Of a stretch of 64,000 nucleotides of DNA, positions 1 through 64,000 are shown in pieces. The number at the start of each line of letters is the position of its first letter. The first letter of the stretch is position 1. Source of the DNA: Anaerobiospirillum thomasii (GTDB lineage Bacteria; Pseudomonadota; Gammaproteobacteria; Enterobacterales; Succinivibrionaceae); the NCBI RefSeq assembly GCF_900445255.1, contig NZ_UAPU01000007.1, positions 636,001 to 700,000 on the forward strand, read 5' to 3'. The notes under the pieces were generated by a model. The model searched no databases. It saw nothing but the letters and a program-made list of their open reading frames with translations, and was not told where the DNA came from. Made by a program: the position numbers and the translations under genes.

Positions 1-136
1 CATCAGTGGCGTAGCCCATTGCCTTGAGGGCATTTATTCTGTGCTCCTGACTAATATTTACAGTCTGATTACAGACATCTACATATGAATGTGCAAGTCC
101 TACAATCTGTTCAATTTTTTCTATCTTATCATTCAT
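1..136 (-). CDS. Partial CDS: N-terminus of a probable 4-alpha-glucanotransferase (MalQ-like)
   Basis: A minus-strand reading frame opens at ATG 136-134 and runs off the left edge of the window, so only about 45 residues are visible. The translation contains GLAHSYVD and, further on, RINALKAMGY. This arrangement, a short helical start followed by an 'alanine-leucine-x-alanine-methionine-glycine-tyrosine' helix, resembles the N-terminal domain of proteobacterial amylomaltases, which transfer glucan chains between maltodextrins. That would fit with glgC further right, but the fragment is too short for certainty. Upstream bases show only a weak ribosome-binding site. An unrelated small helical protein remains possible. 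Confidence 0.45.
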   Translation of the reverse strand, partial: MNDKIEKIEQIVGLAHSYVDVCNQTVNISQEHRINALKAMGYATD

Positions 137-1456
<1,320 letters not shown>

Positions 1457-1477
1457 TTATCCTTCGACTCTATTCTA

Positions 1478-1504
1478 AAAAAGAGCGCTCAGGCGCTCTT
1501 TTTT
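1478..1504 (+). terminator. Rho-independent terminator of gapA
   Basis: AAGAGCGC at 1481-1488 pairs with GCGCTCTT at 1493-1500 around a TCAG loop. It is preceded by A and followed by a T run, 22 bp after the gapA stop. Confidence 0.92.
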
Positions 1505-1613
1505 AATGTCATCACATTATAAAAAAATACCCTCTTTAGATCTTATTCACAACCTATTACTTTCCATTTGAATAAATTTTCACAACTCTTTGATTTATAA
1601 ATATTTTATTATC

Positions 1614-1640
1614 TAAAGTTAGCTTTTATACGGCCGTTAA
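1614..1640 (+). promoter_or_regulatory. Sigma-28 (FliA) promoter of the flagellin gene
   Basis: TAAAGTTA at 1614-1621 and GCCGTTAA at 1633-1640 are separated by exactly 11 bp. The published FliA consensus is TAAAGTTT-N11-GCCGATAA, so each half differs at one position. It lies about 45 bp upstream of the flagellin start and is followed by the ribosome-binding site AGGAGAG at 1673-1679. Confidence 0.88.
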
Positions 1641-1686
1641 CTTAGCTAAGCCTTAATATTAAAAGTTTTCTTAGGAGAGTAATGAA

Positions 1687-2598
1687 ATGGCCCTGTTTGT
1701 AAATACCAATATTTCATCAATTAATGGTCAGCGCAATCTGACTAATGCTACTAACAACCTTAATACCACCTATCAGAGATTATCCTCAGGCCTTCGTATT
1801 AACTCAGCTAAAGATGATGCTGCAGGTTTACAGATTGCCGATCGTTTAACCTCACAAATCAACGGTTTAAACCAGGGTAACCGTAATGCCAATGACGGTA
1901 TTGCTCTGGCTCAGACAGCAGAAGGCGCCATGGATGAAATGACAAATATGCTGTAGCGTATCCGTACTTTGGCTGTACAGTCATCAAACGGCACCAATAA
2001 TGCCAAGGATCGTGAAGCAATTCAGCAGGAAGTTACTCAGTTATCAAATGAGATTACACGTATAGCCTGTCAGACCAAGTTTGGTGGAGATCAAATGCTT
2101 GCTGGTGGTTCTGGCACTGCTAATCAGATGAAAGGTCTCTTAAACTCTATAGGTGAACTTACTATACAGGTTGGCGCTTATAAGGGTGATAGCCTCACTA
2201 TGAAATTCAATAGTAGCGGCTTTACAATGGCAGCTCTTGCCTCTGCAGCTCAGCTCAAAGATGACGGTTCAGACGGTTTTGACAAGGCACATGGTGGTTT
2301 TACAGTAAGCCTTCAGTCAAAAGCAGCTCTTGCAATTGATGCAGTTGATAAAATCGTAGGAATCATTGATTCACAAAGAGCTTCATTAGGTGCAATGCAG
2401 AATCGTATGGAGTCATCCATACGCAATCAGGCTAACGTTTCTATGAACGTATCTGATGCCCGCGCCCGTATCCGTGATACAGACTTTGCCGAAGAGTCTG
2501 CTAAACTGTCACAGCAGACCATTATTCAGCAGGCAGCATCATCAATGCTCACACAGGCCAACTCAAGACCTCAGCTGGCTTTATCACTGCTAAGATAA
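1687..2598 (+). pseudogene. fliC: Flagellin gene interrupted by an in-frame amber codon at codon 90
   Basis: Read through, this frame encodes 303 residues of a short flagellin consisting of the conserved D0/D1 ends with little variable middle. The N-terminus [18 protein letters not shown], the motif [17 protein letters not shown] and the C-terminal SLLR end are intact. A TAG at 1954-1956 (codon 90) sits in the conserved block where flagellins read '...ML-Q-R-I-R...'. A single C-to-T change in CAG explains it. The downstream part (1957-2598) stays in frame and is well conserved, so the change looks recent or is tolerated. Promoter, ribosome-binding site and terminator are all intact. No amber-suppressor tRNA is visible in this window. 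Options are a fresh pseudogene in a multi-flagellin genome, readthrough, or a sequencing error. Confidence 0.9.
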
Positions 2599-2615
2599 TA
2601 TTTAACTCTATGAGC

Positions 2616-2641
2616 AAAGGAGAGCCAAGCTCTCCTTTTTT
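2616..2641 (+). terminator. Rho-independent terminator of the flagellin gene
   Basis: AAAGGAGAG (2616-2624) pairs with CTCTCCTTT (2630-2638) around a 5-base loop and is followed by a T run, 18 bp after the flagellin stop. Confidence 0.9.
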
Positions 2642-2677
2642 ATTGCCAGAAGATACTTACCCTGCTCCTCAGCAATT

Positions 2678-2703
2678 AAAAAAGGCGCCGTATGGCGCCC
2701 TTT
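2678..2703 (-). terminator. Terminator of fba (minus strand)
   Basis: GGCGCC at 2684-2689 and GGCGCC at 2694-2699 form a stem with a GTAT loop. Read on the minus strand it is followed by a run of six T. It lies about 27 bp past the fba stop. Confidence 0.88.
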
Positions 2704-2729
2704 GTATCATTAATTTAATGAAGCAAATC

Positions 2730-3812
2730 TTAGAGTGAGTTCTCTGAGCCTAACTGCTTGATAGCCTCGATTACACGCTCAACCATGGTCTCCTGGCCCT
2801 TGCGTAACCATACACGTGGATCATAGTACTTCTTGTTAGGAGCATCAGGACCTGTAGGGTTGCCAAGCTGACCCTGCAGATAGTCACGGTTGGCCTCGTA
2901 GTAATCCTTAATGCCCTTCCAGCAGGCCCACTGTGTATCAGTGTCGATGTTCATCTTAATAACACCGTATGATACTGAATCAGCAATCTCCTGCTCTGTT
3001 GAGCCTGAACCGCCATGGAATACGAGATTTAATGGCTTGTCCTCTGATAAACCAAACTTCTCTTTAACAAACTTCTGTGAGTCAAGCAGAATGGTTGGCT
3101 TTAACTTAACATTACCTGGCTTGTAAACACCGTGTACGTTGCCAAATGAGGCAGCGATGGTGAAGTTCTTTGAAATCTTGCTCAGCTTCTCATAAGCGTA
3201 AGCTACGTCCTGTGGCTGGGTGTACAGAGCTGACTCATCCTTGTCTGAGTTGTCAACACCGTCTTCCTCACCGCCGGTGCAGCCAAGCTCGATCTCAAGA
3301 GTCATGCCGATCTTTGACATACGCTCTAAGTACTTGCAGCACAACTCAACGTTATCCTCAAGGCTCTCCTCTGAGAGGTCAATCATGTGTGATGAGAATA
3401 ATGGAGTGCCGTGAGCCTTGTAGTACTCCTCGCCGGCATCAAGAAGGCCGTCAATCCATGGCAGGAGCTTCTTGGCGCAGTGATCAGTGTGCAGAACAAC
3501 AGGAACACCATAGGCCTTAGCTACGTTATGAACGTGCAGAGCACCTGAAATGGCACCTAAAATAGCAGCACCCTGTGGAACTTCAGTCTTGTAGCCCTTA
3601 CCTGCTACGAACTGAGCACCGCCATTTGAGAACTGAATAATAACAGCTGAGCGTGCCTTGGCAGCAGCCTCAAGAACAGCGTTGACAGAATCTGTACCTA
3701 CGCAGTTAACTGCAGGGAAAGCATAACCATTCTCTTTGGCAACAGCAAATAATTTGTTTACATCATCACCAGTTAAAACACCTGGCTTTACTACATCTAA
3801 AATCTTGGTCAT
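2730..3812 (-). CDS. fbaA: Class II (zinc) fructose-bisphosphate aldolase
   Basis: Cytosolic glycolytic and gluconeogenic enzyme cleaving fructose-1,6-bisphosphate to dihydroxyacetone phosphate and glyceraldehyde-3-phosphate. At 360 residues it matches the E. coli FbaA-type (class IIA) length. The metal-binding HTDHC motif is at residues 108-112. The 'GGSGS' phosphate-binding loop and the 'NIDTDTQWA' block follow in the C-terminal half. It lies downstream of pgk on the same strand with a 64-bp gap that contains a hairpin, so the two may be cotranscribed with partial termination. AGGG just before the ATG is a modest ribosome-binding site. Confidence 0.98.
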   Translation of the reverse strand: MTKILDVVKPGVLTGDDVNKLFAVAKENGYAFPAVNCVGTDSVNAVLEAAAKARSAVIIQFSNGGAQFVAGKGYKTEVPQGAAILGAISGALHVHNVAKAYGVPVVLHTDHCAKKLLPWIDGLLDAGEEYYKAHGTPLFSSHMIDLSEESLEDNVELCCKYLERMSKIGMTLEIELGCTGGEEDGVDNSDKDESALYTQPQDVAYAYEKLSKISKNFTIAASFGNVHGVYKPGNVKLKPTILLDSQKFVKEKFGLSEDKPLNLVFHGGSGSTEQEIADSVSYGVIKMNIDTDTQWACWKGIKDYYEANRDYLQGQLGNPTGPDAPNKKYYDPRVWLRKGQETMVERVIEAIKQLGSENSL

Positions 3813-3845
3813 TTTTATAGCCCTGAAAAAAGAAAAATAGGATTT

Positions 3846-3868
3846 AATCCCGCCGATGCGGCGGGATT
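3846..3868 (-). terminator. Hairpin between pgk and fba
   Basis: AATCCCGCC (3846-3854) pairs perfectly with GGCGGGATT (3860-3868) around a 5-base loop, 8 bp after the pgk stop. On the minus strand the following sequence is T-rich but not a clean T run (TTTTTCTTTTTT appears some 12 bases later). It could act as a partial terminator or an RNA processing/stability element between pgk and fba. Confidence 0.65.
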
Positions 3869-3876
3869 TTCAAATA

Positions 3877-5040
3877 TTACTCAGCAGCTCTCTTCTCGAG
3901 AATCTCTACTGCAGGCAGCTTCTTGCCCTCTACGAACTCAAGGAAAGCACCGCCACCGGTTGAGATGTATGAAATCTTCTCGGTTACGCCAAACTTCTGA
4001 ATAGCAGCAATTGTGTCACCACCGCCAGCTACTGAGAAGGCGTCAGACTCAGCAATAGCCTCGGCTAAAGCCTTGGTGCCTGAGGCGAACTGATTGAACT
4101 CAAATACGCCAACTGGGCCGTTCCATAAAATGGTCTTGGCATTCTTGATAACCTTAGCAATATTCTCCATTGACTTAGGACCCATATCGAAGATCATATC
4201 GTCATCGGCAACATCCTTAAGATCCTTAAGCTCAGCATTGGTGTTCTCATCAAACTCCTTGCCGACTACTACGTCAACAAACTCAGGAACTTCAGTCTTT
4301 TCTGAAATTTCCTTGGCAGTAGGAATCAGATCTTCCTCGCACAGTGATTTGCCTACCTTGAAGCCGGCTGAGGCGATGAAGGTATTGGCGATACCGCCAC
4401 CAACGATTAACTGATCTGCAACCTTAAGCAGGCTGTTTAATACAGGCAGCTTGGTTGAAACTTTTGAACCGCCTACGATGGCAACCATTGGGCGGGCTGG
4501 ATTGTCCATTACCTTAGCCAGAGCATCAAGCTCGGCTGCAAGCAGAGGGCCTGCACAGGCTACAGGGGCGTACTGAGCTGCACCATAGGTTGTACCCTGA
4601 GCACGGTGAGCAGTACCAAAGGCGTCCATTACAAATACGTCGCATAAAGCTGCATACTTGCGGGCCAGAGCATCATCATTCTTCTTTTCACCGGCGTTGA
4701 AACGGCAGTTCTCAAGAACAACCACTTCATTGTCATTAACTTCAACACCGTCGAGATAATCTTTAACCAGACGTACTTTACAATCAAGCTTGGTGCTCAT
4801 GTAATCAACAACTGGCTTTAAAGAAAACTCCTCATTGTATACACCTTCCTCAGGACGGCCGAGGTGAGATGTCACCATAACCTTGGCACCCTTCTTAAGG
4901 GCCAGTTCGATGGTAGGTAATGTAGCTACGATACGCTTGTCTGAAGCGACCTTACCATCTTTGATAGGTACATTCAAATCTGCACGGATTAAAACACGCT
5001 TACCCTGTAGGTCGAGGTCGGCCATTTTCTTGATTGCCAT
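3877..5040 (-). CDS. pgk: Phosphoglycerate kinase
   Basis: Cytosolic enzyme making ATP and 3-phosphoglycerate from 1,3-bisphosphoglycerate. The 387-residue length is typical of bacterial PGK. The N-terminal RADLNVPI motif, the substrate-binding HLGRP motif and the C-terminal nucleotide-binding GGGDTIAAI motif are all visible. AGAGGAAA upstream of ATG 5040-5038 can serve as ribosome-binding site. The 230-bp upstream region contains a perfect 14-bp palindrome (5207-5220) that resembles a LacI-family operator. fba follows on the same strand. Confidence 0.98.
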
Positions 5041-5206
5041 AATGAGAATTTCCTCTTATTAAAACCTGTCTTTGTTAGACAAAATACTAACTCTTTTGTT
5101 GAGCCTTTACCTTAGCTATTTTAACCTATTAATCTGTAAAACTCACGCCTGCCAACCATTTAATTTATGCAAAACACAAAAAAAATTATGCGCCGCGTCA
5201 CACTTA

Positions 5207-5220
5207 TGTAAACGTTTACA
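5207..5220. promoter_or_regulatory. Putative LacI-family operator upstream of pgk
   Basis: TGTAAACGTTTACA is a perfect 14-bp palindrome centred between 5213 and 5214, about 170 bp upstream of the pgk start. The central CG within AAACGTTT is typical of operators bound by LacI/GalR/Cra/PurR-type repressors. A related AAACGTTT palindrome sits upstream of the transaldolase gene. Which protein binds is not shown by the sequence. Confidence 0.55.
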
Positions 5221-5270
5221 ATTCATGTATTGAAGATGCGTCTTAAAAGATTTTAAGAGCCTATGATGTG

Positions 5271-5304
5271 AAAAAGATCTACAGGAGTACCTGTAGATCT
5301 TTTT
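5271..5304 (-). terminator. Strong terminator of tkt
   Basis: A perfect 15-bp stem, AAAAAGATCTACAGG (5271-5285) with CCTGTAGATCTTTTT (5290-5304), closes on an AGTA loop. The A/T ends make it usable in both directions. The nearest stop is that of tkt on the minus strand, 24 bp away. Confidence 0.9.
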
Positions 5305-5327
5305 AGCTTTGTTAACCTAAGAGTATA

Positions 5328-7322
5328 TTATAATACACTCTTGGCTATTTGTACCAGGTTTTCTGTAGTAAATCCAAATAATTCAAAGAGTTTGCCGGCA
5401 GGACCTGACTCACCATAGCGGTCAATACCAAGCACCTTGCCCTTAAGTCCTACATACTTGTACCACAGTGAGGTAGAGCCTGCCTCAACAGCAACACGTG
5501 CAGTGCACTCTGAAGGCAGTACATGCTCCTTGTACTCATCGCTCTGAGCATCAAAGATCTCACAGCAAGGCATGGATACAACACGTACCTTCTTACCCTC
5601 GGCCTCTAAGCTCAGAGCACTGTGGTAGGCTAAAGCCACCTCAGAGCCTGTGGCAATGATAATAAGATCAGGTGTACCACAGCAGTCCTTTAAGATATAG
5701 CCACCACGCAGAATGTTATCGACCTGCTCTGGAGTACGTGACATCTGCTCTAAATTCTGACGGGTAAGAACGATGTCTGAAGGACCATCCTTTCTCTCAA
5801 CCATTGACAGATAGGCCATAGCAGTCTCAACCTGATCACATGGTCTCCAGGTGTGCAGATTTGGTACAAGACGCAGTGTGGCAGTCTGCTCAATAGGCTC
5901 GTGGGTTGGACCGTCCTCGCCTACACCAATTGAGTCATGAGTAAATACATAAATGGTAGGAATGCCCATCAGAGCAGACATACGAATAGCATTTCTTGCA
6001 TACTCAGAGAAGATGAGGAAAGTGCCGCCATATGGTCTGAAACCGCCGTGCAGCATAATGCCGTTCATAGCGCCGGCCATGGCAAACTCACGTACACCCC
6101 AGTGAATGTAGTTACCTGAAATAATGCCAGGTTTTACGCTCACAGAGGCCTTGTTTACTGTAAGATTTGATGGAGCCAGGTCGGCAGAGCCGCCTACAAG
6201 CTCAGGCATGATTGAGCCAAAGAAATCAAGAGCGTTCTGACCTGCTTTACGGGTAGCAAGTGAAGCTGGCTGATTCTGCAGTGACATGGCAAACTCGCGG
6301 GCCTTCTCCTTAAGACCGTCTACAAGCTCACCGTTCATGCGGCGTACAAATTCATCAGCCTCGGCAGGATACTGCTCTTTGTACTTGGCAAAAAGCTCAT
6401 CCCATGCCTTCTCAAGCTTGGCACCTTTATCACAGGCATTCCACTGTGCATAAACATCATCAGGTACTTCAAAGGCACCATAGTTCCAGCCTAAAGCCTT
6501 TTTGGTAAGTGCAATCTCCTCATCACCCAGTGGTGCACCGTGTGATGATGCCTTGCCGGCCTTGTTAGGTGAGCCAAAGCCAATGGTTGTTGTGCAGATA
6601 ATAAGTGATGGACGTGATGTCTCCTTCTGAGCCTCACTGATAGCCTCACGCAGAGCCTGACCGTCCTGACCGTCAACCTCTAAAACCTGCCAGTGGTAGG
6701 ACTCAAATCTCTTTTTGGTGTCATCGCCAAACCAGTTTTTAACCTCACCGTCAATAGAGATGCCGTTTGAGTCATAAAAAGCAATCAGTTTACCAAGACC
6801 TAAGGTACCTGCAATGGAGCATGCCTCATGGGAAATACCCTCCATAAGACAGCCATCGCCCATAAAGGCATAGGTGTAGTGATCAACAATATCAAAACCT
6901 GGCTTGTTAAACTCTGAGGCCAGCATAGCCTCAGCCATGGCCATACCAACTGCATTTGATATGCCCTGACCTAAAGGACCAGTGGTGGTCTCAACACCAG
7001 GTACTATTCCGTACTCTGGGTGACCTGGAGTCTTTGAGTGCAGCTGACGGAACTGTTTTAAATCCTCAAGAGACAGATCATAACCTGTTAGGTGCAGCAG
7101 TGAATAAATAAGCATTGAAGCATGACCGTTTGATAAAACAAAACGATCACGGTTGGCCCATTTAGGATTTTTTGGATTGTGACGCATAAAACCACGCCAC
7201 AGAGCTTCGGCCATATCAGCCATACCCAGTGGAGCACCAGGGTGTCCAGAATTTGCCTTCTGAATAGCATCCATACTCAAAGCACGGATTGCATTAGCCA
7301 AATTCTTAAAATTTTCTGCCAT
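5328..7322 (-). CDS. tkt: Transketolase
   Basis: Thiamine-diphosphate enzyme of the non-oxidative pentose-phosphate pathway, moving two-carbon units between ketose and aldose phosphates. The 664-residue product has the family's normal length. Residues 27-43 ([16 protein letters not shown] region) and the thiamine-diphosphate motif starting GDGCLMEG near 155 are present, as is the transketolase signature [11 protein letters not shown] in the pyrimidine domain. The gene starts 14 bp after the stop of the upstream DUF945-like gene, so it is probably transcribed from a promoter before that gene. A strong terminator follows. Confidence 0.98.
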
Positions 7323-7336
7323 ATAAACTCCTAAAC

Positions 7337-8671
7337 TTAATAGCTTTTTCCATTAACTAAGATATTGTTGTCATTAATTACTAAATTAAGGGTAGATTTT
7401 TTATCCTTGCCTTCAAAGTACTTACACAACGACATAACGCCCTGCAGATTGAAGTTATTCTTTTTAAGCTCCTCCATCTTGGCTCTGTCAGCCTCAAAGC
7501 TGAAGTTGGCATTTAAGCCTAATAATGAATCATCAAAACCTGCCTTGCCTGAACCTTCAACAGTTATGGTGTCATATTTAACCATAGTCTTCTGCTTGGC
7601 GTACTTTGATACATTTGGAATTGGGCGCTCGGCAATATAGCGCATATCGGCCTTGTAGTTCTTGAGTACAAGCTCTGGCTTGTTGCGCATAATCTCATGG
7701 ATAAAATCAAGACCGTCGTGTATTGCAATGAGCGATGTTGGAATATTGTTGATTTTGCCAGATGCACTTACATTTCTTTGTGAGAACATCTTGTCGGCAC
7801 TAAAATTAAAGCTTACAGAGAAATTGTCCTCTTTGAGTGAGAGAATATCCTGCTTTAAAATTAAATTCTTAATCTGTGAATTTCTGGTGCAGTAGGATCT
7901 GATATCTCCCATATAGCGGTTTTCAAGAAGCACATCCCTAAAATCCATTTCAGGAGCGTAGAAACCGTCAACATAGATATTCAAAGGCTCAATGCTCTGA
8001 TACTTGGTAAAATCATTGTCGACAAATTCATAGGCATGATTTAAAGTCATTCTGTCAATGTAAAAATCACTGCTTAAAAAATGTCTGACATCGGCACTGG
8101 TGTGAATGTCATTATTTCCCTTGGATTTTACATTTAAAGATAACTCAAAAGGGTATTTTTCTTCATTGACTGCATTGTCAATATCCAGGGTTGATGGTGA
8201 TTTTAAATTTACCTTAAGCTCACTTGAGTATGGGAATAAAGAGACATGAAACTGTGAGTCTACTTTAGTTGCGGCAAGATCATAGTGCATATCCTCAAAC
8301 AGCTGCACCACGCCTAAATCCTCAAGAGTCTTGGTGTCAACCTCTTCGGCCCTGACTGTAAAATTTAAAGCACCAACCTTGATATTAAGCGGAATGGTTA
8401 CTGCCTTGTCTGTTCTGTTGTCCTTTACAATAAATACAGCCTTTTTATCAAATATGGCGCTGTCACCATGAGCCAGGGCAACAGTAATGGCAGGTCTTAT
8501 ATCGCCATTGGCTATCTGAACAGGCTCAAAATAGCGGTTTATATATTCACTGGCATCATTGACTACATTGCGAATTTGGCTGTCAACCATGGATGAGGTA
8601 ACGGAAACAGCTCCTACATAGGCTCCTGTCAGTACGACAGCTGTTCCGATTAGAGTTGCGGCAAGTTTCAT
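7337..8671 (-). CDS. DUF945 (YdgA-like) exported/inner-membrane-anchored protein
   Basis: A 444-residue protein with an N-terminal hydrophobic segment (residues 4-24, uncleaved anchor or signal peptide) followed by a long soluble beta-rich region. The layout, including a C-terminal end of the type 'hydrophobic-strand, [10 protein letters not shown]', fits the DUF945 family of proteobacterial periplasmic proteins, to which E. coli YdgA belongs. Their function is not established. A second protein of the same appearance begins outside the right edge of the window (63538-64000). It is upstream of tkt by 14 bp and likely cotranscribed with it, although no functional link is evident. Family assignment rests on layout and short motifs only. 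Confidence 0.6.
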
Positions 8672-8767
8672 ATTCTTTCTATCCTGAGAGATGTTTAAAT
8701 ACTTTGGATAACTTCTGATTTTAACTAAAAAACAGCTGCGGCACCAACATGGATATCAAAAATTAAA

Positions 8768-8805
8768 CAAAAAGTGCCTGAATTATTGGACTCAGGCACT
8801 TTAAA
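8768..8805 (-). terminator. Terminator of the transaldolase gene
   Basis: AAAGTGCCTGA (8771-8781) pairs perfectly with TCAGGCACTTT (8792-8802) around a 10-base loop, followed on the minus strand by TTGTTTAATTTTTG. It lies 18 bp after the gene's stop. Confidence 0.87.
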
Positions 8806-8819
8806 ATGTTTACATGATT

Positions 8820-9473
8820 TTATTCACCAAAGACCTTCTTGTAGTCGGCCTGGAACTTGGCAATACCCTGATCTGTAAGTGGGTGATGTGTCATCTGCTC
8901 AATTACGCTGTAAGGAACAGTAGCAATATCAGCACCGGCTAAGGCACAGTCAGTTACATGGATTGGGTTACGTACAGAGGCACAGATGATCTGGGCATCA
9001 ATGTCACCTACTAAGAACATATCTGAGATCTGACGGATAAGATCTATACCTGGCTGTGAGATATCATCTAAACGGCCAAGGAATGGTGACACATAGGTGG
9101 CACCGGCTCTTGCGGCCAGTAAAGCCTGATTGGCTGAGAAGATTAAGGTCAGGTTGGTCTTGATGCCTTCAACCTTACACATGTGACATGCCTTAAGACC
9201 CTCTACAGTCATAGGAATCTTAACAATCATGTTCTCGTGAATGGCTGCAATCTCACGGGCCTCTTTGATCATGCCCTCGGCATCTAATGTTGTAGCTTTT
9301 ACTTCACCACTGATAGGACCATCAACAATTGAGGTGATTTCCTTGATAACTTCCTTAAAATCACGGCCTTCTTTGGCAATAAGTGATGGGTTTGTGGTTA
9401 CACCGCAGATAACACCCATGTCATTGGCCTTGCGGATATCTTCAACATTTGCTGTATCAATAAAAAAACGCAT
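8820..9473 (-). CDS. tal: Transaldolase, TalC/fructose-6-phosphate aldolase-like subfamily
   Basis: A 217-residue short-form transaldolase, which moves dihydroxyacetone units in the non-oxidative pentose-phosphate pathway. The start motif [13 protein letters not shown], the GVTTNPSL motif at 24-31 and the Schiff-base lysine in VKIPMT (Lys85) are all visible. The alternative, longer frame begins at 9518 and adds 15 residues, but AGGAG lies 6 bp before ATG 9473-9471 and the family normally starts at MRFFIDT. Length matches 'transaldolase type 3B' enzymes more than 320-residue TalB. Some relatives act as fructose-6-phosphate aldolases, and sequence alone does not separate these activities. A LacI-type operator sequence lies about 115 bp upstream. 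Confidence 0.93.
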
Positions 9474-9587
9474 TTCAACTCCTACTATTGCTATTGTCTG
9501 TGATACTGAAAAAAGCACCTAGGCTGGCGCCTATTGCAAACAATTATCACTATAATACAAGACTAAATACTGCTAGTAAATCACATT

Positions 9588-9597
9588 CAAACGTTTG
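9588..9597. promoter_or_regulatory. Putative LacI-family operator upstream of the transaldolase gene
   Basis: CAAACGTTTG is a perfect 10-bp palindrome about 115 bp before the transaldolase start. Its AAACGTTT core equals that of the palindrome upstream of pgk (5207-5220). The outer TCACA...TGTGA arms have the opposite order to a CRP site. Confidence 0.45.
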
Positions 9598-9716
9598 TGA
9601 ACAAATGTAGATTTTTATACCTAAAAGTTTGAGCCAGTTCACCATATTATAAAAAATGTACCTTAAAATTAGCCCATAAAATCAAAAAAACTTCCTTTAA
9701 ATCATAAACAAAGACA

Positions 9717-9724
9717 CAATTGTC
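9717..9724. repeat. Left 8-bp target-site duplication of the ISL3 element
   Basis: CAATTGTC immediately precedes the left IS end and recurs exactly at 11467-11474 after the right end. Eight-base duplications are characteristic of ISL3-family transposition. Confidence 0.93.
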
Positions 9725-9751
9725 GGTTCTTCCCTGAAATTGGGGGTTGAC
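9725..9751 (+). repeat. Left terminal inverted repeat of the IS
   Basis: It begins GGTTCTTCCC and ends GGGGGTTGAC, matching the reverse complement of 11440-11466 at 22 of 27 positions. Confidence 0.9.
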
Positions 9752-9774
9752 CCAAGATCGCAAACGGTATCTAT

Positions 9775-9891
9775 GGTCTTAAGCACAAGAATGCTTAAGA
9801 CCCGGCCAAATTGTCAATGCAAAAACTGTCCGTCAATGACGAGCCCTTACGGGTTGGCTTTGCCAATCATTGACTGTCAGTCTTTTGCATT
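9775..9891 (+). other. Structured leader upstream of the transposase: two large inverted repeats
   Basis: GGTCTTAAGCA (9775-9785) pairs perfectly with TGCTTAAGACC (9792-9802) around a 6-base loop. A second, longer imperfect pair runs from 9816-9839 to 9867-9891 (TCAATGA/TCATTGA and GCAAAA/TTTTGC are its matching cores) around a 27-base loop. If transcribed, this would fold into two hairpins before the transposase start. It could limit transposase expression (for example by blocking read-in from outside promoters) or serve as subterminal transposase-binding sites. The same pattern recurs at 13029-13257. Confidence 0.6.
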
Positions 9892-9999
9892 TGCTAAAGC
9901 TTTATGAAAAATCCCAAAGATTTTCCCTTGAGAATAATTTTTATATTTCAGATAAAATAAGGGCCCTGACAACAACTTTACCCGACCAAAGGAAAGAAT

Positions 10000-11457
10000 A
10001 TGACAGAGCCTAGTGCCATTATAATAAATTCCTACAGTGCTGCCAATACAGAAACAAATGAAACTTTAATCAAAGCCAGTGCTAATGAATTAATGCACTG
10101 TAAGTTTGAACACGGCGTTCTCAATATGTACCCGGGTTGTGTAATGTCTGGTGAGCCTGAAATAGATGCTACGGCAATGACTGTTACCTATCATCTTGGC
10201 TATACGCTTTGGAGAGAGGAGCTTGAACAAAACTGCCCAATCTGTGGCTGCCATAAAGTAAATATAAAGGACTGGGGAGAGCGCACAGTAAAGGATTGCA
10301 CACTAGGACCATTTGCGGTTATTTTAAAGATACGCGTACCTAAGGTCATTTGTTGTGGTTGTGATCATGCCAGGTGGCTAAAGCCAAGCTTTGTCCATCC
10401 GCATCATAGGATAACCTTACGCTTATATGGGCAGATACTGCAGCTTCTTGATTTGGGCGAGAGTCATCTAGATTTAAAGAAAATAAGCTCTATCACGGCT
10501 GTAGAGGCAGATATTGTCAGGAACATTGATAAGGCAAGGCTTATAGAGATGTTCAAAGATATAAGTCTTGAAGACGTTAGGAACATAGCTATAGACGAGA
10601 TAAGCGTTAAAAAGCACCATAAGTATATATCAGTCATCATAGATGCCGATACCAGGCGCCTTTTGTATGCTGCCTACGGCAGAAAGAAAGATGATTTAAG
10701 GCCATTCTTTGATAGATTAAAAGAGCTTGGACTGCTTGACCAGATTGAAGGTGCAGTAATGGATGGCAACTGCGGATATCAGAATCTAGTCAAAGAGCTC
10801 TGCCCTAATGCAAAGATAGTGCTTGATTTATTCCACTGCCTGCAACAGTTTAACAGTGAAGTGGCAGATGCCATAAGGCTTGATAAAATAAAAGATTTAC
10901 GCAAGGAGCTTGGCGCCATGGACGCCGGCGAGTATCAACAAAAGAAAAGTGAATACAAGAAGCGTATAAAAGATCTTAGACAGAGCAAGTGGCTGACTTA
11001 CATGGGCTCAGATAAACTCAACACTCTTGAAGAGTCGCAAAAAGATCTTGTAGAAACCCTCAAACAGAATAAGAGCTTGTTTACAATATCAATTTTTGGA
11101 GACCATATCAGAGATCTATGGCATAGCGGAGGTACACTTGAGCAGGTTGAAACAGAAATTAAAAACCTGTATTCACAAGCTGAAGCAACAGAAATTCCTT
11201 TACTGATAAGGTTCTGCAAGAAGCTAAAAGATTGGAGCTGTTATATTATTCATGCGGCTACAACTGGCTTAAACACCAGTATTTTAGAGGGATGCAATGC
11301 TAAATTCAAAACCATTAAAAGGGTAGCCTACGGCTTTAGAGATATAGGGTACTATATATTGAAAATGCATCAGGCTCTGTCTCGAGATAGAAAATCAACA
11401 CTCAAAGCTGCCGTAGTTTCAGAGCCTGTTGAAAATAATGTCAACCCCCAAATTTAG
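10000..11457 (+). CDS. ISL3-family transposase
   Basis: DDE transposase of 485 residues, within the usual ISL3 size. An N-terminal cysteine-rich zinc-finger-like section (Cys79, Cys82, Cys84, then Cys118, Cys119 and Cys121) precedes the catalytic domain. Likely acidic residues are Asp199 in AIDEIS, Asp255 in MDGNCGY and a glutamate in the C-terminal ILEGCNAK motif. The VLDLFHC motif around 275-280 is characteristic of the family. AAAGGAAAG lies just upstream of ATG 10000. The stop falls within the right inverted repeat, a compact arrangement typical for an IS. No frameshift or stop is seen. Confidence 0.96.
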   Translation: MTEPSAIIINSYSAANTETNETLIKASANELMHCKFEHGVLNMYPGCVMSGEPEIDATAMTVTYHLGYTLWREELEQNCPICGCHKVNIKDWGERTVKDCTLGPFAVILKIRVPKVICCGCDHARWLKPSFVHPHHRITLRLYGQILQLLDLGESHLDLKKISSITAVEADIVRNIDKARLIEMFKDISLEDVRNIAIDEISVKKHHKYISVIIDADTRRLLYAAYGRKKDDLRPFFDRLKELGLLDQIEGAVMDGNCGYQNLVKELCPNAKIVLDLFHCLQQFNSEVADAIRLDKIKDLRKELGAMDAGEYQQKKSEYKKRIKDLRQSKWLTYMGSDKLNTLEESQKDLVETLKQNKSLFTISIFGDHIRDLWHSGGTLEQVETEIKNLYSQAEATEIPLLIRFCKKLKDWSCYIIHAATTGLNTSILEGCNAKFKTIKRVAYGFRDIGYYILKMHQALSRDRKSTLKAAVVSEPVENNVNPQI

Positions 11458-11466
11458 GGATGAGTC
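11440..11466 (-). repeat. Right terminal inverted repeat of the IS
   Basis: It starts GTCAACCCCC and ends GATGAGTC. Its reverse complement matches 22 of 27 positions of the left end, and it overlaps the last codons of the transposase. Confidence 0.9.
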
Positions 11467-11474
11467 CAATTGTC
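11467..11474. repeat. Right 8-bp target-site duplication
   Basis: CAATTGTC is identical to 9717-9724. Confidence 0.93.
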
Positions 11475-11579
11475 ACAGCTGCATTTTTACCTCAAATTTT
11501 GCATTATCTGTAGGTAAAATAAACATTTGTAGGATAATATGACATTTTTGTTTTGCTATTTTCAACACGATGATTTTAT

Positions 11580-12740
11580 ATGTCAGATAAGTTATTTATA
11601 GGTGTTATGTCAGGCACCAGCATCGACAGTCTCGATGCCGCCCTTTGCCGCATATCACAAAACAGCTTTAAACTTATTGCCTCCCACACCATAAAGTGGG
11701 ATGAAAGTGTCCACACACTGCTGCATAGTCTTTGCAGCTCATCATCTGATGAAATTGAAAAAATGCCTTTAGCCTGCAACTCTATTGCAGAGCATGAGGC
11801 CAGAGTTGTCACAGAGCTTTTAGACAAAGCCAATATCAGCGCTGATAAAATCTGCGCCATAGGCACACATGGACAGACAGTAAGACACAGGCCAGAGCAG
11901 AACTTTTCTTTGCAGCTTGATAACGGCCCTATGGTAGCTGCGATTACCGGCATTGATACCATTGTCAATTTCAGAGCCGCCGATCTTGCAAATGCAGGTC
12001 AGGGTGCACCACTGACCCCTATTTTTCACAAGCTGCTCTTATCAAAACAGGGGGTCAATCGCTTTGTATTAAATCTTGGCGGTATTTCCAATATTACAGC
12101 ACTAGATGATAAAGGATGCATACTGTGCGGCTTTGACTGCGGCCCTGCCAATACTCTTTTGGATCTGTGCTGCCGTGAAATACTGCATCTTGATTATGAT
12201 GCAGATGCCAAAGTCTCATCACAGGGTCATGTTGTTGATAGTATTTTAAATGAGCTTTTACAAAACAGTTATTTATCAAAGCCATTTCCAAAGTCCACAG
12301 GGCGTGAGGACTTTAACCGCAACTGTATTGCCCCATATCTTGACATGTGTAAGGCAGGCAGGCTTGCCATTGAAGATCTGCTCTATACCCTAAGTGTCTA
12401 TACAGTAAAATGCGTAAGTTTACATATAGAGGCAATTGTAAATAAGTACAAACTTGAGCGTGGCGGCGAGCTTGTACTGTGCGGCGGTGGAGCCCTAAAC
12501 CCTCTTATTGTCAGACTCTTTGAAAAATCAATGCTTGATTTTGATATTAAAACCTATATATCACAGGATTTTGGTATAGATGCCTCCTATCTTGAGGCTC
12601 AGGCCTTTGCCTACTTTGCCTATTTATTCGTCTCAGGCATAGCACCTGATATAAAAGACTGCACGGGAGCGACAAGACCTTCAATCCTTGGCTGTCTGTG
12701 CCCTGCAACTGATGGCTGCTACTCAAGGAGGCTAAAATAA
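11580..12740 (+). CDS. anmK: Anhydro-N-acetylmuramic acid kinase
   Basis: Cytosolic kinase that hydrolyses and phosphorylates 1,6-anhydro-N-acetylmuramic acid to N-acetylmuramate-6-phosphate during cell-wall recycling. The 386-residue product carries the ATP-binding GVMSGTSIDSLD motif near the N-terminus, GTHGQTVRH in the first third, and LNLGGISNIT and the LCGGGALNP nucleotide-binding motif later, all typical of the AnmK/hexokinase-like fold. No strong ribosome-binding site precedes ATG 11580. The ISL3 element ends about 105 bp upstream and may have separated the gene from its original promoter. An AmpG-like permease is encoded at 47-48 kb and would import its substrate. Confidence 0.97.
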   Translation: MSDKLFIGVMSGTSIDSLDAALCRISQNSFKLIASHTIKWDESVHTLLHSLCSSSSDEIEKMPLACNSIAEHEARVVTELLDKANISADKICAIGTHGQTVRHRPEQNFSLQLDNGPMVAAITGIDTIVNFRAADLANAGQGAPLTPIFHKLLLSKQGVNRFVLNLGGISNITALDDKGCILCGFDCGPANTLLDLCCREILHLDYDADAKVSSQGHVVDSILNELLQNSYLSKPFPKSTGREDFNRNCIAPYLDMCKAGRLAIEDLLYTLSVYTVKCVSLHIEAIVNKYKLERGGELVLCGGGALNPLIVRLFEKSMLDFDIKTYISQDFGIDASYLEAQAFAYFAYLFVSGIAPDIKDCTGATRPSILGCLCPATDGCYSRRLK

Positions 12741-12792
12741 ATACTTTACACTTTATTTTTTTAAAGATAAAATAGCACAACTTTATTTTGAT

Positions 12793-12879
12793 GCCTGAGT
12801 GGCGGAATTGGTAGACGCAGCGGATTCAAAATCCGCCGCTAGTGATAGTGTAAGGGTTCGAGTCCCTTCTCAGGCACCA
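12793..12879 (+). tRNA. tRNA-Leu (anticodon CAA)
   Basis: An 87-nt cloverleaf with a long variable arm. GCCTGAG (12793-12799) pairs with CTCAGGC (12869-12875), and the encoded CCA is at 12877-12879. The anticodon loop TTCAAAA gives CAA. The T-loop GGTTCGAGTCC is standard. The AAA-ATPase gene and an IS relic lie downstream. Confidence 0.97.
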
Positions 12880-13028
12880 CATCAAATTTTTATTCCTTTT
12901 AAAATAGCTTTTAATACCTGCTTTGCTTTTTTTGTGGCTTTATATTACATCTGTGTTTGAGTAGATAAAAATTGCAGATCAAGAGAAAAGTTATGAGTAT
13001 TAGCTTTTGCTAGTCCTAAGATAGCTAC

Positions 13029-13257
13029 TTGACCCAAAATTGCAAAGAGTATCTAAGGTCTTAAGTATAAGAATGTGTAAGACCTATGCTACACTATCTA
13101 TGCCAAAACTATCAGTCAATGACCAGACCTTAGGGGTGTTGGACTTGCTAATCATTGACCCTCAGTATTTTGCCTTTACTAATGCTTTAAAATGAACATG
13201 GATGCATCATAGCAAAATACAGTGCTAATAAAAAAAACCAAAGATTTTTTACTTGAG
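13029..13257. mobile_element. Degenerate relic of an ISL3-type leader
   Basis: This stretch lines up with 9747-9932 of the intact IS. Shared blocks in the same order are TTGACCC, GTATCTA, GGTCTTAAG, AAGAATG, TAAGACC, GTCAATGAC, AATCATTGAC and CCAAAGATTTT, ending in CTTGAG. It has drifted by many substitutions and carries an extra 30-50 bases near the end. No transposase coding sequence and no right end follow, since the C-terminus of the next gene begins at 13259. It is either the remains of a decayed copy or a separately maintained non-coding element related to the IS. Confidence 0.75.
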
Positions 13258-13258
13258 C

Positions 13259-15085
13259 CTAAATTTTATCCTGATTTGCAATATTGCCCAAAGATGCAAT
13301 CTTACATTTTTTCTTGAAAAAGCCTATGCCAATGCCATAGACATGTTTATATTGTGCACTAAACAGATCTGCATATTTCTTTTCTTTGATTTGATCTGTA
13401 GCCTCATTAGCGACCTCTAGACAGTCATCTGTTGCAGCTCTTTTAAACTCTAAAATAACTGCTCTATCATTAGATGAGTCTTTAAGAATAATGTCACTAT
13501 AGCCAAGACCACTTTCACTCTCATCTAACATAGTAATACCACAATCGGTTACAGCCTCTATCAAAAGACCCTGCATAAAACCATGATAGTATTGCTCATG
13601 ACCTGAGTGCCTAATACTTATATAGGTTTTTAATACTGTATTGATAATATCCTGAGCCCTGGCAATATCATTGCTCATTAATGCATCTAAAAGATTGAAA
13701 CCCTGAGAGCTCCAGTTTTTATATTTCTTTGAATAAAAAACTTTAGTCTTATTCTCAAAAGCTTCTTTTATCTCATAATTTGGTATTTTAACCCTGACAT
13801 CACCTCTTAGTGCTGAGTCCTCAGTTAAGGTAACATAACCTGTCTGCAACAGCATTGTAAAAAATGTATCAAAATCAAGGCAATCTTTTATATCAGGATA
13901 AACTGTAAATTCAGATAGCTCAATGTCTATTGATTTGCCATCCATTAAGTCCTGTAATTTATCAATATTACCTTGCTTTTTAGCCTCAATTGAGTTTTTA
14001 GTATACAGAGTAATAATGTCATTGCCTGAGGTGTTGACCCAAAAAGGCTTTGGCTCATTGCTTCCGTTACGTTTTGATGCGGCGCAGTACTCCATTAAAG
14101 ACCATGGGCAGTAGACATAATCATCTCCAAATCTATAGCCGTTATACCACTTTTTAATCTCATCTCTTTTAGACTCTACACCAAAGTCACTGATGATTTT
14201 ATCAGTCTGCTCCTGTGTAAAGCCAAAGAAGGATGAGTAAAGCTCATCGTTTACATTAAAGGTAGTAAAGTTATTAGCATCAGTAAAGACACTTTGATGG
14301 GCAATTTTTAAACAGCCTGTAATAATGCCCTTATACAGCCAGGCATCAGGATCCTGTTTAAAGGTATTAACACTTATATCACGTATTATGCCAAGCATTT
14401 TATTATAGTAAGGCTTCTCAGCCACTACTGCCTTTTGCAATGGCACATCATACTCATCTATAAGGATTAAAACCTTTGTGCCATATGCAAGGTATAACAT
14501 TTTTGCAAGATTGGGTATAAAAAGACCACAATAAGTTACAGCATCATTGAGTTTTGTTAAATCTGCTGACAGATTAAGGTTATTTGCGCAAAAATCGAAT
14601 ATAGTGGAAAAAATAGTTTTTCTGTTATCTGATATTTTCGGATTATCTAGCAAAAAGGCAAATTCTTCATATAAGTTGAAAATCTTAATTACTAATTTTT
14701 CAACAGCCTCATAAAAGCAGGAGCCCTCAACACCTCTAAAGGAGACATAGATAACAGGCAGCTGTCCCATAACCTTATCACGAAGCTCTTTATACTCATC
14801 CTGAGCTACAGCAAGATTACGGCCATTGTCTATAAAGAGTTTTTGCTGATATGATGTGTCCCCAGGATTTTTATAGTCAAGCTCACAAAAGGCCTTTATC
14901 ATGGACATGTTTAAGGTTTTGCCAAAGCGACGGGGTCTTGTGAATAAGGCATTTTCAACCTCATCAGAGCTTTCAAGGAGATTTTTTAAGTATGAGGTTT
15001 TATCTACATAATAGGCATTAGATTCAATAAGCTTTTCAAAGATCTCACAGCCTGGTAATACTTTTGGCTTTGCGTGTGTGTCCAT
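13259..15085 (-). CDS. AAA-ATPase-like protein with C-terminal PD-(D/E)XK nuclease-like domain
   Basis: A 608-residue protein of the 'AAA-ATPase_like plus PDDEXK' type (formerly DUF1703). The N-terminal pattern 'F-x-K-L-I-x-x-x-x-Y-Y-V-D-K-T' and the P-loop variant RPRRFGKT (residues 50-57) are diagnostic, and the Walker B LILIDEYDVP follows near 210. Near the C-terminus, GYSDIIL and VILEFKRA give the D...ExK core of a PD-(D/E)XK nuclease-like fold. Such genes occur in many copies in anaerobic gut bacteria and their role is not established; defence or mobile-element association has been suggested. It sits between an IS relic/tRNA and the helicase gene, consistent with acquired DNA. Confidence 0.9.
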   Translation of the reverse strand: MDTHAKPKVLPGCEIFEKLIESNAYYVDKTSYLKNLLESSDEVENALFTRPRRFGKTLNMSMIKAFCELDYKNPGDTSYQQKLFIDNGRNLAVAQDEYKELRDKVMGQLPVIYVSFRGVEGSCFYEAVEKLVIKIFNLYEEFAFLLDNPKISDNRKTIFSTIFDFCANNLNLSADLTKLNDAVTYCGLFIPNLAKMLYLAYGTKVLILIDEYDVPLQKAVVAEKPYYNKMLGIIRDISVNTFKQDPDAWLYKGIITGCLKIAHQSVFTDANNFTTFNVNDELYSSFFGFTQEQTDKIISDFGVESKRDEIKKWYNGYRFGDDYVYCPWSLMEYCAASKRNGSNEPKPFWVNTSGNDIITLYTKNSIEAKKQGNIDKLQDLMDGKSIDIELSEFTVYPDIKDCLDFDTFFTMLLQTGYVTLTEDSALRGDVRVKIPNYEIKEAFENKTKVFYSKKYKNWSSQGFNLLDALMSNDIARAQDIINTVLKTYISIRHSGHEQYYHGFMQGLLIEAVTDCGITMLDESESGLGYSDIILKDSSNDRAVILEFKRAATDDCLEVANEATDQIKEKKYADLFSAQYKHVYGIGIGFFKKKCKIASLGNIANQDKI

Positions 15086-15316
15086 AATAAAAACCTCTAA
15101 TGCACTATGATTTTATATAATACCTTTGTGTCGTTCTTTTATTACTTTTCATGCATCCATGTGCGCACTTTATCCTTATATTACAAGTATTCTTGATAAA
15201 TTAGAATACATTTATCAATGCTTAGATCAGAAGCTCGCAATTGCGATATCATGATATTTCAGCAAATATTACATTTTAAAGTACAGTTACACTATCATTT
15301 ACGTTGGGGATAAAAC

Positions 15317-16879
15317 CTATCTGCGCTTTGATGCTGATTTTTTTCTGCCACGGCTCTTATGGGCAGTCTCCTTGTATTGAGACTGAGCCATACTATTTTC
15401 ACTTCTTGCAATATCAGATGCCTTTTGCAAAAGCACATCTTTATGACTGCGTCCGGCCATAAACTGAATATACTCACTGTCATTGTCAGTAAGATCTATA
15501 ATATCTACCTTGGCGCGGGTCATGGCCACATAGTAAAGATTGGCCTCCTGCACTAAAGATAATGAGCTTTGTGACTCTATATACTCAATATTGTCATCAC
15601 TGTTGTGCAGATCGAGCTCACGGGCCTTAAGCTCGGCCAGGGATGCAAAATCCGAGCACAGTGTTACATGGGCCCACTCAAGCCCTTTGGCCTGATGAGC
15701 ATTGGTCAGCACAATACCGGCACTTGCATTGTTAAAGATCTTTTTGCCCCTTTCATAGAGCTCAAAGAGCTGACCTTTGTATTTTTCGGCCATATCAATG
15801 GCAAATAAAATCTCCCTGTCCTTGCACTCATTGGCATAGGTCTCAAGCTCAAGTACTGTTCTAAAGCGTCTAATAAAAGCCTCAGAGGGGGCTATCTTGT
15901 CTCTGTCGCCCTTCATCAGATTAAATATGGCTATAGATGGCAAAAAGATATCACGCGGATTTTTTATAAGATTGTATTTGCCAAGATTGGCATTTGAGAT
16001 ATTGGCAATCTGCTCAATCAGTGCCGCATTGGTTCTTGTAAGTACAGCCTTGTCTTCATTACCATATAGATGCCCTATGATAGTCTTTTTATCAAACATG
16101 GCCTGCATTTGATTGTAAATGGAAGGACGGGCATAGTTTTTTACAAAATAATTGGCCTTATCTAGTATTTCCTGATTGGAGCGAAAGGAAATGCTAAGCT
16201 TGTGCACAATATCAGCCTTTATCTTGTTAAGAGCATTAACTGCTCCTCTGAAGCCATAAATTGACTGATTGGAATCACCAACAATAATTTTTGAGCAGGT
16301 ATTGTCAAAAAAGATAGATAAGGTTACATCATTGGTATCCTGTGCCTCATCAAGCAGAATAAAGTCAAAATGATTAAGACCCTTGTCATTCATGACCTGA
16401 TAGAGCTTAAGATAATAATCATGCGTCATGGGCACAGCTCCCTGCTCAATGGCAGAGATTAGCTGCAAGAGCTGCTGATCATTGGTATAGCGCTCAGATG
16501 AGTGCAGAAAATTGTTAAACTGACGCAAAAGCTCCATAAGCTCTGAATTGCTCTTTTTACCAAATAAAGGAGCAATATCAAAAGGTCTTAACATACCTAC
16601 TATGTCACGCCCCTGAAAAAAGCGCATCACCACAGCTCTGTAGGCCAGGGCATGCGTGGTCATAATAGTTACATTCTGCGGAAATTTGCTTCTGGCACTT
16701 TCTACTATGGCCCGGTTAAAGGCCAGATATAAAAAGCGCTTGTGAGGGTTGGCAGCTGCAATTTGCGTCAGGGTAAAGGTTTTACCAGATCCGGCGCAGG
16801 CCTCAATCTTCATGACACTGTTGCGCTCCATAAACCTCGAGCGCTCAATTATCTCATACTGCTGAGCGGTTAACTGCAT
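15317..16879 (-). CDS. Superfamily 1 UvrD/Rep-type DNA helicase, Fbh1-like
   Basis: A 520-residue ATP-dependent DNA helicase. Walker A is ACAGSGKT at residues 27-34, followed by FNRAIVESARSKFP and TTHALAYRAV (motif Ib region), Walker B LLDEAQDTN, motif III GDSNQSIYGFRGA, and the C-terminal motif 'H-Q-A-K-G-L-E-W' and VAMTRAK. This arrangement is closest to bacterial Fbh1/RecQ-unrelated short SF1 helicases rather than full-length UvrD (about 720 residues). The last 20 residues are lysine/arginine-rich. The gene starts 8 bp after the stop of the MsbA-like gene, so the two are probably cotranscribed. Substrate and partners cannot be read from sequence. Confidence 0.9.
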   Translation of the reverse strand: MQLTAQQYEIIERSRFMERNSVMKIEACAGSGKTFTLTQIAAANPHKRFLYLAFNRAIVESARSKFPQNVTIMTTHALAYRAVVMRFFQGRDIVGMLRPFDIAPLFGKKSNSELMELLRQFNNFLHSSERYTNDQQLLQLISAIEQGAVPMTHDYYLKLYQVMNDKGLNHFDFILLDEAQDTNDVTLSIFFDNTCSKIIVGDSNQSIYGFRGAVNALNKIKADIVHKLSISFRSNQEILDKANYFVKNYARPSIYNQMQAMFDKKTIIGHLYGNEDKAVLTRTNAALIEQIANISNANLGKYNLIKNPRDIFLPSIAIFNLMKGDRDKIAPSEAFIRRFRTVLELETYANECKDREILFAIDMAEKYKGQLFELYERGKKIFNNASAGIVLTNAHQAKGLEWAHVTLCSDFASLAELKARELDLHNSDDNIEYIESQSSLSLVQEANLYYVAMTRAKVDIIDLTDNDSEYIQFMAGRSHKDVLLQKASDIARSENSMAQSQYKETAHKSRGRKKSASKRR

Positions 16880-16887
16880 GTTAGCCT

Positions 16888-18837
16888 CTAAAGACTCTGA
16901 GTATTTTCTGTATCAGTGTTTAAAGTATCGCCCTTGTCATCTGCAGCCGTCTGCTGCTCTTCAAGCTTTTTAAACTGTGAGTTATATAAGGAGGCATAGG
17001 CTCCGTTTTTAATCTGCATAAGATCATCATGACTGCCCCTTTCAACCACATAACCATCATTGATAACCATGATGGTATCGGCATCGCGTATGGTTGAGAG
17101 TCTATGGGCAATAACAATGGTAGTGCGACCCTTCATAAGTGAATCTAAGGCCTTTTGCACAACCTTTTCAGATTTGTTGTCAAGAGCTGATGTTGCCTCG
17201 TCCAAGATAACTAACGGAGCATTTTTTAAAATAGCTCTGGCAATTGACAATCTTTGCTTCTGTCCACCTGATAAGGATACGCCTCTCTCACCTATCTGAG
17301 TATCAAGTCCCTCGGGCAGAGAGCTTATAAAATCATCAAGATAGGCGCCCTTGATGGCATTTTCAAGATCCTCTTCACTTACATTCTCCTTGGCACAGAC
17401 AATATTGTCTCTAATGCTGCCCTGGAATAAAAAGCTGTCCTGAAAGACCATAGCTATATTCTCACGCAAAGATGAAAGTGAATACTCTTTAATATCACGC
17501 CCATCAATAGTGATAAGACCGCTGTCAATTTCGTAAAGGCGCGGTATAAGCGAGCAGACAGTGGTCTTACCTCCGCCTGAGTTGCCAACTAAAGCCACCT
17601 TGCTGCCAACCTTGATATCAAAGCTTATGCCCTTTAGGATCTCGCGCTCTTCATTGTAGGAAAAGTGTACATCCTTAAAGGATATACTCTCTTTAATATC
17701 TGTAAGTTCAGTATTCTCACTATGCTCTGAGAGCTCCTCAACACTTACTGTATCTAAAAGCTGATAGATACGGTCAATGGCTAAAAGTGACTGCTGCACC
17801 TGAATGTAATTGTTGCCAATTGATTTAATCGGAGTGTAGAGCATCATGAGGGCGGCTAGGAATGAGACAAAGGATCCTGAGGTTATGGTGCCGCTTAAAA
17901 TCAGATGTGTACCTAAAAACAGGACGCCTGCCACACCAATAGATGCTACAAAATGCATAACAGGAGAGAGCCAGTTGGTATCGCGCACCATCTTAAGGCC
18001 CATATCAAAAAGGAAATCTGCTCTTTCTTTAAAGATTCTGAACATCTTGTCCTTAAGGCCAAAGGATTTGATCACTCTGTTGCCCTGTGTAGTCTCATTG
18101 TACAGTGTAATAATCTGTGTACTGCCAGATACTGTCTTACCTACAATCTTTTTAATGCGGCGTCTTACAATACGCAGCGGAATTACTAAAAAGACCAGAA
18201 TACCAATTGAAAACAAGGTCAGCTCCCATGAGTTATAGATCATGACGCCAACTAGTGACATGGAGGAGAAAAACTTGGTTAAAAACAGTTTTATATTGGC
18301 AATAAGACCTGCCGATGCCAGCTCTGCATCCTGAAAGAAACGGAATATTACAGAGCCTGAATTGTTTACATCATAAAAATTGCTGTCACAGTCTAAAAGC
18401 TTTTTATACAGGCGTGATCTTATAAGCAGATTGATTTTGCCGCCGACATAGCTGTTTACATAGGATGACAGATAGATAAAGATACCCTGAATTACAGTAA
18501 AGCCTACAATAATATATGGTACATATGAGGCAAACTCTGTCTGCTGCTCAATCATGACCAGATCCATAAAAGGCTTTAGAAAATAGGCAACCACAGCATC
18601 AAGGGCACCTACAGGAATGGTAAGCAATATGCCAAGTACAGCCAGTGGCCAGTAAGGTTTTAAAAAGGGCCAGAACTGTTTATAGCCACGGATAAAACTC
18701 GTCTGAGCATTCTGATCGGTGACACTAAGGACAATAGGATAGCTTCTTTTGCCAGCAGCTTCTGCAGTGGTAGCTTTAGTATTGTTATCGGAAGATGTTT
18801 GTGTAGATGTTGTGCTTGAATTTTGAGTATCTGTCAA
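16888..18837 (-). CDS. msbA: MsbA-like lipid A export ABC transporter (fused permease/ATPase)
   Basis: A 649-residue inner-membrane half-transporter expected to act as a homodimer, flipping lipid A-core or a similar lipid. After a 30-residue Ser/Thr-rich tail come about six membrane segments (roughly residues 60-350), then an ATPase domain with Walker A GNSGGGKTT, signature LSGGQKQR, Walker B LVILDEATSALD and H-loop AHRLS. The N-terminal extension makes it longer than E. coli MsbA (582). lpxK, the usual partner, is not adjacent; a helicase gene follows instead. A multidrug exporter of the same subfamily cannot be excluded. Confidence 0.88.
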   Translation of the reverse strand: MTDTQNSSTTSTQTSSDNNTKATTAEAAGKRSYPIVLSVTDQNAQTSFIRGYKQFWPFLKPYWPLAVLGILLTIPVGALDAVVAYFLKPFMDLVMIEQQTEFASYVPYIIVGFTVIQGIFIYLSSYVNSYVGGKINLLIRSRLYKKLLDCDSNFYDVNNSGSVIFRFFQDAELASAGLIANIKLFLTKFFSSMSLVGVMIYNSWELTLFSIGILVFLVIPLRIVRRRIKKIVGKTVSGSTQIITLYNETTQGNRVIKSFGLKDKMFRIFKERADFLFDMGLKMVRDTNWLSPVMHFVASIGVAGVLFLGTHLILSGTITSGSFVSFLAALMMLYTPIKSIGNNYIQVQQSLLAIDRIYQLLDTVSVEELSEHSENTELTDIKESISFKDVHFSYNEEREILKGISFDIKVGSKVALVGNSGGGKTTVCSLIPRLYEIDSGLITIDGRDIKEYSLSSLRENIAMVFQDSFLFQGSIRDNIVCAKENVSEEDLENAIKGAYLDDFISSLPEGLDTQIGERGVSLSGGQKQRLSIARAILKNAPLVILDEATSALDNKSEKVVQKALDSLMKGRTTIVIAHRLSTIRDADTIMVINDGYVVERGSHDDLMQIKNGAYASLYNSQFKKLEEQQTAADDKGDTLNTDTENTQSL

Positions 18838-18858
18838 AGCTTGGGCTCCATAAAAAGT

Positions 18859-18883
18859 AGATCCCCCATCTACAGGGGGATCT
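18859..18883 (-). terminator. Terminator of ackA
   Basis: AGATCCCCC (18859-18867) pairs with GGGGGATCT (18875-18883) around a 7-base loop. On the minus strand it is followed by ACTTTTTAT. It lies 42 bp after the ackA stop and before msbA. Confidence 0.85.
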
Positions 18884-18924
18884 TCAAGCTTTAATGATAC
18901 CTTTTTTTGAAGGATTTTTGTAGC

Positions 18925-20136
18925 TTACTTGACAAAGTTCATGGCTGAACGTGCAATTACAAGCTCTTCATTAGTAGGAATCATAAGAACCTTGAGGCGT
19001 GACTCAGGTAATGACAGCTCACCGCCTTCAAAGCCTAAACGGGCCAGGGCAGTCTTGTTCTTCTCCTCATCGAGTACAACACCAAATGAATCCTTTAAGT
19101 AACGGCATGTCAGCTCACGGGCCTCAAAGCAGTTCTCACCAATACCGCCTGAGAAGACGATGGCGTCAACACGGCCTAATGGAATGAAGTAAGAGGCAAT
19201 GAACTTGGCCAGACGATATGAGAACATCTCAAGAGCCAGAGTGCACTTCTCATCACCATTCTCATAGCCTTCACAGATAGGACGCATGTCTGATGATACG
19301 CCTGATAAAGCTAACAGACCTGACTTCTTGTTAAAGATATCTTTAACCTCTTCTGGTGTCATGTTGTATCTGTCGCACAGGAAGAATACTACAGAAGGAT
19401 CGATAGAGCCGGTACGGGTAGCCATTACAAGGCCATCAAGCGGAGTTAAACCCATTGATGTGTCAAGGCACTTGCCACCTTTTACAGCAGTAACAGAGGC
19501 ACCGCCACCTAAGTGACAGGTAATAACATTGGTGTCCTCAAGATCTTTACCAAGGTACTTGGCTGCCTGCTGAGACAGGTACATGTGTGAAGTACCGTGG
19601 GCGCCGTAGCGACGGATACCGATTTCAGTGTAGTACTCCTCAGGAATAGCAAAACGGTATGCTACAGGAGGCATGGTCTGATGGAATGCGGTATCAAATA
19701 CGGCTACGTGTGGAATATTAGGGAATGAGTGACGGGCAGCCTCAATACCAAGAATGTGGGCTGGGTTGTGCAGTGGAGCAAAAGGAATAACCTTCTCAAT
19801 GTTGGTAACAACTTCGTCATCAATCAGGGTAGGCTCGCTGTAGAACTCGCCGCCGTGCACGATACGGTGACCGCAGGCAATGATTGAGTCGAGCAGATCC
19901 TTACGGGTGGCTAAAATAGTGTTAACCAGGTAGTTTAATGCATCCTTGTGATCAGCCTTGGCAATAGTAGCCTTCTGCTTGGCATCATCACCAAAGCGCC
20001 ATGAAATAACTGCCTCTGGCAGAGTTAAAGCCTCGGCAATACCGCTTAAATATACGGTACCGTCTTCTGGATTCATGATTGCAAACTTGACAGAGGTACT
20101 GCCACAATTAATAACAAGTGCGTTTTTTAAATTCAT
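18925..20136 (-). CDS. ackA: Acetate kinase
   Basis: Makes ATP and acetate from acetyl phosphate in overflow and fermentative metabolism. The 403-residue protein has the N-terminal phosphate-binding motif VINCGSTSVKFA, the acetate/butyrate kinase signature HRIVHGGE, HLGGGASV and the C-terminal FSGGIGEN motif. The partner pta is not in this window, so ackA stands alone rather than in the usual ackA-pta pair. pdxH diverges upstream. Confidence 0.97.
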   Translation of the reverse strand: MNLKNALVINCGSTSVKFAIMNPEDGTVYLSGIAEALTLPEAVISWRFGDDAKQKATIAKADHKDALNYLVNTILATRKDLLDSIIACGHRIVHGGEFYSEPTLIDDEVVTNIEKVIPFAPLHNPAHILGIEAARHSFPNIPHVAVFDTAFHQTMPPVAYRFAIPEEYYTEIGIRRYGAHGTSHMYLSQQAAKYLGKDLEDTNVITCHLGGGASVTAVKGGKCLDTSMGLTPLDGLVMATRTGSIDPSVVFFLCDRYNMTPEEVKDIFNKKSGLLALSGVSSDMRPICEGYENGDEKCTLALEMFSYRLAKFIASYFIPLGRVDAIVFSGGIGENCFEARELTCRYLKDSFGVVLDEEKNKTALARLGFEGGELSLPESRLKVLMIPTNEELVIARSAMNFVK

Positions 20137-20304
20137 TTTTAAAACAACCCTGGATAAACTTTCAGGAACAATGCCCGTGTTACAAAAACCAAAAAAAACT
20201 TACATAACAAAATGCAAGGTGTTAATATTTTTATATTCTAGCACTTATTAGATATTCAAGTAATACATGTACCATGTATTGAAAAAATTTACGGAAATAA
20301 AAAT

Positions 20305-20943
20305 ATGATAGATGTTTCAAGTTTGAGACGTTCGTACACTCAAAGTGGACTATCAGAGCAGGATCTGACAGATGATCCTATGGAGCTGTTTGAAAAATGG
20401 CTCAAAGAGACCATTGATGCCAATGTCTATGACCCAAACGCCATGGTCATCTCAACTGCAGATTCTGATGCAAACGTGCATTCGCGCATTGTTCTTTTAA
20501 AAAACTATGATAAAGACTCACTGGTTTTTTACACCAATCTTGGCTCAAGAAAGGCCAAAGATATTGAGCAGAACCCCAAGGTCAGCGTCCTGTTTCCATG
20601 GTACTTTTTAGAGCGACAGGTCATATTCACCGGCAGCTGCTCCAGACTTTCTTTAAGCGAGGTTGTGCACTATTTTCACTCACGCCCAAGAGACAGTCAG
20701 CTAGGAGCCTGGGCCTCGGCACAATCGTCAAAGATATCTGCCCGCTCAGTACTTGAGGCCAAGTTCTTTGAATTAAAAGAGAAATTTAAAAACAAGGAAG
20801 TGCCGCTGCCTTCTTTCTGGGGTGGCTATCGCATAAAATTTGATACTGTTGAGTTCTGGCAGGGCCGTGAAAATCGCCTGCATGACAGATTTATGTATGT
20901 AAGAAAGGATGATGGCTGGCAGGTGGACCGTCTCAGCCCTTAA
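20305..20943 (+). CDS. pdxH: Pyridoxamine/pyridoxine 5'-phosphate oxidase
   Basis: FMN-dependent enzyme making pyridoxal 5'-phosphate. Its 212 residues match the family length. The order [10 protein letters not shown], the [13 protein letters not shown] block, [10 protein letters not shown], the [13 protein letters not shown] motif and the C-terminal [13 protein letters not shown] and WQVDRLSP motif are all typical and hold substrate- and FMN-contacting residues. It reads divergently from ackA and convergently with purU, so it is probably monocistronic. Confidence 0.97.
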
Positions 20944-21063
20944 AACATGATCTGTATCAATTTTTTGCCCTCTGGTAGTTGATAAAGAATTGCAAATTTT
21001 TATGCTATCTTTTTAAAGATCATTTATTAATGATATTTAAAAAGTAAAACTCAACCTGAAGGC

Positions 21064-21092
21064 ATAAAAAAGCCCTGCATCAGAGCAGGGCC
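21064..21092 (-). terminator. Terminator of purU
   Basis: GCCCTGC (21072-21078) pairs with GCAGGGC (21085-21091) around a 6-base loop, with a run of T on the minus strand afterwards. It lies 18 bp from the purU stop. Confidence 0.85.
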
Positions 21093-21109
21093 TATAATCT
21101 TCTCTGTCT

Positions 21110-21949
21110 TTAAAAGACCACGGTCTTGTTGCCGTGAATAAAGACCTTGTCCTCAAGCACGCGGCTTAGAGCTCTAAACAGCACCAATCTTTCCACATCA
21201 CGACCGGCCTTGGCCATGGTACGTGCATCATAGCGATGATTTACCTTGATGACGTCCTGCTCGATAATAGGTCCCTCATCTAAATTGTTGGTTACAAAGT
21301 GGGCTGTAGCGCCAATGATTTTCACACCGCGGTCAAAAGCCTGCTGATAAGGCTTGGCACCTATAAAGGCTGGCAGGAATGAGTGGTGAATATTGATAAG
21401 TTTGCCAAGAGGATAGCGGGCCACCATTTTCTCTGACAGAATGCGCATGTATTTGGCCAGAACCACATAGTCAACATTGGCCTCGTCTATAAGCTGGCAC
21501 ATTCTCTCCTCATGCTCCTCACGTGAGATACCCTCTGTTGGTACATAATGGAAAGGTATGTCAAATTTCTCTACAAGATCACGCAGATCAGGGTGATTGC
21601 CGGCCACCATGACAATCTGACCACGCATGGCATCTGAATATGATTTAATCAGAAGATCGCCAAGAACATGAGCTTCCTTGGTAACAAGTACAGCTATGCG
21701 CTTTTTAGCTCTGCTCACCAGTCTGACCTTGGCATCTGCTGGCAGGAGATCACGTATTGACTGCACCAGCTCGTTCTCGCAGGAAAAATCACCTTCAAGC
21801 ACTGTACGCATAAAGAATCTGTTATCATCAGTTGTAGCAAACTGATCCTGATGGACAATATTTACCTGATAGTTGAAACACTCACTGGTAACCTTTGAAA
21901 TAATTCCTGTAGCGTCTGCACACTCGGTAAGTAAAATTCTCTCTTCCAT
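21110..21949 (-). CDS. purU: Formyltetrahydrofolate deformylase
   Basis: Hydrolyses 10-formyl-tetrahydrofolate to formate and tetrahydrofolate, balancing one-carbon pools and feeding PurT. The 279-residue protein has an N-terminal ACT regulatory domain (about residues 1-80) and a C-terminal formyltransferase fold with the HHSFLPAF and GATAHFV motifs and a conserved aspartate in LDEGPIIEQDV. A longer frame begins at a TTG at 21976; I chose ATG 21949-21947 because the family aligns from ERILLTECAD and no better ribosome-binding site supports the TTG. Confidence 0.95.
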   Translation of the reverse strand: MEERILLTECADATGIISKVTSECFNYQVNIVHQDQFATTDDNRFFMRTVLEGDFSCENELVQSIRDLLPADAKVRLVSRAKKRIAVLVTKEAHVLGDLLIKSYSDAMRGQIVMVAGNHPDLRDLVEKFDIPFHYVPTEGISREEHEERMCQLIDEANVDYVVLAKYMRILSEKMVARYPLGKLINIHHSFLPAFIGAKPYQQAFDRGVKIIGATAHFVTNNLDEGPIIEQDVIKVNHRYDARTMAKAGRDVERLVLFRALSRVLEDKVFIHGNKTVVF

Positions 21950-22120
21950 ATTTGTATTACGACCCGAAAAAACCAATATCTTTTAGATTTTACATATTAT
22001 ATGGAAAAAAACTAAACATGCACTGTTTTTGAGCATTTTTCGTAATAATACCATTATCATATTTTATGTACATGCTAATTTTGGTTATATTATCTGCAAA
22101 GATGTTTTGAGGGTTTAAAC

Positions 22121-23428
22121 ATGTCCAATCAAGATCCTTCTCTCGACAAATATGCAACATTAACCATACCTGGCCGTGATCCTATTCAGCTGCCTATACT
22201 CAAAGGCACCATGGGCCCTGAAGTTATCGATATTTCAGCTCTTGGCAAAAACGGCTACTTCACCTACGATCCAGGTTTTGTGTCAACAGCATCATGCAAT
22301 TCACGTATAACTTTTATTGACGGTGCCAAAGGTGTTCTGCTCTATCGCGGTTATCCAATCGATCAGCTAGCCACCAAGGCCAATTATCTGCAGGTATGCT
22401 ACCTTCTGTTAAAGGGAGAACTGCCAAACAAAACTCAATACAAGGATTTTGAAAACTCCGTACTGCATCATACTCTGATCCATGAACAGATTACCTCCCT
22501 GTTCAAAGCCTTCAGACGTGACAGCCACCCAATGGCTGTACTGTGTGGTATCGCAGGCGCGCTGTCAGCCTTCTATCATGATGATCTGGATATCTATGAT
22601 CCTGAGCACAGAGAAAGAACAGCCATACGTCTTATAGCCAAGATTCCAACCCTGGCCGCTATGTCATATAAGTACTCAATTGGTCATCCATTTGTGTACC
22701 CAAGAAATGATTTAAGCTATGCCGGCAACTTCCTGCACATGATGTTTGCCACACCTTGTGAGGAATATAAAATAAATCCGGTTGTTGAAAGAGCACTTGA
22801 CCGTATTTTCACTCTGCATGCTGATCACGAGCAGAACGCTTCAACCTCATCAGTGCGTCTTGCAGGTTCCTCTGGAGCCAACCCTTATGCATGTATTGCC
22901 GCAGGTATTGCTTCATTATGGGGCCCTGCTCACGGCGGCGCCAACGAGGCCTGTCTGCGTATGCTTGAGAAAATCGGTACTACAGACAGAATTCCTGAAT
23001 TCGTAGCCCGTGCCAAAGACAAGAATGATCCATTCCGTCTGTCAGGCTTTGGTCACCGTGTTTATAAAGCCTATGACCCACGCGCAGTGGTTATGCGCGA
23101 GACCTGTCATGAGGTTTTAAATGAGCTGCACATCAAGGATCACCCTATTTTAGATGTTGCAACCGAGCTTGAGAGTATTGCCCTGTCAGATGAATACTTC
23201 ATCGAGCGCAACCTCTACCCTAACGTTGACTTCTACTCAGGTATTATCCTCAATGCAATTGGCATCCCAACATCTATGTTTACCGTTATCTTTGCCCTGG
23301 CAAGAACTGTAGGCTGGATTGCCCACTGGACAGAAATGCAGAAAATGCCAGAGAGCCGCATCGGTCGTCCGCGCCAGATTTACACAGGCAAGACCATGCG
23401 CAATGTAAAGGTTCTCTCCAAGAGATAA
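22121..23428 (+). CDS. gltA: Citrate synthase, type II
   Basis: Condenses oxaloacetate and acetyl-CoA into citrate. The 435-residue length and N-terminal beta-rich extension fit the hexameric, NADH-sensitive gammaproteobacterial type. The catalytic histidine in the ADHEQNAS block, the [10 protein letters not shown] motif, [14 protein letters not shown] and the catalytic aspartate in NVDFYSGI are visible. Two near-identical terminator hairpins separate it from the convergent glgC gene. Confidence 0.97.
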
Positions 23429-23447
23429 CAGTTTTTACGATCTTCGT

Positions 23448-23474
23448 AAAATGCCACCGCAAGGTGGCATTTTT
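23448..23474 (+). terminator. Terminator of gltA
   Basis: AAAATGCCACC (23448-23458) pairs with GGTGGCATTTT (23463-23473) around a GCAA loop, then a T run. Confidence 0.93.
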
Positions 23475-23502
23475 ATTGGTGTAACCATAATACTGTGCAC
23501 AT

Positions 23503-23530
23503 AAAAATGCCACCTCGCGGTGGCATTTTT
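23503..23530 (-). terminator. Terminator of glgC
   Basis: AAAAATGCCACC (23503-23514) pairs with GGTGGCATTTTT (23519-23530) around a TCGC loop. Its stem repeats that of the gltA terminator 45 bp away. It lies 23 bp from the glgC stop on the minus strand. Confidence 0.93.
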
Positions 23531-23553
23531 ATCATTGTCTGTTTGACAGTTAT

Positions 23554-24873
23554 TTAGTAAATAGGTGACTTCTGGCTTGCGTATGAGTCAAAGCCTTCAA
23601 AGAGCTGTGGCTCATCCTCACGCAGCTTGATTAACATCTCGCGGGTTACGAGAGTTACTCCGCCTTCTGATCTGTAGAAGCGCTTGGCATCAAGTGCTGC
23701 ATTTTCACCGATAATAAGTCCGCGTGGAATCTCACAGCCTCTATCTAAAATAACCTTGGTCAGACGGCAGCCACGGTGGATAACACATGATGGCAGTACA
23801 ACAGCATCCATTAAGAAACAGTTTGAGTGCACACGTGTGGCTGAGAACAGTACTGACTGGCAGATTGATGAGCCGGAGATGATACAGCCTGCTGAACATA
23901 CAGAGTTACGTACAATGGATGATGTGCCATTGATGTCCTGTACATATTTTGCAGGAGGCATCTGTACCTGATGGGTCCAGATTGGCCAGCTGGTATCATA
24001 TACGTCAAGCTGTGGCTGTACAGCTGCAATATCCATGTTGGCTTCCCAGTAGGCATCAATGGTACCTACATCGCGCCAGTAGCAGATATCTGGCATGCCT
24101 TCATTTCTGATGCATGATAAGGAGAAGTCATGGGCATGGGCCTGACGCTTCTGCACCAGAGATGGAATAATATCCATACCAAAATCACGCTTGGACTCTG
24201 GGTTGCGGGCATCGCTCTCAAGGATGTCATACAGGAAGTCTGCATCAAATACATAGATACCCATTGAGGCTAAGGCCATATCAGGATTGTTTGGCATTGC
24301 AGGAGGATCTTTTGGCTTTTCAACAAAGTCTGTGATCATCCAGTTGCTGTCAACCTTCATAACGCCGTAGGCATAGGCATCCTTGCGTGGAATTGGAATA
24401 CAGGCCACTGTCACTCTCTTGCCGTGACGGATGTGATCCATAACCATGGCGGTGTAGTCCATCTTGTAGATGTGGTCACCTGCAAGAACTACAATGTATT
24501 TTGGTCTGTGATTTTTAATAATATCGACGTTCTGGAAAACAGCATCGGCAGTACCCTGATACCAGTGTTCCTCATCCACACGCTGCTGAGCTGGAAGCAG
24601 ATCAATGAACTCATTGAACTGACCGCGCAGGAATGACCAACCTGCCTGCAGATGACGTAAAAGGCTGTGTGATTTATACTGAGTTACTACACCAATACGG
24701 GTGATACCTGAGTTTACACAGTTTGACAGGGCAAAATCTATAATTCTAAATTTTCCACCGAAAAATACGCCTGGTTTTGCTCTGTAATCTGTGAGCATGC
24801 GAAGTCTGCTGCCGCGTCCGCCGGCTAATACCAGGGCCATTGTGTCTCTAGCGACGTCACGTGGATTATCCAA
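23554..24873 (-). CDS. glgC: Glucose-1-phosphate adenylyltransferase (ADP-glucose pyrophosphorylase)
   Basis: First committed enzyme of bacterial glycogen synthesis, making ADP-glucose from ATP and glucose-1-phosphate. The 439-residue protein shows the nucleotidyltransferase motif [12 protein letters not shown], the [19 protein letters not shown] block (activator and catalytic arginine/lysine sites), the [11 protein letters not shown] motif, [14 protein letters not shown], and a C-terminal left-handed beta-helix with the [16 protein letters not shown] signature before it. It stands alone; glgA, glgB and glgP are not in view. The possible malQ fragment at the left edge is the only other glucan gene. 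Confidence 0.97.
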
Positions 24874-25131
24874 TTAACACCTCTTAATTAATACTTTATA
24901 TCTAACTCAAATCATGTGGCTAATCTTAGCTCCCAGCCTTATTGTGTGCCCAAGCTGTTAAGAATTCCACTTCATTTATTAAAGTTTTTGATCCGCCACC
25001 AAATTATTAGTTTATTTTTATTAATAAAGCGTGTTATCGCACATTTTTATAAATAAATGTTTGTTTTTAGGCGCTTTGGCATGCTGATTTTAAATATATT
25101 TTTTTATTTTTACACCAGTATAACAGGAATA
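24874..25131. other. Intergenic region upstream of glgC
   Basis: About 258 AT-rich bases between the glgC start and the purL terminator should contain the glgC promoter. I see an imperfect inverted repeat around 25050-25070 (ACATTT...AAATGT) but nothing I can assign to a regulator, and no small gene. Confidence 0.4.
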
Positions 25132-25170
25132 AAAAAACGGTGCAGATTTTTACTATCTGCACCGTTTTTT
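25132..25170 (-). terminator. Terminator of purL
   Basis: A perfect 16-bp stem, from AAAAAACGGTGCAGAT (25132-25147) to ATCTGCACCGTTTTTT (25155-25170), with a 7-base loop. It is 28 bp past the purL stop. Confidence 0.94.
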
Positions 25171-25197
25171 ATCTTTAATCTATCTGTAGTTTAAATC

Positions 25198-28100
25198 TTA
25201 ACCTACATTGACGCGAGCATTTCTAAAGATTCTGATCCATGGGCTGTCCTCTTTGAATGAGTCAGGATGCCATGAGTTGGCCACAGCTCTTATCACACGC
25301 TCTGGGTGTGGCATCATGATGGTAAATCTGCCGTCAGCGTTTGTGACAGCTGTAATACCATTTGGTGAGCCGTTAGGGTTAAGAGGGTAGGCAGATGTTA
25401 CATCGCCGTTGTGATCAACATAGCGCAGCGCAATCTGACCTGAGCTCTCTAAGGCCTCAAGTTTCTTGCTCTGGGCAAACTCGGCACGACCTTCGCCGTG
25501 GGAGACCACTATAGGCATTGAGGAGCCTTCCATTCCCTTGAAGAATATAGATGGGCTCTTGTCTACCTTAACCTGTACAAATCTTGCCTCAAAGCGCTCA
25601 GACTCGTTGGTTACAAAGCGTGGCCAGTTGTCGGCACCAGGAATGAGCTCATGCAGAGTTGACATCATCTGACAGCCGTTACATACGCCAAGGGCAAAGG
25701 TATCGGCACGGTTGAAGAACTTTTCAAACTCTTCTCTGGCTCTTGCATTAAAGAGGATGGACTTGGCCCAGCCTTCACCTGCACCTAATACGTCACCGTA
25801 GGAGAAGCCACCGCAGGCTGCAAAACCTTTGAAGGTATCCAGGCTGACTGCACCTGAGAGAATATCTGACATATGTACGTCAATACAGCTAAAGCCTGCT
25901 CTGTTAAAGGCCACAGCCATTTCGTTCTGTGAGTTGACACCCTGCTCACGTAAAATAGCAATGCGTGGAGCAGTGCCTTTGACAATAAACGGAGCTGCAA
26001 TATCCTCATTGATATCATAGGTGGTATCAACAAATAGGCCTTTGTCAGTGGCATCTTTCTTAAGCTCAAATTCGCTTTGTGCACACTGTGGGTTGTCTCT
26101 GAGCTTTTGCATCTGCAGTGTAGTCTCAGCCCAGATGGTTCTAAAGTGGGTGCGTGACTGGGAAACTACGCTGTTGCCATCGCGGGTAAAGACAATCATG
26201 TCATCATCGCGCAGCTTACCTACAGCATAGGAGCAGTTTGACAGACCATGACCTGAGAGAATATTGAGCACCTGCTCCTTATCCTCGGTTCTAACCTGCA
26301 TAAGCACACCAAGCTCTTCGGCAAAGAGGGCACCTAAATCTGTAGAGCCTATCTGATCAAGTCTTATCTCTAAACCTGTGTGACCTGCAAAGGCCATTTC
26401 TGCAGCTGTTACAAATAAACCGCCATCAGAGATATCATGATAGGCAAGAATCAGTGAATTCTTGTTCAGGAACTGCACGGCATCAAAGAGTGACTTGAGA
26501 CGTGAGGTGTCATCAAGAGTTGGGCAGGCACGGCCAAGCTTTCTGTAAACCTGGGCAAGACATGAGCCACCAAGACGGTTCTGACCGCCAGATAATGTCA
26601 CCATGATTAAGGTGGTATCACCCATATCAGTTCTTAGCTGTGGAGTTAAGGTCTTTCTTATATCCTCACAGCGGGCAAAGGATGAAATGATAAGAGACAT
26701 AGGAGCTGTTACTGCTCTGTCCTGACCATTTTCCTGCCATGTGGTGCGCATGGACATACTGTCCTTGCCAACTGGTACGGTAAGACCAAGCTCTGGGCAT
26801 ATATCCATACCTAAGGTCTTTACAGCCTCGTACAGACCGGCATCCTCACCAGGATGTCCGTTGGCGGCCATCCAGTTGGCTGAGAGTTTGACGCGGCTTA
26901 GATCGCCAATATAGGCAGCTGCAATATTGGTAATGGCCTCACCTACGGCAAGACGCACTGAGGCACCATAGTCAAGCAGAGCCACAGGGGTTCTCTCACC
27001 CATGGCGGCAGCTTCACCGTAATAGGTGTCATAGGAGGCTGCAGTTACGGCCACATCAGCTACAGGTACCTGCCATGGACCTACCATCTGATCTCTTGCG
27101 ACAAGACCAGTTACAGAACGGTCTCCAATGGTGATAAGGAAGGTCTTCTCGGCAACTGTAGGCAGACGCAGTACTCTTTCACAGGCCTCAAGCACATTGA
27201 TGCCATCCTCTACAAATTCCTGTGAGTTGTGGGTGGCGCTCTTAACGCACTTGTGCATGCGTGGAGGCTTGCCTAAAAGAATATCAAGCGGCAGATCTAT
27301 AGGGCAGTTGTCAAAGTGTGAATCATAAAGAACCACACGACGCTCCTCTGTAGCCTCGCCAATGACGGCAAACTGTGCTCTTTCGCGTTTGCACAGCTGC
27401 TCAAAGATAGCAAAGTTCTCTTCAGATACGGCAAGCACATAGCGCTCTTGAGACTCATTACACCAGATCTGCAGCGGGCTCATGCCAGGCTCGTCATTTG
27501 GAATGGCGCGCAGATTGAAGCGGCCGCCTACACCACCATCAGATACAAGCTCAGGCATAGCATTTGACAGACCGCCTGCACCCACATCGTGGATAAACAT
27601 AATAGGATTGGCAGAACCCATCTGCCAGCAGGCATCGATAACTTCCTGACAGCGACGCTGCATTTCTGGGTTGCCACGCTGTACAGAGGCAAAATCCAGA
27701 TCCTCTGTTGACTGTCCTGAGTTCATAGAAGAGGCTGCACCGCCGCCAAGACCTATGTCCATGGCAGGGCCGCCTAAAACTACAAGCTTGGCACCTGGCA
27801 GAATCTTATCCTTGATAATGTGCTCACGGCGTATATTACCCCAGCCGCCTGCTAGCATAATTGGCTTGTGATAGCCGCGGATCTCAAGGCCGTTGAAGCT
27901 ATCAACCTGCTCTTCATAGGTTCTGAAATAGCCGCAGAGGTTTGGACGTCCAAATTCATTGTTAAATGAGGCTGCACCTAAAGGACCCTCAATCATGATA
28001 TCAAGGGCTGAGGCTATGCGATCTGGTTTGCCAAAATCAAATTCCCATGGCTGTGTGGCACCTGGAATCTTAAGATTTGATACGCTAAAGCCGCACATAC

Positions 28101-29094
28101 CTGCCTTTGGCTTTGAGCCTACACCTGTGGCGCCCTCATCGCGAATCTCACCGCCAGAGCCTGTGGCGGCACCTGGGAATGGAGAGATGGCTGTCGGATG
28201 GTTGTGAGTCTCAACCTTCATCAGAATAGGCATATCCTCCTGATGGTAGTTGTACTCATGTGTATTTCTGTCAGCAAAGAAACGGCCGGCTGTTGAACCT
28301 TCCATAACAGCGGCATTGTCCTTGTAGGCTGAGAGCACATAGTCATGATTGGCCTCATAGGTATTGCGAATCATGCCAAATAAAGACTTGTCCATGGTCT
28401 TGCCGTCAATTTCAAAGCTGGCGTTGAATACCTTGTGACGGCAGTGCTCTGAATTCATCTGAGCAAACATGTAAAGCTCAATATCGCTAGGATCTCTATC
28501 AAGGCTCTTAAAGCTAGTCAGCAGATATTCCATCTCATCCTGAGACAGAGCAAGGCCAAGCTCGACATTGGCCTTTTTAAGGGCCTCGATGCCGCCCTCT
28601 TTTAGAGCTACTGTCTTAAATGGTTTTGGATTTTGTGAATCAAACAGAGCCTCGCCCTGCTCTAATGAATCAAGTACGCTCTCCATCATGCGATCATGGA
28701 TAAGTGACTTGATAATTTTAACTTCATCATCACTTAGAGTACCTGAAGCGCTTTCAATATAATAGGCAATACCGCGCTCAAGACGGTGAATATGGTTAAG
28801 ACCACAGTTTCTGGCAATATCAGTTGCCTTTGAGGCCCAAGGAGAGATAGTGCCTACACGTGGAATTACAAAAAACACTCTGCCTTTGCTGGCAGTTTCA
28901 ACAGATGCAGGGCCGTAGCTTAAGATTTTCTTTAAAATATCTCTGTCACTGTCGCTAAGCGGAGCAGTTGTATCTGCAAGATGTACAAAACAGGTATTGA
29001 TCGAAGAGATCTGCACACCTTCCTTTAAAAGGGCGCTTTTGAGTTTTTCGATTTTATAATCAGACAGGGCACGGGAACCTAAGAGAATTTCCAT
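25198..29094 (-). CDS. purL: Phosphoribosylformylglycinamidine synthase, single-chain type
   Basis: Fourth step of purine synthesis, converting FGAR to FGAM with glutamine and ATP. The 1298-residue chain matches the large gammaproteobacterial PurL (about 1295). From N to C it has the PurS-like domain, a linker, two AIR-synthase-like halves (motifs [27 protein letters not shown] and, in the second half, [10 protein letters not shown]) and a class I glutamine amidotransferase domain with nucleophile cysteine in GVCNGCQ and the HPER histidine-glutamate pair. No purine-repressor box was recognised upstream. Confidence 0.98.
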
Positions 29095-29778
29095 ACGATA
29101 AGATCCTACATTCTTTAAATGCTAGTTTATGATAAATCCGACTTTAATATTCTACCAAAAATAAGCTTTAAATAACACAATAGAAGGCATTTACCTGCCC
29201 TCATATACCACATATAAAAAAAGCTCTGTCCTGTGTTTTAAAAATACTGATAAAAACTTTGTCAAAAGACGTATGTACCTTTAGCAACGTGCTTACACTA
29301 GGGCTGCGATATGACTTTATCATGAGTACAGTGATCTGAAGAGTTTTAATTCTTTAGCATATAGGATTGGCCTAAATGCTCTTTTATTCCTGCCAATTTT
29401 TTAAGCGGATAAAAAAATTATAAAGAGAGTTTTATACTTCAATCAGATTCTTCAATAAGCCCCCTTTTTTAATTCAGATACAGGCTAAAAATTTACTTTT
29501 TTACAAGCTATGGCCTGATTATGCTTAAGTTTGAGATAAAAACTTTTGTTTTACACTATCTTTAGTAAAAAATTAATATAAGGGCACAGCGGTTAGTACC
29601 AAAGCTCACAAAAACTTTTGTAAAATCATAATGTTATTTTGTATAAAGCTTTAAATGTGTGCACAGATGCATATTATTTTTTGAACTTGTAAATTATTTA
29701 ATAAATATGAACTATTATTGATGTAAGTTTTAGATATGCATTAAGTGCAATATATTTTTTAAGCTACAGGAGCTGAAT
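29095..29778. other. 684-bp intergenic region between divergent purL and aspA
   Basis: This is the longest gene-free stretch in the window and is AT-rich throughout. It must hold promoters for both genes. I looked for CRP, FNR and PurR sites and found only half sites (for example TTGAT near 29717 and TGTG near 29657). A small RNA is possible but no clean hairpin with T run was found inside. No open frame with a convincing ribosome-binding site is present. Confidence 0.4.
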
Positions 29779-31203
29779 ATGAGCAAGCGCATAGAACATG
29801 ATTTTATAGGTGAACTTGAGATTTCTGATGATGTCTATTATGGAGTGCAGACCTACAGAGCCTTGCAGAATTTTGTAATATCAGGTGACAGACTGTCAAA
29901 TCACACCTCATTTGTTACAGCCTTTGCGCGCGTCAAAAAGGCAGCTGCTCTTGCCAACAGCGAACTTGGTGTGCTTGATGGCACCATTGCCTCTGCCATA
30001 TGCAAAGCCTGCGATAAAATTATTGAAGGTAACTATCATGATCAGTTCGTTGTAGATATGATTCAGGGTGGTGCCGGCACTTCATCCAATATGAATGCCA
30101 ATGAGGTTATTGCCAATGTGGCCCTTGAGCTTATGGGACATAACAAGGGTGAGTATCAGTACTGTCATCCAAATGATCATGTCAATCTGTCACAATCTAC
30201 CAATGATGCCTACCCTACTGCCATCAAGCTTGCAGTCTACGATGAGCTTACAGGCCTTATTAATAAAATGCACTATCTGCTCGCCTCTTTGGATCGCAAA
30301 GCAGTTGAGTTTAAAGATGTGCTTAAAATGGGCCGTACACAGCTGCAGGATGCCGTACCTATGACCTTGGGTCAGGAGTTTAAGGCCTATGCCGATGTGC
30401 TAAAGGGTGATATCAAGCTTCTTGCCGATGCCCGCGAGCTTATGACCATAATCAATATGGGCGGTACAGCCATTGGAACAGGCATCAACTCCCATCCAGA
30501 TTATACCAAGGCAGTTGAGAAGTATATGCGTCAGGTGACAGGCATTAACTTCAAAACAGCAGAGGATCTTATTGCCGCCACTCCTGACTGCGGCGATTAT
30601 GTGCAGATCTCCAATCTGCTCAAGAGAATATCAATAAAACTGTCAAAGACCTGTAACGATCTGCGCTTGTTATCCTCAGGTCCACGCTGCGGTCTTAATG
30701 AAATCAATCTGCCAAAGATGCAGCCTGGCAGCTCCATTATGCCAGGCAAGGTCAACCCTGTAATTCCTGAGGTGGTAAATCAGGTCTGCTATGCCGTGAT
30801 AGGTAATGATGTGGCCATATCCTTTGCCGCAGAGGGCGGTCAGCTTGAGCTTAATGTCTTTGAGCCTGTTATTGCCTACTCACTCTTTAAATCAATTACC
30901 ATGCTTAAAAATGCCATGGAGACACTTGTCGACAAATGTATTGACGGCATTACAGCCAATGAAAAGATCTGCTCTGACTTTGTCTATGGCTCTATTGGTA
31001 TTGTTACAGCCCTTAATCCATATATTGGCTATGAGCAGTCAGCAGCCCTGGCCAAAGAGGCACTTGTCAGCGGTAAGAGAGTATATGATCTGGCTTTAGA
31101 GCGTGGCCTTTTGAGCAAAGAGCAGCTAGATGAGCTCTTTAGACCTGAAAATATGCTAAATCCACATATGTCAGCTGAGGACAGACTTAAATTCAGACAC
31201 TAG
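29779..31203 (+). CDS. aspA: Aspartate ammonia-lyase
   Basis: Converts aspartate reversibly to fumarate and ammonia, feeding fumarate respiration or the succinate pathway. The 474-residue protein of the fumarase/aspartase superfamily has the C-terminal signature GSSIMPGKVNPVIPE at 317-331, where 'N-P-V-I-P-E' and the QSTNDAYPT motif (139-147) favour aspartase over class II fumarase. GRTQLQDAVP at 185-194 is also typical. AGGAG sits 7 bp upstream of ATG 29779. It ends with TAG, as do the transposase gene and ampG, which shows that amber is a working stop here. Confidence 0.95.
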   Translation: MSKRIEHDFIGELEISDDVYYGVQTYRALQNFVISGDRLSNHTSFVTAFARVKKAAALANSELGVLDGTIASAICKACDKIIEGNYHDQFVVDMIQGGAGTSSNMNANEVIANVALELMGHNKGEYQYCHPNDHVNLSQSTNDAYPTAIKLAVYDELTGLINKMHYLLASLDRKAVEFKDVLKMGRTQLQDAVPMTLGQEFKAYADVLKGDIKLLADARELMTIINMGGTAIGTGINSHPDYTKAVEKYMRQVTGINFKTAEDLIAATPDCGDYVQISNLLKRISIKLSKTCNDLRLLSSGPRCGLNEINLPKMQPGSSIMPGKVNPVIPEVVNQVCYAVIGNDVAISFAAEGGQLELNVFEPVIAYSLFKSITMLKNAMETLVDKCIDGITANEKICSDFVYGSIGIVTALNPYIGYEQSAALAKEALVSGKRVYDLALERGLLSKEQLDELFRPENMLNPHMSAEDRLKFRH

Positions 31204-31270
31204 CTGCATATAATAAAGACAGACCTATATGTAAAAAAGTGCCTGTCTTAGTTTTAATTTAAGGTACATA

Positions 31271-31302
31271 AAAATCAGTGCTTAAATACAGGCACTGATT
31301 TT
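31271..31302. terminator. Bidirectional terminator between aspA and msrAB
   Basis: AAAATCAGTGC (31271-31281) pairs perfectly with GCACTGATTTT (31292-31302) around a 10-base loop, with A and T tails on both sides. It lies between convergent genes. Confidence 0.85.
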
Positions 31303-31344
31303 ATTTAAGCCCCTGTGTCTTATATAACAGATTAGACTATCACG

Positions 31345-32436
31345 CTATTTTTGATTAAAGCCTTTTTTGTCAGCCTCATCTATAAGAGCCTTGTATTTGC
31401 CATAGCCCTTTGCTTCCATATCATCATAGGCAATAAAGCGCAGAGCATTTGAGTTGATGCAGTAGCGCAGCTGTCTTTTACCGTCAATGACAGGACCGTC
31501 ATCAAAGACATGACCAAGATGGGAGTTAGCCACACGCGATCTGACCTCAACCCTTACCATATTGTGTGAATAATCCATATTCTCCTTGATCACACTGTCG
31601 CTGATTGGTTTTATAAAGGCAGGCCAGCCGCAGCCAGAGTCATATTTATCAGCCGAGATAAATAAAGGCTCGCCGCTTATAACATCAACATAGATGCCTT
31701 TGTCAAAGTGCTTGTCATACTCACCTGAATAGGCCATTTCTGTGCCGGCCTCAAGAGTTACATGACGCTGCTCATCTGTAAGTGAGGCAATAGCCTCTTC
31801 TATATTCTTTATGGCATAGTCATCAGCATCAACCACATCCTCATTTTTCAGATCCTCAAGGCTGTCAAAGGAGATATGGCAGTAGCCATCCTTGTTCTTT
31901 TTAAGATAATCCTGATGGTAATCCTCAGCTACATAGAAGTTTTCAAGCGGTTTGACCTCAGTCACTATAGGCTTTTTATATTTGCTCTGCTCTTTCATGA
32001 TAACAGGCAAAATGACATCAAGATCCTTTTTATCCTTAAAGTAGATACCGGTGCGGTACTGATTGCCAATATCATTGCCCTGTCTGTCAAGCACTGTAGG
32101 ATCTATGATTTTAAAATACTGCACAATAAGAGTTTTTAAATCCACAGCCTTTGGGTCATAGACCACCTTTACAGTCTCGGCGAAGCCTGTATTTTGTGAT
32201 ATTACCTGTTTGTAGGTTGGATTTTGTGTATGTCCGTTGGCATAGCCTGATATGGTATCCACCACACCGTCAATACGTGAAAAATACTCCTCAACTCCCC
32301 AGAAGCATCCGCCTGCCAGATATATTTCCTTGTGAACACTGAGCATAGAAAAAGTCCTTTTACTGCTCTGATTGGCCATAGCAGTGTTTAATGAAAAAAT
32401 GGATAGAAATAGTACTAATAAAGATAAAAAACGCAT
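31345..32436 (-). CDS. msrAB: Exported methionine sulfoxide reductase MsrA-MsrB fusion
   Basis: Repairs both the S and R forms of oxidised methionine in proteins. The 363-residue chain starts with a signal peptide (about residues 1-22, cleavage likely after AMA), so it acts in the periplasm. The MsrA domain carries the catalytic GCFWG motif near residue 43. The MsrB domain follows from about 215 with SGCGWPAF and the catalytic cysteine in RYCINS. Zinc-binding CxxC pairs of some MsrB proteins are not seen. No thioredoxin-like domain is fused, so reducing power must come from a separate partner. Confidence 0.96.
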
Positions 32437-32517
32437 AAATACCCCACAGTAAGTCTCGTATCACTAAACTCTAAACTATTTTGGCTGTGCTTTAAAATAA
32501 TGTGAAAAATTTAATTA

Positions 32518-32550
32518 CAAAAAGCATGGCAGGATGGTCGGTCCTGCCAT
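32518..32550 (-). terminator. Terminator before msrAB end of the solute-binding gene
   Basis: ATGGCAGGA (32526-32534) pairs perfectly with TCCTGCCAT (32542-32550) around a 7-base loop, followed on the minus strand by GCTTTTTG. It is 37 bp after the solute-binding protein stop. Confidence 0.85.
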
Positions 32551-32587
32551 ATTTTAAGAGTTAATAAAATGATTTACGTAAAATGGT

Positions 32588-33370
32588 TTAATAGGAGCTT
32601 TTAGTGCGCCACTTACGATTTATCTTCTCCACGGTGCCATCTGCCATCATGCGATCAAGCTCCTGATTGATAATATCCTTGTAGGCAAAATTCTGATTAA
32701 AGACCATGGCCATACGCCCTGCATCAAGATTAAAGGCATCAGTAAGCAGTGTCAGCTCAATTGATGGCACTGTATCTACAAAATATGACAGGGCATATCT
32801 GTCAGCCACGAGCACATCGCACTGATCGTTATAGACCATAAAAAAGCCTTTGGTCAGCTGTGGAATTTCTATAATCTGACTTTCCTTTAGCACACTTGTC
32901 ACATAGTCATAGGCATCTGATCTGCTCACTACAGCCACTCTTTTGCCCTTAAGGCTGCTAAAACAGGTTATCTCATTGTCATTAGAGCGTTTTACAATAC
33001 CAAGGGCTGATTGTGAGTAGACTCTTGAGAAGGAGAAAATCTTTTCTCTTTCATAGGTTGCGGCTACACCACCTATGGAAATATCTGATTTACCGCTTTG
33101 CAGAAAATAAAGCGCCAGATCCTGCGGTACAGGAATAATTCTGTTGTTCTCAAGCTCAAAACCCAGGCGTTTTTGCAGTTCTAAAAGAATATCAATATCT
33201 ATGCCCTCTGGGCTTTGCCAGTTATCATTGATAAAGGAGAAAGGAGCCATCTGTGCTGCGCAGAAGACCCTGAAGGTCACCCCATGCAAAGACTCTGAGC
33301 CTATGGCTTTTGAGGTTGATAAAAGGCATACAGCAATGCCAAGGATAAAGCGTAAATATAGGCGTCGCAT
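32588..33370 (-). CDS. Periplasmic solute-binding protein, family 3 (amino-acid type)
   Basis: A 260-residue protein with an N-terminal signal peptide (about residues 1-24) and the bacterial family 3 solute-binding fold. The motifs 'P-F-S-F-I-N...P-E-G-I-D-I-D-I' (residues 42-60) and GKSDISIGGVAATYEREKIF region (about 92-111) are typical. No ABC permease or ATPase gene is adjacent, so it either serves transporter parts encoded elsewhere or acts as a sensor/enzyme variant. No lipobox is seen. Ligand cannot be read from the sequence. Confidence 0.88.
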   Translation of the reverse strand: MRRLYLRFILGIAVCLLSTSKAIGSESLHGVTFRVFCAAQMAPFSFINDNWQSPEGIDIDILLELQKRLGFELENNRIIPVPQDLALYFLQSGKSDISIGGVAATYEREKIFSFSRVYSQSALGIVKRSNDNEITCFSSLKGKRVAVVSRSDAYDYVTSVLKESQIIEIPQLTKGFFMVYNDQCDVLVADRYALSYFVDTVPSIELTLLTDAFNLDAGRMAMVFNQNFAYKDIINQELDRMMADGTVEKINRKWRTKSSY

Positions 33371-33892
33371 AATTCACACTCCTGTAGAAAAAATCATCAT
33401 AGCTATAGTGATTATGGTGTAAATAAAAGCTAAAACCTATAGGAAAAATCCAATAAATTTGATCTTGCAAACACTTTTAACCCGGTTTTGTAAAATTTTA
33501 CTCCATCCTACCTTAATTATACTTTACTTTTGATTAACATTTTTATCATATGTATGATTTTATCTACGGTAAAAGCTCAATTGTACATAAAATTTTAAAC
33601 TATAAATTTTTAAATTTTCTTATACATAAACATAGCTTTATATAGCTTATATCAGCCATTTAGATACACATTAAGTATTTTTTGCGCAAAGTGCTAATGG
33701 CTCTTGTGTAGCTACAAGAAAAGCTTACAGGAATTTATATGATATATAAGAAGTTTTTTTTCATTTTCTCTTTTTTATATGCCCTATGGCCCAGCCTGCC
33801 TAAATTTGAGCTGTACCTAATAACTTTTGTATACAAAATTTAAGTTTTTAAAAGAGTGATTTGATACAATATGCGCATCAACGGAGTGAGAT
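33371..33892. other. 522-bp intergenic region before map
   Basis: AT-rich DNA between divergent genes. It contains one short frame at 33739-33843 that may encode a 34-residue hydrophobic peptide (listed separately). The sequence before it is very T/A-rich, with several TATAAT-like strings, so no single promoter could be chosen. Confidence 0.4.
33739..33843 (+). CDS. Possible 34-residue hydrophobic small protein or leader peptide upstream of map
   Basis: ATG 33739 is preceded by CAGGA with suitable spacing. The product starts MIYKKFFFIFSFLYAL, a lysine-then-aromatic hydrophobic stretch that could span or enter the membrane. The frame ends 49 bp before map. It has no recognisable family, and in AT-rich DNA a frame this short can occur by chance. 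Confidence 0.2.
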   Translation: MIYKKFFFIFSFLYALWPSLPKFELYLITFVYKI

Positions 33893-34681
33893 ATGAGTAT
33901 TACATTAAAAACAGAAAGTGAAATAGAAAAAATGCGTGTTGCAGGAGCTCTTGCAGCCGAGGTTTTAAAGATAATTGAGCCTTATGTGGTAGCCGGTGTC
34001 ACCACACAGGAGCTTGATGATATCTGTCTTGATCATATACAGAACAAACAGCATGCTATTTCCGCCTGTCTTGGCTATCATGGTTATCCAAAGTGCACCT
34101 GTATCTCAGTCAATGAGGTGGTCTGTCACGGCATTCCATCAACCAAGAAATTACGTAAAGGCGATATTGTCAATATAGACGTTACAGTTATCAAAGACGG
34201 CTTTTACGGCGACACCTCAAAAATGTTCATAGTAGGCGGCGAGACCGCTCCTAGAAATAAAAAGCTGTGCGAGGTTACACAGCAGTGTCTGTATGAGGCC
34301 ATAAAGATTATAAGACCTGGAATCAATCTTACAGAGGTGGGTCGCGTCATTGAAAGCATAGCCGATAAAAACGGTTTTTCTGTAGTACGCGATTACTGCG
34401 GACACGGTCTTGGCCGCAACTTCCATGAAGAGCCACAGGTTCTGCACTATAGAAACAATGCTTCTCTTATTTTGCAAGAAGGCATGACCTTTACTATTGA
34501 GCCTATGATCAATGCCGGTACCTACAAGTGCAAGGTTTCAAAAAAGGATGGCTGGACTGCAACCACAGCTGACAAACAGCCTTCAGCTCAGTATGAGCAC
34601 TCTCTTGTCCTTATTAAAGACGGTGTCGAAATTCTCACCTGGCGCGAGGAAGAGAGTATTGAGCGCATCATAAGGCACTAA
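33893..34681 (+). CDS. map: Methionine aminopeptidase, type I
   Basis: Metal-dependent cytosolic peptidase removing the N-terminal methionine from new proteins. The 262-residue chain has the type Ia length. Metal ligands lie in VNIDVTVIKDGFYGDTSKMF (two aspartates), GHGLGRNFHEEP (histidine) and FTIEPMINAG (glutamate), with a final glutamate in the YEHSL block region. GGAG-type ribosome-binding site precedes ATG 33893. It leads the map-glnD-dapD operon, an order shared with E. coli, and is followed by glnD after 16 bp. Confidence 0.97.
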   Translation: MSITLKTESEIEKMRVAGALAAEVLKIIEPYVVAGVTTQELDDICLDHIQNKQHAISACLGYHGYPKCTCISVNEVVCHGIPSTKKLRKGDIVNIDVTVIKDGFYGDTSKMFIVGGETAPRNKKLCEVTQQCLYEAIKIIRPGINLTEVGRVIESIADKNGFSVVRDYCGHGLGRNFHEEPQVLHYRNNASLILQEGMTFTIEPMINAGTYKCKVSKKDGWTATTADKQPSAQYEHSLVLIKDGVEILTWREEESIERIIRH

Positions 34682-34697
34682 ACAGGCTCTTTTATCC

Positions 34698-37346
34698 ATG
34701 TACGAAATTATAACCGTTCCTCGTCTTGAGATAAGCCTTGACATTGAAGACAGGTATTTTGATACCCCTTTTGTCAATGTCAGCATCGAAGATGGCAGGA
34801 AAAGCATCAGTGCCTATCGTGACTTTTTATGTCAGGCCTTTGCCGAAGGTTATAATATTCAATCCCTGCTCTTTAGCTACTCTGATTTTATAGATGATCT
34901 TTTAAGTAAAATCTACTCTCACTTCAACCTTGACACCTACACTGATATTGCTCTTTTAGCTGTAGGAGGTTTTGGCAGGCGCGAGCTGTTTTTAATGTCA
35001 GATATAGACATTTTAGTTGTAAGTGCAGAAGAGATAACTGATGAGACATGCAAGGACAGAATTGAAAACTTTATCTCCTTTTTGTGGGATTTAAAGCTTG
35101 ATTTAGGCTCTGCTGTACGCTCTGTTGCACAGACTGTTGAAAATTCACGCCTTGATATAACAGTTAAGACCAATTTACTTGAAACCCACTTTATAGCAGG
35201 CTCTGAGCATATCTACAATGAGCTTTTAAATGCCCTGGAGCAGGATAACTTCTGGGATACAAGAAAGTTTTTAAAGGGCAAGCTCAATGAACAGGTGGCC
35301 CGCCATCACAGCTATAAAGATACAGGCTACAATCTTGAGCCTGATATAAAAAACAATCCTGGCTGTCTGCGCGATATTCAGGTCATGCAGTGGATTGCAA
35401 ACTTCCACTTTAAGGCCAAGACCATAGATGACATGCTCAATCTTGGTTTTTTAAACCGCTCTGAGTTTGATGAGCTTGTGGTGTGTCGCAACTTTCTGTG
35501 GCATATACGCTATGCTCTGCATGTAGCTACGCAAAGACATGGTGACAGACTTACCTTGGACAGGCAGATTGCTGTAGCCTCACTGCTTGGCTATGGCGAT
35601 GATGGCAACAGACCTGTTGAAAAGCTCATGCGCTCTTTTTACCGCACTGTAAGACGTATACGTGAGCTCAACTCCATGGCGTTGCAGCTTGAGACTGTGC
35701 GCATTACAGGTCATCTTGGCGATGATGACGAGCCTGAGTACCTAAACAGCTATTTTCTGCGCCGTGGCCCTTTGATTGATATTGCCGATCCTGATATCTT
35801 CATGCAGGATCCGCAGAAGATGCTTGAGGTTTTTTATGAAATCTCCAAGCATGACAATATATTAGGTCTGCATGTAAACTGCCTGCGTCAGCTGCGTGAG
35901 GCCAGACGCCGTCTGCCTATATATCTTTTTGAAATTCCAGAGTGCCGCGCCACACTAAAAAAGATCTTAAATGAGCGCAATGCCCTTAACACCACACTGC
36001 CTTTAATGCATGATCACCGCATACTATCTGCCTATATGCCACAGTGGGAGAGAATTGAAGGTCAGTCACAGTTTGATATGTTCCATATGTATTCAGTAGA
36101 TGAACATACCATACGTGTGCTTAAAAACATCTGCGATTTAAATGAAAGCGACAATTCCATCTTTGCTTTATTTAAAAATGTCTACAATCAGATTGCAGAT
36201 GTGGAAATTCTAAATGTGGCGGCCTTTTTACATGATATAGCAAAAGGCACCGGTGGCCATCACGCAGTTGAAGGTGCCAAAGAGGCTCTGTATTTTTGTC
36301 AGCTGCACGGCTATACACAGTATCAGACACAGTTCATATCATTTTTAGTGCTAAAACATCTTTTAATGTCATCTACAGCACAAAGACGTGATATCAACGA
36401 TCCAAACATAGTCAACAGCTTTGCCCGCGAGGTTGAGGATGAGGATCATCTCAACTGTCTGTACTGCCTGACCGTGGCCGACATCACAGCCACCAATGAC
36501 AGAGAATGGACCTCATGGAAAGACTCCATCTTCCGTCAGCTGTACTTTGCCACCCGTCAGGTGCTACGCCAGGGCTTTGAAAACCCACGCGACATGTCAC
36601 TGCATGTCAAAGAAAATCAGCAGATTGCCCTGCGCCATCTGCCCAAAAACCGCATCAAGGAGATAAGCGCCCTGTGGAGCGGTTTTGAAAATACATATTT
36701 TATACACTACAGTGCCTTTGAAATTGCCTGGCATACACGCAATATTCTTGAGTTTAACAATAAGGACAAACCCCTTATTCTGTTTGCACAGCATGCAGAT
36801 ATTGGCACTGAGGTTCTTATTATCAGCAATAATAAGATTTTTAATTTTGCAAGTATAGTGCTGGCTATGGCTTACAGAAAGCTTAATGTACAGAGTGCAC
36901 AAATAATGCGCAAAAATGATAACTTTACTCTGTGCACCATAAAGTTTCAGACACAGCATGGTGGTCTGTATGAAAGTGACAGACTACACCTTTTACGCAA
37001 TTCCCTATACGATTCTTTGCATAATCAGCCTAAATATGATGTATTATTTGCTCATGTAAAGTCACCCTTTAAAGTACCAACCGTGATTACATTTTTGCCC
37101 ACAAAGAGTGCAAAAAACACCTGCCTTGAGATCTCAACTCTTGACACTCATGGACTATTGGCTAAGATCGGCATGGTATTTAACAGGTGTAACTGTCAGA
37201 TTGTAACTGCCAGGATTACCACTACAGGAGAACGCGCTGACGATTTCTTCTCCATTACCACAGATGAAGGGTTACCATTAAGTCAGCCTTTACAGGATAA
37301 ATTACAAAAAGAACTGTATAAAGTTTTAGAACTAAATAATACATAA
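34698..37346 (+). CDS. glnD: Bifunctional uridylyltransferase/uridylyl-removing enzyme
   Basis: Nitrogen sensor that uridylylates PII at low glutamine and removes UMP at high glutamine. The 882-residue length matches E. coli GlnD (890). The nucleotidyltransferase motif [18 protein letters not shown] is near residue 92, followed by the PII-uridylyltransferase linker, an HD hydrolase domain with [13 protein letters not shown] near 510, and two C-terminal ACT domains (about 705-882) that sense glutamine. It lies between map and dapD with gaps of 16 and 11 bp. Confidence 0.97.
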
Positions 37347-37357
37347 AAGGAGACATT

Positions 37358-38200
37358 ATGTCTGAAGCAAAGTTAATCTCCATTATTGAGGATGCATTTG
37401 AGAACCGTGCCTCTATTAATCCAAATAATGTTGATCCAAATGTTAAAAGTGCAATTTTAGATGTTATCTCTGGCCTTGATGACGGAACACTGCGCGTAGC
37501 TCACAAAGAGAGCAGCGACTGGATCGTAAATCAGTGGGTTAAAAAGGCTGTACTGCTTTCATTTAGAATTCAGGATAATTTTATTACACAATATCCAGGT
37601 GGTGCCTATTTTGACAAGGTACCTTTAAAGTTTGACGGCTATACACAAGAGCGTTTTGCCAAAGAGCAGATCCGTGTCTGCCCTGGCGCCGTCGTAAGAC
37701 GCGGCAGCCACATCGAGCCAAATGCTGTGCTTATGCCTTCATTTGTAAATATAGGTGCCCGCGTAGGCTCAGCCACCATGGTTGATACCTGGGCTACCGT
37801 AGGTTCATGTGCTCAGATCGGAAAAAATGTTCACCTCTCTGGCGGTGTCGGCATTGGCGGTGTTCTCGAGCCTGTACAGGCCGGTCCTACCATTATTGAA
37901 GACAATTGCTTTATTGGTGCCAGATCTGAAGTTGTTGAAGGTGTGATTGTAGGTGAGGGCTCTGTAATTTCCATGGGCGTATTCATCGGCAAATCTACAC
38001 GTATTTATGATAGAGAAACAGGTGAGATCATGTATGGTCGCGTACCGCCTCACTCTGTTGTTGTTTCAGGTTCACTGCCTTCAAAAGATGGCAAGTGTTC
38101 ACTTTATGCTGCTATTATCGTTAAGAAGGTTGACGAGAAGACATTATCCAAAGTAGGTATTAATGAGCTTCTGCGCCAGGCTGAAGACGATAAAGCCTAA
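37358..38200 (+). CDS. dapD: 2,3,4,5-tetrahydropyridine-2,6-dicarboxylate N-succinyltransferase
   Basis: Lysine/meso-diaminopimelate pathway enzyme, succinylating tetrahydrodipicolinate. The 280-residue protein has an N-terminal helical domain and a left-handed beta-helix with hexapeptide repeats (about residues 105-215) including [20 protein letters not shown] and the [14 protein letters not shown] block, both characteristic. AAAGGAG lies upstream of ATG 37358. It follows glnD by 11 bp. Confidence 0.97.
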
Positions 38201-38218
38201 TTATCTCAGGAGAGTTTT

Positions 38219-38569
38219 GTGGAAGATACAAATCAAAATATACCAACTAGAGAAGATCCTTTTGATAAAATCAAAAAGGAAAAAGATCTGGCATTAAAAC
38301 AGGCCCGAGAGGATGCCGTGCGCCGTGAAAAAATGATCATGGCCAAAAGACGCGTGCACTTCTTTGTGTCCTCGCTTATTCTGACTATAGTCCTTACTGT
38401 AGCAATTGCACTCTACCCAAATGGCATAACAGCAACCTTTTGCGGTATTTTAGTGTGTATATTCTTCTGTATAGGCGTAAGCTATCAGAAAACCATCAAT
38501 ACTGCACTACTCATTGCCCTTGCAGTGGCTGCAGTAGTTGGTACCTTTTATTTTCTGCTTAACTCTTAA
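38219..38569 (+). CDS. Small inner-membrane protein of unknown function
   Basis: A 116-residue protein starting at GTG 38219, with AGGAGA 5 bp upstream. The first 43 residues are charged and helix-forming, and three hydrophobic segments follow (about residues 47-64, 68-85 and 94-113). It comes 18 bp after dapD and is probably the last gene of the map-glnD-dapD operon. I recognise no family. Similar small membrane proteins with a cytoplasmic tail are common and do not suggest a specific job. Confidence 0.75.
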   Translation: MEDTNQNIPTREDPFDKIKKEKDLALKQAREDAVRREKMIMAKRRVHFFVSSLILTIVLTVAIALYPNGITATFCGILVCIFFCIGVSYQKTINTALLIALAVAAVVGTFYFLLNS

Positions 38570-38574
38570 TACAA

Positions 38575-38592
38575 AGGGGCCATATGGCCCCT
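38575..38592. terminator. Hairpin after the map operon
   Basis: AGGGGCC (38575-38581) pairs with GGCCCCT (38586-38592) around ATAT, 5 bp past the last stop. No T run follows, so it may be a weak or Rho-assisted terminator. Confidence 0.5.
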
Positions 38593-38650
38593 CCTGTCAA
38601 TCCTACTGAGTTTTCCCTGCCAGCTATTGTCCATATACAGCATCAGAACA

Positions 38651-40591
38651 TTAATCTTTATCCATGTAGTGCATGGCGTCAAGATCAACAAGCTCGGTAC
38701 GACCCTTTTTGCTCTGTGTTTTATCCTCTCTTGCAGGTGCGACAAGACCATCATCTGCCACATCTGAATACTCAAGTAGCAGTGACTCATCAGGCAGCTC
38801 CTCTCTATCATAACTGGCATTTAACAGAAGATCTGTCTGCATAATAGAGGCCATACCAAGCATCAGATCGGCTCTCCAGCTCTCAATTTTGCCCTTATCA
38901 CAAAGATCCTGCGTATACTCAGACAGTGCAGTCTGATAATCCTGCCAGAGTGTATTGAGATCAAAGAGCCTGCGCCCATCACTTTGTGAAACTGCAGCAA
39001 TGGCGGCACTTGAGTTTTTAAACTCATGTATATAGCTCTCGTATGAGCGCTGTGCCTCAAAGGAGCAGATATCATTATCACGTGTTGAAATACACTCGCG
39101 CATTAAAAAATAATCACCAAAGCCATAGACCTTAAGAGCAGAGAGCAGCGTCAGCCCTAAAGGCAGCTCTAATGCATCCTTGTCAGTACCATCGGTATTA
39201 AAGGATGATTTTTCCCAGGCCTCAATAAAAGTTTCATACTTTTTGGTCATCTCATAATACAAAGGTGTCTTCAAACCTCTGTCACGCAGTGAGCTTTTTA
39301 TAGTCTTAAGACAGTCGGCGCCACCTAGGAAAAACTGATCTTCACGGGCTCCTTCAAAGTAGGAACATTTTTTCTCAAGCGTATCATCAGATGTCAGCCT
39401 GCCGGCACTTCCCTGAATAAATGCATATTCAGGCTTGAGCTCAAGCCCATGAGGCATACCTGCAAAATGCCACAGACGCAGCAGCATCTTTCTGTACATA
39501 AGAGGCTTTAAAGCCAAAGCCTGCTTAACCTGAGGTAGCTGCGCACTAAACTGCCTGTAAAATTCATTCCAGTGCTTAAGAGCCCTGTCTATTTTTTTAA
39601 TGGTATTAAGTGAGGATCCTACACGTCGCATCAGTACAGATTTGTACTTTAAGCTCTCCATTTCATAACGGTTGTCTATTTCATAAATGAGCGTGGTAGG
39701 ATCTTGTTTGTAGGATAAAATATCATAAAAGCTCTTTGGATATTCCTTAAGCCCATGAGAGTGCAACAGAGCATATTCAAGTAAATACCAGTCACTCTCA
39801 TCAACTGAGATTTTTTCTGTAAAACTCTGTCCTGTATAATCACTTACAGCTTCATTCCACAGTCTTTTATAGCGCATGTATGAACCTTTTTCATCATGCA
39901 TGAGTTTATAGATAAAAGACAAAGGTACCCTGCCTACACTGCTATAGTAGTCATCAAGCTCAGCTTTACATTTATCTGTAAGTGTAAAGATATTGCTAAG
40001 AGCCGATGTCTCCTTGCTGCAAAGATGCTTTAGGCGCACAGGATCATCATGTATAAAACCGCGTACCGGCCATAATATGGCAGATAGCAGTGACTCCTGA
40101 CAGTTAAAACCATTGGTGGTACATAAGGCTGTACACTCAGAGGCTACAGATCTAAGTGACAGATCTGCACCTAACATGCTTACATTTATACGCTCATCAA
40201 GCCCAAGAAACTGTGCATCTTCCGCTTTAAATTCTATGGAAAGATCAGGACTGTCAGGCAGAGCAATCAGGGTGTAAGGGTCAATCTGAAATTCAAGTGA
40301 GTTACCGGCAGCCTCGGCATAGGCAGTAGAGGAGGTGCCTCCGGTGCTGATTTTGGCCTCGATTATAGTATAGTTGGTAATTTCCTTAGGCAGAACCAGA
40401 GTAAATCTGTATTTTAAACTCTGATTTTTTGAACACAGCACAACCTGCAGCTGTGCATTAGAGCTAATATCAACAAAGGCCGAGATCTCAGATGATCCGT
40501 CACCATAATCAAGCCTTCCTGTCTGCCACATTCCTGCTGCATGGGCAAGAGCCGTGCTAAAAAGTAAAGCACAAAACACTATATAGCGCAT
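38651..40591 (-). CDS. Large exported protein of unknown function
   Basis: A 646-residue protein with a clear signal peptide (about residues 1-19, AHAAG cleavage region), expected in the periplasm. It has no recognisable catalytic motif. It holds at least twelve cysteines, many in pairs such as CTALC and CNSQ-type spacings, suggesting disulfides. The N-terminal 120 residues look beta-rich, the remainder mostly helical with many aromatic residues. The C-terminal 'WQDYQTALSEYTQDLC' section recalls small lysozyme-inhibitor-like (DUF1311) helices but this is weak. It lies between the map operon and nqr, monocistronic by layout. Confidence 0.7.
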   Translation of the reverse strand: MRYIVFCALLFSTALAHAAGMWQTGRLDYGDGSSEISAFVDISSNAQLQVVLCSKNQSLKYRFTLVLPKEITNYTIIEAKISTGGTSSTAYAEAAGNSLEFQIDPYTLIALPDSPDLSIEFKAEDAQFLGLDERINVSMLGADLSLRSVASECTALCTTNGFNCQESLLSAILWPVRGFIHDDPVRLKHLCSKETSALSNIFTLTDKCKAELDDYYSSVGRVPLSFIYKLMHDEKGSYMRYKRLWNEAVSDYTGQSFTEKISVDESDWYLLEYALLHSHGLKEYPKSFYDILSYKQDPTTLIYEIDNRYEMESLKYKSVLMRRVGSSLNTIKKIDRALKHWNEFYRQFSAQLPQVKQALALKPLMYRKMLLRLWHFAGMPHGLELKPEYAFIQGSAGRLTSDDTLEKKCSYFEGAREDQFFLGGADCLKTIKSSLRDRGLKTPLYYEMTKKYETFIEAWEKSSFNTDGTDKDALELPLGLTLLSALKVYGFGDYFLMRECISTRDNDICSFEAQRSYESYIHEFKNSSAAIAAVSQSDGRRLFDLNTLWQDYQTALSEYTQDLCDKGKIESWRADLMLGMASIMQTDLLLNASYDREELPDESLLLEYSDVADDGLVAPAREDKTQSKKGRTELVDLDAMHYMDKD

Positions 40592-40764
40592 ATATTAACG
40601 TCAAGTATTATCCTATTTGTATATAGTAATATATTTAATAACTAAAAACTTATCTATATGCAATTTTATTCTTATAAGGGTCTTTTTTCTAAGTCATTTG
40701 TGTTTGAGTGCAATTTATATCAAAGTCTGCCCTTTTACAAAGCAAAATACTGCCGACCAATAAG

Positions 40765-40790
40765 AAAACGCCCACATAAGTGAGCGTTTT
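40765..40790 (-). terminator. Terminator of the nqr operon
   Basis: AAAACGCCCAC (40765-40775) pairs with GTGAGCGTTTT (40780-40790) with one mismatch around a 4-base loop. On the minus strand the stem ends in TTTTCTTATT. It lies 16 bp after the nqrF stop. Confidence 0.83.
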
Positions 40791-40805
40791 CAAAGTGGTT
40801 ATTGG

Positions 40806-42035
40806 TTAACCGCCAAAGTTGTCGAAGAGGATGTTGTCATCTTCAACGCCTAATGAATGAAGCATGTCAACACATGACTTGGTCATCATTGGAGGACCAC
40901 ACATGTAGAATTCACAATCCTCTGGAGCCTTATGGTTCTTGAGGTAGTTCTCATAAAGAACATTGTGAATAAAGCCAGTGGCACCAGTCCAGTTATCCTC
41001 TGGCAGAGGCTCTGACAGAGCAAGATGCCATGTGAAGTTTGGATGCTCTTTAGCCAGCTGATCAAACTCGTCAACATAGAAGGCTTCTTTTAAGGAACGT
41101 GCACCATACCAGAAAGAAATACGACGCTTTGAATTGAGTCTCTTTAACTGATCGAAAATGTGTGAACGCATTGGAGCCATACCGGCACCACCACCAATGA
41201 ATACCATCTCGTTCTCAGTCTCACGGGCAAAGAACTCACCAAATGGACCTGAAATGGTTACCTTATCACCTGGTTTTAAATTCCAGATGTAAGATGACAT
41301 GATGCCAGGTGGAATTTCCTTGAGCTGACGCAGAGGAGGTGTGGCGATACGCACGTTAAGCATAATCAGACCCTTCTCCTCAGGGTAGTTGGCCATAGAG
41401 TAGGCACGGATTGTTGGGGTGTCAACCTTTGATACTATATCAAACAGACCAAAGTGCTCCCAGTCAGCACGATACTGCTCAGGGATATCAAAATCCTTAT
41501 AGGCAACAGTATGTGGCTCGGCCTCGATCTGAATGTAACCACCGGCGCGGAATGGAACTTCCTCACCCTCAGGTACACGCAGTCTTAACTCTTTAATAAA
41601 GGTAGCTACGTTGTCATTTGACTCAACTGTACACTCCCACTTCTTAACACCAAATACTTCGGCTGGAAGCTCGATCTCGCAGTCAGACTTTACAGTTACC
41701 TGACAGGCAAGACGCCAGCCTTCACGGATCTGACGCTTGGTGAAGTGTGAGTACTCAATTGGTAATACGTCGCCACCGCCCTTGGTGACCTTAACCTTAC
41801 ACTGACCGCAGGCACCACGTCCACCGCAGGCTGATGAAACGAATACGCCCTTGTTGGACAGATCGTTTAAAAGCTTGTCGCCGGCTGGACATGTCATAGC
41901 CAGGGAAGGATCGCCATTTACACCGATAGTGATATCGCCTGACTGCACCAGAAATTTCTTAGCAACTAAAATTAAAGCTACTAATACTGCAACCAGAGTT
42001 ACGAACATTATCACGCCGGAGATAATTGTAGTCAT
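40806..42035 (-). CDS. nqrF: Na+-translocating NADH:quinone reductase subunit F
   Basis: Electron entry subunit, taking electrons from NADH through FAD to a 2Fe-2S centre. The 409-residue chain has one N-terminal membrane anchor (about 5-25), a ferredoxin domain with cysteines 70, 76 and 79 in [10 protein letters not shown] and a fourth at 111, an FAD-binding RAYSMANYP motif, and the NADH-binding [11 protein letters not shown] motif. It is the last gene of nqrABCDEF, as in Vibrio. It starts 12 bp after nqrE. Confidence 0.98.
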
Positions 42036-42047
42036 GTTTCCTCCCTC

Positions 42048-42647
42048 TTAGAGCTGAATGCCAGAGAAGGACAAGAAGCCAATGGCCATTAGTCCTGTAG
42101 TGACAAAAGTGATGCCCAGACCACGGATACCGGCAGGAGCATTTGAGTACTTGAGCTTCTCACGGATGGCTGCCAACAGAACGATAGCCAGTGCCCATGA
42201 AATACCTGAACCCAGACCATATACTACAGATTCTGCGAAATTGTACTCACGCTGTACCATGAATGATACACCGGCGAAGATAACGCAGTTTACAGTAATA
42301 AGTGGTAAGAAAATACCAAGAGCACTGTAGAGTGATGGTACAAACTTATCCAGGAACATCTCAAGGATCTGTACTAATGCGGCAATAACACCGATATAGG
42401 TAATAAAGCTTAAGAATGACAGGTCAAGACCCTGCACAATTGCATCAGGCTTTAATACATATGTATTGATGATGTTATTTACAGGAACAGCCAGAACCTG
42501 AACCATAACAACGGCCATACCAAGACCTGCAGATGTGGTAACCTTCTTTGACACAGCAAGGAAAGTACACATACCCAGGAAGAAGGCAAGAGCCATGTTT
42601 TCAATAAAAATACTCTTTACAAAAAGAGATAAGTAATGCTCAACCAT
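42048..42647 (-). CDS. nqrE: Na+-translocating NADH:quinone reductase subunit E
   Basis: A 199-residue hydrophobic subunit with about six membrane segments, related to RnfA. The [26 protein letters not shown] start pattern is typical, and a conserved cysteine (Cys27) lies where NqrD/E share an intramembrane iron-sulfur ligand. Its start overlaps the nqrD stop in a TAATG arrangement, implying translational coupling. Confidence 0.97.
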
Positions 42648-43306
42648 TAGTCCTCCTTGTGAGTTTCATACTCAGGAGCCTCGCACAGATCCTTACGATA
42701 GGACTTAACAGCCCAGATTAAAAGACCTACGAGGAAGAAGCCGCAAGGTGGCATAACGAGCAGACCGCAAGGTACATACCAGCCGCCATTGTTTACAGTC
42801 TCAAAGAGGGTAATACCAAACCATGAGCCTGAACCGAAGATCTCGCGGATACTTGCAATAACACACAGCACCAGCATATAGCCAAGACCGTTACCAATAC
42901 CATCAAAGAATGAAGGAATTGGTGGATACTTAAGAGCAAAGCCCTCAGTACGGCCCATAACAATACAGTTGGTGATGATCAGACCTACGTAAACTGACAG
43001 CTGCTTTGACAGATCATAGGCAAAAGCCTTTAAAACCTGGTCAACCAGAATTACCAGAGAGGCAATAATGGTCATCTGAGCAATAATACGTACTGAACCT
43101 GGGATATAGTTACGTGTGCATGATACTGCAAGGTTTGCCAGTGCAGTAACAGCGATAACTGATATACCCATAACAAAGGCGGTGTTCATTGATGAGGTAA
43201 CAGCCAGAGTAGAGCAGATACCTAGAACCTGAATCATTACCGGGTTATTGGCAATGAGAGGATCAACCAGCGCCTCTTTCCATGTTGGGGCTTTTACATC
43301 AGACAT
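42647..43306 (-). CDS. nqrD: Na+-translocating NADH:quinone reductase subunit D
   Basis: A 219-residue integral membrane subunit related to RnfE, with about six membrane segments. The early '[18 protein letters not shown]' section supplies the conserved cysteine that, with NqrE, is thought to hold iron. It overlaps both nqrC and nqrE by one base in TAATG junctions. Confidence 0.97.
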
Positions 43307-44187
43307 TATTTAGCCTCCACTTTTACTGTCTTTGCTTGAACTGCAGGCTTTGCAGCTGTAGGAGCACTCTCCTCTGCAGCAAGAACCTTAGGGCTCAGGT
43401 CAACCTGACCCTGACGTAATTTGTCAAGGAATGGTCTGTAGGCAACGCTCATCCAGTAGCGGACGGCATTCTCAACACCGCGGGCGGTAAGAGTAGCACC
43501 TGATAGGGTATCTACGTCATAGTCCTTGCCCTCGCCTGAGTGATCTGGGGTCTTGGTGATTTTGAAACCAAAGGTATTATCTTCACGCATCAGCTTCTTG
43601 CCAACCCAGATTGACTGCCAGCGTGGGTTGTCAATCTCACCGCCAAGACCTGGGGTCTCACCGTGGCTGTAGAAGGTAACGGCTTCAATGGTATTGCCAT
43701 CGGCGGCAACAGCAATGTAACCATAGGCTGTTGACCACAGGGCCTGACCATAGAATGGAAGAATAATACGAACAACCTGACCTTCATCATCTCTTGAGAA
43801 GTAGACAGGCATGAGCTTTGATCTGCTGCGGATACCGGCAAAGTCAACGTCTGCAGGAATTGAGTCAGAGAACTCTGGCTGCTTTGCTAAAGAAGCAAAG
43901 TTGTAGCTGTCAGCCTCTGCCTTTCTATCAGCAAGGAAGTCACCGGTTGCAACATCTAAAAGATGAGCATCAATGTGCTTTTCATAGGTTTTTGCGACAG
44001 TGCTCTGAACTTCAAAGCCTGATACACGCAAAATACTGATCTGGCGATCGTTGATAATAGCTGCCTTCTTGAATGGATCAAGTGCTACTACAGCAGTAGA
44101 TACTAATACTGAGCAGACAAGACAGAAAGTAATAATAACAACGAATGTTCCAAATACGGAGTCTTTATTAAGCTTTGGCACGAGCAA
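43306..44187 (-). CDS. nqrC: Na+-translocating NADH:quinone reductase subunit C
   Basis: Carries covalently bound FMN on a threonine (Thr232) in the flavinylation motif SGATLTARG. One N-terminal membrane segment (about residues 13-36) is followed by a periplasmic domain. The 293-residue length is some 30 longer than E. coli-type NqrC/RnfG relatives because of an Ala/Pro/Lys-rich C-terminal tail from about residue 270. Its start lies within the last 20 bases of nqrB. ApbE, which attaches the flavin, is not encoded in this window. Confidence 0.97.
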
Positions 44188-45418
44188 GTCTCCTCTTGAT
44201 GTTGCGTTGTGTTGCTAGGTAATCAAACAGTGGTGCAAAGCAGTTTGCAAACAGGATTGCCAGCATCATACCCTCTGGGTATGCAGGGTTTACAACGCGG
44301 ATGAGCACTACCATGACACCGATCAGGATACCAAAGGCCCACTTACCGCTGTTGGTAAAGGAGCTTGATACTGGATCTGTAGCCATGAAAATCATACCGA
44401 AGGCGAAACCGCCTAATACGATGTGCCATATGATTGTCATTGAAAACATATTGTTGGTTTCAGAACCGATGGCATTGAACATTGATGAGCACAGGAAGGC
44501 ACCAATTACTACACCGGCCATGATACGCCATGAGGCAATACCAGTTGCAACGATGATAAGGCCACCAACCAGGATCATAAGTGTTGAAACCTCACCCATG
44601 GAACCTGGAATGTTACCTAAGAAGGCATCCATCCATGAGATCTTCTCGCCGGCAAAGTTTACAAGTGCGCTCTCGCCACCTTCTGACCACTGTGCCAGAG
44701 GAGTGGCACCGGAAAAGCCATCTACTGGAACCCAGCAGTTGGTACCTGAAATATTGGCAGGATAGGAGAAGAATAAGAATGCACGGCCAGCTAAGGCAGG
44801 GTTCATGAAGTTACGTCCGGTACCACCGAAAATTTCCTTGGCAATAACTACACCAAAGGAAATACCTAAGGCAGCCTGCCACAGAGGAATTGTTGGAGGC
44901 AGAATCAGAGCAAAGAGGATAGATGTTACGAAGAAACCCTCGTTAACCTCGTGGCCTCTGACCAGACAGAACAGAACTTCCCAGAAAGCACCAACTGCAA
45001 ACACAACCAGATATACAGGCAGGAAGTATACTGCACCGATAATCATCTTGGAGCAGATACCGGCATCAGTACCTAATGATGCGCCTAACATCTGAATGAT
45101 GGCATAGTGGTAGTTCTCAGAAACCAGAGCATATGATGCTGAAGCAATCTCGGCGCCATTTGGCATGGAGGCAATTGCCATAACTGTCTGAGCACCAACG
45201 TTGTACCAGCCATAGAACATGGCAGGGAACACGGCAAACCAGACAATAATCATAATACGCTTTAAGTCAATGAAATCACGTACGTGAGTCTGACCCTTAG
45301 TTACTGTACCTGGGGTATAAAGTAAGGTGAAAGTAGCTTCATAAAGAGGGTAGAACTTCTCAAGCACACCACCCTTTTCAAACATAGGTGCTACTTTTTT
45401 CATCATATCAAGGAGCAC
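44168..45418 (-). CDS. nqrB: Na+-translocating NADH:quinone reductase subunit B
   Basis: The 416-residue polytopic subunit that holds covalent FMN on a threonine in SGATPL (residues 236-241) and riboflavin, and contributes the sodium path. About ten membrane segments are visible. The [20 protein letters not shown] block is highly conserved. It begins 3 bp after nqrA and overlaps nqrC by 20 bp. Confidence 0.98.
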
Positions 45419-45421
45419 GGC

Positions 45422-46771
45422 TTAACCCTCCAGTTCAATCTTGGTTAAGCTTCTTCTAATCAGGCGACCATAATCAGTCTTGGCCGGACATGCATAGGTG
45501 CAAAGAGCAACATCTTCCTCAGCGAGCTCTAAAATACCTAACATCTTGGCCTGATCTACGTCATTGATTTCAATGGCGCGAAGCAGCATAGTAGGCTCCA
45601 TATCTAAAGGCATGACCTTCTCATATGTGCCAATTGGTACCATAGAACGCGAACCACCATTAACAGCAGTATTGATAATATATGATGCTGGCTTTACTAA
45701 TGATGATGCGTAGGCAGTTGAAACACTGTGACGTCTAAAGCCTGGGGTTAACCAGCCTAAGAACTCATTTACAGTACCTTCCTCAATAATTGAAACTTGT
45801 CTGTGATAACGGCCAAGGTAGGCATATGGACCTACTGCCTTGTTGCCCCACAGCACACTGCCGGCAATTACACGCACGCCATACTGTGACTCTACAATCT
45901 CATTGGCTGTAAGCTCAGCTACTGATGCGCCCTGCAGTGTCTCTACAAGTCTTGGTTCCTTTGCGTTTGGACCGCTGATGGCAATAATACGCTTGTTGTA
46001 GTATTCACCCTCAACAAAGAGATGACCAATAGCAATAACATCCTGATAGCCAATGTGCCATACAGTCTTGGTCTCTGATACCGGATCAACAAAATGGATG
46101 TGAGTGCCTGGCAGACCTGCAGGATGAGGACCTACGAAAACCACCTCTTCAACGTTGGTTGCATTGCAGGTTGGCAGAGATCTGTCATCCTTGCATACAT
46201 AAACCTTGAAATCTCCAAGACGGCTTAAAACCATAAGACCGTTTACAAAAGCCTCAGACTCTCTGTCGATTACAACTTTGGCGTCAGCTGAGCCTGGCTC
46301 TGTATCCATGGCGGTGACGAAAATTGAATGAGGCAGTGATTTTACTGATGGGATCTTGTCAAAAGGACGTGTTCTAAATGCTGTCCACATTCCTGACTCT
46401 ACAAGCTCATCAATAACTTCACTTGGTGTAAGATCAGTTAATTTCTCTTTTGGTGTCTTCTTAAATTCCACACCCTTTGCTGAGGCATCAACTTCAATAA
46501 CTACCGACTGGAATGCACGGCGCTCACCACGATTTACTGCAACTACTTTGCCAGATGCAGGAGCGGTAAAGCGTGTTCCAGGGTTTTTCTTATCCTCGAA
46601 CAGTACCTGTCCCTTCTTTACGGTATTGCCTACTTCAACAGCCATTGATGGACGCAGTCCGTGGTAATCAGTGCCCAAAAGAGCAACATGAGATACCGCA
46701 GGAGCCTGTCCAATCACTTGCTGTGGCTTACCGCTAAGTGGCAGATCCAATCCTTTTTTGATGTTAATCAT
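45422..46771 (-). CDS. nqrA: Na+-translocating NADH:quinone reductase subunit A
   Basis: Cytosolic-side peripheral subunit involved in quinone binding, first gene of the operon. I place the start at ATG 46771-46769 because the family begins MINIKKGLDLP, followed by a biotin-carrier-like domain. An upstream in-frame extension of 33 residues to 46870 is unlike the family. The 449-residue length matches V. cholerae NqrA (446). No promoter was identified with confidence in the preceding 375 bp; a near-palindrome GGGATAATATCCC (46796-46808) lies about 25 bp upstream of the start. Confidence 0.97.
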   Translation of the reverse strand: MINIKKGLDLPLSGKPQQVIGQAPAVSHVALLGTDYHGLRPSMAVEVGNTVKKGQVLFEDKKNPGTRFTAPASGKVVAVNRGERRAFQSVVIEVDASAKGVEFKKTPKEKLTDLTPSEVIDELVESGMWTAFRTRPFDKIPSVKSLPHSIFVTAMDTEPGSADAKVVIDRESEAFVNGLMVLSRLGDFKVYVCKDDRSLPTCNATNVEEVVFVGPHPAGLPGTHIHFVDPVSETKTVWHIGYQDVIAIGHLFVEGEYYNKRIIAISGPNAKEPRLVETLQGASVAELTANEIVESQYGVRVIAGSVLWGNKAVGPYAYLGRYHRQVSIIEEGTVNEFLGWLTPGFRRHSVSTAYASSLVKPASYIINTAVNGGSRSMVPIGTYEKVMPLDMEPTMLLRAIEINDVDQAKMLGILELAEEDVALCTYACPAKTDYGRLIRRSLTKIELEG

Positions 46772-47146
46772 AGGCGGTTCCAATTCAAATTCTAAGGGAT
46801 AATATCCCCACTTCTTTGTATGCCCCTTGTAGAAATATCTGTTCACAGATAACCCTACCACAGGTGGCAAGTTTACAAATTCATTATTTTAACATAATTT
46901 ATCTAAGCTTTAAAATTTTACCAAGGCTTGCAAGTTCAGCTCTACTCACATTATTTTTTACAGCTCTAAATATATTTAATACTAATGTGATGCAGATCGT
47001 TATCTATATGGAGGAGCCCATTTTTTGAGCCATCAGATCAGATCAATTTATAAGGAATATGATATGAAGATCACAAAATACGATAAAAATTATAATTTGT
47101 ATCTATAAGTTGTTAAAAGTAAAAAAGCTGTGCAACAGGGCTGTGC
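46772..47146. other. 375-bp intergenic region upstream of nqrA
   Basis: AT-rich, holding the presumed nqr promoter and the end of ampG transcription. The 13-bp near-palindrome GGGATAATATCCC (46796-46808) may be an operator or part of the leader. A 14-codon frame near 47064 was seen but is too short to call. Confidence 0.4.
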
Positions 47147-48436
47147 CTAGGCCCCTGCCACACTCTCATCCTTTTGATTAAAAGGTGCTACATAAAATAA
47201 AAGCAGCATACCAGGAATGGCAAGTACAGTACATAACATAAAAAAGCGCTCCCAGCCCAAAGCCTCAACTAAAAAGCCTGTGGTGGCATTGCAAAATGTG
47301 CGTGGCACGGCAGAGAGTGAGGTTAAAAGTGCAATCTGTGTGGCTGTATACAAAGGATTGGTCTCACGGGCGATATAGGAGACAAAGGCTGCTGTTCCTA
47401 AGCCTGCACCTAAAAATTCGGCACAGACCACAGCAGATAAAATCAGAATTGAAGGAGTACCATATCGGCCCATGTAGGCTAAAAGCACAAAGCCTAAAAT
47501 AGTTACAAGCTGCACCAGGCCAAAAAGCCACAGAGCTCTGTTAATACCTATTTTAAGCATGATAACACCGCCTGCAAGACCACCTATGACAGTAGACCAC
47601 AGACCTACATTTTTAACCACTATGCCAATAGTGGTCAGATCATAATCAAGGTCAATATAAAAAGGGGTGGCCAGGGCCACAGCCATAGAATCACCAAGTT
47701 TATATAAAAATACAAAAAGCACGCAGATCAGAGCTGCCTTGATACCGCGCCTTTGAATAAACTCCCTGAATGGATCAACTACCGCCTCCTTTAGCGATCT
47801 TTGCTTTACACTTACCTGCGGCTCTTTTATAAACAGAGCTAAAAGCACATTGGGCAGCATAAAAAGTGCAGTGATGAAAAAGACCATATCCCAGGCTATA
47901 AAATCTGCAAGTATTAAGGACAGACCTCCTGGCACTAAGGATGAGACCTTATAGGAGTTTACAAAAATTGAATTACCAAGCCCCAGTTCATTATCAGTTA
48001 GAATCTCACGTCTGTAGGCATCAAGCACTATATCCTGTGTAGCAGAGATAAAGGCTACAAAAAAGGCTATAAGAGAGATAAAGGCAATAGACTCTTTTGG
48101 AGGAGTAAGACCCATAAGGCCAATGGCAATGGTTAAAAGCAGTGCTGTTACAAGCATCCAGCTTTTACGCCTGCCGCCTTTGAACAGGGTATAGCGATCT
48201 ACAAAGGGAGCCCACAGAAATTTCCAGGTATAGGGAAACATGATAAGCGACATGGCCCCTATGACATTAAGATCAAGCCCCTCTTTGGCAAGATAGGCCG
48301 ACAGCAGATTTAAAAGAACAAATAAAGGCATGCCAGAGCCAAAACCTGTAATAATACAGATGGCCATTTTTTTAGAAAAAATCTGCCTTAATACAGAAGT
48401 CTTGACTGCTGTATCTGCTGTGCAAGCCTCGCTCAT
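47147..48436 (-). CDS. ampG: AmpG-family muropeptide permease (MFS)
   Basis: A 429-residue inner-membrane transporter with about twelve segments, expected to import GlcNAc-anhydroMurNAc peptides for recycling. The GFGSGMPLFVLLNLLSAYL segment near 32-50, FPYTWKFLWAPFVDRY, and SATQDIVLDAYRREIL are typical AmpG motifs. It is shorter than E. coli AmpG (491), mostly by lacking the C-terminal extension. Start lies 2 bp after the yajQ stop. It matches anmK in this window, which acts on the same pathway. Confidence 0.93.
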   Translation of the reverse strand: MSEACTADTAVKTSVLRQIFSKKMAICIITGFGSGMPLFVLLNLLSAYLAKEGLDLNVIGAMSLIMFPYTWKFLWAPFVDRYTLFKGGRRKSWMLVTALLLTIAIGLMGLTPPKESIAFISLIAFFVAFISATQDIVLDAYRREILTDNELGLGNSIFVNSYKVSSLVPGGLSLILADFIAWDMVFFITALFMLPNVLLALFIKEPQVSVKQRSLKEAVVDPFREFIQRRGIKAALICVLFVFLYKLGDSMAVALATPFYIDLDYDLTTIGIVVKNVGLWSTVIGGLAGGVIMLKIGINRALWLFGLVQLVTILGFVLLAYMGRYGTPSILILSAVVCAEFLGAGLGTAAFVSYIARETNPLYTATQIALLTSLSAVPRTFCNATTGFLVEALGWERFFMLCTVLAIPGMLLLFYVAPFNQKDESVAGA

Positions 48437-48438
48437 AA

Positions 48439-48927
48439 CTAGTCTCTGAAATTATTAAACTGCAGAGGCTGTCCCATATCCTCATTACGCAGCAGTGCAA
48501 TCACGGCCTGCAGATCATCTCTTTTCTTGCCGGTAACACGCACTGTGTCGTCATTCATCTTGGCATCAACCTTGATCTTGGCATCTTTAATCTTTTTGAC
48601 TATCTTCTTGCCAAGCTCCTTGTCAATGCCCTGCTTGAAGGTAACTGTCTGAATAGACTTCTTGCCAGAGCGTGTAATCTCACCAAAATCAACAGCTGTA
48701 ACCTCAATATTTCTTTTAACGAGCTTAGAGAGCAGAATCTCATCCATCTGCTGCACCTGAAATTCCTCATCAGCCTCTAATTTGACACTTGAGTCTGCCT
48801 TTGAGTACTCAAATTTGGCATCAGTCCCCCTAAAGTCATAGCGGGTGGAAAGTTCACGATTGGCGTTTTCTATAGCGTTCTGTAATTCGTCTTTTTTAAT
48901 CTCTGATACAACATCAAATGATGGCAT
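48439..48927 (-). CDS. yajQ: YajQ family nucleotide-binding protein
   Basis: A 162-residue cytosolic protein of the YajQ family, which binds nucleotides (cyclic-di-GMP in some relatives). The start MPSFDVVSEI, the STRYDFRGTDA motif and the C-terminal GQPLQFNNFRD ending are diagnostic. AGGAG stands 8 bp before ATG 48927-48925, so I reject an upstream frame extension of 31 residues. It lies between dxs and ampG. Confidence 0.95.
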   Translation of the reverse strand: MPSFDVVSEIKKDELQNAIENANRELSTRYDFRGTDAKFEYSKADSSVKLEADEEFQVQQMDEILLSKLVKRNIEVTAVDFGEITRSGKKSIQTVTFKQGIDKELGKKIVKKIKDAKIKVDAKMNDDTVRVTGKKRDDLQAVIALLRNEDMGQPLQFNNFRD

Positions 48928-48973
48928 TGCTATTCTCCTACTTTTAATCCACGCTCTGTACCATAGTTTCAAG

Positions 48974-50857
48974 CTACATAAGCTCTTTTTGTGCTCTTTT
49001 ATATACTGATAAGGCATCAAGACCTACAAACTCAAGAAGCTCGCCTCTTGTGCCCTCATCGATAAATTTATCAGGTAAACCTAAATTTACAACCTTGCAG
49101 TCACACTTATCATCAAAGATAATCTTGGACACATCCTGACCAACACCACCTTCAATACAGCCATCCTCAGCTGTAATAACAAGACGGTGGCTGCGGGCCA
49201 TATCAAGTACAAGATCTGTATCAAGAGGCTTGATAAAGCGCATGTCACACAACGTATAACCCTGCTCCTGACACATGGTAAGATAATCTACAGATAATGA
49301 ACCAAAGGCCAGCACACAGACATCAGAGCCCTGGTGTAGCACACGGCCCCTTCCTATTTCAATTCTGTCCTCAAGACTAATACCCTCAAGTGAACCTGTG
49401 GCATTAGTACGCGGATAGCGCACAGCCGTAGGACCATTTATGCCATAGGCTGTATTTAAAGCCATATACAGCTCTTTTGCATCTGATGGACAGAAGATTG
49501 TAAAGTTTGGAATTATCTTTAAAAAGCCTATATCAAAGGCACCCTGATGGGTGGCACCATCCGGACCTACAAGACCTGCACGGTCAATGGCCAGCATTAT
49601 AGGCAGATTCTGTATGGCAATATCATGAATCACACCGTCATAGGCACGCTGCAGAAATGATGAGTAGATGGCAACCACAGGACGCATACCACCTGCAGCA
49701 AGACCTGAGGCAAAGACCACAGCATGCTGCTCGGCAATTGCCACATCAAAAAAGTTCTTAGGATAGCGCTGGGCAAACTCCTCAAGCGCTGAACCTATGC
49801 GCATGGCTGGTGTAATAGCTGTAATCTTGCTGTCTTTTTCAGCCGCATCACAGATCCATCTGCCAAATACAGCTGAAAATGATTTATCCACCTTCTTTAC
49901 GGTAGTGTCAATACCCTTGGACGGATCAAAGGTAGGCACACCATGATAGGTTATAGGATCCTCCTCAGCCTTGGCATAACCCTTGCCCTTGGTAGTCAGT
50001 ACATGTAAAAACTGCAGACCGCCCAGCTCCTTTACATTCTGCAGTATAGGAATAAGACGTCTTAAATCATGACCATCTACAGGGCCTATGTAATTAAAGC
50101 CAAACTCTTCAAATAAAGTACCTGGCAACAGCATACCCTTGGCATGCTCCTGGGCGCGCAGAGCAAAATCACGCACGGCCGGCACTATTTCCAGTACCTT
50201 TTTTCCGCTCTCTACAAATTTGGCATAAGGCTGAGATGAAAGCAGATGAGACAGACCCTGTGAAAGTGTTCCTACATTCTCAGAAATACTCATCTCATTG
50301 TCATTTAAAATAACGGTAAGATCTATACCCTCAATTTCAGCGGCATGATTTAAAGCCTCAAAGGCACAGCCTCCAGATAAGGCACCATCTCCAATAACTG
50401 CCACAACCTTGGTTTTGCGTCCTAAATTTCTGTTGGCTACAGCCATACCTATGGCAGAACCTATAGAGGTTGAAGCATGACCTGTTGATAAATGATCATA
50501 GGCAGTCTCGCCTCTTTTAATAAAGGCGTGCAGACCATCCTTATGTCTTATGGTATGCAGTCTGTCTTTAGATCCTGTCAGTATCTTGTGTGGATAGGCC
50601 TGATGACCAACATCCCAGATAATTACATCATCAGGTGTATCATATACATAGTGCAGAGCTACAGTAAGCTCCACTACACCTAGTCCTGAGGCAAAATGAC
50701 CTGAGGTTTTACTTACAGTATCAATAATGCATTGTCTTATCTCAGTGCACAGACCATTAAGATCTCTTTTGCGCATCGCTCTAAGATCTGAAGCATCAGA
50801 AATGTTCTCTAAAAAATGCGTTGTTGAGCCAAGCTCCTGTAATTCATCTGATGCCAC
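48974..50857 (-). CDS. dxs: 1-deoxy-D-xylulose-5-phosphate synthase
   Basis: Thiamine-diphosphate enzyme opening the methylerythritol phosphate route to isoprenoids. About 627 residues, near the usual 620. Motifs include KTSGHFASGLGVVELT near the N-terminus, GDGALSGGCAFEALN with the cofactor-binding NDN, and DRAGLVGPDGATHQGAFD in the transketolase-like middle. I chose GTG 50857-50855, just past the ispA stop with AGAGAGA upstream. An alternative TTG start 24 bp earlier would overlap ispA. Order xseB-ispA-dxs follows E. coli. Confidence 0.94.
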   Translation of the reverse strand: MASDELQELGSTTHFLENISDASDLRAMRKRDLNGLCTEIRQCIIDTVSKTSGHFASGLGVVELTVALHYVYDTPDDVIIWDVGHQAYPHKILTGSKDRLHTIRHKDGLHAFIKRGETAYDHLSTGHASTSIGSAIGMAVANRNLGRKTKVVAVIGDGALSGGCAFEALNHAAEIEGIDLTVILNDNEMSISENVGTLSQGLSHLLSSQPYAKFVESGKKVLEIVPAVRDFALRAQEHAKGMLLPGTLFEEFGFNYIGPVDGHDLRRLIPILQNVKELGGLQFLHVLTTKGKGYAKAEEDPITYHGVPTFDPSKGIDTTVKKVDKSFSAVFGRWICDAAEKDSKITAITPAMRIGSALEEFAQRYPKNFFDVAIAEQHAVVFASGLAAGGMRPVVAIYSSFLQRAYDGVIHDIAIQNLPIMLAIDRAGLVGPDGATHQGAFDIGFLKIIPNFTIFCPSDAKELYMALNTAYGINGPTAVRYPRTNATGSLEGISLEDRIEIGRGRVLHQGSDVCVLAFGSLSVDYLTMCQEQGYTLCDMRFIKPLDTDLVLDMARSHRLVITAEDGCIEGGVGQDVSKIIFDDKCDCKVVNLGLPDKFIDEGTRGELLEFVGLDALSVYKRAQKELM

Positions 50858-50859
50858 TG

Positions 50860-51741
50860 TTAATGATCTCTCTGTACACAAAATAAAGCAAACTCTCTTA
50901 GCAAGGAAGTATCAGATGCAACAGCATCTAAAGCCTCCACAGCCTCACTGGCAGTCTTTATGGCAAGCTCTCTGGCCTTGTCAAGACCTAAAAGACTTGG
51001 ATAGGTACTCTTGTCAAGACTGATATCAGAGCCTGCCTTTTTACCTAAAATACTTGTATCACCAATTACGTCAAGCACATCATCCCAGATCTGAAAGGCT
51101 ACACCTACTTTTTTGGCATAAGTATGCAAAGCATCATAGGTTGTGCGCTCACTCTCATCAAGCAGTGAAGCTGCCATAAGCACACTAGCACAGATAAGAG
51201 CTCCTGTTTTTTTAGAGTGCAGAAGCTGCATAGTTTCAAGGCCTACAGCGCAGCCCTCTGCAGCAAGATCCATGGCCTGTCCGCCGCACATGCCTTTATA
51301 ACCTGCAAGTGTTGACAGCAACGACACCATTTTAATAGTGGCACATGGATTATTTTTATTATCTGATAAAAATTCAAAGGCCAGAGTCTGCAGCGCATCG
51401 CCTGCAAGCAAAGCTGTTGCCTGACCGAATTTCTTGTGCACCGACGGCAGACCGCGACGCAGCTCGTCATTGTCCATCTCGGGCATATCATCATGAATTA
51501 AAGAGTATGCATGAATGCATTCGACGGCACAGGCGGCATTATCAACTTCACTAAAATCAAGACCTAAGGCCTTGGCAGTTGCATATACTAAAAAGGGACG
51601 TGATCTCTTACCGCCCAGCATCAGACCATAGGTCATGGCCTCTTTTAGATCGGCAGCATCATTGTCAAGACTGTCTATTTTAATTTTAAGCCTTGCATCA
51701 ACCCTGCTGCGGATCAGAGAAAAAAACTCTTTAAATTCCAT
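50860..51741 (-). CDS. ispA: Geranyl/farnesyl diphosphate synthase
   Basis: Prenyl chain elongation enzyme making FPP from IPP and DMAPP. The 293-residue all-helical protein carries the first aspartate-rich motif in LIHDDMPEMDNDELRRG and the second in QIWDDVLDVIGD, plus the GGKRSRPFLV substrate loop. It sits 31 bp after xseB and runs into the start of dxs. Confidence 0.97.
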   Translation of the reverse strand: MEFKEFFSLIRSRVDARLKIKIDSLDNDAADLKEAMTYGLMLGGKRSRPFLVYATAKALGLDFSEVDNAACAVECIHAYSLIHDDMPEMDNDELRRGLPSVHKKFGQATALLAGDALQTLAFEFLSDNKNNPCATIKMVSLLSTLAGYKGMCGGQAMDLAAEGCAVGLETMQLLHSKKTGALICASVLMAASLLDESERTTYDALHTYAKKVGVAFQIWDDVLDVIGDTSILGKKAGSDISLDKSTYPSLLGLDKARELAIKTASEAVEALDAVASDTSLLREFALFCVQRDH

Positions 51742-51772
51742 AATAGCAATTAATGTTTAAAACAAGATAAAA

Positions 51773-52030
51773 CTAGAATACATCATCAGAGCCATTGCTC
51801 TCGTTAAGAGCGGCCATAGCCTCACCGGCCTGAGCCCTGGTCTGCATGACCTTCTGTTTCATCTCCATCAGAGTTTTGCGGCATGCAAGAGCCTTGTGCA
51901 TACCCTGTGAGTACAAGGCAATAGCCTCATCTACAGGCAGCTCTCCATACTCAATTTTTGCTGTCAGCTCCTCAAGCTCACGCAGTGAAGCCTCAAGGGA
52001 TGACATTTTTACATTGGCAGTCTCTGACAT
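51773..52030 (-). CDS. xseB: Exodeoxyribonuclease VII small subunit
   Basis: An 85-residue coiled-coil-rich protein with the family pattern SLEASLRELEELTAKIE followed by LPVDEAIALYSQGM. It forms exonuclease VII with XseA (not in this window). First gene of the xseB-ispA-dxs-yajQ-ampG cluster. Translation start is ATG 52030-52028. Confidence 0.93.
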   Translation of the reverse strand: MSETANVKMSSLEASLRELEELTAKIEYGELPVDEAIALYSQGMHKALACRKTLMEMKQKVMQTRAQAGEAMAALNESNGSDDVF

Positions 52031-52054
52031 AATACAATCCTACAAATAAGCAAA

Positions 52055-52077
52055 ACCGCCCCTGCAATGAGGGCGGT
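52055..52077 (-). terminator. Terminator between pheT and xseB
   Basis: ACCGCCC (52055-52061) pairs with GGGCGGT (52071-52077) around a 9-base loop, 9 bp past the pheT stop. TTTTGCTTATT follows on the minus strand. Confidence 0.75.
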
Positions 52078-52085
52078 CATATATA

Positions 52086-54488
52086 TTAAGAGCGCAGTGT
52101 GGCTGCAAATGATTTTTCAGCAAGAGCAATTATCTTCTGACTTAACTCATCTACAGTGCCATCCTCTAAAGTACGCTCCTTATCCTGCAGTGTAACTGAC
52201 AGGGCAATACTTCTTTTGTCCTCACCAAGGCTCTCACCTTCAAAGACGTCAAAAATATTGACATCGCTGACAATTGAGCCAAGCTCACTGACAATAGCAG
52301 CGCTAAGATCGGATGCTCTGACCTCCTTTGATACCACAAAGGCAAAGTCACGACGTATTGACGGGAATTTTGAAATCTCGCTAAATACAGGCACAATGCG
52401 TGAAGCAAGAGCGGCAAGCTCAATTTCAATCACACCTACATGGCTCTTAAAGCCAAGCTCTTTTTGTACCTGAGGGTGCACAATACCTAATGAACCTACA
52501 ACCTTGCCATCAAGCACAATGTCAGCGCCCTGACCTGGGTGCAGATATGCAGCCTTGGTTGGTACAAAGCTGTAGCTACTCTTGTTGGCAGTCAGATCAA
52601 GCAGTGACTCAAAATCACCCTTTACATCATAATAATCAATCTGACGTGACTGTACCGACCAGCTCTCACTGAACACATCGCCGCAGCATAAAAGAGCAAG
52701 CATAGGCTCCTGTCTTACACCGTTTTCGGCACTTTCATCGGCAATATAGCGCAGACCTGTCTCAAAAAGACGTATACGCTTTTGCTGACGGTTTAAATTG
52801 TATTTTGCAGCAATGGCAAGACCTGCAAGTAATGTCTCGCGCATAGTTGAAAGCTCAGGTGAAATTGGGTCACAAAGCTTTATACCTTTATCAAATCCTA
52901 AGGCATTTAAAACCTTTGGATCGGTAAATGAATAGGTAATAGCCTCAGTATAACCAAGAGCAACGAGCTCATCACGTACACTGCGCAGTGGCAGTGAGCT
53001 TTCCTTGCGCTCGACCATAAGCAGTGTATTGTTGATTGGTGCATTTTCAATATTGTTATAACCATAGATACGGGCTACCTCTTCGATAAGATCCTCTTCT
53101 ATGGCAATATCAAATCTAAATGATGGGCAGGTTGTAACAAAAGTATCCTCAGCATCAGTTGCCCCCTTGATAAACTCAGGATTAAGCCCCAGGCGCTTTA
53201 GAATATTCATCACTGTATCATTGTCAATGACCTTGCCCAGCACTCTGTCAAGACGTGATCTGCGCAGTGATACCTTGTGTGAATCATGAATGTTATGTGC
53301 TCTCTGACAACTTACAATCTCACCTGCCTGACCGCCGGCTATAGCAATTAAAAGCTCGGTGGCTCTTTCCATGGCCAGAGTTTGAATCTCACAGTCAACA
53401 CCACGCTCAAAACGATGTGAAGCATCAGTGTTAAGGCCATAGTGACGGGCTCTGCCCTTAATGGCAAGCGGTGAGAAGAAGGCTGACTCTAAAAGCACAT
53501 TGCAAGTATTGTCATTAATACCTGAGTTAAGACCGCCGAAGATACCGGCAAGAGCCAGTGGACCATTGTCATCGGCAATAATCAGAGTATTGGCATCAAG
53601 CTCAACCTCATCGCCAGAGAGCAGTGTGAGCTTCTCATCCTCTCTGCCGCGTCTTACAGTAATGGCGCCGTGCAGACGGTCTAAATCAAATGAATGCAGA
53701 GGCTGACCTAACTCAAGCATGACATAATTGGTTACATCAACAATAGGAGATACTGAGCGTATACCGCAGCGGCGCAGCTTTTCTGTCATCCATACAGGTG
53801 ATGTGGCATGCTGATTGACGCCTTTTATCACACGGCACAGATAGCGTGGACAGTCATCAAATGACTCGACATTTACAGCAAACTTGTCATCAATGGTGGA
53901 CTCTACAGTCTTGACCTGTACATCCTTGACATCGGTGCTCAAGAGCACACCAACTTCACGGGCAATACCTCTTATTGACAGGCAGTCAGGACGGTTTGAG
54001 GTCAGATCAACTTCAATAGTGTTATCCTCAAGTGACAGATACTCACGCAGTGACATGCCAACAGGAGCATCGCATGGCAGCTCAATAATGCCATCTGACT
54101 CCTCGGCCATGCCAAGCTCCTTGTAGGAGCAGAGCATACCTGCTGATTCTACACCACGTAATTTGGCAGGTTTGATCTTAAAGTCACCTGGCAGTGTGGC
54201 ACCAATCTTGGCCAGTGCCACCTTAAGGCCTTTGCAGCAGTTCTTGGCACCGCATACAATCTGTAAAGGGGCGCTTTCACCACAGTCTACTGTTGTAACA
54301 TGCAGATGATCAGAATCAGGGTGATCCTCACAGGTTAAAACCTCTGCCACAACTACATTGTCAAAGCATCCTGCCACAGGAGAGATTGAGTCAACCTCAA
54401 GTCCTGCCATGGTTATCATGTCAGATACTTCCTGTGCGCTTAAATTATTCTCTACGTACTCGTCAAGCCAGTTTTTATTGAATTTCAT
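52086..54488 (-). CDS. pheT: Phenylalanine-tRNA ligase, beta subunit
   Basis: The 800-residue beta chain of cytosolic phenylalanyl-tRNA synthetase. It has an N-terminal tRNA-binding EMAP-like domain (about 40-150), the B3/B4 editing domain (about 210-380), B5, and a C-terminal ferredoxin-fold anticodon-binding domain (about 710-800). Usual length is 795 in E. coli. It follows pheS by 24 bp. Confidence 0.98.
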   Translation of the reverse strand: MKFNKNWLDEYVENNLSAQEVSDMITMAGLEVDSISPVAGCFDNVVVAEVLTCEDHPDSDHLHVTTVDCGESAPLQIVCGAKNCCKGLKVALAKIGATLPGDFKIKPAKLRGVESAGMLCSYKELGMAEESDGIIELPCDAPVGMSLREYLSLEDNTIEVDLTSNRPDCLSIRGIAREVGVLLSTDVKDVQVKTVESTIDDKFAVNVESFDDCPRYLCRVIKGVNQHATSPVWMTEKLRRCGIRSVSPIVDVTNYVMLELGQPLHSFDLDRLHGAITVRRGREDEKLTLLSGDEVELDANTLIIADDNGPLALAGIFGGLNSGINDNTCNVLLESAFFSPLAIKGRARHYGLNTDASHRFERGVDCEIQTLAMERATELLIAIAGGQAGEIVSCQRAHNIHDSHKVSLRRSRLDRVLGKVIDNDTVMNILKRLGLNPEFIKGATDAEDTFVTTCPSFRFDIAIEEDLIEEVARIYGYNNIENAPINNTLLMVERKESSLPLRSVRDELVALGYTEAITYSFTDPKVLNALGFDKGIKLCDPISPELSTMRETLLAGLAIAAKYNLNRQQKRIRLFETGLRYIADESAENGVRQEPMLALLCCGDVFSESWSVQSRQIDYYDVKGDFESLLDLTANKSSYSFVPTKAAYLHPGQGADIVLDGKVVGSLGIVHPQVQKELGFKSHVGVIEIELAALASRIVPVFSEISKFPSIRRDFAFVVSKEVRASDLSAAIVSELGSIVSDVNIFDVFEGESLGEDKRSIALSVTLQDKERTLEDGTVDELSQKIIALAEKSFAATLRS

Positions 54489-54512
54489 AATTGTATCTCT
54501 ATCCTTTAAATG

Positions 54513-55786
<1,274 letters not shown>

Positions 55787-55815
55787 AAAAATACCGCACA
55801 TAGTATGCGGTATAT
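55787..55815 (-). terminator. Terminator of flgO-flgP-flgN
   Basis: ATACCGCA (55791-55798) pairs with TGCGGTAT (55806-55813) around a 7-base loop, then TTTTTTTATCC on the minus strand. It is 24 bp after the flgN stop. Confidence 0.9.
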
Positions 55816-55836
55816 ATAAGGTGTGATTTTATAAAA

Positions 55837-56286
55837 TTAGGCTTCTATGCTTACACGCAGAGGGCCGGTTGCAGTTGTTGTGCCCTTGTCGTTGTAGGTC
55901 ATATTGCGGGTGGCCTTGTCACGGGCGCCCATAAGCACAGCAAAAAGACGGCGGTTTGAGGCCAGATCCATATCAATAAGACGGCCGTTGACCATATTCT
56001 TCTTTTTGCACTCAAAGAGCTTTTGCTTTAAGACAAGCACATGCTCAAGGAAGGTGCTCTTTAATTCTTCAGAATCAGGATGCAGTCTTATCTTCTGATC
56101 ATTTGACTGCAGTCTTAACATAACCTTTGATTTTTCCTCAGCTAAGGTTTCAATTGAATTGTAGTCCTTGGCAGTAAGAGCCTTAATCTCTTTACCGAGA
56201 ATTACAGCAACTGTATCTAAAAGAGAATTCTGCTCTTTTAAATACTCAATCAAGGGTCTTATTGCAGGTTCAGTTTTTACAAACAT
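55837..56286 (-). CDS. flgN: Flagellar chaperone FlgN-like protein
   Basis: A roughly 149-residue helical protein. FlgN proteins bind hook-associated proteins before export. The layout fits: two long helices, a 'MVNGRLIDMDLASNRRL' section, and the 'T-Y-N-D-K-G-T' ending typical of the family's C-terminal tail. I chose ATG 56286-56284, 8 bp after the GGAG site. The first ATG at 56292 would be only 2 bp from it. It closes an operon with flgO and flgP; flgM, which accompanies flgN in Vibrio, is absent here. Confidence 0.8.
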   Translation of the reverse strand: MFVKTEPAIRPLIEYLKEQNSLLDTVAVILGKEIKALTAKDYNSIETLAEEKSKVMLRLQSNDQKIRLHPDSEELKSTFLEHVLVLKQKLFECKKKNMVNGRLIDMDLASNRRLFAVLMGARDKATRNMTYNDKGTTTATGPLRVSIEA

Positions 56287-56308
56287 AATCATCTCTCCCT
56301 TTTTTTAA

Positions 56309-56770
56309 TTAAAATGCATTTCTCATCTGATACATCTCATAGATGACCTTTGAATCAAGCTCAAGCTCTGTCACATAGGTATCACCTACTGGATACTGAC
56401 GTATCACACGGGCACCGCGCACCATGCCGTTAACCTGACTTTCAAGCTTGTCCTGTCTGTGAATTGAATTGCTGGCGCTGTCACGGGCATCAATGTAGAT
56501 ACCATAGACCTGCTCTGAAAGCTCCTTGTAAGCCTCAAGCTTTGAGGCGCGCATGGCCTGCAGCATTTTCTGATTTGGAGTAGGTCCACGCTGCACTGAA
56601 ATAAGTGCATGGCCAGAGGCTCTTAATACAGGAAATACATCTGGCTCATTAACACCAGTATCTGTATAGATAATATTGCGTGTCAGCTCTGTTCTGCTTA
56701 AGAAATTGGAACAGGCTGTAACTGACAGAGCCATAAGGCATAAAACTGCAGCTAAAGTTGTCTTTTTCAT
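56309..56770 (-). CDS. flgP: Flagellar outer-membrane lipoprotein FlgP (LPP20 family)
   Basis: A 153-residue lipoprotein with signal peptide and lipobox ending at cysteine in SVTAC. The LPP20 core includes a 'R-A-S-K-L-E-A-Y-K-E-L-S-E-Q-V-Y-G' helix and GMVRGARVI followed by a TELELD strand. FlgP forms rings beneath the outer membrane around polar flagellar motors. It starts 8 bp after flgO. The neighbours flgO, flgN and flgT strongly support the assignment. Confidence 0.9.
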   Translation of the reverse strand: MKKTTLAAVLCLMALSVTACSNFLSRTELTRNIIYTDTGVNEPDVFPVLRASGHALISVQRGPTPNQKMLQAMRASKLEAYKELSEQVYGIYIDARDSASNSIHRQDKLESQVNGMVRGARVIRQYPVGDTYVTELELDSKVIYEMYQMRNAF

Positions 56771-56778
56771 ATGCCCTC

Positions 56779-57825
56779 CTAGTAGCTCTTTATTCTCTGA
56801 TACTGACTTTGATTGCCAATGTCTCTGATAATAAGTCCATTATGCTCAAAGGTCTGAGCCTCATAGACAACAGGATCTACGCAGCTGTCAAAAAAGCATC
56901 TGCCAAAAAACTTCTGAAAATAATTGCGGCCCTCAAGCTCACGCAGATACTGTTCATAGTTGCCCTTGCTGGTTACAGGCACCACAAGATTACCGCTTAC
57001 GGCATAACCCCTGGGTGCAATGGTGGAGTTACCAGCTCCTGCCTCAACAAGCACACCGCCAAGTCTGTTTTTGGCTCTTTGATCATTAAGTCTCTTTTCA
57101 AGCTGCTGCTTTTGTAAAGCGACCTCATCAAGCAGATTTCTTTCATTGCCGGCAATATCATAGACACCTAAAGAGCAGTTTTTCTCCTTGGTTTTGTAGC
57201 ATGATGGCAGATCGGTGTATGGAATAAAGGCTGTAGATGAACCTAAAACACTCTGATCCTGCATATTTACAATGCGGGCGGCCAGAATAACGCCGAATTT
57301 GTCACGGCTAATGGTTCCTGCAAGAATATGGGTGGCAAAGGCGCTCTTGGCAATCTTTTTAAAATCACGTGAGTATACATACTCGCCATGCTTGTTAACA
57401 GAAATACTGCCTGTGAGTTTGTACTCAACTACGTTAATATTGCGGCGGTTTAACTCATGTACAAAAATTTCACTCAGCTCACGACCTAAAAAACCAGATG
57501 TCTCAAAGGTGTCTGTATCTACAAGTGTAGTTATGGCAATTTTAGGGAATTTAACCACCGGACGGCCTTGTTTAACTTCAGTCTTACCCTGGGCCTTTAA
57601 ATTTGACTCCATGGTATCGTACAGTATCTTACCCATCTGAGCTGCAACAAGAGCAATTTCCATGCCCTGATGCTCATAGACATCTTCTGTATAGTTGGAG
57701 TTGGCGTCTCTATCATAAATATTACCGATGGTCTTCTTGCCGTTTTCGGTATTATTTGCCACACAGCCAGAGAAACTTACAGTAAGAGCCATCATAAGAG
57801 CTGCATATGCAATATTCTTTTTCAT
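56779..57825 (-). CDS. flgO: Flagellar outer-membrane protein FlgO
   Basis: A 348-residue exported protein with a lipoprotein-type signal (SFSGC). The FlgO domain spans about residues 90-205 and contains the 'V-D-T-D-T-F-E-T-S-G-F-L-G-R-E-L-S-E' pattern that marks the family. It is longer than Vibrio FlgO by a C-terminal extension of unknown role rich in Arg, Gln and Lys. It leads flgO-flgP-flgN and diverges from flgT. A sigma-54-like promoter lies upstream. I infer a flagellar role from family and context. Confidence 0.87.
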   Translation of the reverse strand: MKKNIAYAALMMALTVSFSGCVANNTENGKKTIGNIYDRDANSNYTEDVYEHQGMEIALVAAQMGKILYDTMESNLKAQGKTEVKQGRPVVKFPKIAITTLVDTDTFETSGFLGRELSEIFVHELNRRNINVVEYKLTGSISVNKHGEYVYSRDFKKIAKSAFATHILAGTISRDKFGVILAARIVNMQDQSVLGSSTAFIPYTDLPSCYKTKEKNCSLGVYDIAGNERNLLDEVALQKQQLEKRLNDQRAKNRLGGVLVEAGAGNSTIAPRGYAVSGNLVVPVTSKGNYEQYLRELEGRNYFQKFFGRCFFDSCVDPVVYEAQTFEHNGLIIRDIGNQSQYQRIKSY

Positions 57826-57905
57826 CCTGAGCCTCTTTTAATATAACCGCTTTAACAATTAAAATAAAAAAGCGCTTATTTTTATACTAATTTTGATAAT
57901 ATATA

Positions 57906-57922
57906 AGCAATCTTAATGCCAA
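57906..57922 (-). promoter_or_regulatory. Putative sigma-54 promoter of flgO-flgP-flgN
   Basis: Read on the minus strand the sequence is TTGGCATTAAGATTGCT. GG and GC are 10 bases apart, as required for -24/-12 elements, and TGGCAT...TTGCT matches the TGGCAC-N5-TTGCW consensus at all but one position. In Vibrio, class II/III flagellar genes depend on sigma-54, so the context fits. It lies about 85 bp upstream of the flgO start. Confidence 0.72.
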
Positions 57923-57955
57923 AAAAAATGACGGTATTTTGTCATAGGAGTAAAC

Positions 57956-59125
57956 ATGAGAATATCCTATTTAAAAATGGCGCTTATGGCTCTGCCTTTT
58001 GCCTGTATCAATGCCCAAGCTTCATGGCACACAGCCTCAGGTATTGCCGACCTTGCCTCTCAGGATATCGAAACTGCAAGACAGGAAGCTATTAATGATG
58101 CCTTACGCTCCATAGTGCTTGAGGCCGGCGCCAACATTAATATTATTCAGAGCACTGATAACGGAACTCTAGCTACTGACAATCTGGAGATAAAAAGTGC
58201 TACACCTATTAAACAGGTGACAGTGCTTGAAGAGCAAAGAGCAGACAATTTACTGACAGTAAAGGTCCGTGCCTTTGTTGATGACACCTTCCGTATCTGC
58301 AACTTTGCCAAGGTCAGAAAGACAGTTCTGCCTATTGTATTTCGCTATGAAGACAATGAGGCCTTTCAGTCAAGTACAGGCATTGAGGATATAAATAAAG
58401 AAATATCCAATATCCTGTATAAGAGACTTGCCAAATCACAAAATCTCAATGTCAGGCCGCTTAGCAACATCAATCTGCGTATCAGCCCTACAAGTTCAGC
58501 TGCCGGCATTGATGACAGCAACAATTTAAGAGGTGCTGCAAGACAGAACCAGGCTCAATACGTCATTATCGGCTCTATAAACTCCATGTCCATCTCAGGC
58601 AATGGAGATAATATTTTCAAACAGTTTGCCTTTAAGGAAACCCGCAGAATCAATTTCAATGTAACTGTCTATGACACAGTTTCAGATCTAATTCTGCTCA
58701 ACAAGAGCTATGATGCCGAGACTGACTGGGACTTTGATCAGGGCGAGTATGTAGATATAAGATCAAACCGCTTCCTGGCCTCACCTTACGGACAAAGATT
58801 AAGACAGCTGTCAAACTATGCTGTAGATGATATTATCTCAGCTTTGCAGTGTGCAGCTCCATCTGCCCGCGTTATAGATGTTGAAGGTGATGACATTATC
58901 ATTAATATGGGACGCAGTTCAGGTCTTGAAAAAGGCATGGAGTTTAAACTCTCCCACACCTCAACCATAACCGACAGACAGGGTGAGCGCTACAGAAAGT
59001 TCAGCGATCAGCAGTCAAGTTATACTGTAACCGAGCTCTATCCGCACTCGGCAAAACTAACACCAAAATCTCTTGAGAGCAATCTTGTCAATGTTATGCT
59101 AGATGATATGGTGATGCTCAACTAA
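57956..59125 (+). CDS. flgT: Flagellar assembly protein FlgT
   Basis: A 389-residue periplasmic protein with a signal peptide (about residues 1-22, AQA cleavage). In Vibrio, FlgT forms the H ring of the basal body and anchors stator components. The N-terminal block 'W-x-x-A-x-G-x-A' followed by 'ARQEAINDALRSIVLEAGA', and the middle and C-terminal alpha/beta domains ending in 'DDIIINMGRSSGLEKGMEF', match FlgT. It diverges from flgO. A stable hairpin but no T run follows the stop. Confidence 0.9.
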   Translation: MRISYLKMALMALPFACINAQASWHTASGIADLASQDIETARQEAINDALRSIVLEAGANINIIQSTDNGTLATDNLEIKSATPIKQVTVLEEQRADNLLTVKVRAFVDDTFRICNFAKVRKTVLPIVFRYEDNEAFQSSTGIEDINKEISNILYKRLAKSQNLNVRPLSNINLRISPTSSAAGIDDSNNLRGAARQNQAQYVIIGSINSMSISGNGDNIFKQFAFKETRRINFNVTVYDTVSDLILLNKSYDAETDWDFDQGEYVDIRSNRFLASPYGQRLRQLSNYAVDDIISALQCAAPSARVIDVEGDDIIINMGRSSGLEKGMEFKLSHTSTITDRQGERYRKFSDQQSSYTVTELYPHSAKLTPKSLESNLVNVMLDDMVMLN

Positions 59126-59140
59126 ATTTTGCTTATTAGA

Positions 59141-59165
59141 TTCTGCACCGCTCTGCGGTGCAGAA
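59141..59165 (+). terminator. Strong hairpin after flgT
   Basis: TTCTGCACCGC (59141-59151) pairs perfectly with GCGGTGCAGAA (59155-59165) around TCT. It lacks a following T run, so it may need Rho or act as an RNA-end stabiliser. Confidence 0.65.
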
Positions 59166-59206
59166 ACACTTGAGACTTTGTAAATAGTTGCTATAATTAG
59201 CGTGCT

Positions 59207-59281
59207 GTTCCCATAGTTAAATGGATATAACAAGCCCCTCCTAAGGGCTAGTTGTAGGTTCGATTCCTACTGGGAACGCCA
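59207..59281 (+). tRNA. tRNA-Arg (anticodon CCT)
   Basis: A 75-nt cloverleaf with acceptor GTTCCCA (59207-59213) paired to TGGGAAC (59271-59277) and encoded CCA at 59279-59281. The anticodon loop CTCCTAA gives CCT, reading AGG. The T-loop AGGTTCGATTCCT is canonical. An AlbA_2-type gene follows 105 bp later, and AGG is used heavily in its repeat. Confidence 0.96.
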
Positions 59282-59385
59282 TCTGCCTCTCCCCACTCCT
59301 CATTGACAGCATAGATTTTTTGCCAATAAAGTCATATTATTCTAAAATCAACGTTGTCAGTAAAACCTAAGGAGCTTACGATTTA

Positions 59386-61176
59386 ATGACTAATGATGAA
59401 CTTGAAAATCTTATACGCTCTGGGGAAAATATTCATACTGAATTTAAACAGTGCACAAAAAATATAACCAAGGATTTGTATGATACAGTCTGCTCCTTTT
59501 CCAACCGCGATGGCGGCATAATCATTCTTGGTGTAAAAGATGATGGCGAAATTATTGGAATAGATACTGATGCACAAGAGAAAATTATAAAGGACTTTGT
59601 AACTGCAATTAATAATACACAAAAAATAAGCCCTTCTCTTTATTTAGTGCCACAGAAATATACCATTAATACTAAAGACTTATTTGTTATAGAAGTTCCA
59701 GCATGCTCGGTTGTATGCAGGCATAATGGCCGTATTTTTGATAGAAATCATGAGTCAGACATTGATATTACAGATAACGCCGACATGGTATATCAACTAT
59801 ACGCAAGAAAAAGCACTACTTATTTTGTAAATAAAGTAACTCACTTTACTCTTGACGATCTGAGATCTGATCTTATTGATAGAGCTCGCCTCATGGCCAA
59901 TGCCAGAACAGCAGCCCATCCTTGGAAATTGTTATCAAATGAAGAATTGCTAAGAAGCGCCGGCTTGATTCTAAAGGACTCAGAAAACGGTTTTGAAGGT
60001 GTGACAATTGCGGCAATTCTACTCTTTGGCAAAGACAGCACCATTATGTCTATATTGCCCCAACATAAGACTGATGCAATTCTAAGAGTAAAAAATCTTG
60101 ATAGATATGATGATCGTGATGTAATTTCAACCAACCTGCTAGAGTCTTATGACAGACTGATGGCATTTGGCCAAAAGCACCTGAATGATACATTTATTAT
60201 GGAAGGCATTCAAAGTGTCAGCGCAAGAGATCACATTCTACGTGAAATTTTCTCTAACAGTCTTGCCCATAGAGATTACTCCAGCCCCTATATTGCAAAA
60301 TTCGTTATTGAGGCCGATAAATTATATACAGAAAATGCTAATCGCTGTAATGGCTATGGATTACTAAAAATATCCTCTTTTCAACCTTTTGCTAAAAATC
60401 CTCCTATATCTAAGGTCTTTAGAGAAATAGGACTTGCAGATGAGCTTGGTTCAGGAATGCGCAATACTTTCAAATATTCGCATCTTTATTCAGGTGAGCT
60501 TCCAGAGTTTTTCGAGGGCAACATATTTAAAACAACTATACCCCTAAACAGCACTGATATTGCAGCAACAAAAGCAAAGCCTTCCATGCTGGGCATAAAT
60601 CATAGCCAATCCTGGCAAAATATTACTGATAATACATGTGATAAGACCTATGATGAGACACATGATAGGACCCATGATAAGACCCATGATAAGACCTATG
60701 ATAAGACCCATGATAGGACCCATGATAAGACCCATGATAAGACCCATGATAAGACCTATGATAGGACACATGATAGGACCCATGATAAGACCTATGATGA
60801 GACACATGATAGGACCTATGATAAGACCCATGATAGGACCCATGATGAGACACATGATAGGACCCATGATAAGACCTATGATGAGACACATGATAGGACC
60901 CATGATAAGACCTATGATAAGACCCATGATAGGACCCATGATAGGACCCATGATGAAATTCAGGTCAAAATCCTTAATTTCTGTATAACACCACACACAA
61001 AGTCTGAAATTGCACAATACTGCGGATATAAAAATACAAAGAGCTTCACTCAAAAATATCTGCGGCCTTTACTTGATGGACAAAAACTTCAAATGACACT
61101 TCCAGACAAACCAAAAAGTAAAAATCAGCAATATGTAACAAAGGCAGAAGTTATAGGCGTTATTAAAGATTTATAA
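59386..61176 (+). CDS. AlbA_2/Schlafen-type ATP-binding protein with a 26-unit tetrapeptide repeat
   Basis: A 596-residue protein. Residues 1-140 form an AlbA_2 (Schlafen-fold, proposed nucleic-acid-binding) domain with the family pattern 'E-F-K' at 19-21 and 'G-G-I-I-I-L-G-V-K-D-D-G' at 43-54. A GHKL-type ATPase-like region follows, with the conserved Asn block 'R-E-I-F-S-N-S-L-A-H-R-D' at 286-297. Residues 420-523 are 26 tetrapeptides of the type (K/R/E)-T-(H/Y)-D. The C-terminal 70 residues look like a winged helix. Such proteins are often transcription factors or defence-associated, but no partner is present here. It lies 3' of a tRNA gene, a common integration site, yet no integrase is visible. 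Confidence 0.85.
   Translation: MTNDELENLIRSGENIHTEFKQCTKNITKDLYDTVCSFSNRDGGIIILGVKDDGEIIGIDTDAQEKIIKDFVTAINNTQKISPSLYLVPQKYTINTKDLFVIEVPACSVVCRHNGRIFDRNHESDIDITDNADMVYQLYARKSTTYFVNKVTHFTLDDLRSDLIDRARLMANARTAAHPWKLLSNEELLRSAGLILKDSENGFEGVTIAAILLFGKDSTIMSILPQHKTDAILRVKNLDRYDDRDVISTNLLESYDRLMAFGQKHLNDTFIMEGIQSVSARDHILREIFSNSLAHRDYSSPYIAKFVIEADKLYTENANRCNGYGLLKISSFQPFAKNPPISKVFREIGLADELGSGMRNTFKYSHLYSGELPEFFEGNIFKTTIPLNSTDIAATKAKPSMLGINHSQSWQNITDNTCDKTYDETHDRTHDKTHDKTYDKTHDRTHDKTHDKTHDKTYDRTHDRTHDKTYDETHDRTYDKTHDRTHDETHDRTHDKTYDETHDRTHDKTYDKTHDRTHDRTHDEIQVKILNFCITPHTKSEIAQYCGYKNTKSFTQKYLRPLLDGQKLQMTLPDKPKSKNQQYVTKAEVIGVIKDL
60643..60954 (+). repeat. 312-bp array of 26 twelve-bp units inside the AlbA_2 gene
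   Basis: Units are near-identical at DNA level and come in few types: AAGACC(T/C)ATGAT, AGGACCCATGAT and GAGACACATGAT. Every unit is 12 bp, so changes in copy number keep the reading frame. All six frames stay open through the array, so the hydrophobic antisense frame and the MIRP-rich sense frame are shadows. Each unit ends in the codon GAT for aspartate. Confidence 0.97.
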
Positions 61177-61181
61177 AGACT

Positions 61182-61207
61182 AAAAAGCCCGGAATATCCG
61201 GGCCTTT
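61182..61207 (-). terminator. Terminator of htpX
   Basis: GCCCGG (61187-61192) pairs with CCGGGC (61198-61203) around AATAT, with a run of T on the minus strand. It also stands between the convergent AlbA_2 gene and htpX. Confidence 0.83.
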
Positions 61208-61211
61208 ACTG

Positions 61212-62111
61212 TTAGACAACGTTAAGACGTCTTAAAGCTTCAATTCTCTGATCAAGTGGAGGATGGCTTAAAAACAGAGCTGACAGATTTGAACCGCCGT
61301 TGATGCACAAGGCCTGCATAGAGGCTTCCTGCTTTGACTCTGAAGGACCCATCTCTTTTAAAGCCTCTAAAGCCTGAATCATACACTCCTTACCCTCAAG
61401 TCTTGCAGAACCTTCATCTGCCTTGAACTCGCGGTAACGTGAGAACCACATGAGCACAATCTGAGCCAGAATACCAAACAGGATCTGAAAGAGCATATTG
61501 GTAATGAAAAATACAAGAGAGCCTGCACCTGATGATGAGCCCTCCTCATCGTCACTTCTGCTCATAAATGTTGATACAGCTGTGGCTGCAATGTATGAGA
61601 AGAAATACACAAAGGTATTTAATACACCCTGCAGTAAAGACATGGTTACCATATCGCCGTTGGCAATATGTGAGATCTCATGTCCAAGCACGCCCTTGAC
61701 CTCGTCCTGAGACATATTGTTCAAAAGACCCCTTGATACTGCAACCAGTGCTGCATTCTTACTTGCACCTGTAGCAAAGGCATTAGGATCATCTGACTCA
61801 TAGATACCAACCTCTGGCATGGCAATACCGGCCTTTTGTGACAGCTCGGCAATGGTATCTAATAAAAAAGCCTCTTCATTGCTTGATGCTGTTGTAAAAG
61901 TATTAACACCGTAAGCTTTTTTACACATCCACTTGGACATGAACAGAGAAATAAATGATCCAACAAAACCATAAATGGCACACATAATCAAAAGTGAGGT
62001 ATATGAGCCGCTTGAAATTCTGATGTTAAACACATTCATCAAAATCGAGCCTACAATACCGACTACAACTAAAATGCCTAGCTGCATCAGTATAAACAGC
62101 ATTATGCGCAT
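61212..62111 (-). CDS. htpX: Membrane zinc metalloprotease HtpX
   Basis: A 299-residue inner-membrane heat-shock protease that degrades damaged membrane proteins. The active site HEISH is at 144-148, with the third zinc ligand glutamate expected near 'ADEGSARL' at about 230. Four membrane segments (two N-terminal, two around 160-220) are visible. Close in length to E. coli HtpX (293). Confidence 0.97.
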   Translation of the reverse strand: MRIMLFILMQLGILVVVGIVGSILMNVFNIRISSGSYTSLLIMCAIYGFVGSFISLFMSKWMCKKAYGVNTFTTASSNEEAFLLDTIAELSQKAGIAMPEVGIYESDDPNAFATGASKNAALVAVSRGLLNNMSQDEVKGVLGHEISHIANGDMVTMSLLQGVLNTFVYFFSYIAATAVSTFMSRSDDEEGSSSGAGSLVFFITNMLFQILFGILAQIVLMWFSRYREFKADEGSARLEGKECMIQALEALKEMGPSESKQEASMQALCINGGSNLSALFLSHPPLDQRIEALRRLNVV

Positions 62112-62178
62112 TAAAAACTCCTGTATAATGTCAAAAATTATTATAATATTACGATAAAAATTCTATCTGGGGTCGTTT

Positions 62179-62928
62179 ATGCTACAGGCTGTTATTACAC
62201 ATATAGACACAAACACTGAAACTGCAATTCTAATTACAGATGGTAAATTGTACAAGGCTAAAATTAGCAAAGACTTAGAACATATAACAGCTGGCGCTCT
62301 GGCTCAAATTGAGATTATCTCAGCTCCGTCTTTATTCAAATATGGCGCATGCACCATCAAAGAGGCTCAAAACCTAAACTTTTATGATTTTAATACCAAA
62401 CAATGCATAGCCACCACACAGAGTAATATAGAAAAGGATTTTGATGTTCTTGAGCGTATAGACGATTACATGATAGTTGCAGAAAGCTCTTCACTGCCAA
62501 AAGCTATACAGATGATTATAGATGAGGGCTTAAAATACAATGCCAATATGCTCTACAACGTTAAAATCAGCCACAAATCATATCTTCTGAGCAAAAATGC
62601 CCGCTTTATTGTCAGCGCCAAGCCTGCTATTGTTAAACATGATGAGATTGAGATGAAACCTGGCGTACATCTTGATTTTGATAAAAGAATTGTCAGACGC
62701 AACAGCCCTAATGATGCCTCAACCCGCTATATAAGAGTGCTTTTAGTATGTCTGCTCATTATTGTTCTGCCAATACTTCTGCGCCTTGGCAATTTAGGAA
62801 CTTTAAGCACTGACACCTCAATAATACTCTCATGCCTTGGTATTATGCTCTCCCTTGCAGCCGGCCTTTATGTCAACTACAACAAAGAGTGCATCTACAG
62901 AGTAAAAGAGGCACACTTTAAAATCTAG
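62179..62928 (+). CDS. Membrane protein of unknown function
   Basis: A 249-residue protein with a soluble N-terminal region (1-185) and two membrane segments near 186-204 and 215-233. The first 50 residues resemble a small beta domain of the S1/cold-shock type ('L-I-T-D-G-K-L-Y-K-A-K-I') but this is weak. Starts at ATG 62179 with GGGGTC upstream as a poor ribosome-binding site. It diverges from htpX. No family recognised. Confidence 0.7.
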   Translation: MLQAVITHIDTNTETAILITDGKLYKAKISKDLEHITAGALAQIEIISAPSLFKYGACTIKEAQNLNFYDFNTKQCIATTQSNIEKDFDVLERIDDYMIVAESSSLPKAIQMIIDEGLKYNANMLYNVKISHKSYLLSKNARFIVSAKPAIVKHDEIEMKPGVHLDFDKRIVRRNSPNDASTRYIRVLLVCLLIIVLPILLRLGNLGTLSTDTSIILSCLGIMLSLAAGLYVNYNKECIYRVKEAHFKI

Positions 62929-62976
62929 AGTGCAGACAGAGACTTTAAAAGCACTCAAAGGGACAGGTGTGAGGCT

Positions 62977-63535
62977 TTAAATATTAATATTGCATGTGAG
63001 GGTATATACATGATTTATCTTATCTAAAGCCCACGCCTCATGGGTCTTTAGATACTCATGCAGCTCAAGAGTAAAATATACATAGTCAGCATCTTCTTTG
63101 ACGTAGTATGCTCCAAGGCGCTCTTTGGCAAAGTCCAGACCTTTTTTATTGCTCTGCCTGACAAAGATGGTAAAGAGCCTGATACCAAGTTTCTGCGCTA
63201 CCCCCCCCCATAGCCAAAAAACAGGCCTTTGTAAAGCCTGCAAATGGCTTTTTTACAAAGTAGTAGCCAAGATCGCACTGCCCATGCTCTATATCACTTA
63301 GATTAATAATGCCGCAGATGTGTCCGTCACACTTAAAACACAGACACAGCTTGTCAGTTCGCTCTTTTAGCGAAAGACAAAAAGCCATATGTTCATCAAG
63401 ATCTATAATATCCTGCTGCACCATATTTACTCTGACACTCTCAAGATTGCGCAGCTGCAATACCTTTTTTAAATCAGTTTCAGATAAATTTTTAAAGTCT
63501 ATAAGCTCTAGGGCGTGCATCTGTGATAGCTCCAC
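62977..63535 (-). pseudogene. GNAT acetyltransferase split by a run of nine G (possibly phase-variable, PseH-like)
   Basis: Two overlapping minus-strand frames together spell one GNAT-fold protein of about 185 residues. The first (from GTG 63535) has a start like 'LQLRNLESVRVNM...DEHMAF' and 'G-I-I-N-L-S-D-I...D-L-G-Y-Y-F', which recall the PseH/RimJ group. The second continues with 'AQKLGIRLFTIFVRQSNKKGLDFAKERLGAYYVKE', the usual acetyl-CoA side. They are offset at the run of nine G (63201-63209). Loss of one G or gain of two would join them. The start overlaps the tail of the upstream DUF945-like gene by a 2-bp gap, with GGAG before an internal ATG as alternative start. Phase variation, decay, or a sequencing error all explain the split. 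Confidence 0.75.
63201..63209. repeat. Nine-base homopolymer (C on plus, G on minus) within the acetyltransferase
   Basis: It lies exactly where the two frames of the acetyltransferase should join. Runs of this length are slippage-prone and are the classical basis of phase variation in flagellar and surface-sugar genes of Campylobacter and Helicobacter. Confidence 0.85.
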
Positions 63536-63537
63536 AA

Positions 63538-64000
63538 CTAATCCTGCTCATCAGGCTCTGAGTCTTTTACATCCTGCTTTGTGCCATTGATATACAAAGC
63601 TCCATCTTTATAGCTTACAGATGAGCTGTAGCTGTCAAAACCTTCAGAAAATACGCCATTGACAGAAGCATTTTCCATATCCTTCTGATATGAAGGAGGC
63701 AGCGATCTTATAAAACTCTTGGCAAGATTAATGCTGCTCTGAACCTCAAAGCTACTTATACTCTTCCAGATCTCATCGACAAAAAACTCAACCTTAGCAT
63801 CAATCAGACTTTTATCTCCGCCGCTTACAAAGGAAAACTGTTTTAGATTAAAGCTAAAAAGCCCCTTGCCCAGCAGTGTCGCTACTGCCTTTTTGGCATC
63901 TTTGAGTTTAAGAGCCTTATCAATATTGCCAAGCATGATGCCATCAACATCAAAATTAAGCAGCATATTGTCAAGTTTTATGCCGCTTTGCACCCTATCG
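63538..64000 (-). CDS. Partial DUF945 (YdgA-like) protein, C-terminal part
   Basis: The minus-strand frame is open to the right edge, so the start lies outside the window and the 154 visible residues are the C-terminal part. Alternating hydrophobic strands, 'LLNFDVDGIML', an internal 'LFSFNLKQFSF' and the end 'YKDGALYINGTKQ' parallel the DUF945-like protein at 7337-8671. The last stop is 2 bp from the acetyltransferase start, suggesting translational coupling. Confidence 0.65.
   Translation of the reverse strand, partial: DRVQSGIKLDNMLLNFDVDGIMLGNIDKALKLKDAKKAVATLLGKGLFSFNLKQFSFVSGGDKSLIDAKVEFFVDEIWKSISSFEVQSSINLAKSFIRSLPPSYQKDMENASVNGVFSEGFDSYSSSVSYKDGALYINGTKQDVKDSEPDEQD

What the first reader, a model, noticed from the sequence alone, without database searches (positions are those of the whole stretch)
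60643..60954. 26 perfect-length 12-bp repeats joining AlbA_2/ATPase and winged-helix parts
The array encodes (K/R/E)-T-(H/Y)-D units that are almost identical at DNA level, so it is recent or kept homogeneous. Unit length keeps the frame, so copy-number change would alter linker length, not switch the gene off. A highly charged, hypervariable linker in a nucleic-acid-binding ATPase-like protein is unusual.
Basis: partly seen in the sequence, partly recalled or inferred. Interest (0 to 1): 0.72.

Follow-up and report, generated by a model that had tools for sequence, protein, structure and literature searches.

The report
Stretchable tether in bacterial Schlafen-like protein
A bacterial protein related to anti-viral Schlafen enzymes has its two halves joined by 26 copies of a four-amino-acid unit; nearly all its relatives carry a short version of such a stretch, with a different unit sequence and copy number, so the tether's length can change quickly while the rest of the protein stays the same.

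Summary
The array is real: 26 in-frame 12-bp units at 60643-60954 inside a 596-codon gene. The gene encodes a Schlafen/AlbA_2 domain, a GHKL-like ATPase core, then the array, then a Fic-like_C winged helix. What is unusual is its length. In most of 91 family members examined, the same site holds 2-6 tetrapeptides. The unit type changes at least 17 times on the core tree (for example xTQV, SDQV, VPHD, VAHD, GEVS, GEIN, RGHD, THDK). Near-identical genes differ by whole 12-bp units; L038 and L039 are identical over the last 1000 bp of core but have 5 and 4 units. Ninety-one N-terminal cores contain no such arrays. Linker length is narrow (median 36.5 aa, interquartile range 34-43), and the window (140 aa) is an extreme outlier. 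The same kind of repeat precedes the wHTH in Fic proteins. AlphaFold gives the window array no structure (pLDDT about 31-36). Best reading: a slippage-prone, length-variable disordered tether between a predicted RNase/ATPase core and a wHTH, comparable to the TAEL repeats of HsdS. That length tunes function is inferred, and neutral slippage is the main rival.

The parts
59386..61176 (+). host gene, 596 aa: SLFN_AlbA_2 - GHKL-like core - tetrapeptide array - wHTH
   Evidence: fold match to DIP2311 (3lmm)
59369..59374 (+). AAGGAG ribosome-binding site, 11 nt before the ATG
   Evidence: sequence
59425..59760 (+). Schlafen AlbA_2 domain (aa 14-125); E14 and E19 invariant, D52 at 90% or more in 43 relatives
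60226..60543 (+). GHKL-like ATPase region (about aa 281-386; HATPase_c_4 at 329-379, below cut-off); invariant N291, H295, D297 and L354-M358 (LGSGM)
60619..60642 (+). two decayed units (NITD, NTCD) at the 5' edge of the array
   Evidence: sequence
60643..60954 (+). 26 x 12-bp in-frame array, (K/R/E)-T-(H/Y)-D, aa 420-523; predicted disordered tether
60961..61134 (+). Fic-like_C winged helix (aa 526-583); helix 1 starts in the last array unit (residue 519)
59207..59281 (+). tRNA-Arg(CCT) directly upstream. FlgT plus tRNA-Arg is conserved in the family, but this gene lies beside them only in the window genome

Best explanation
The array is an in-frame minisatellite that forms a disordered, length-variable tether. 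It joins a Schlafen-type (predicted RNase) plus GHKL ATPase core to a C-terminal winged helix. Shown here: (1) the array and its place in the protein; (2) most relatives carry a 4-residue array at the same place, with different unit sequences; (3) near-identical genes differ by whole units; (4) the arrays are confined to this linker and absent from the cores; (5) linker length stays within a narrow band while unit sequence turns over. Inferred: units are gained and lost by replication slippage or unequal exchange of 12 bp. What selection keeps is the length and disorder of the tether, not a particular sequence, because it sets how far the wHTH (sensing or target-binding end) can reach from the core. 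Change in copy number is then a quick, reversible way to retune the protein without switching it off, as in the TAEL repeats of HsdS. The window's 26-copy array is a recent runaway expansion of a normally about 4-copy tether.
For: Arrays between core and wHTH in most of 91 members; DNA-level periods of distinct arrays 12 bp 47, 24 bp 15, 36 bp 1, 42 bp 2, 15 bp 2; 0 of 91 N-terminal cores have one; flanks have 27 in 445 kb, some of them other genes of this family. L038 and L039 have identical last 1000 bp of core but 5 and 4 units; L101 has about 10 units against 4 in L106/L108 with 93-96% identical cores; L073 has 5 and L087 2. Linker median 36.5 aa, IQR 34-43, n=88, window 140, while unit type changes at least 17 times on the core tree. 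pN/pS 0.49 pooled over 90 arrays detected at DNA level. pLDDT 31-36 across the array against 81-97 in most of the AlbA_2 and wHTH domains. Own-genome paralogue L002 carries (NTDI/M)n at the same place. Fic proteins carry TPQV repeats before the same wHTH.
Against: No functional data. The window array itself shows no purifying selection between units (pN/pS 1.07). Several members have no clear array (L011, L090, L096, L103), so it is not essential. Within-strain or within-species variation could not be tested. In a broader HATPase_c_4 sample only about a quarter (27 of 101) have repeats, with periods of 7, 11 and 14 aa besides 4. The relatives examined are the best 80 of 511 and are phylogenetically clustered.
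Confidence: 0.58

Rival explanations
1. Neutral slippage. The linker is unconstrained, so any short in-frame repeat that arises there expands and contracts without effect; the window copy is a neutral outlier.
For: Disordered in the model; pN/pS 1.07 in the window array; arrays of 2 to more than 40 units and repeat-free members all exist; unit sequence is nearly free.
Against: Linker length is narrow (IQR 34-43 aa) despite unit turnover; pooled pN/pS 0.49; strong preference for 4-residue units at this site over 5, 6 or 9.
Confidence: 0.33
2. Sequence-specific multivalent binding. The repeated T-H/Y-D-K/R/E units bind metal, nucleic acid or a partner protein.
For: His/Asp in every unit; some relatives also carry HD/HE units (VPHD, VAHD, RGHD).
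Against: Most relatives' units have no His and different chemistry (TQV, SDQV, STEV, GEVS) at the same place; no ordered structure predicted.
Confidence: 0.05
3. The 12-bp repeats act as DNA, for example as iteron-like operator sites for the protein's own wHTH or as a recombination seam for swapping wHTH modules.
For: Repeat type tends to go with wHTH type, and the C-terminal half differs between near-identical cores (L054/L055, core 97%; L008/L012, core 92%); wHTH type changes at least 8 times on the core tree.
Against: Unit DNA differs between relatives with the same wHTH type; units are not palindromic; silent differences between units are common, so protein sequence is kept better than DNA.
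Confidence: 0.03
4. Assembly artefact (false expansion).
For: 312 bp of near-identical repeats is hard for short reads; read data were not available.
Against: Six unit types in non-periodic order, decayed edge units, frame kept; the contig is 1.3 Mb in a 10-contig genome; relatives carry the same kind of array, though shorter. Short-read assemblers usually collapse repeats and do not expand them.
Confidence: 0.03

Closest known systems
TAEL repeats of HsdS in type IC restriction-modification (EcoR124I/II), PMC3874165
   Same: 12-bp in-frame repeat coding for 4 residues between two functional domains; copy number changes their spacing and not the frame.
   Different: HsdS repeats number 2-3, are helical and alter the DNA recognition gap. 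Here there are 26 units, predicted disordered, in an unrelated protein with no known specificity change.
Schlafen RNase fused to a minimal histidine kinase (GHKL) and wHTH, BREX-linked (PMC12839542)
   Same: Same domain order; the paper reports it in at least 1017 taxa near BREX loci.
   Different: The passages read in that paper (a search for Schlafen/AlbA) do not mention the linker arrays; the window gene sits alone after a tRNA, not in a BREX locus.
DIP2311 of Corynebacterium diphtheriae (PDB 3lmm)
   Same: Best structural match to the model across AlbA_2, GHKL-like and wHTH parts (Foldseek E 4e-17; VIA Z 19.1, 395 aligned, rmsd 12.2).
   Different: 19% identity; its linker was not examined here.
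Fic proteins with a C-terminal Fic-like_C wHTH (PDB 4rgl, Dde_2494)
   Same: Same wHTH (Z 11.1, rmsd 2.2 over 71 residues) preceded by GDQV-TDQV in 4rgl and TPQV repeats in others.
   Different: N-terminal Fic (AMP-transfer) domain in place of Schlafen-GHKL; only 2-3 units.

Membership tests
Schlafen AlbA_2 (SLFN_AlbA_2, PF04326) | Profile match above Pfam's curated cut-off | tested here: met
   60.6 bits against 25.3; fold matches to SLFN5/11/13/14 and the SAMD9 tRNase domain
Schlafen AlbA_2 (SLFN_AlbA_2, PF04326) | E-x4-E plus a downstream acid (nuclease triad of the SLFNs) | tested here: inconclusive
   E14 and E19 invariant and aligned with ES...EF of SLFN5/SLFN11; D52 at 90% or more, but its one-to-one match to the SLFN Asp is uncertain by a residue
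Schlafen AlbA_2 (SLFN_AlbA_2, PF04326) | RNase / tRNase activity | not testable with these tools
   needs a biochemical assay
GHKL ATPase, HATPase_c_4 (PF13749) | Profile match above cut-off | tested here: inconclusive
   17.9 bits against a cut-off of 26, yet the fold aligns with 3lmm over this region
Fic-like_C winged helix (PF21247) | Profile match above cut-off at the C-terminus | tested here: met
   40.8 bits against 27, aa 526-583; structure match 4rgl
TAEL-type linker repeats of HsdS | 12-bp in-frame unit whose number varies between otherwise near-identical genes | tested here: met
   shown for relatives (L037/L038/L039/L044, L101/L106); not testable for the window gene itself
TAEL-type linker repeats of HsdS | Host protein is a type I specificity subunit with target recognition domains | tested here: not met
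   domains are SLFN_AlbA_2 and Fic-like_C
TAEL-type linker repeats of HsdS | Copy number changes specificity or function | not testable with these tools
   no functional data
Anti-phage defence systems | Match to a described defence gene and location in a defence island | tested here: inconclusive
   PADLOC gave only weak partial pAgo-related matches; neighbours are FlgT, tRNA-Arg and an M48 protease

The most novel reading that the evidence does not exclude
Recurrent tetrapeptide minisatellites before the winged helix of Schlafen-GHKL and Fic proteins are an undescribed class of hypermutable length-tuning elements. Replication slippage continually produces tether-length variants of a suicidal anti-phage RNase, spreading its activation threshold or target reach across a population.
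Probability: 0.22. Interest if true: 0.75.

Novelty: new variant of a known kind. Interest (0 to 1): 0.52.

Why it matters
Bacterial Schlafen-GHKL-wHTH proteins are widespread (at least 1017 taxa near BREX loci in one survey, PMC12839542), and how their nuclease is switched on is not established by anything found here. A linker that keeps its length while its sequence is repeatedly rebuilt from new 12-bp repeats, and that changes by whole units between near-identical genes, points to tether length as a functional setting. That would extend the TAEL principle of type I restriction enzymes to a large family of predicted immune effectors, and it gives a simple test by copy-number variants. If neutral, it is still a clean natural system for slippage in a tolerated linker.

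Tried and rejected
Array DNA in 98 related genomes: only the window matched. Single-sequence genome-contig scan: 36 pattern stretches but no relative; the alignment-based scan succeeded. E. coli strain-level variation: L239 and L228 had no match, and L234 matched only the neighbouring hsdM. Type I RM linkage of the subfamily: no HsdM-like ORF in flanks of L035-L114 by motif scan, so not general. tRNA 3'-end direct repeat as an att site downstream of the gene: none in the window. Metal-binding array: rejected family-wide from unit chemistry. Helix or DNA-pitch reading of the periods (4, 7, 11, 14, 18 aa): noted but not claimed, because Pro-containing units (VPHD, TPQV, NPQV) cannot be helical and 5-aa units also exist (L049, L064). 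Protein-level pN/pS was replaced by DNA-level detection, because selecting arrays by amino-acid identity biases it. Literature: no paper on these repeats was found in the library; absence there is weak evidence. A structural match to other families that is absent is not taken as exclusion.

Full report
OBSERVATION. It is the only tandem array that TRF finds in the 64-kb window, and 60643-60954 divides into 26 units of 12 bp. Only columns 1, 2, 6 and 7 vary, six unit types exist, and the two single-copy types are recombinants of variants already present. No copy has a private mutation, and two decayed units (NITD, NTCD) flank the 5' edge. This is the picture of recent expansion or continuing homogenisation. 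Every unit keeps the frame of a 596-codon ORF with a ribosome-binding site.

THE PROTEIN. Pfam finds SLFN_AlbA_2 (aa 14-125), a below-threshold HATPase_c_4 (329-379) and Fic-like_C wHTH (526-583). AlphaFold on a 43-sequence alignment gives most of the core and the wHTH good confidence, while residues 395-520 have pLDDT of about 31-48, around 31-36 across most of the array. Helix 1 of the wHTH starts inside the last repeat unit. The best fold match is DIP2311 (3lmm); the N-terminal domain matches Schlafen and SAMD9 tRNase domains and the wHTH matches that of a Fic protein, 4rgl. E14 and E19 are invariant among 43 relatives and align with the first two acids of the Schlafen nuclease site; the third acid is near D52. 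A 2026 survey describes the same domain order, Schlafen RNase - minimal histidine kinase - wHTH, as a common BREX-linked predicted suicidal effector (PMC12839542). RNase activity of this protein is therefore an inference.

RELATIVES. The alignment-based scan found 511 related loci; the best 80 are mainly Clostridia, up to 73-74% identical, whereas the aligned relatives in the window's own family (Succinivibrionaceae) are 39-55% identical (best segments 51-67%). Identical cores occur in Actinomycetes, Tissierellia and Clostridia (L092-L094), and the Succinivibrionaceae copies need 7 changes on the core tree. The gene is evidently mobile across phyla, and a 55%-identical copy lies in a mycoplasma phage. 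In the window it lies 104 bp after a tRNA-Arg(CCT); FlgT-tRNA-Arg is conserved in relatives, but this gene is beside them only here.

THE LINKER IS A REPEAT SITE IN THE WHOLE FAMILY. Between the end of the core and the wHTH most members carry tetrapeptide arrays: TTQV, (R/G)TQV, SDQV, NPQV, VPHD, VAHD/VAQG, GEVS, STEV/STEA, GEIN, AINE, RGHE/RGHD, TPQD, TTQG, NGTR, NTDI/M. At DNA level the distinct arrays in the subfamily have periods of 12 bp (47), 24 bp (15), 36 bp (1), 42 bp (2) and 15 bp (2). The 91 N-terminal cores have none, and 445 kb of flanks have 27, several of which are other genes of this family. Fic proteins with the same wHTH carry TPQV units in the same place. In a broader sample of HATPase_c_4 proteins from the order, 27 of 101 have repeats, with periods of 4 or 8 aa (15), 7 or 14 aa (8), 11 aa (2) and others.

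COPY NUMBER CHANGES BY WHOLE UNITS. L038 and L039 are identical over the last 1000 bp of core but have 5 and 4 units; L037, L044 and L048 have 4, 3 and 3. L101 has about 10 units against 4 in L106/L108 with 93-96% core identity; L073 and L087 have 5 and 2; L088 and L089 differ by two units.

LENGTH IS KEPT, SEQUENCE IS NOT. Across 88 members the linker has median 36.5 aa and interquartile range 34-43, while unit type changes at least 17 times and wHTH type at least 8 times on the core tree (the unit labels are coarse and the tree is a quick one). The window (140 aa) and L064 (242 aa) are outliers. Pooled over 90 arrays detected at DNA level, pN/pS between units is 0.49, but it is 1.07 in the window array. 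The constrained thing in the family is thus mainly a short, flexible tether, and the window's long version looks like a recent runaway.

MECHANISM. Most likely 12-bp slippage or unequal exchange continually rebuilds a disordered tether that sets the distance between the Schlafen/GHKL core and the wHTH. The closest precedent is HsdS of EcoR124I/II, where 2 or 3 copies of a 12-bp TAEL repeat set the spacing of two DNA-binding domains (PMC3874165). The step from length variation to a functional effect is inferred. The main rival is neutral slippage in a tolerant linker, which the window's own pN/pS and the repeat-free members allow and which the narrow length distribution argues against.

NOVELTY. 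Intragenic in-frame repeats in linkers are known, and the protein architecture is known. I found no description of these arrays in the papers searched. I therefore file this as a new variant of a known kind.

Noticed in passing
L092, L093, L094: Identical Schlafen-GHKL cores, arrays included, in Kallipyga, Alterileibacterium and Actinotignum: very recent transfer across phyla.
   Followed up: partly
window 59207-59281; L269 2801-2877: The slot after FlgT holds one of two quite different tRNA-Arg(CCT) genes (75-nt and 77-nt types) in different Succinivibrionaceae; the window and its genus-mate G011 have different types.
   Followed up: partly
L234 1-1901: In this relative an AlbA/GHKL gene with TTEV repeats lies directly beside a type I restriction hsdM gene.
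   Followed up: no
L064 2989-5058: Relative with a linker of about 242 aa made of 5-residue SDQ(D/E)x units; a neighbouring ORF carries TQNPDGSx (24-bp) repeats.
   Followed up: no
L071 and L079 flanks: Neighbouring ORFs (possibly Rpn/PD-(D/E)XK type, a guess from memory) end in EGRA/EGMATGRA repeats, another 12- or 24-bp coding array.
   Followed up: no
MW353172.1 14296-15555: A mycoplasma phage carries a 55%-identical homologue annotated as an ATP-dependent DNA helicase.
   Followed up: no
L054 vs L055; L008 vs L012: Cores 97% and 92% identical in DNA but clearly different linker and wHTH, suggesting exchange or very fast evolution of the C-terminal module.
   Followed up: partly
HATPase_c_4 sample L145-L254: Repeat periods in the wider family are 4, 7, 8, 11, 14 and 18 aa, which match multiples of 3.5-3.67 residues (or 10.5 bp); 5-aa units in L049/L064 are exceptions. 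Meaning unknown.
   Followed up: no
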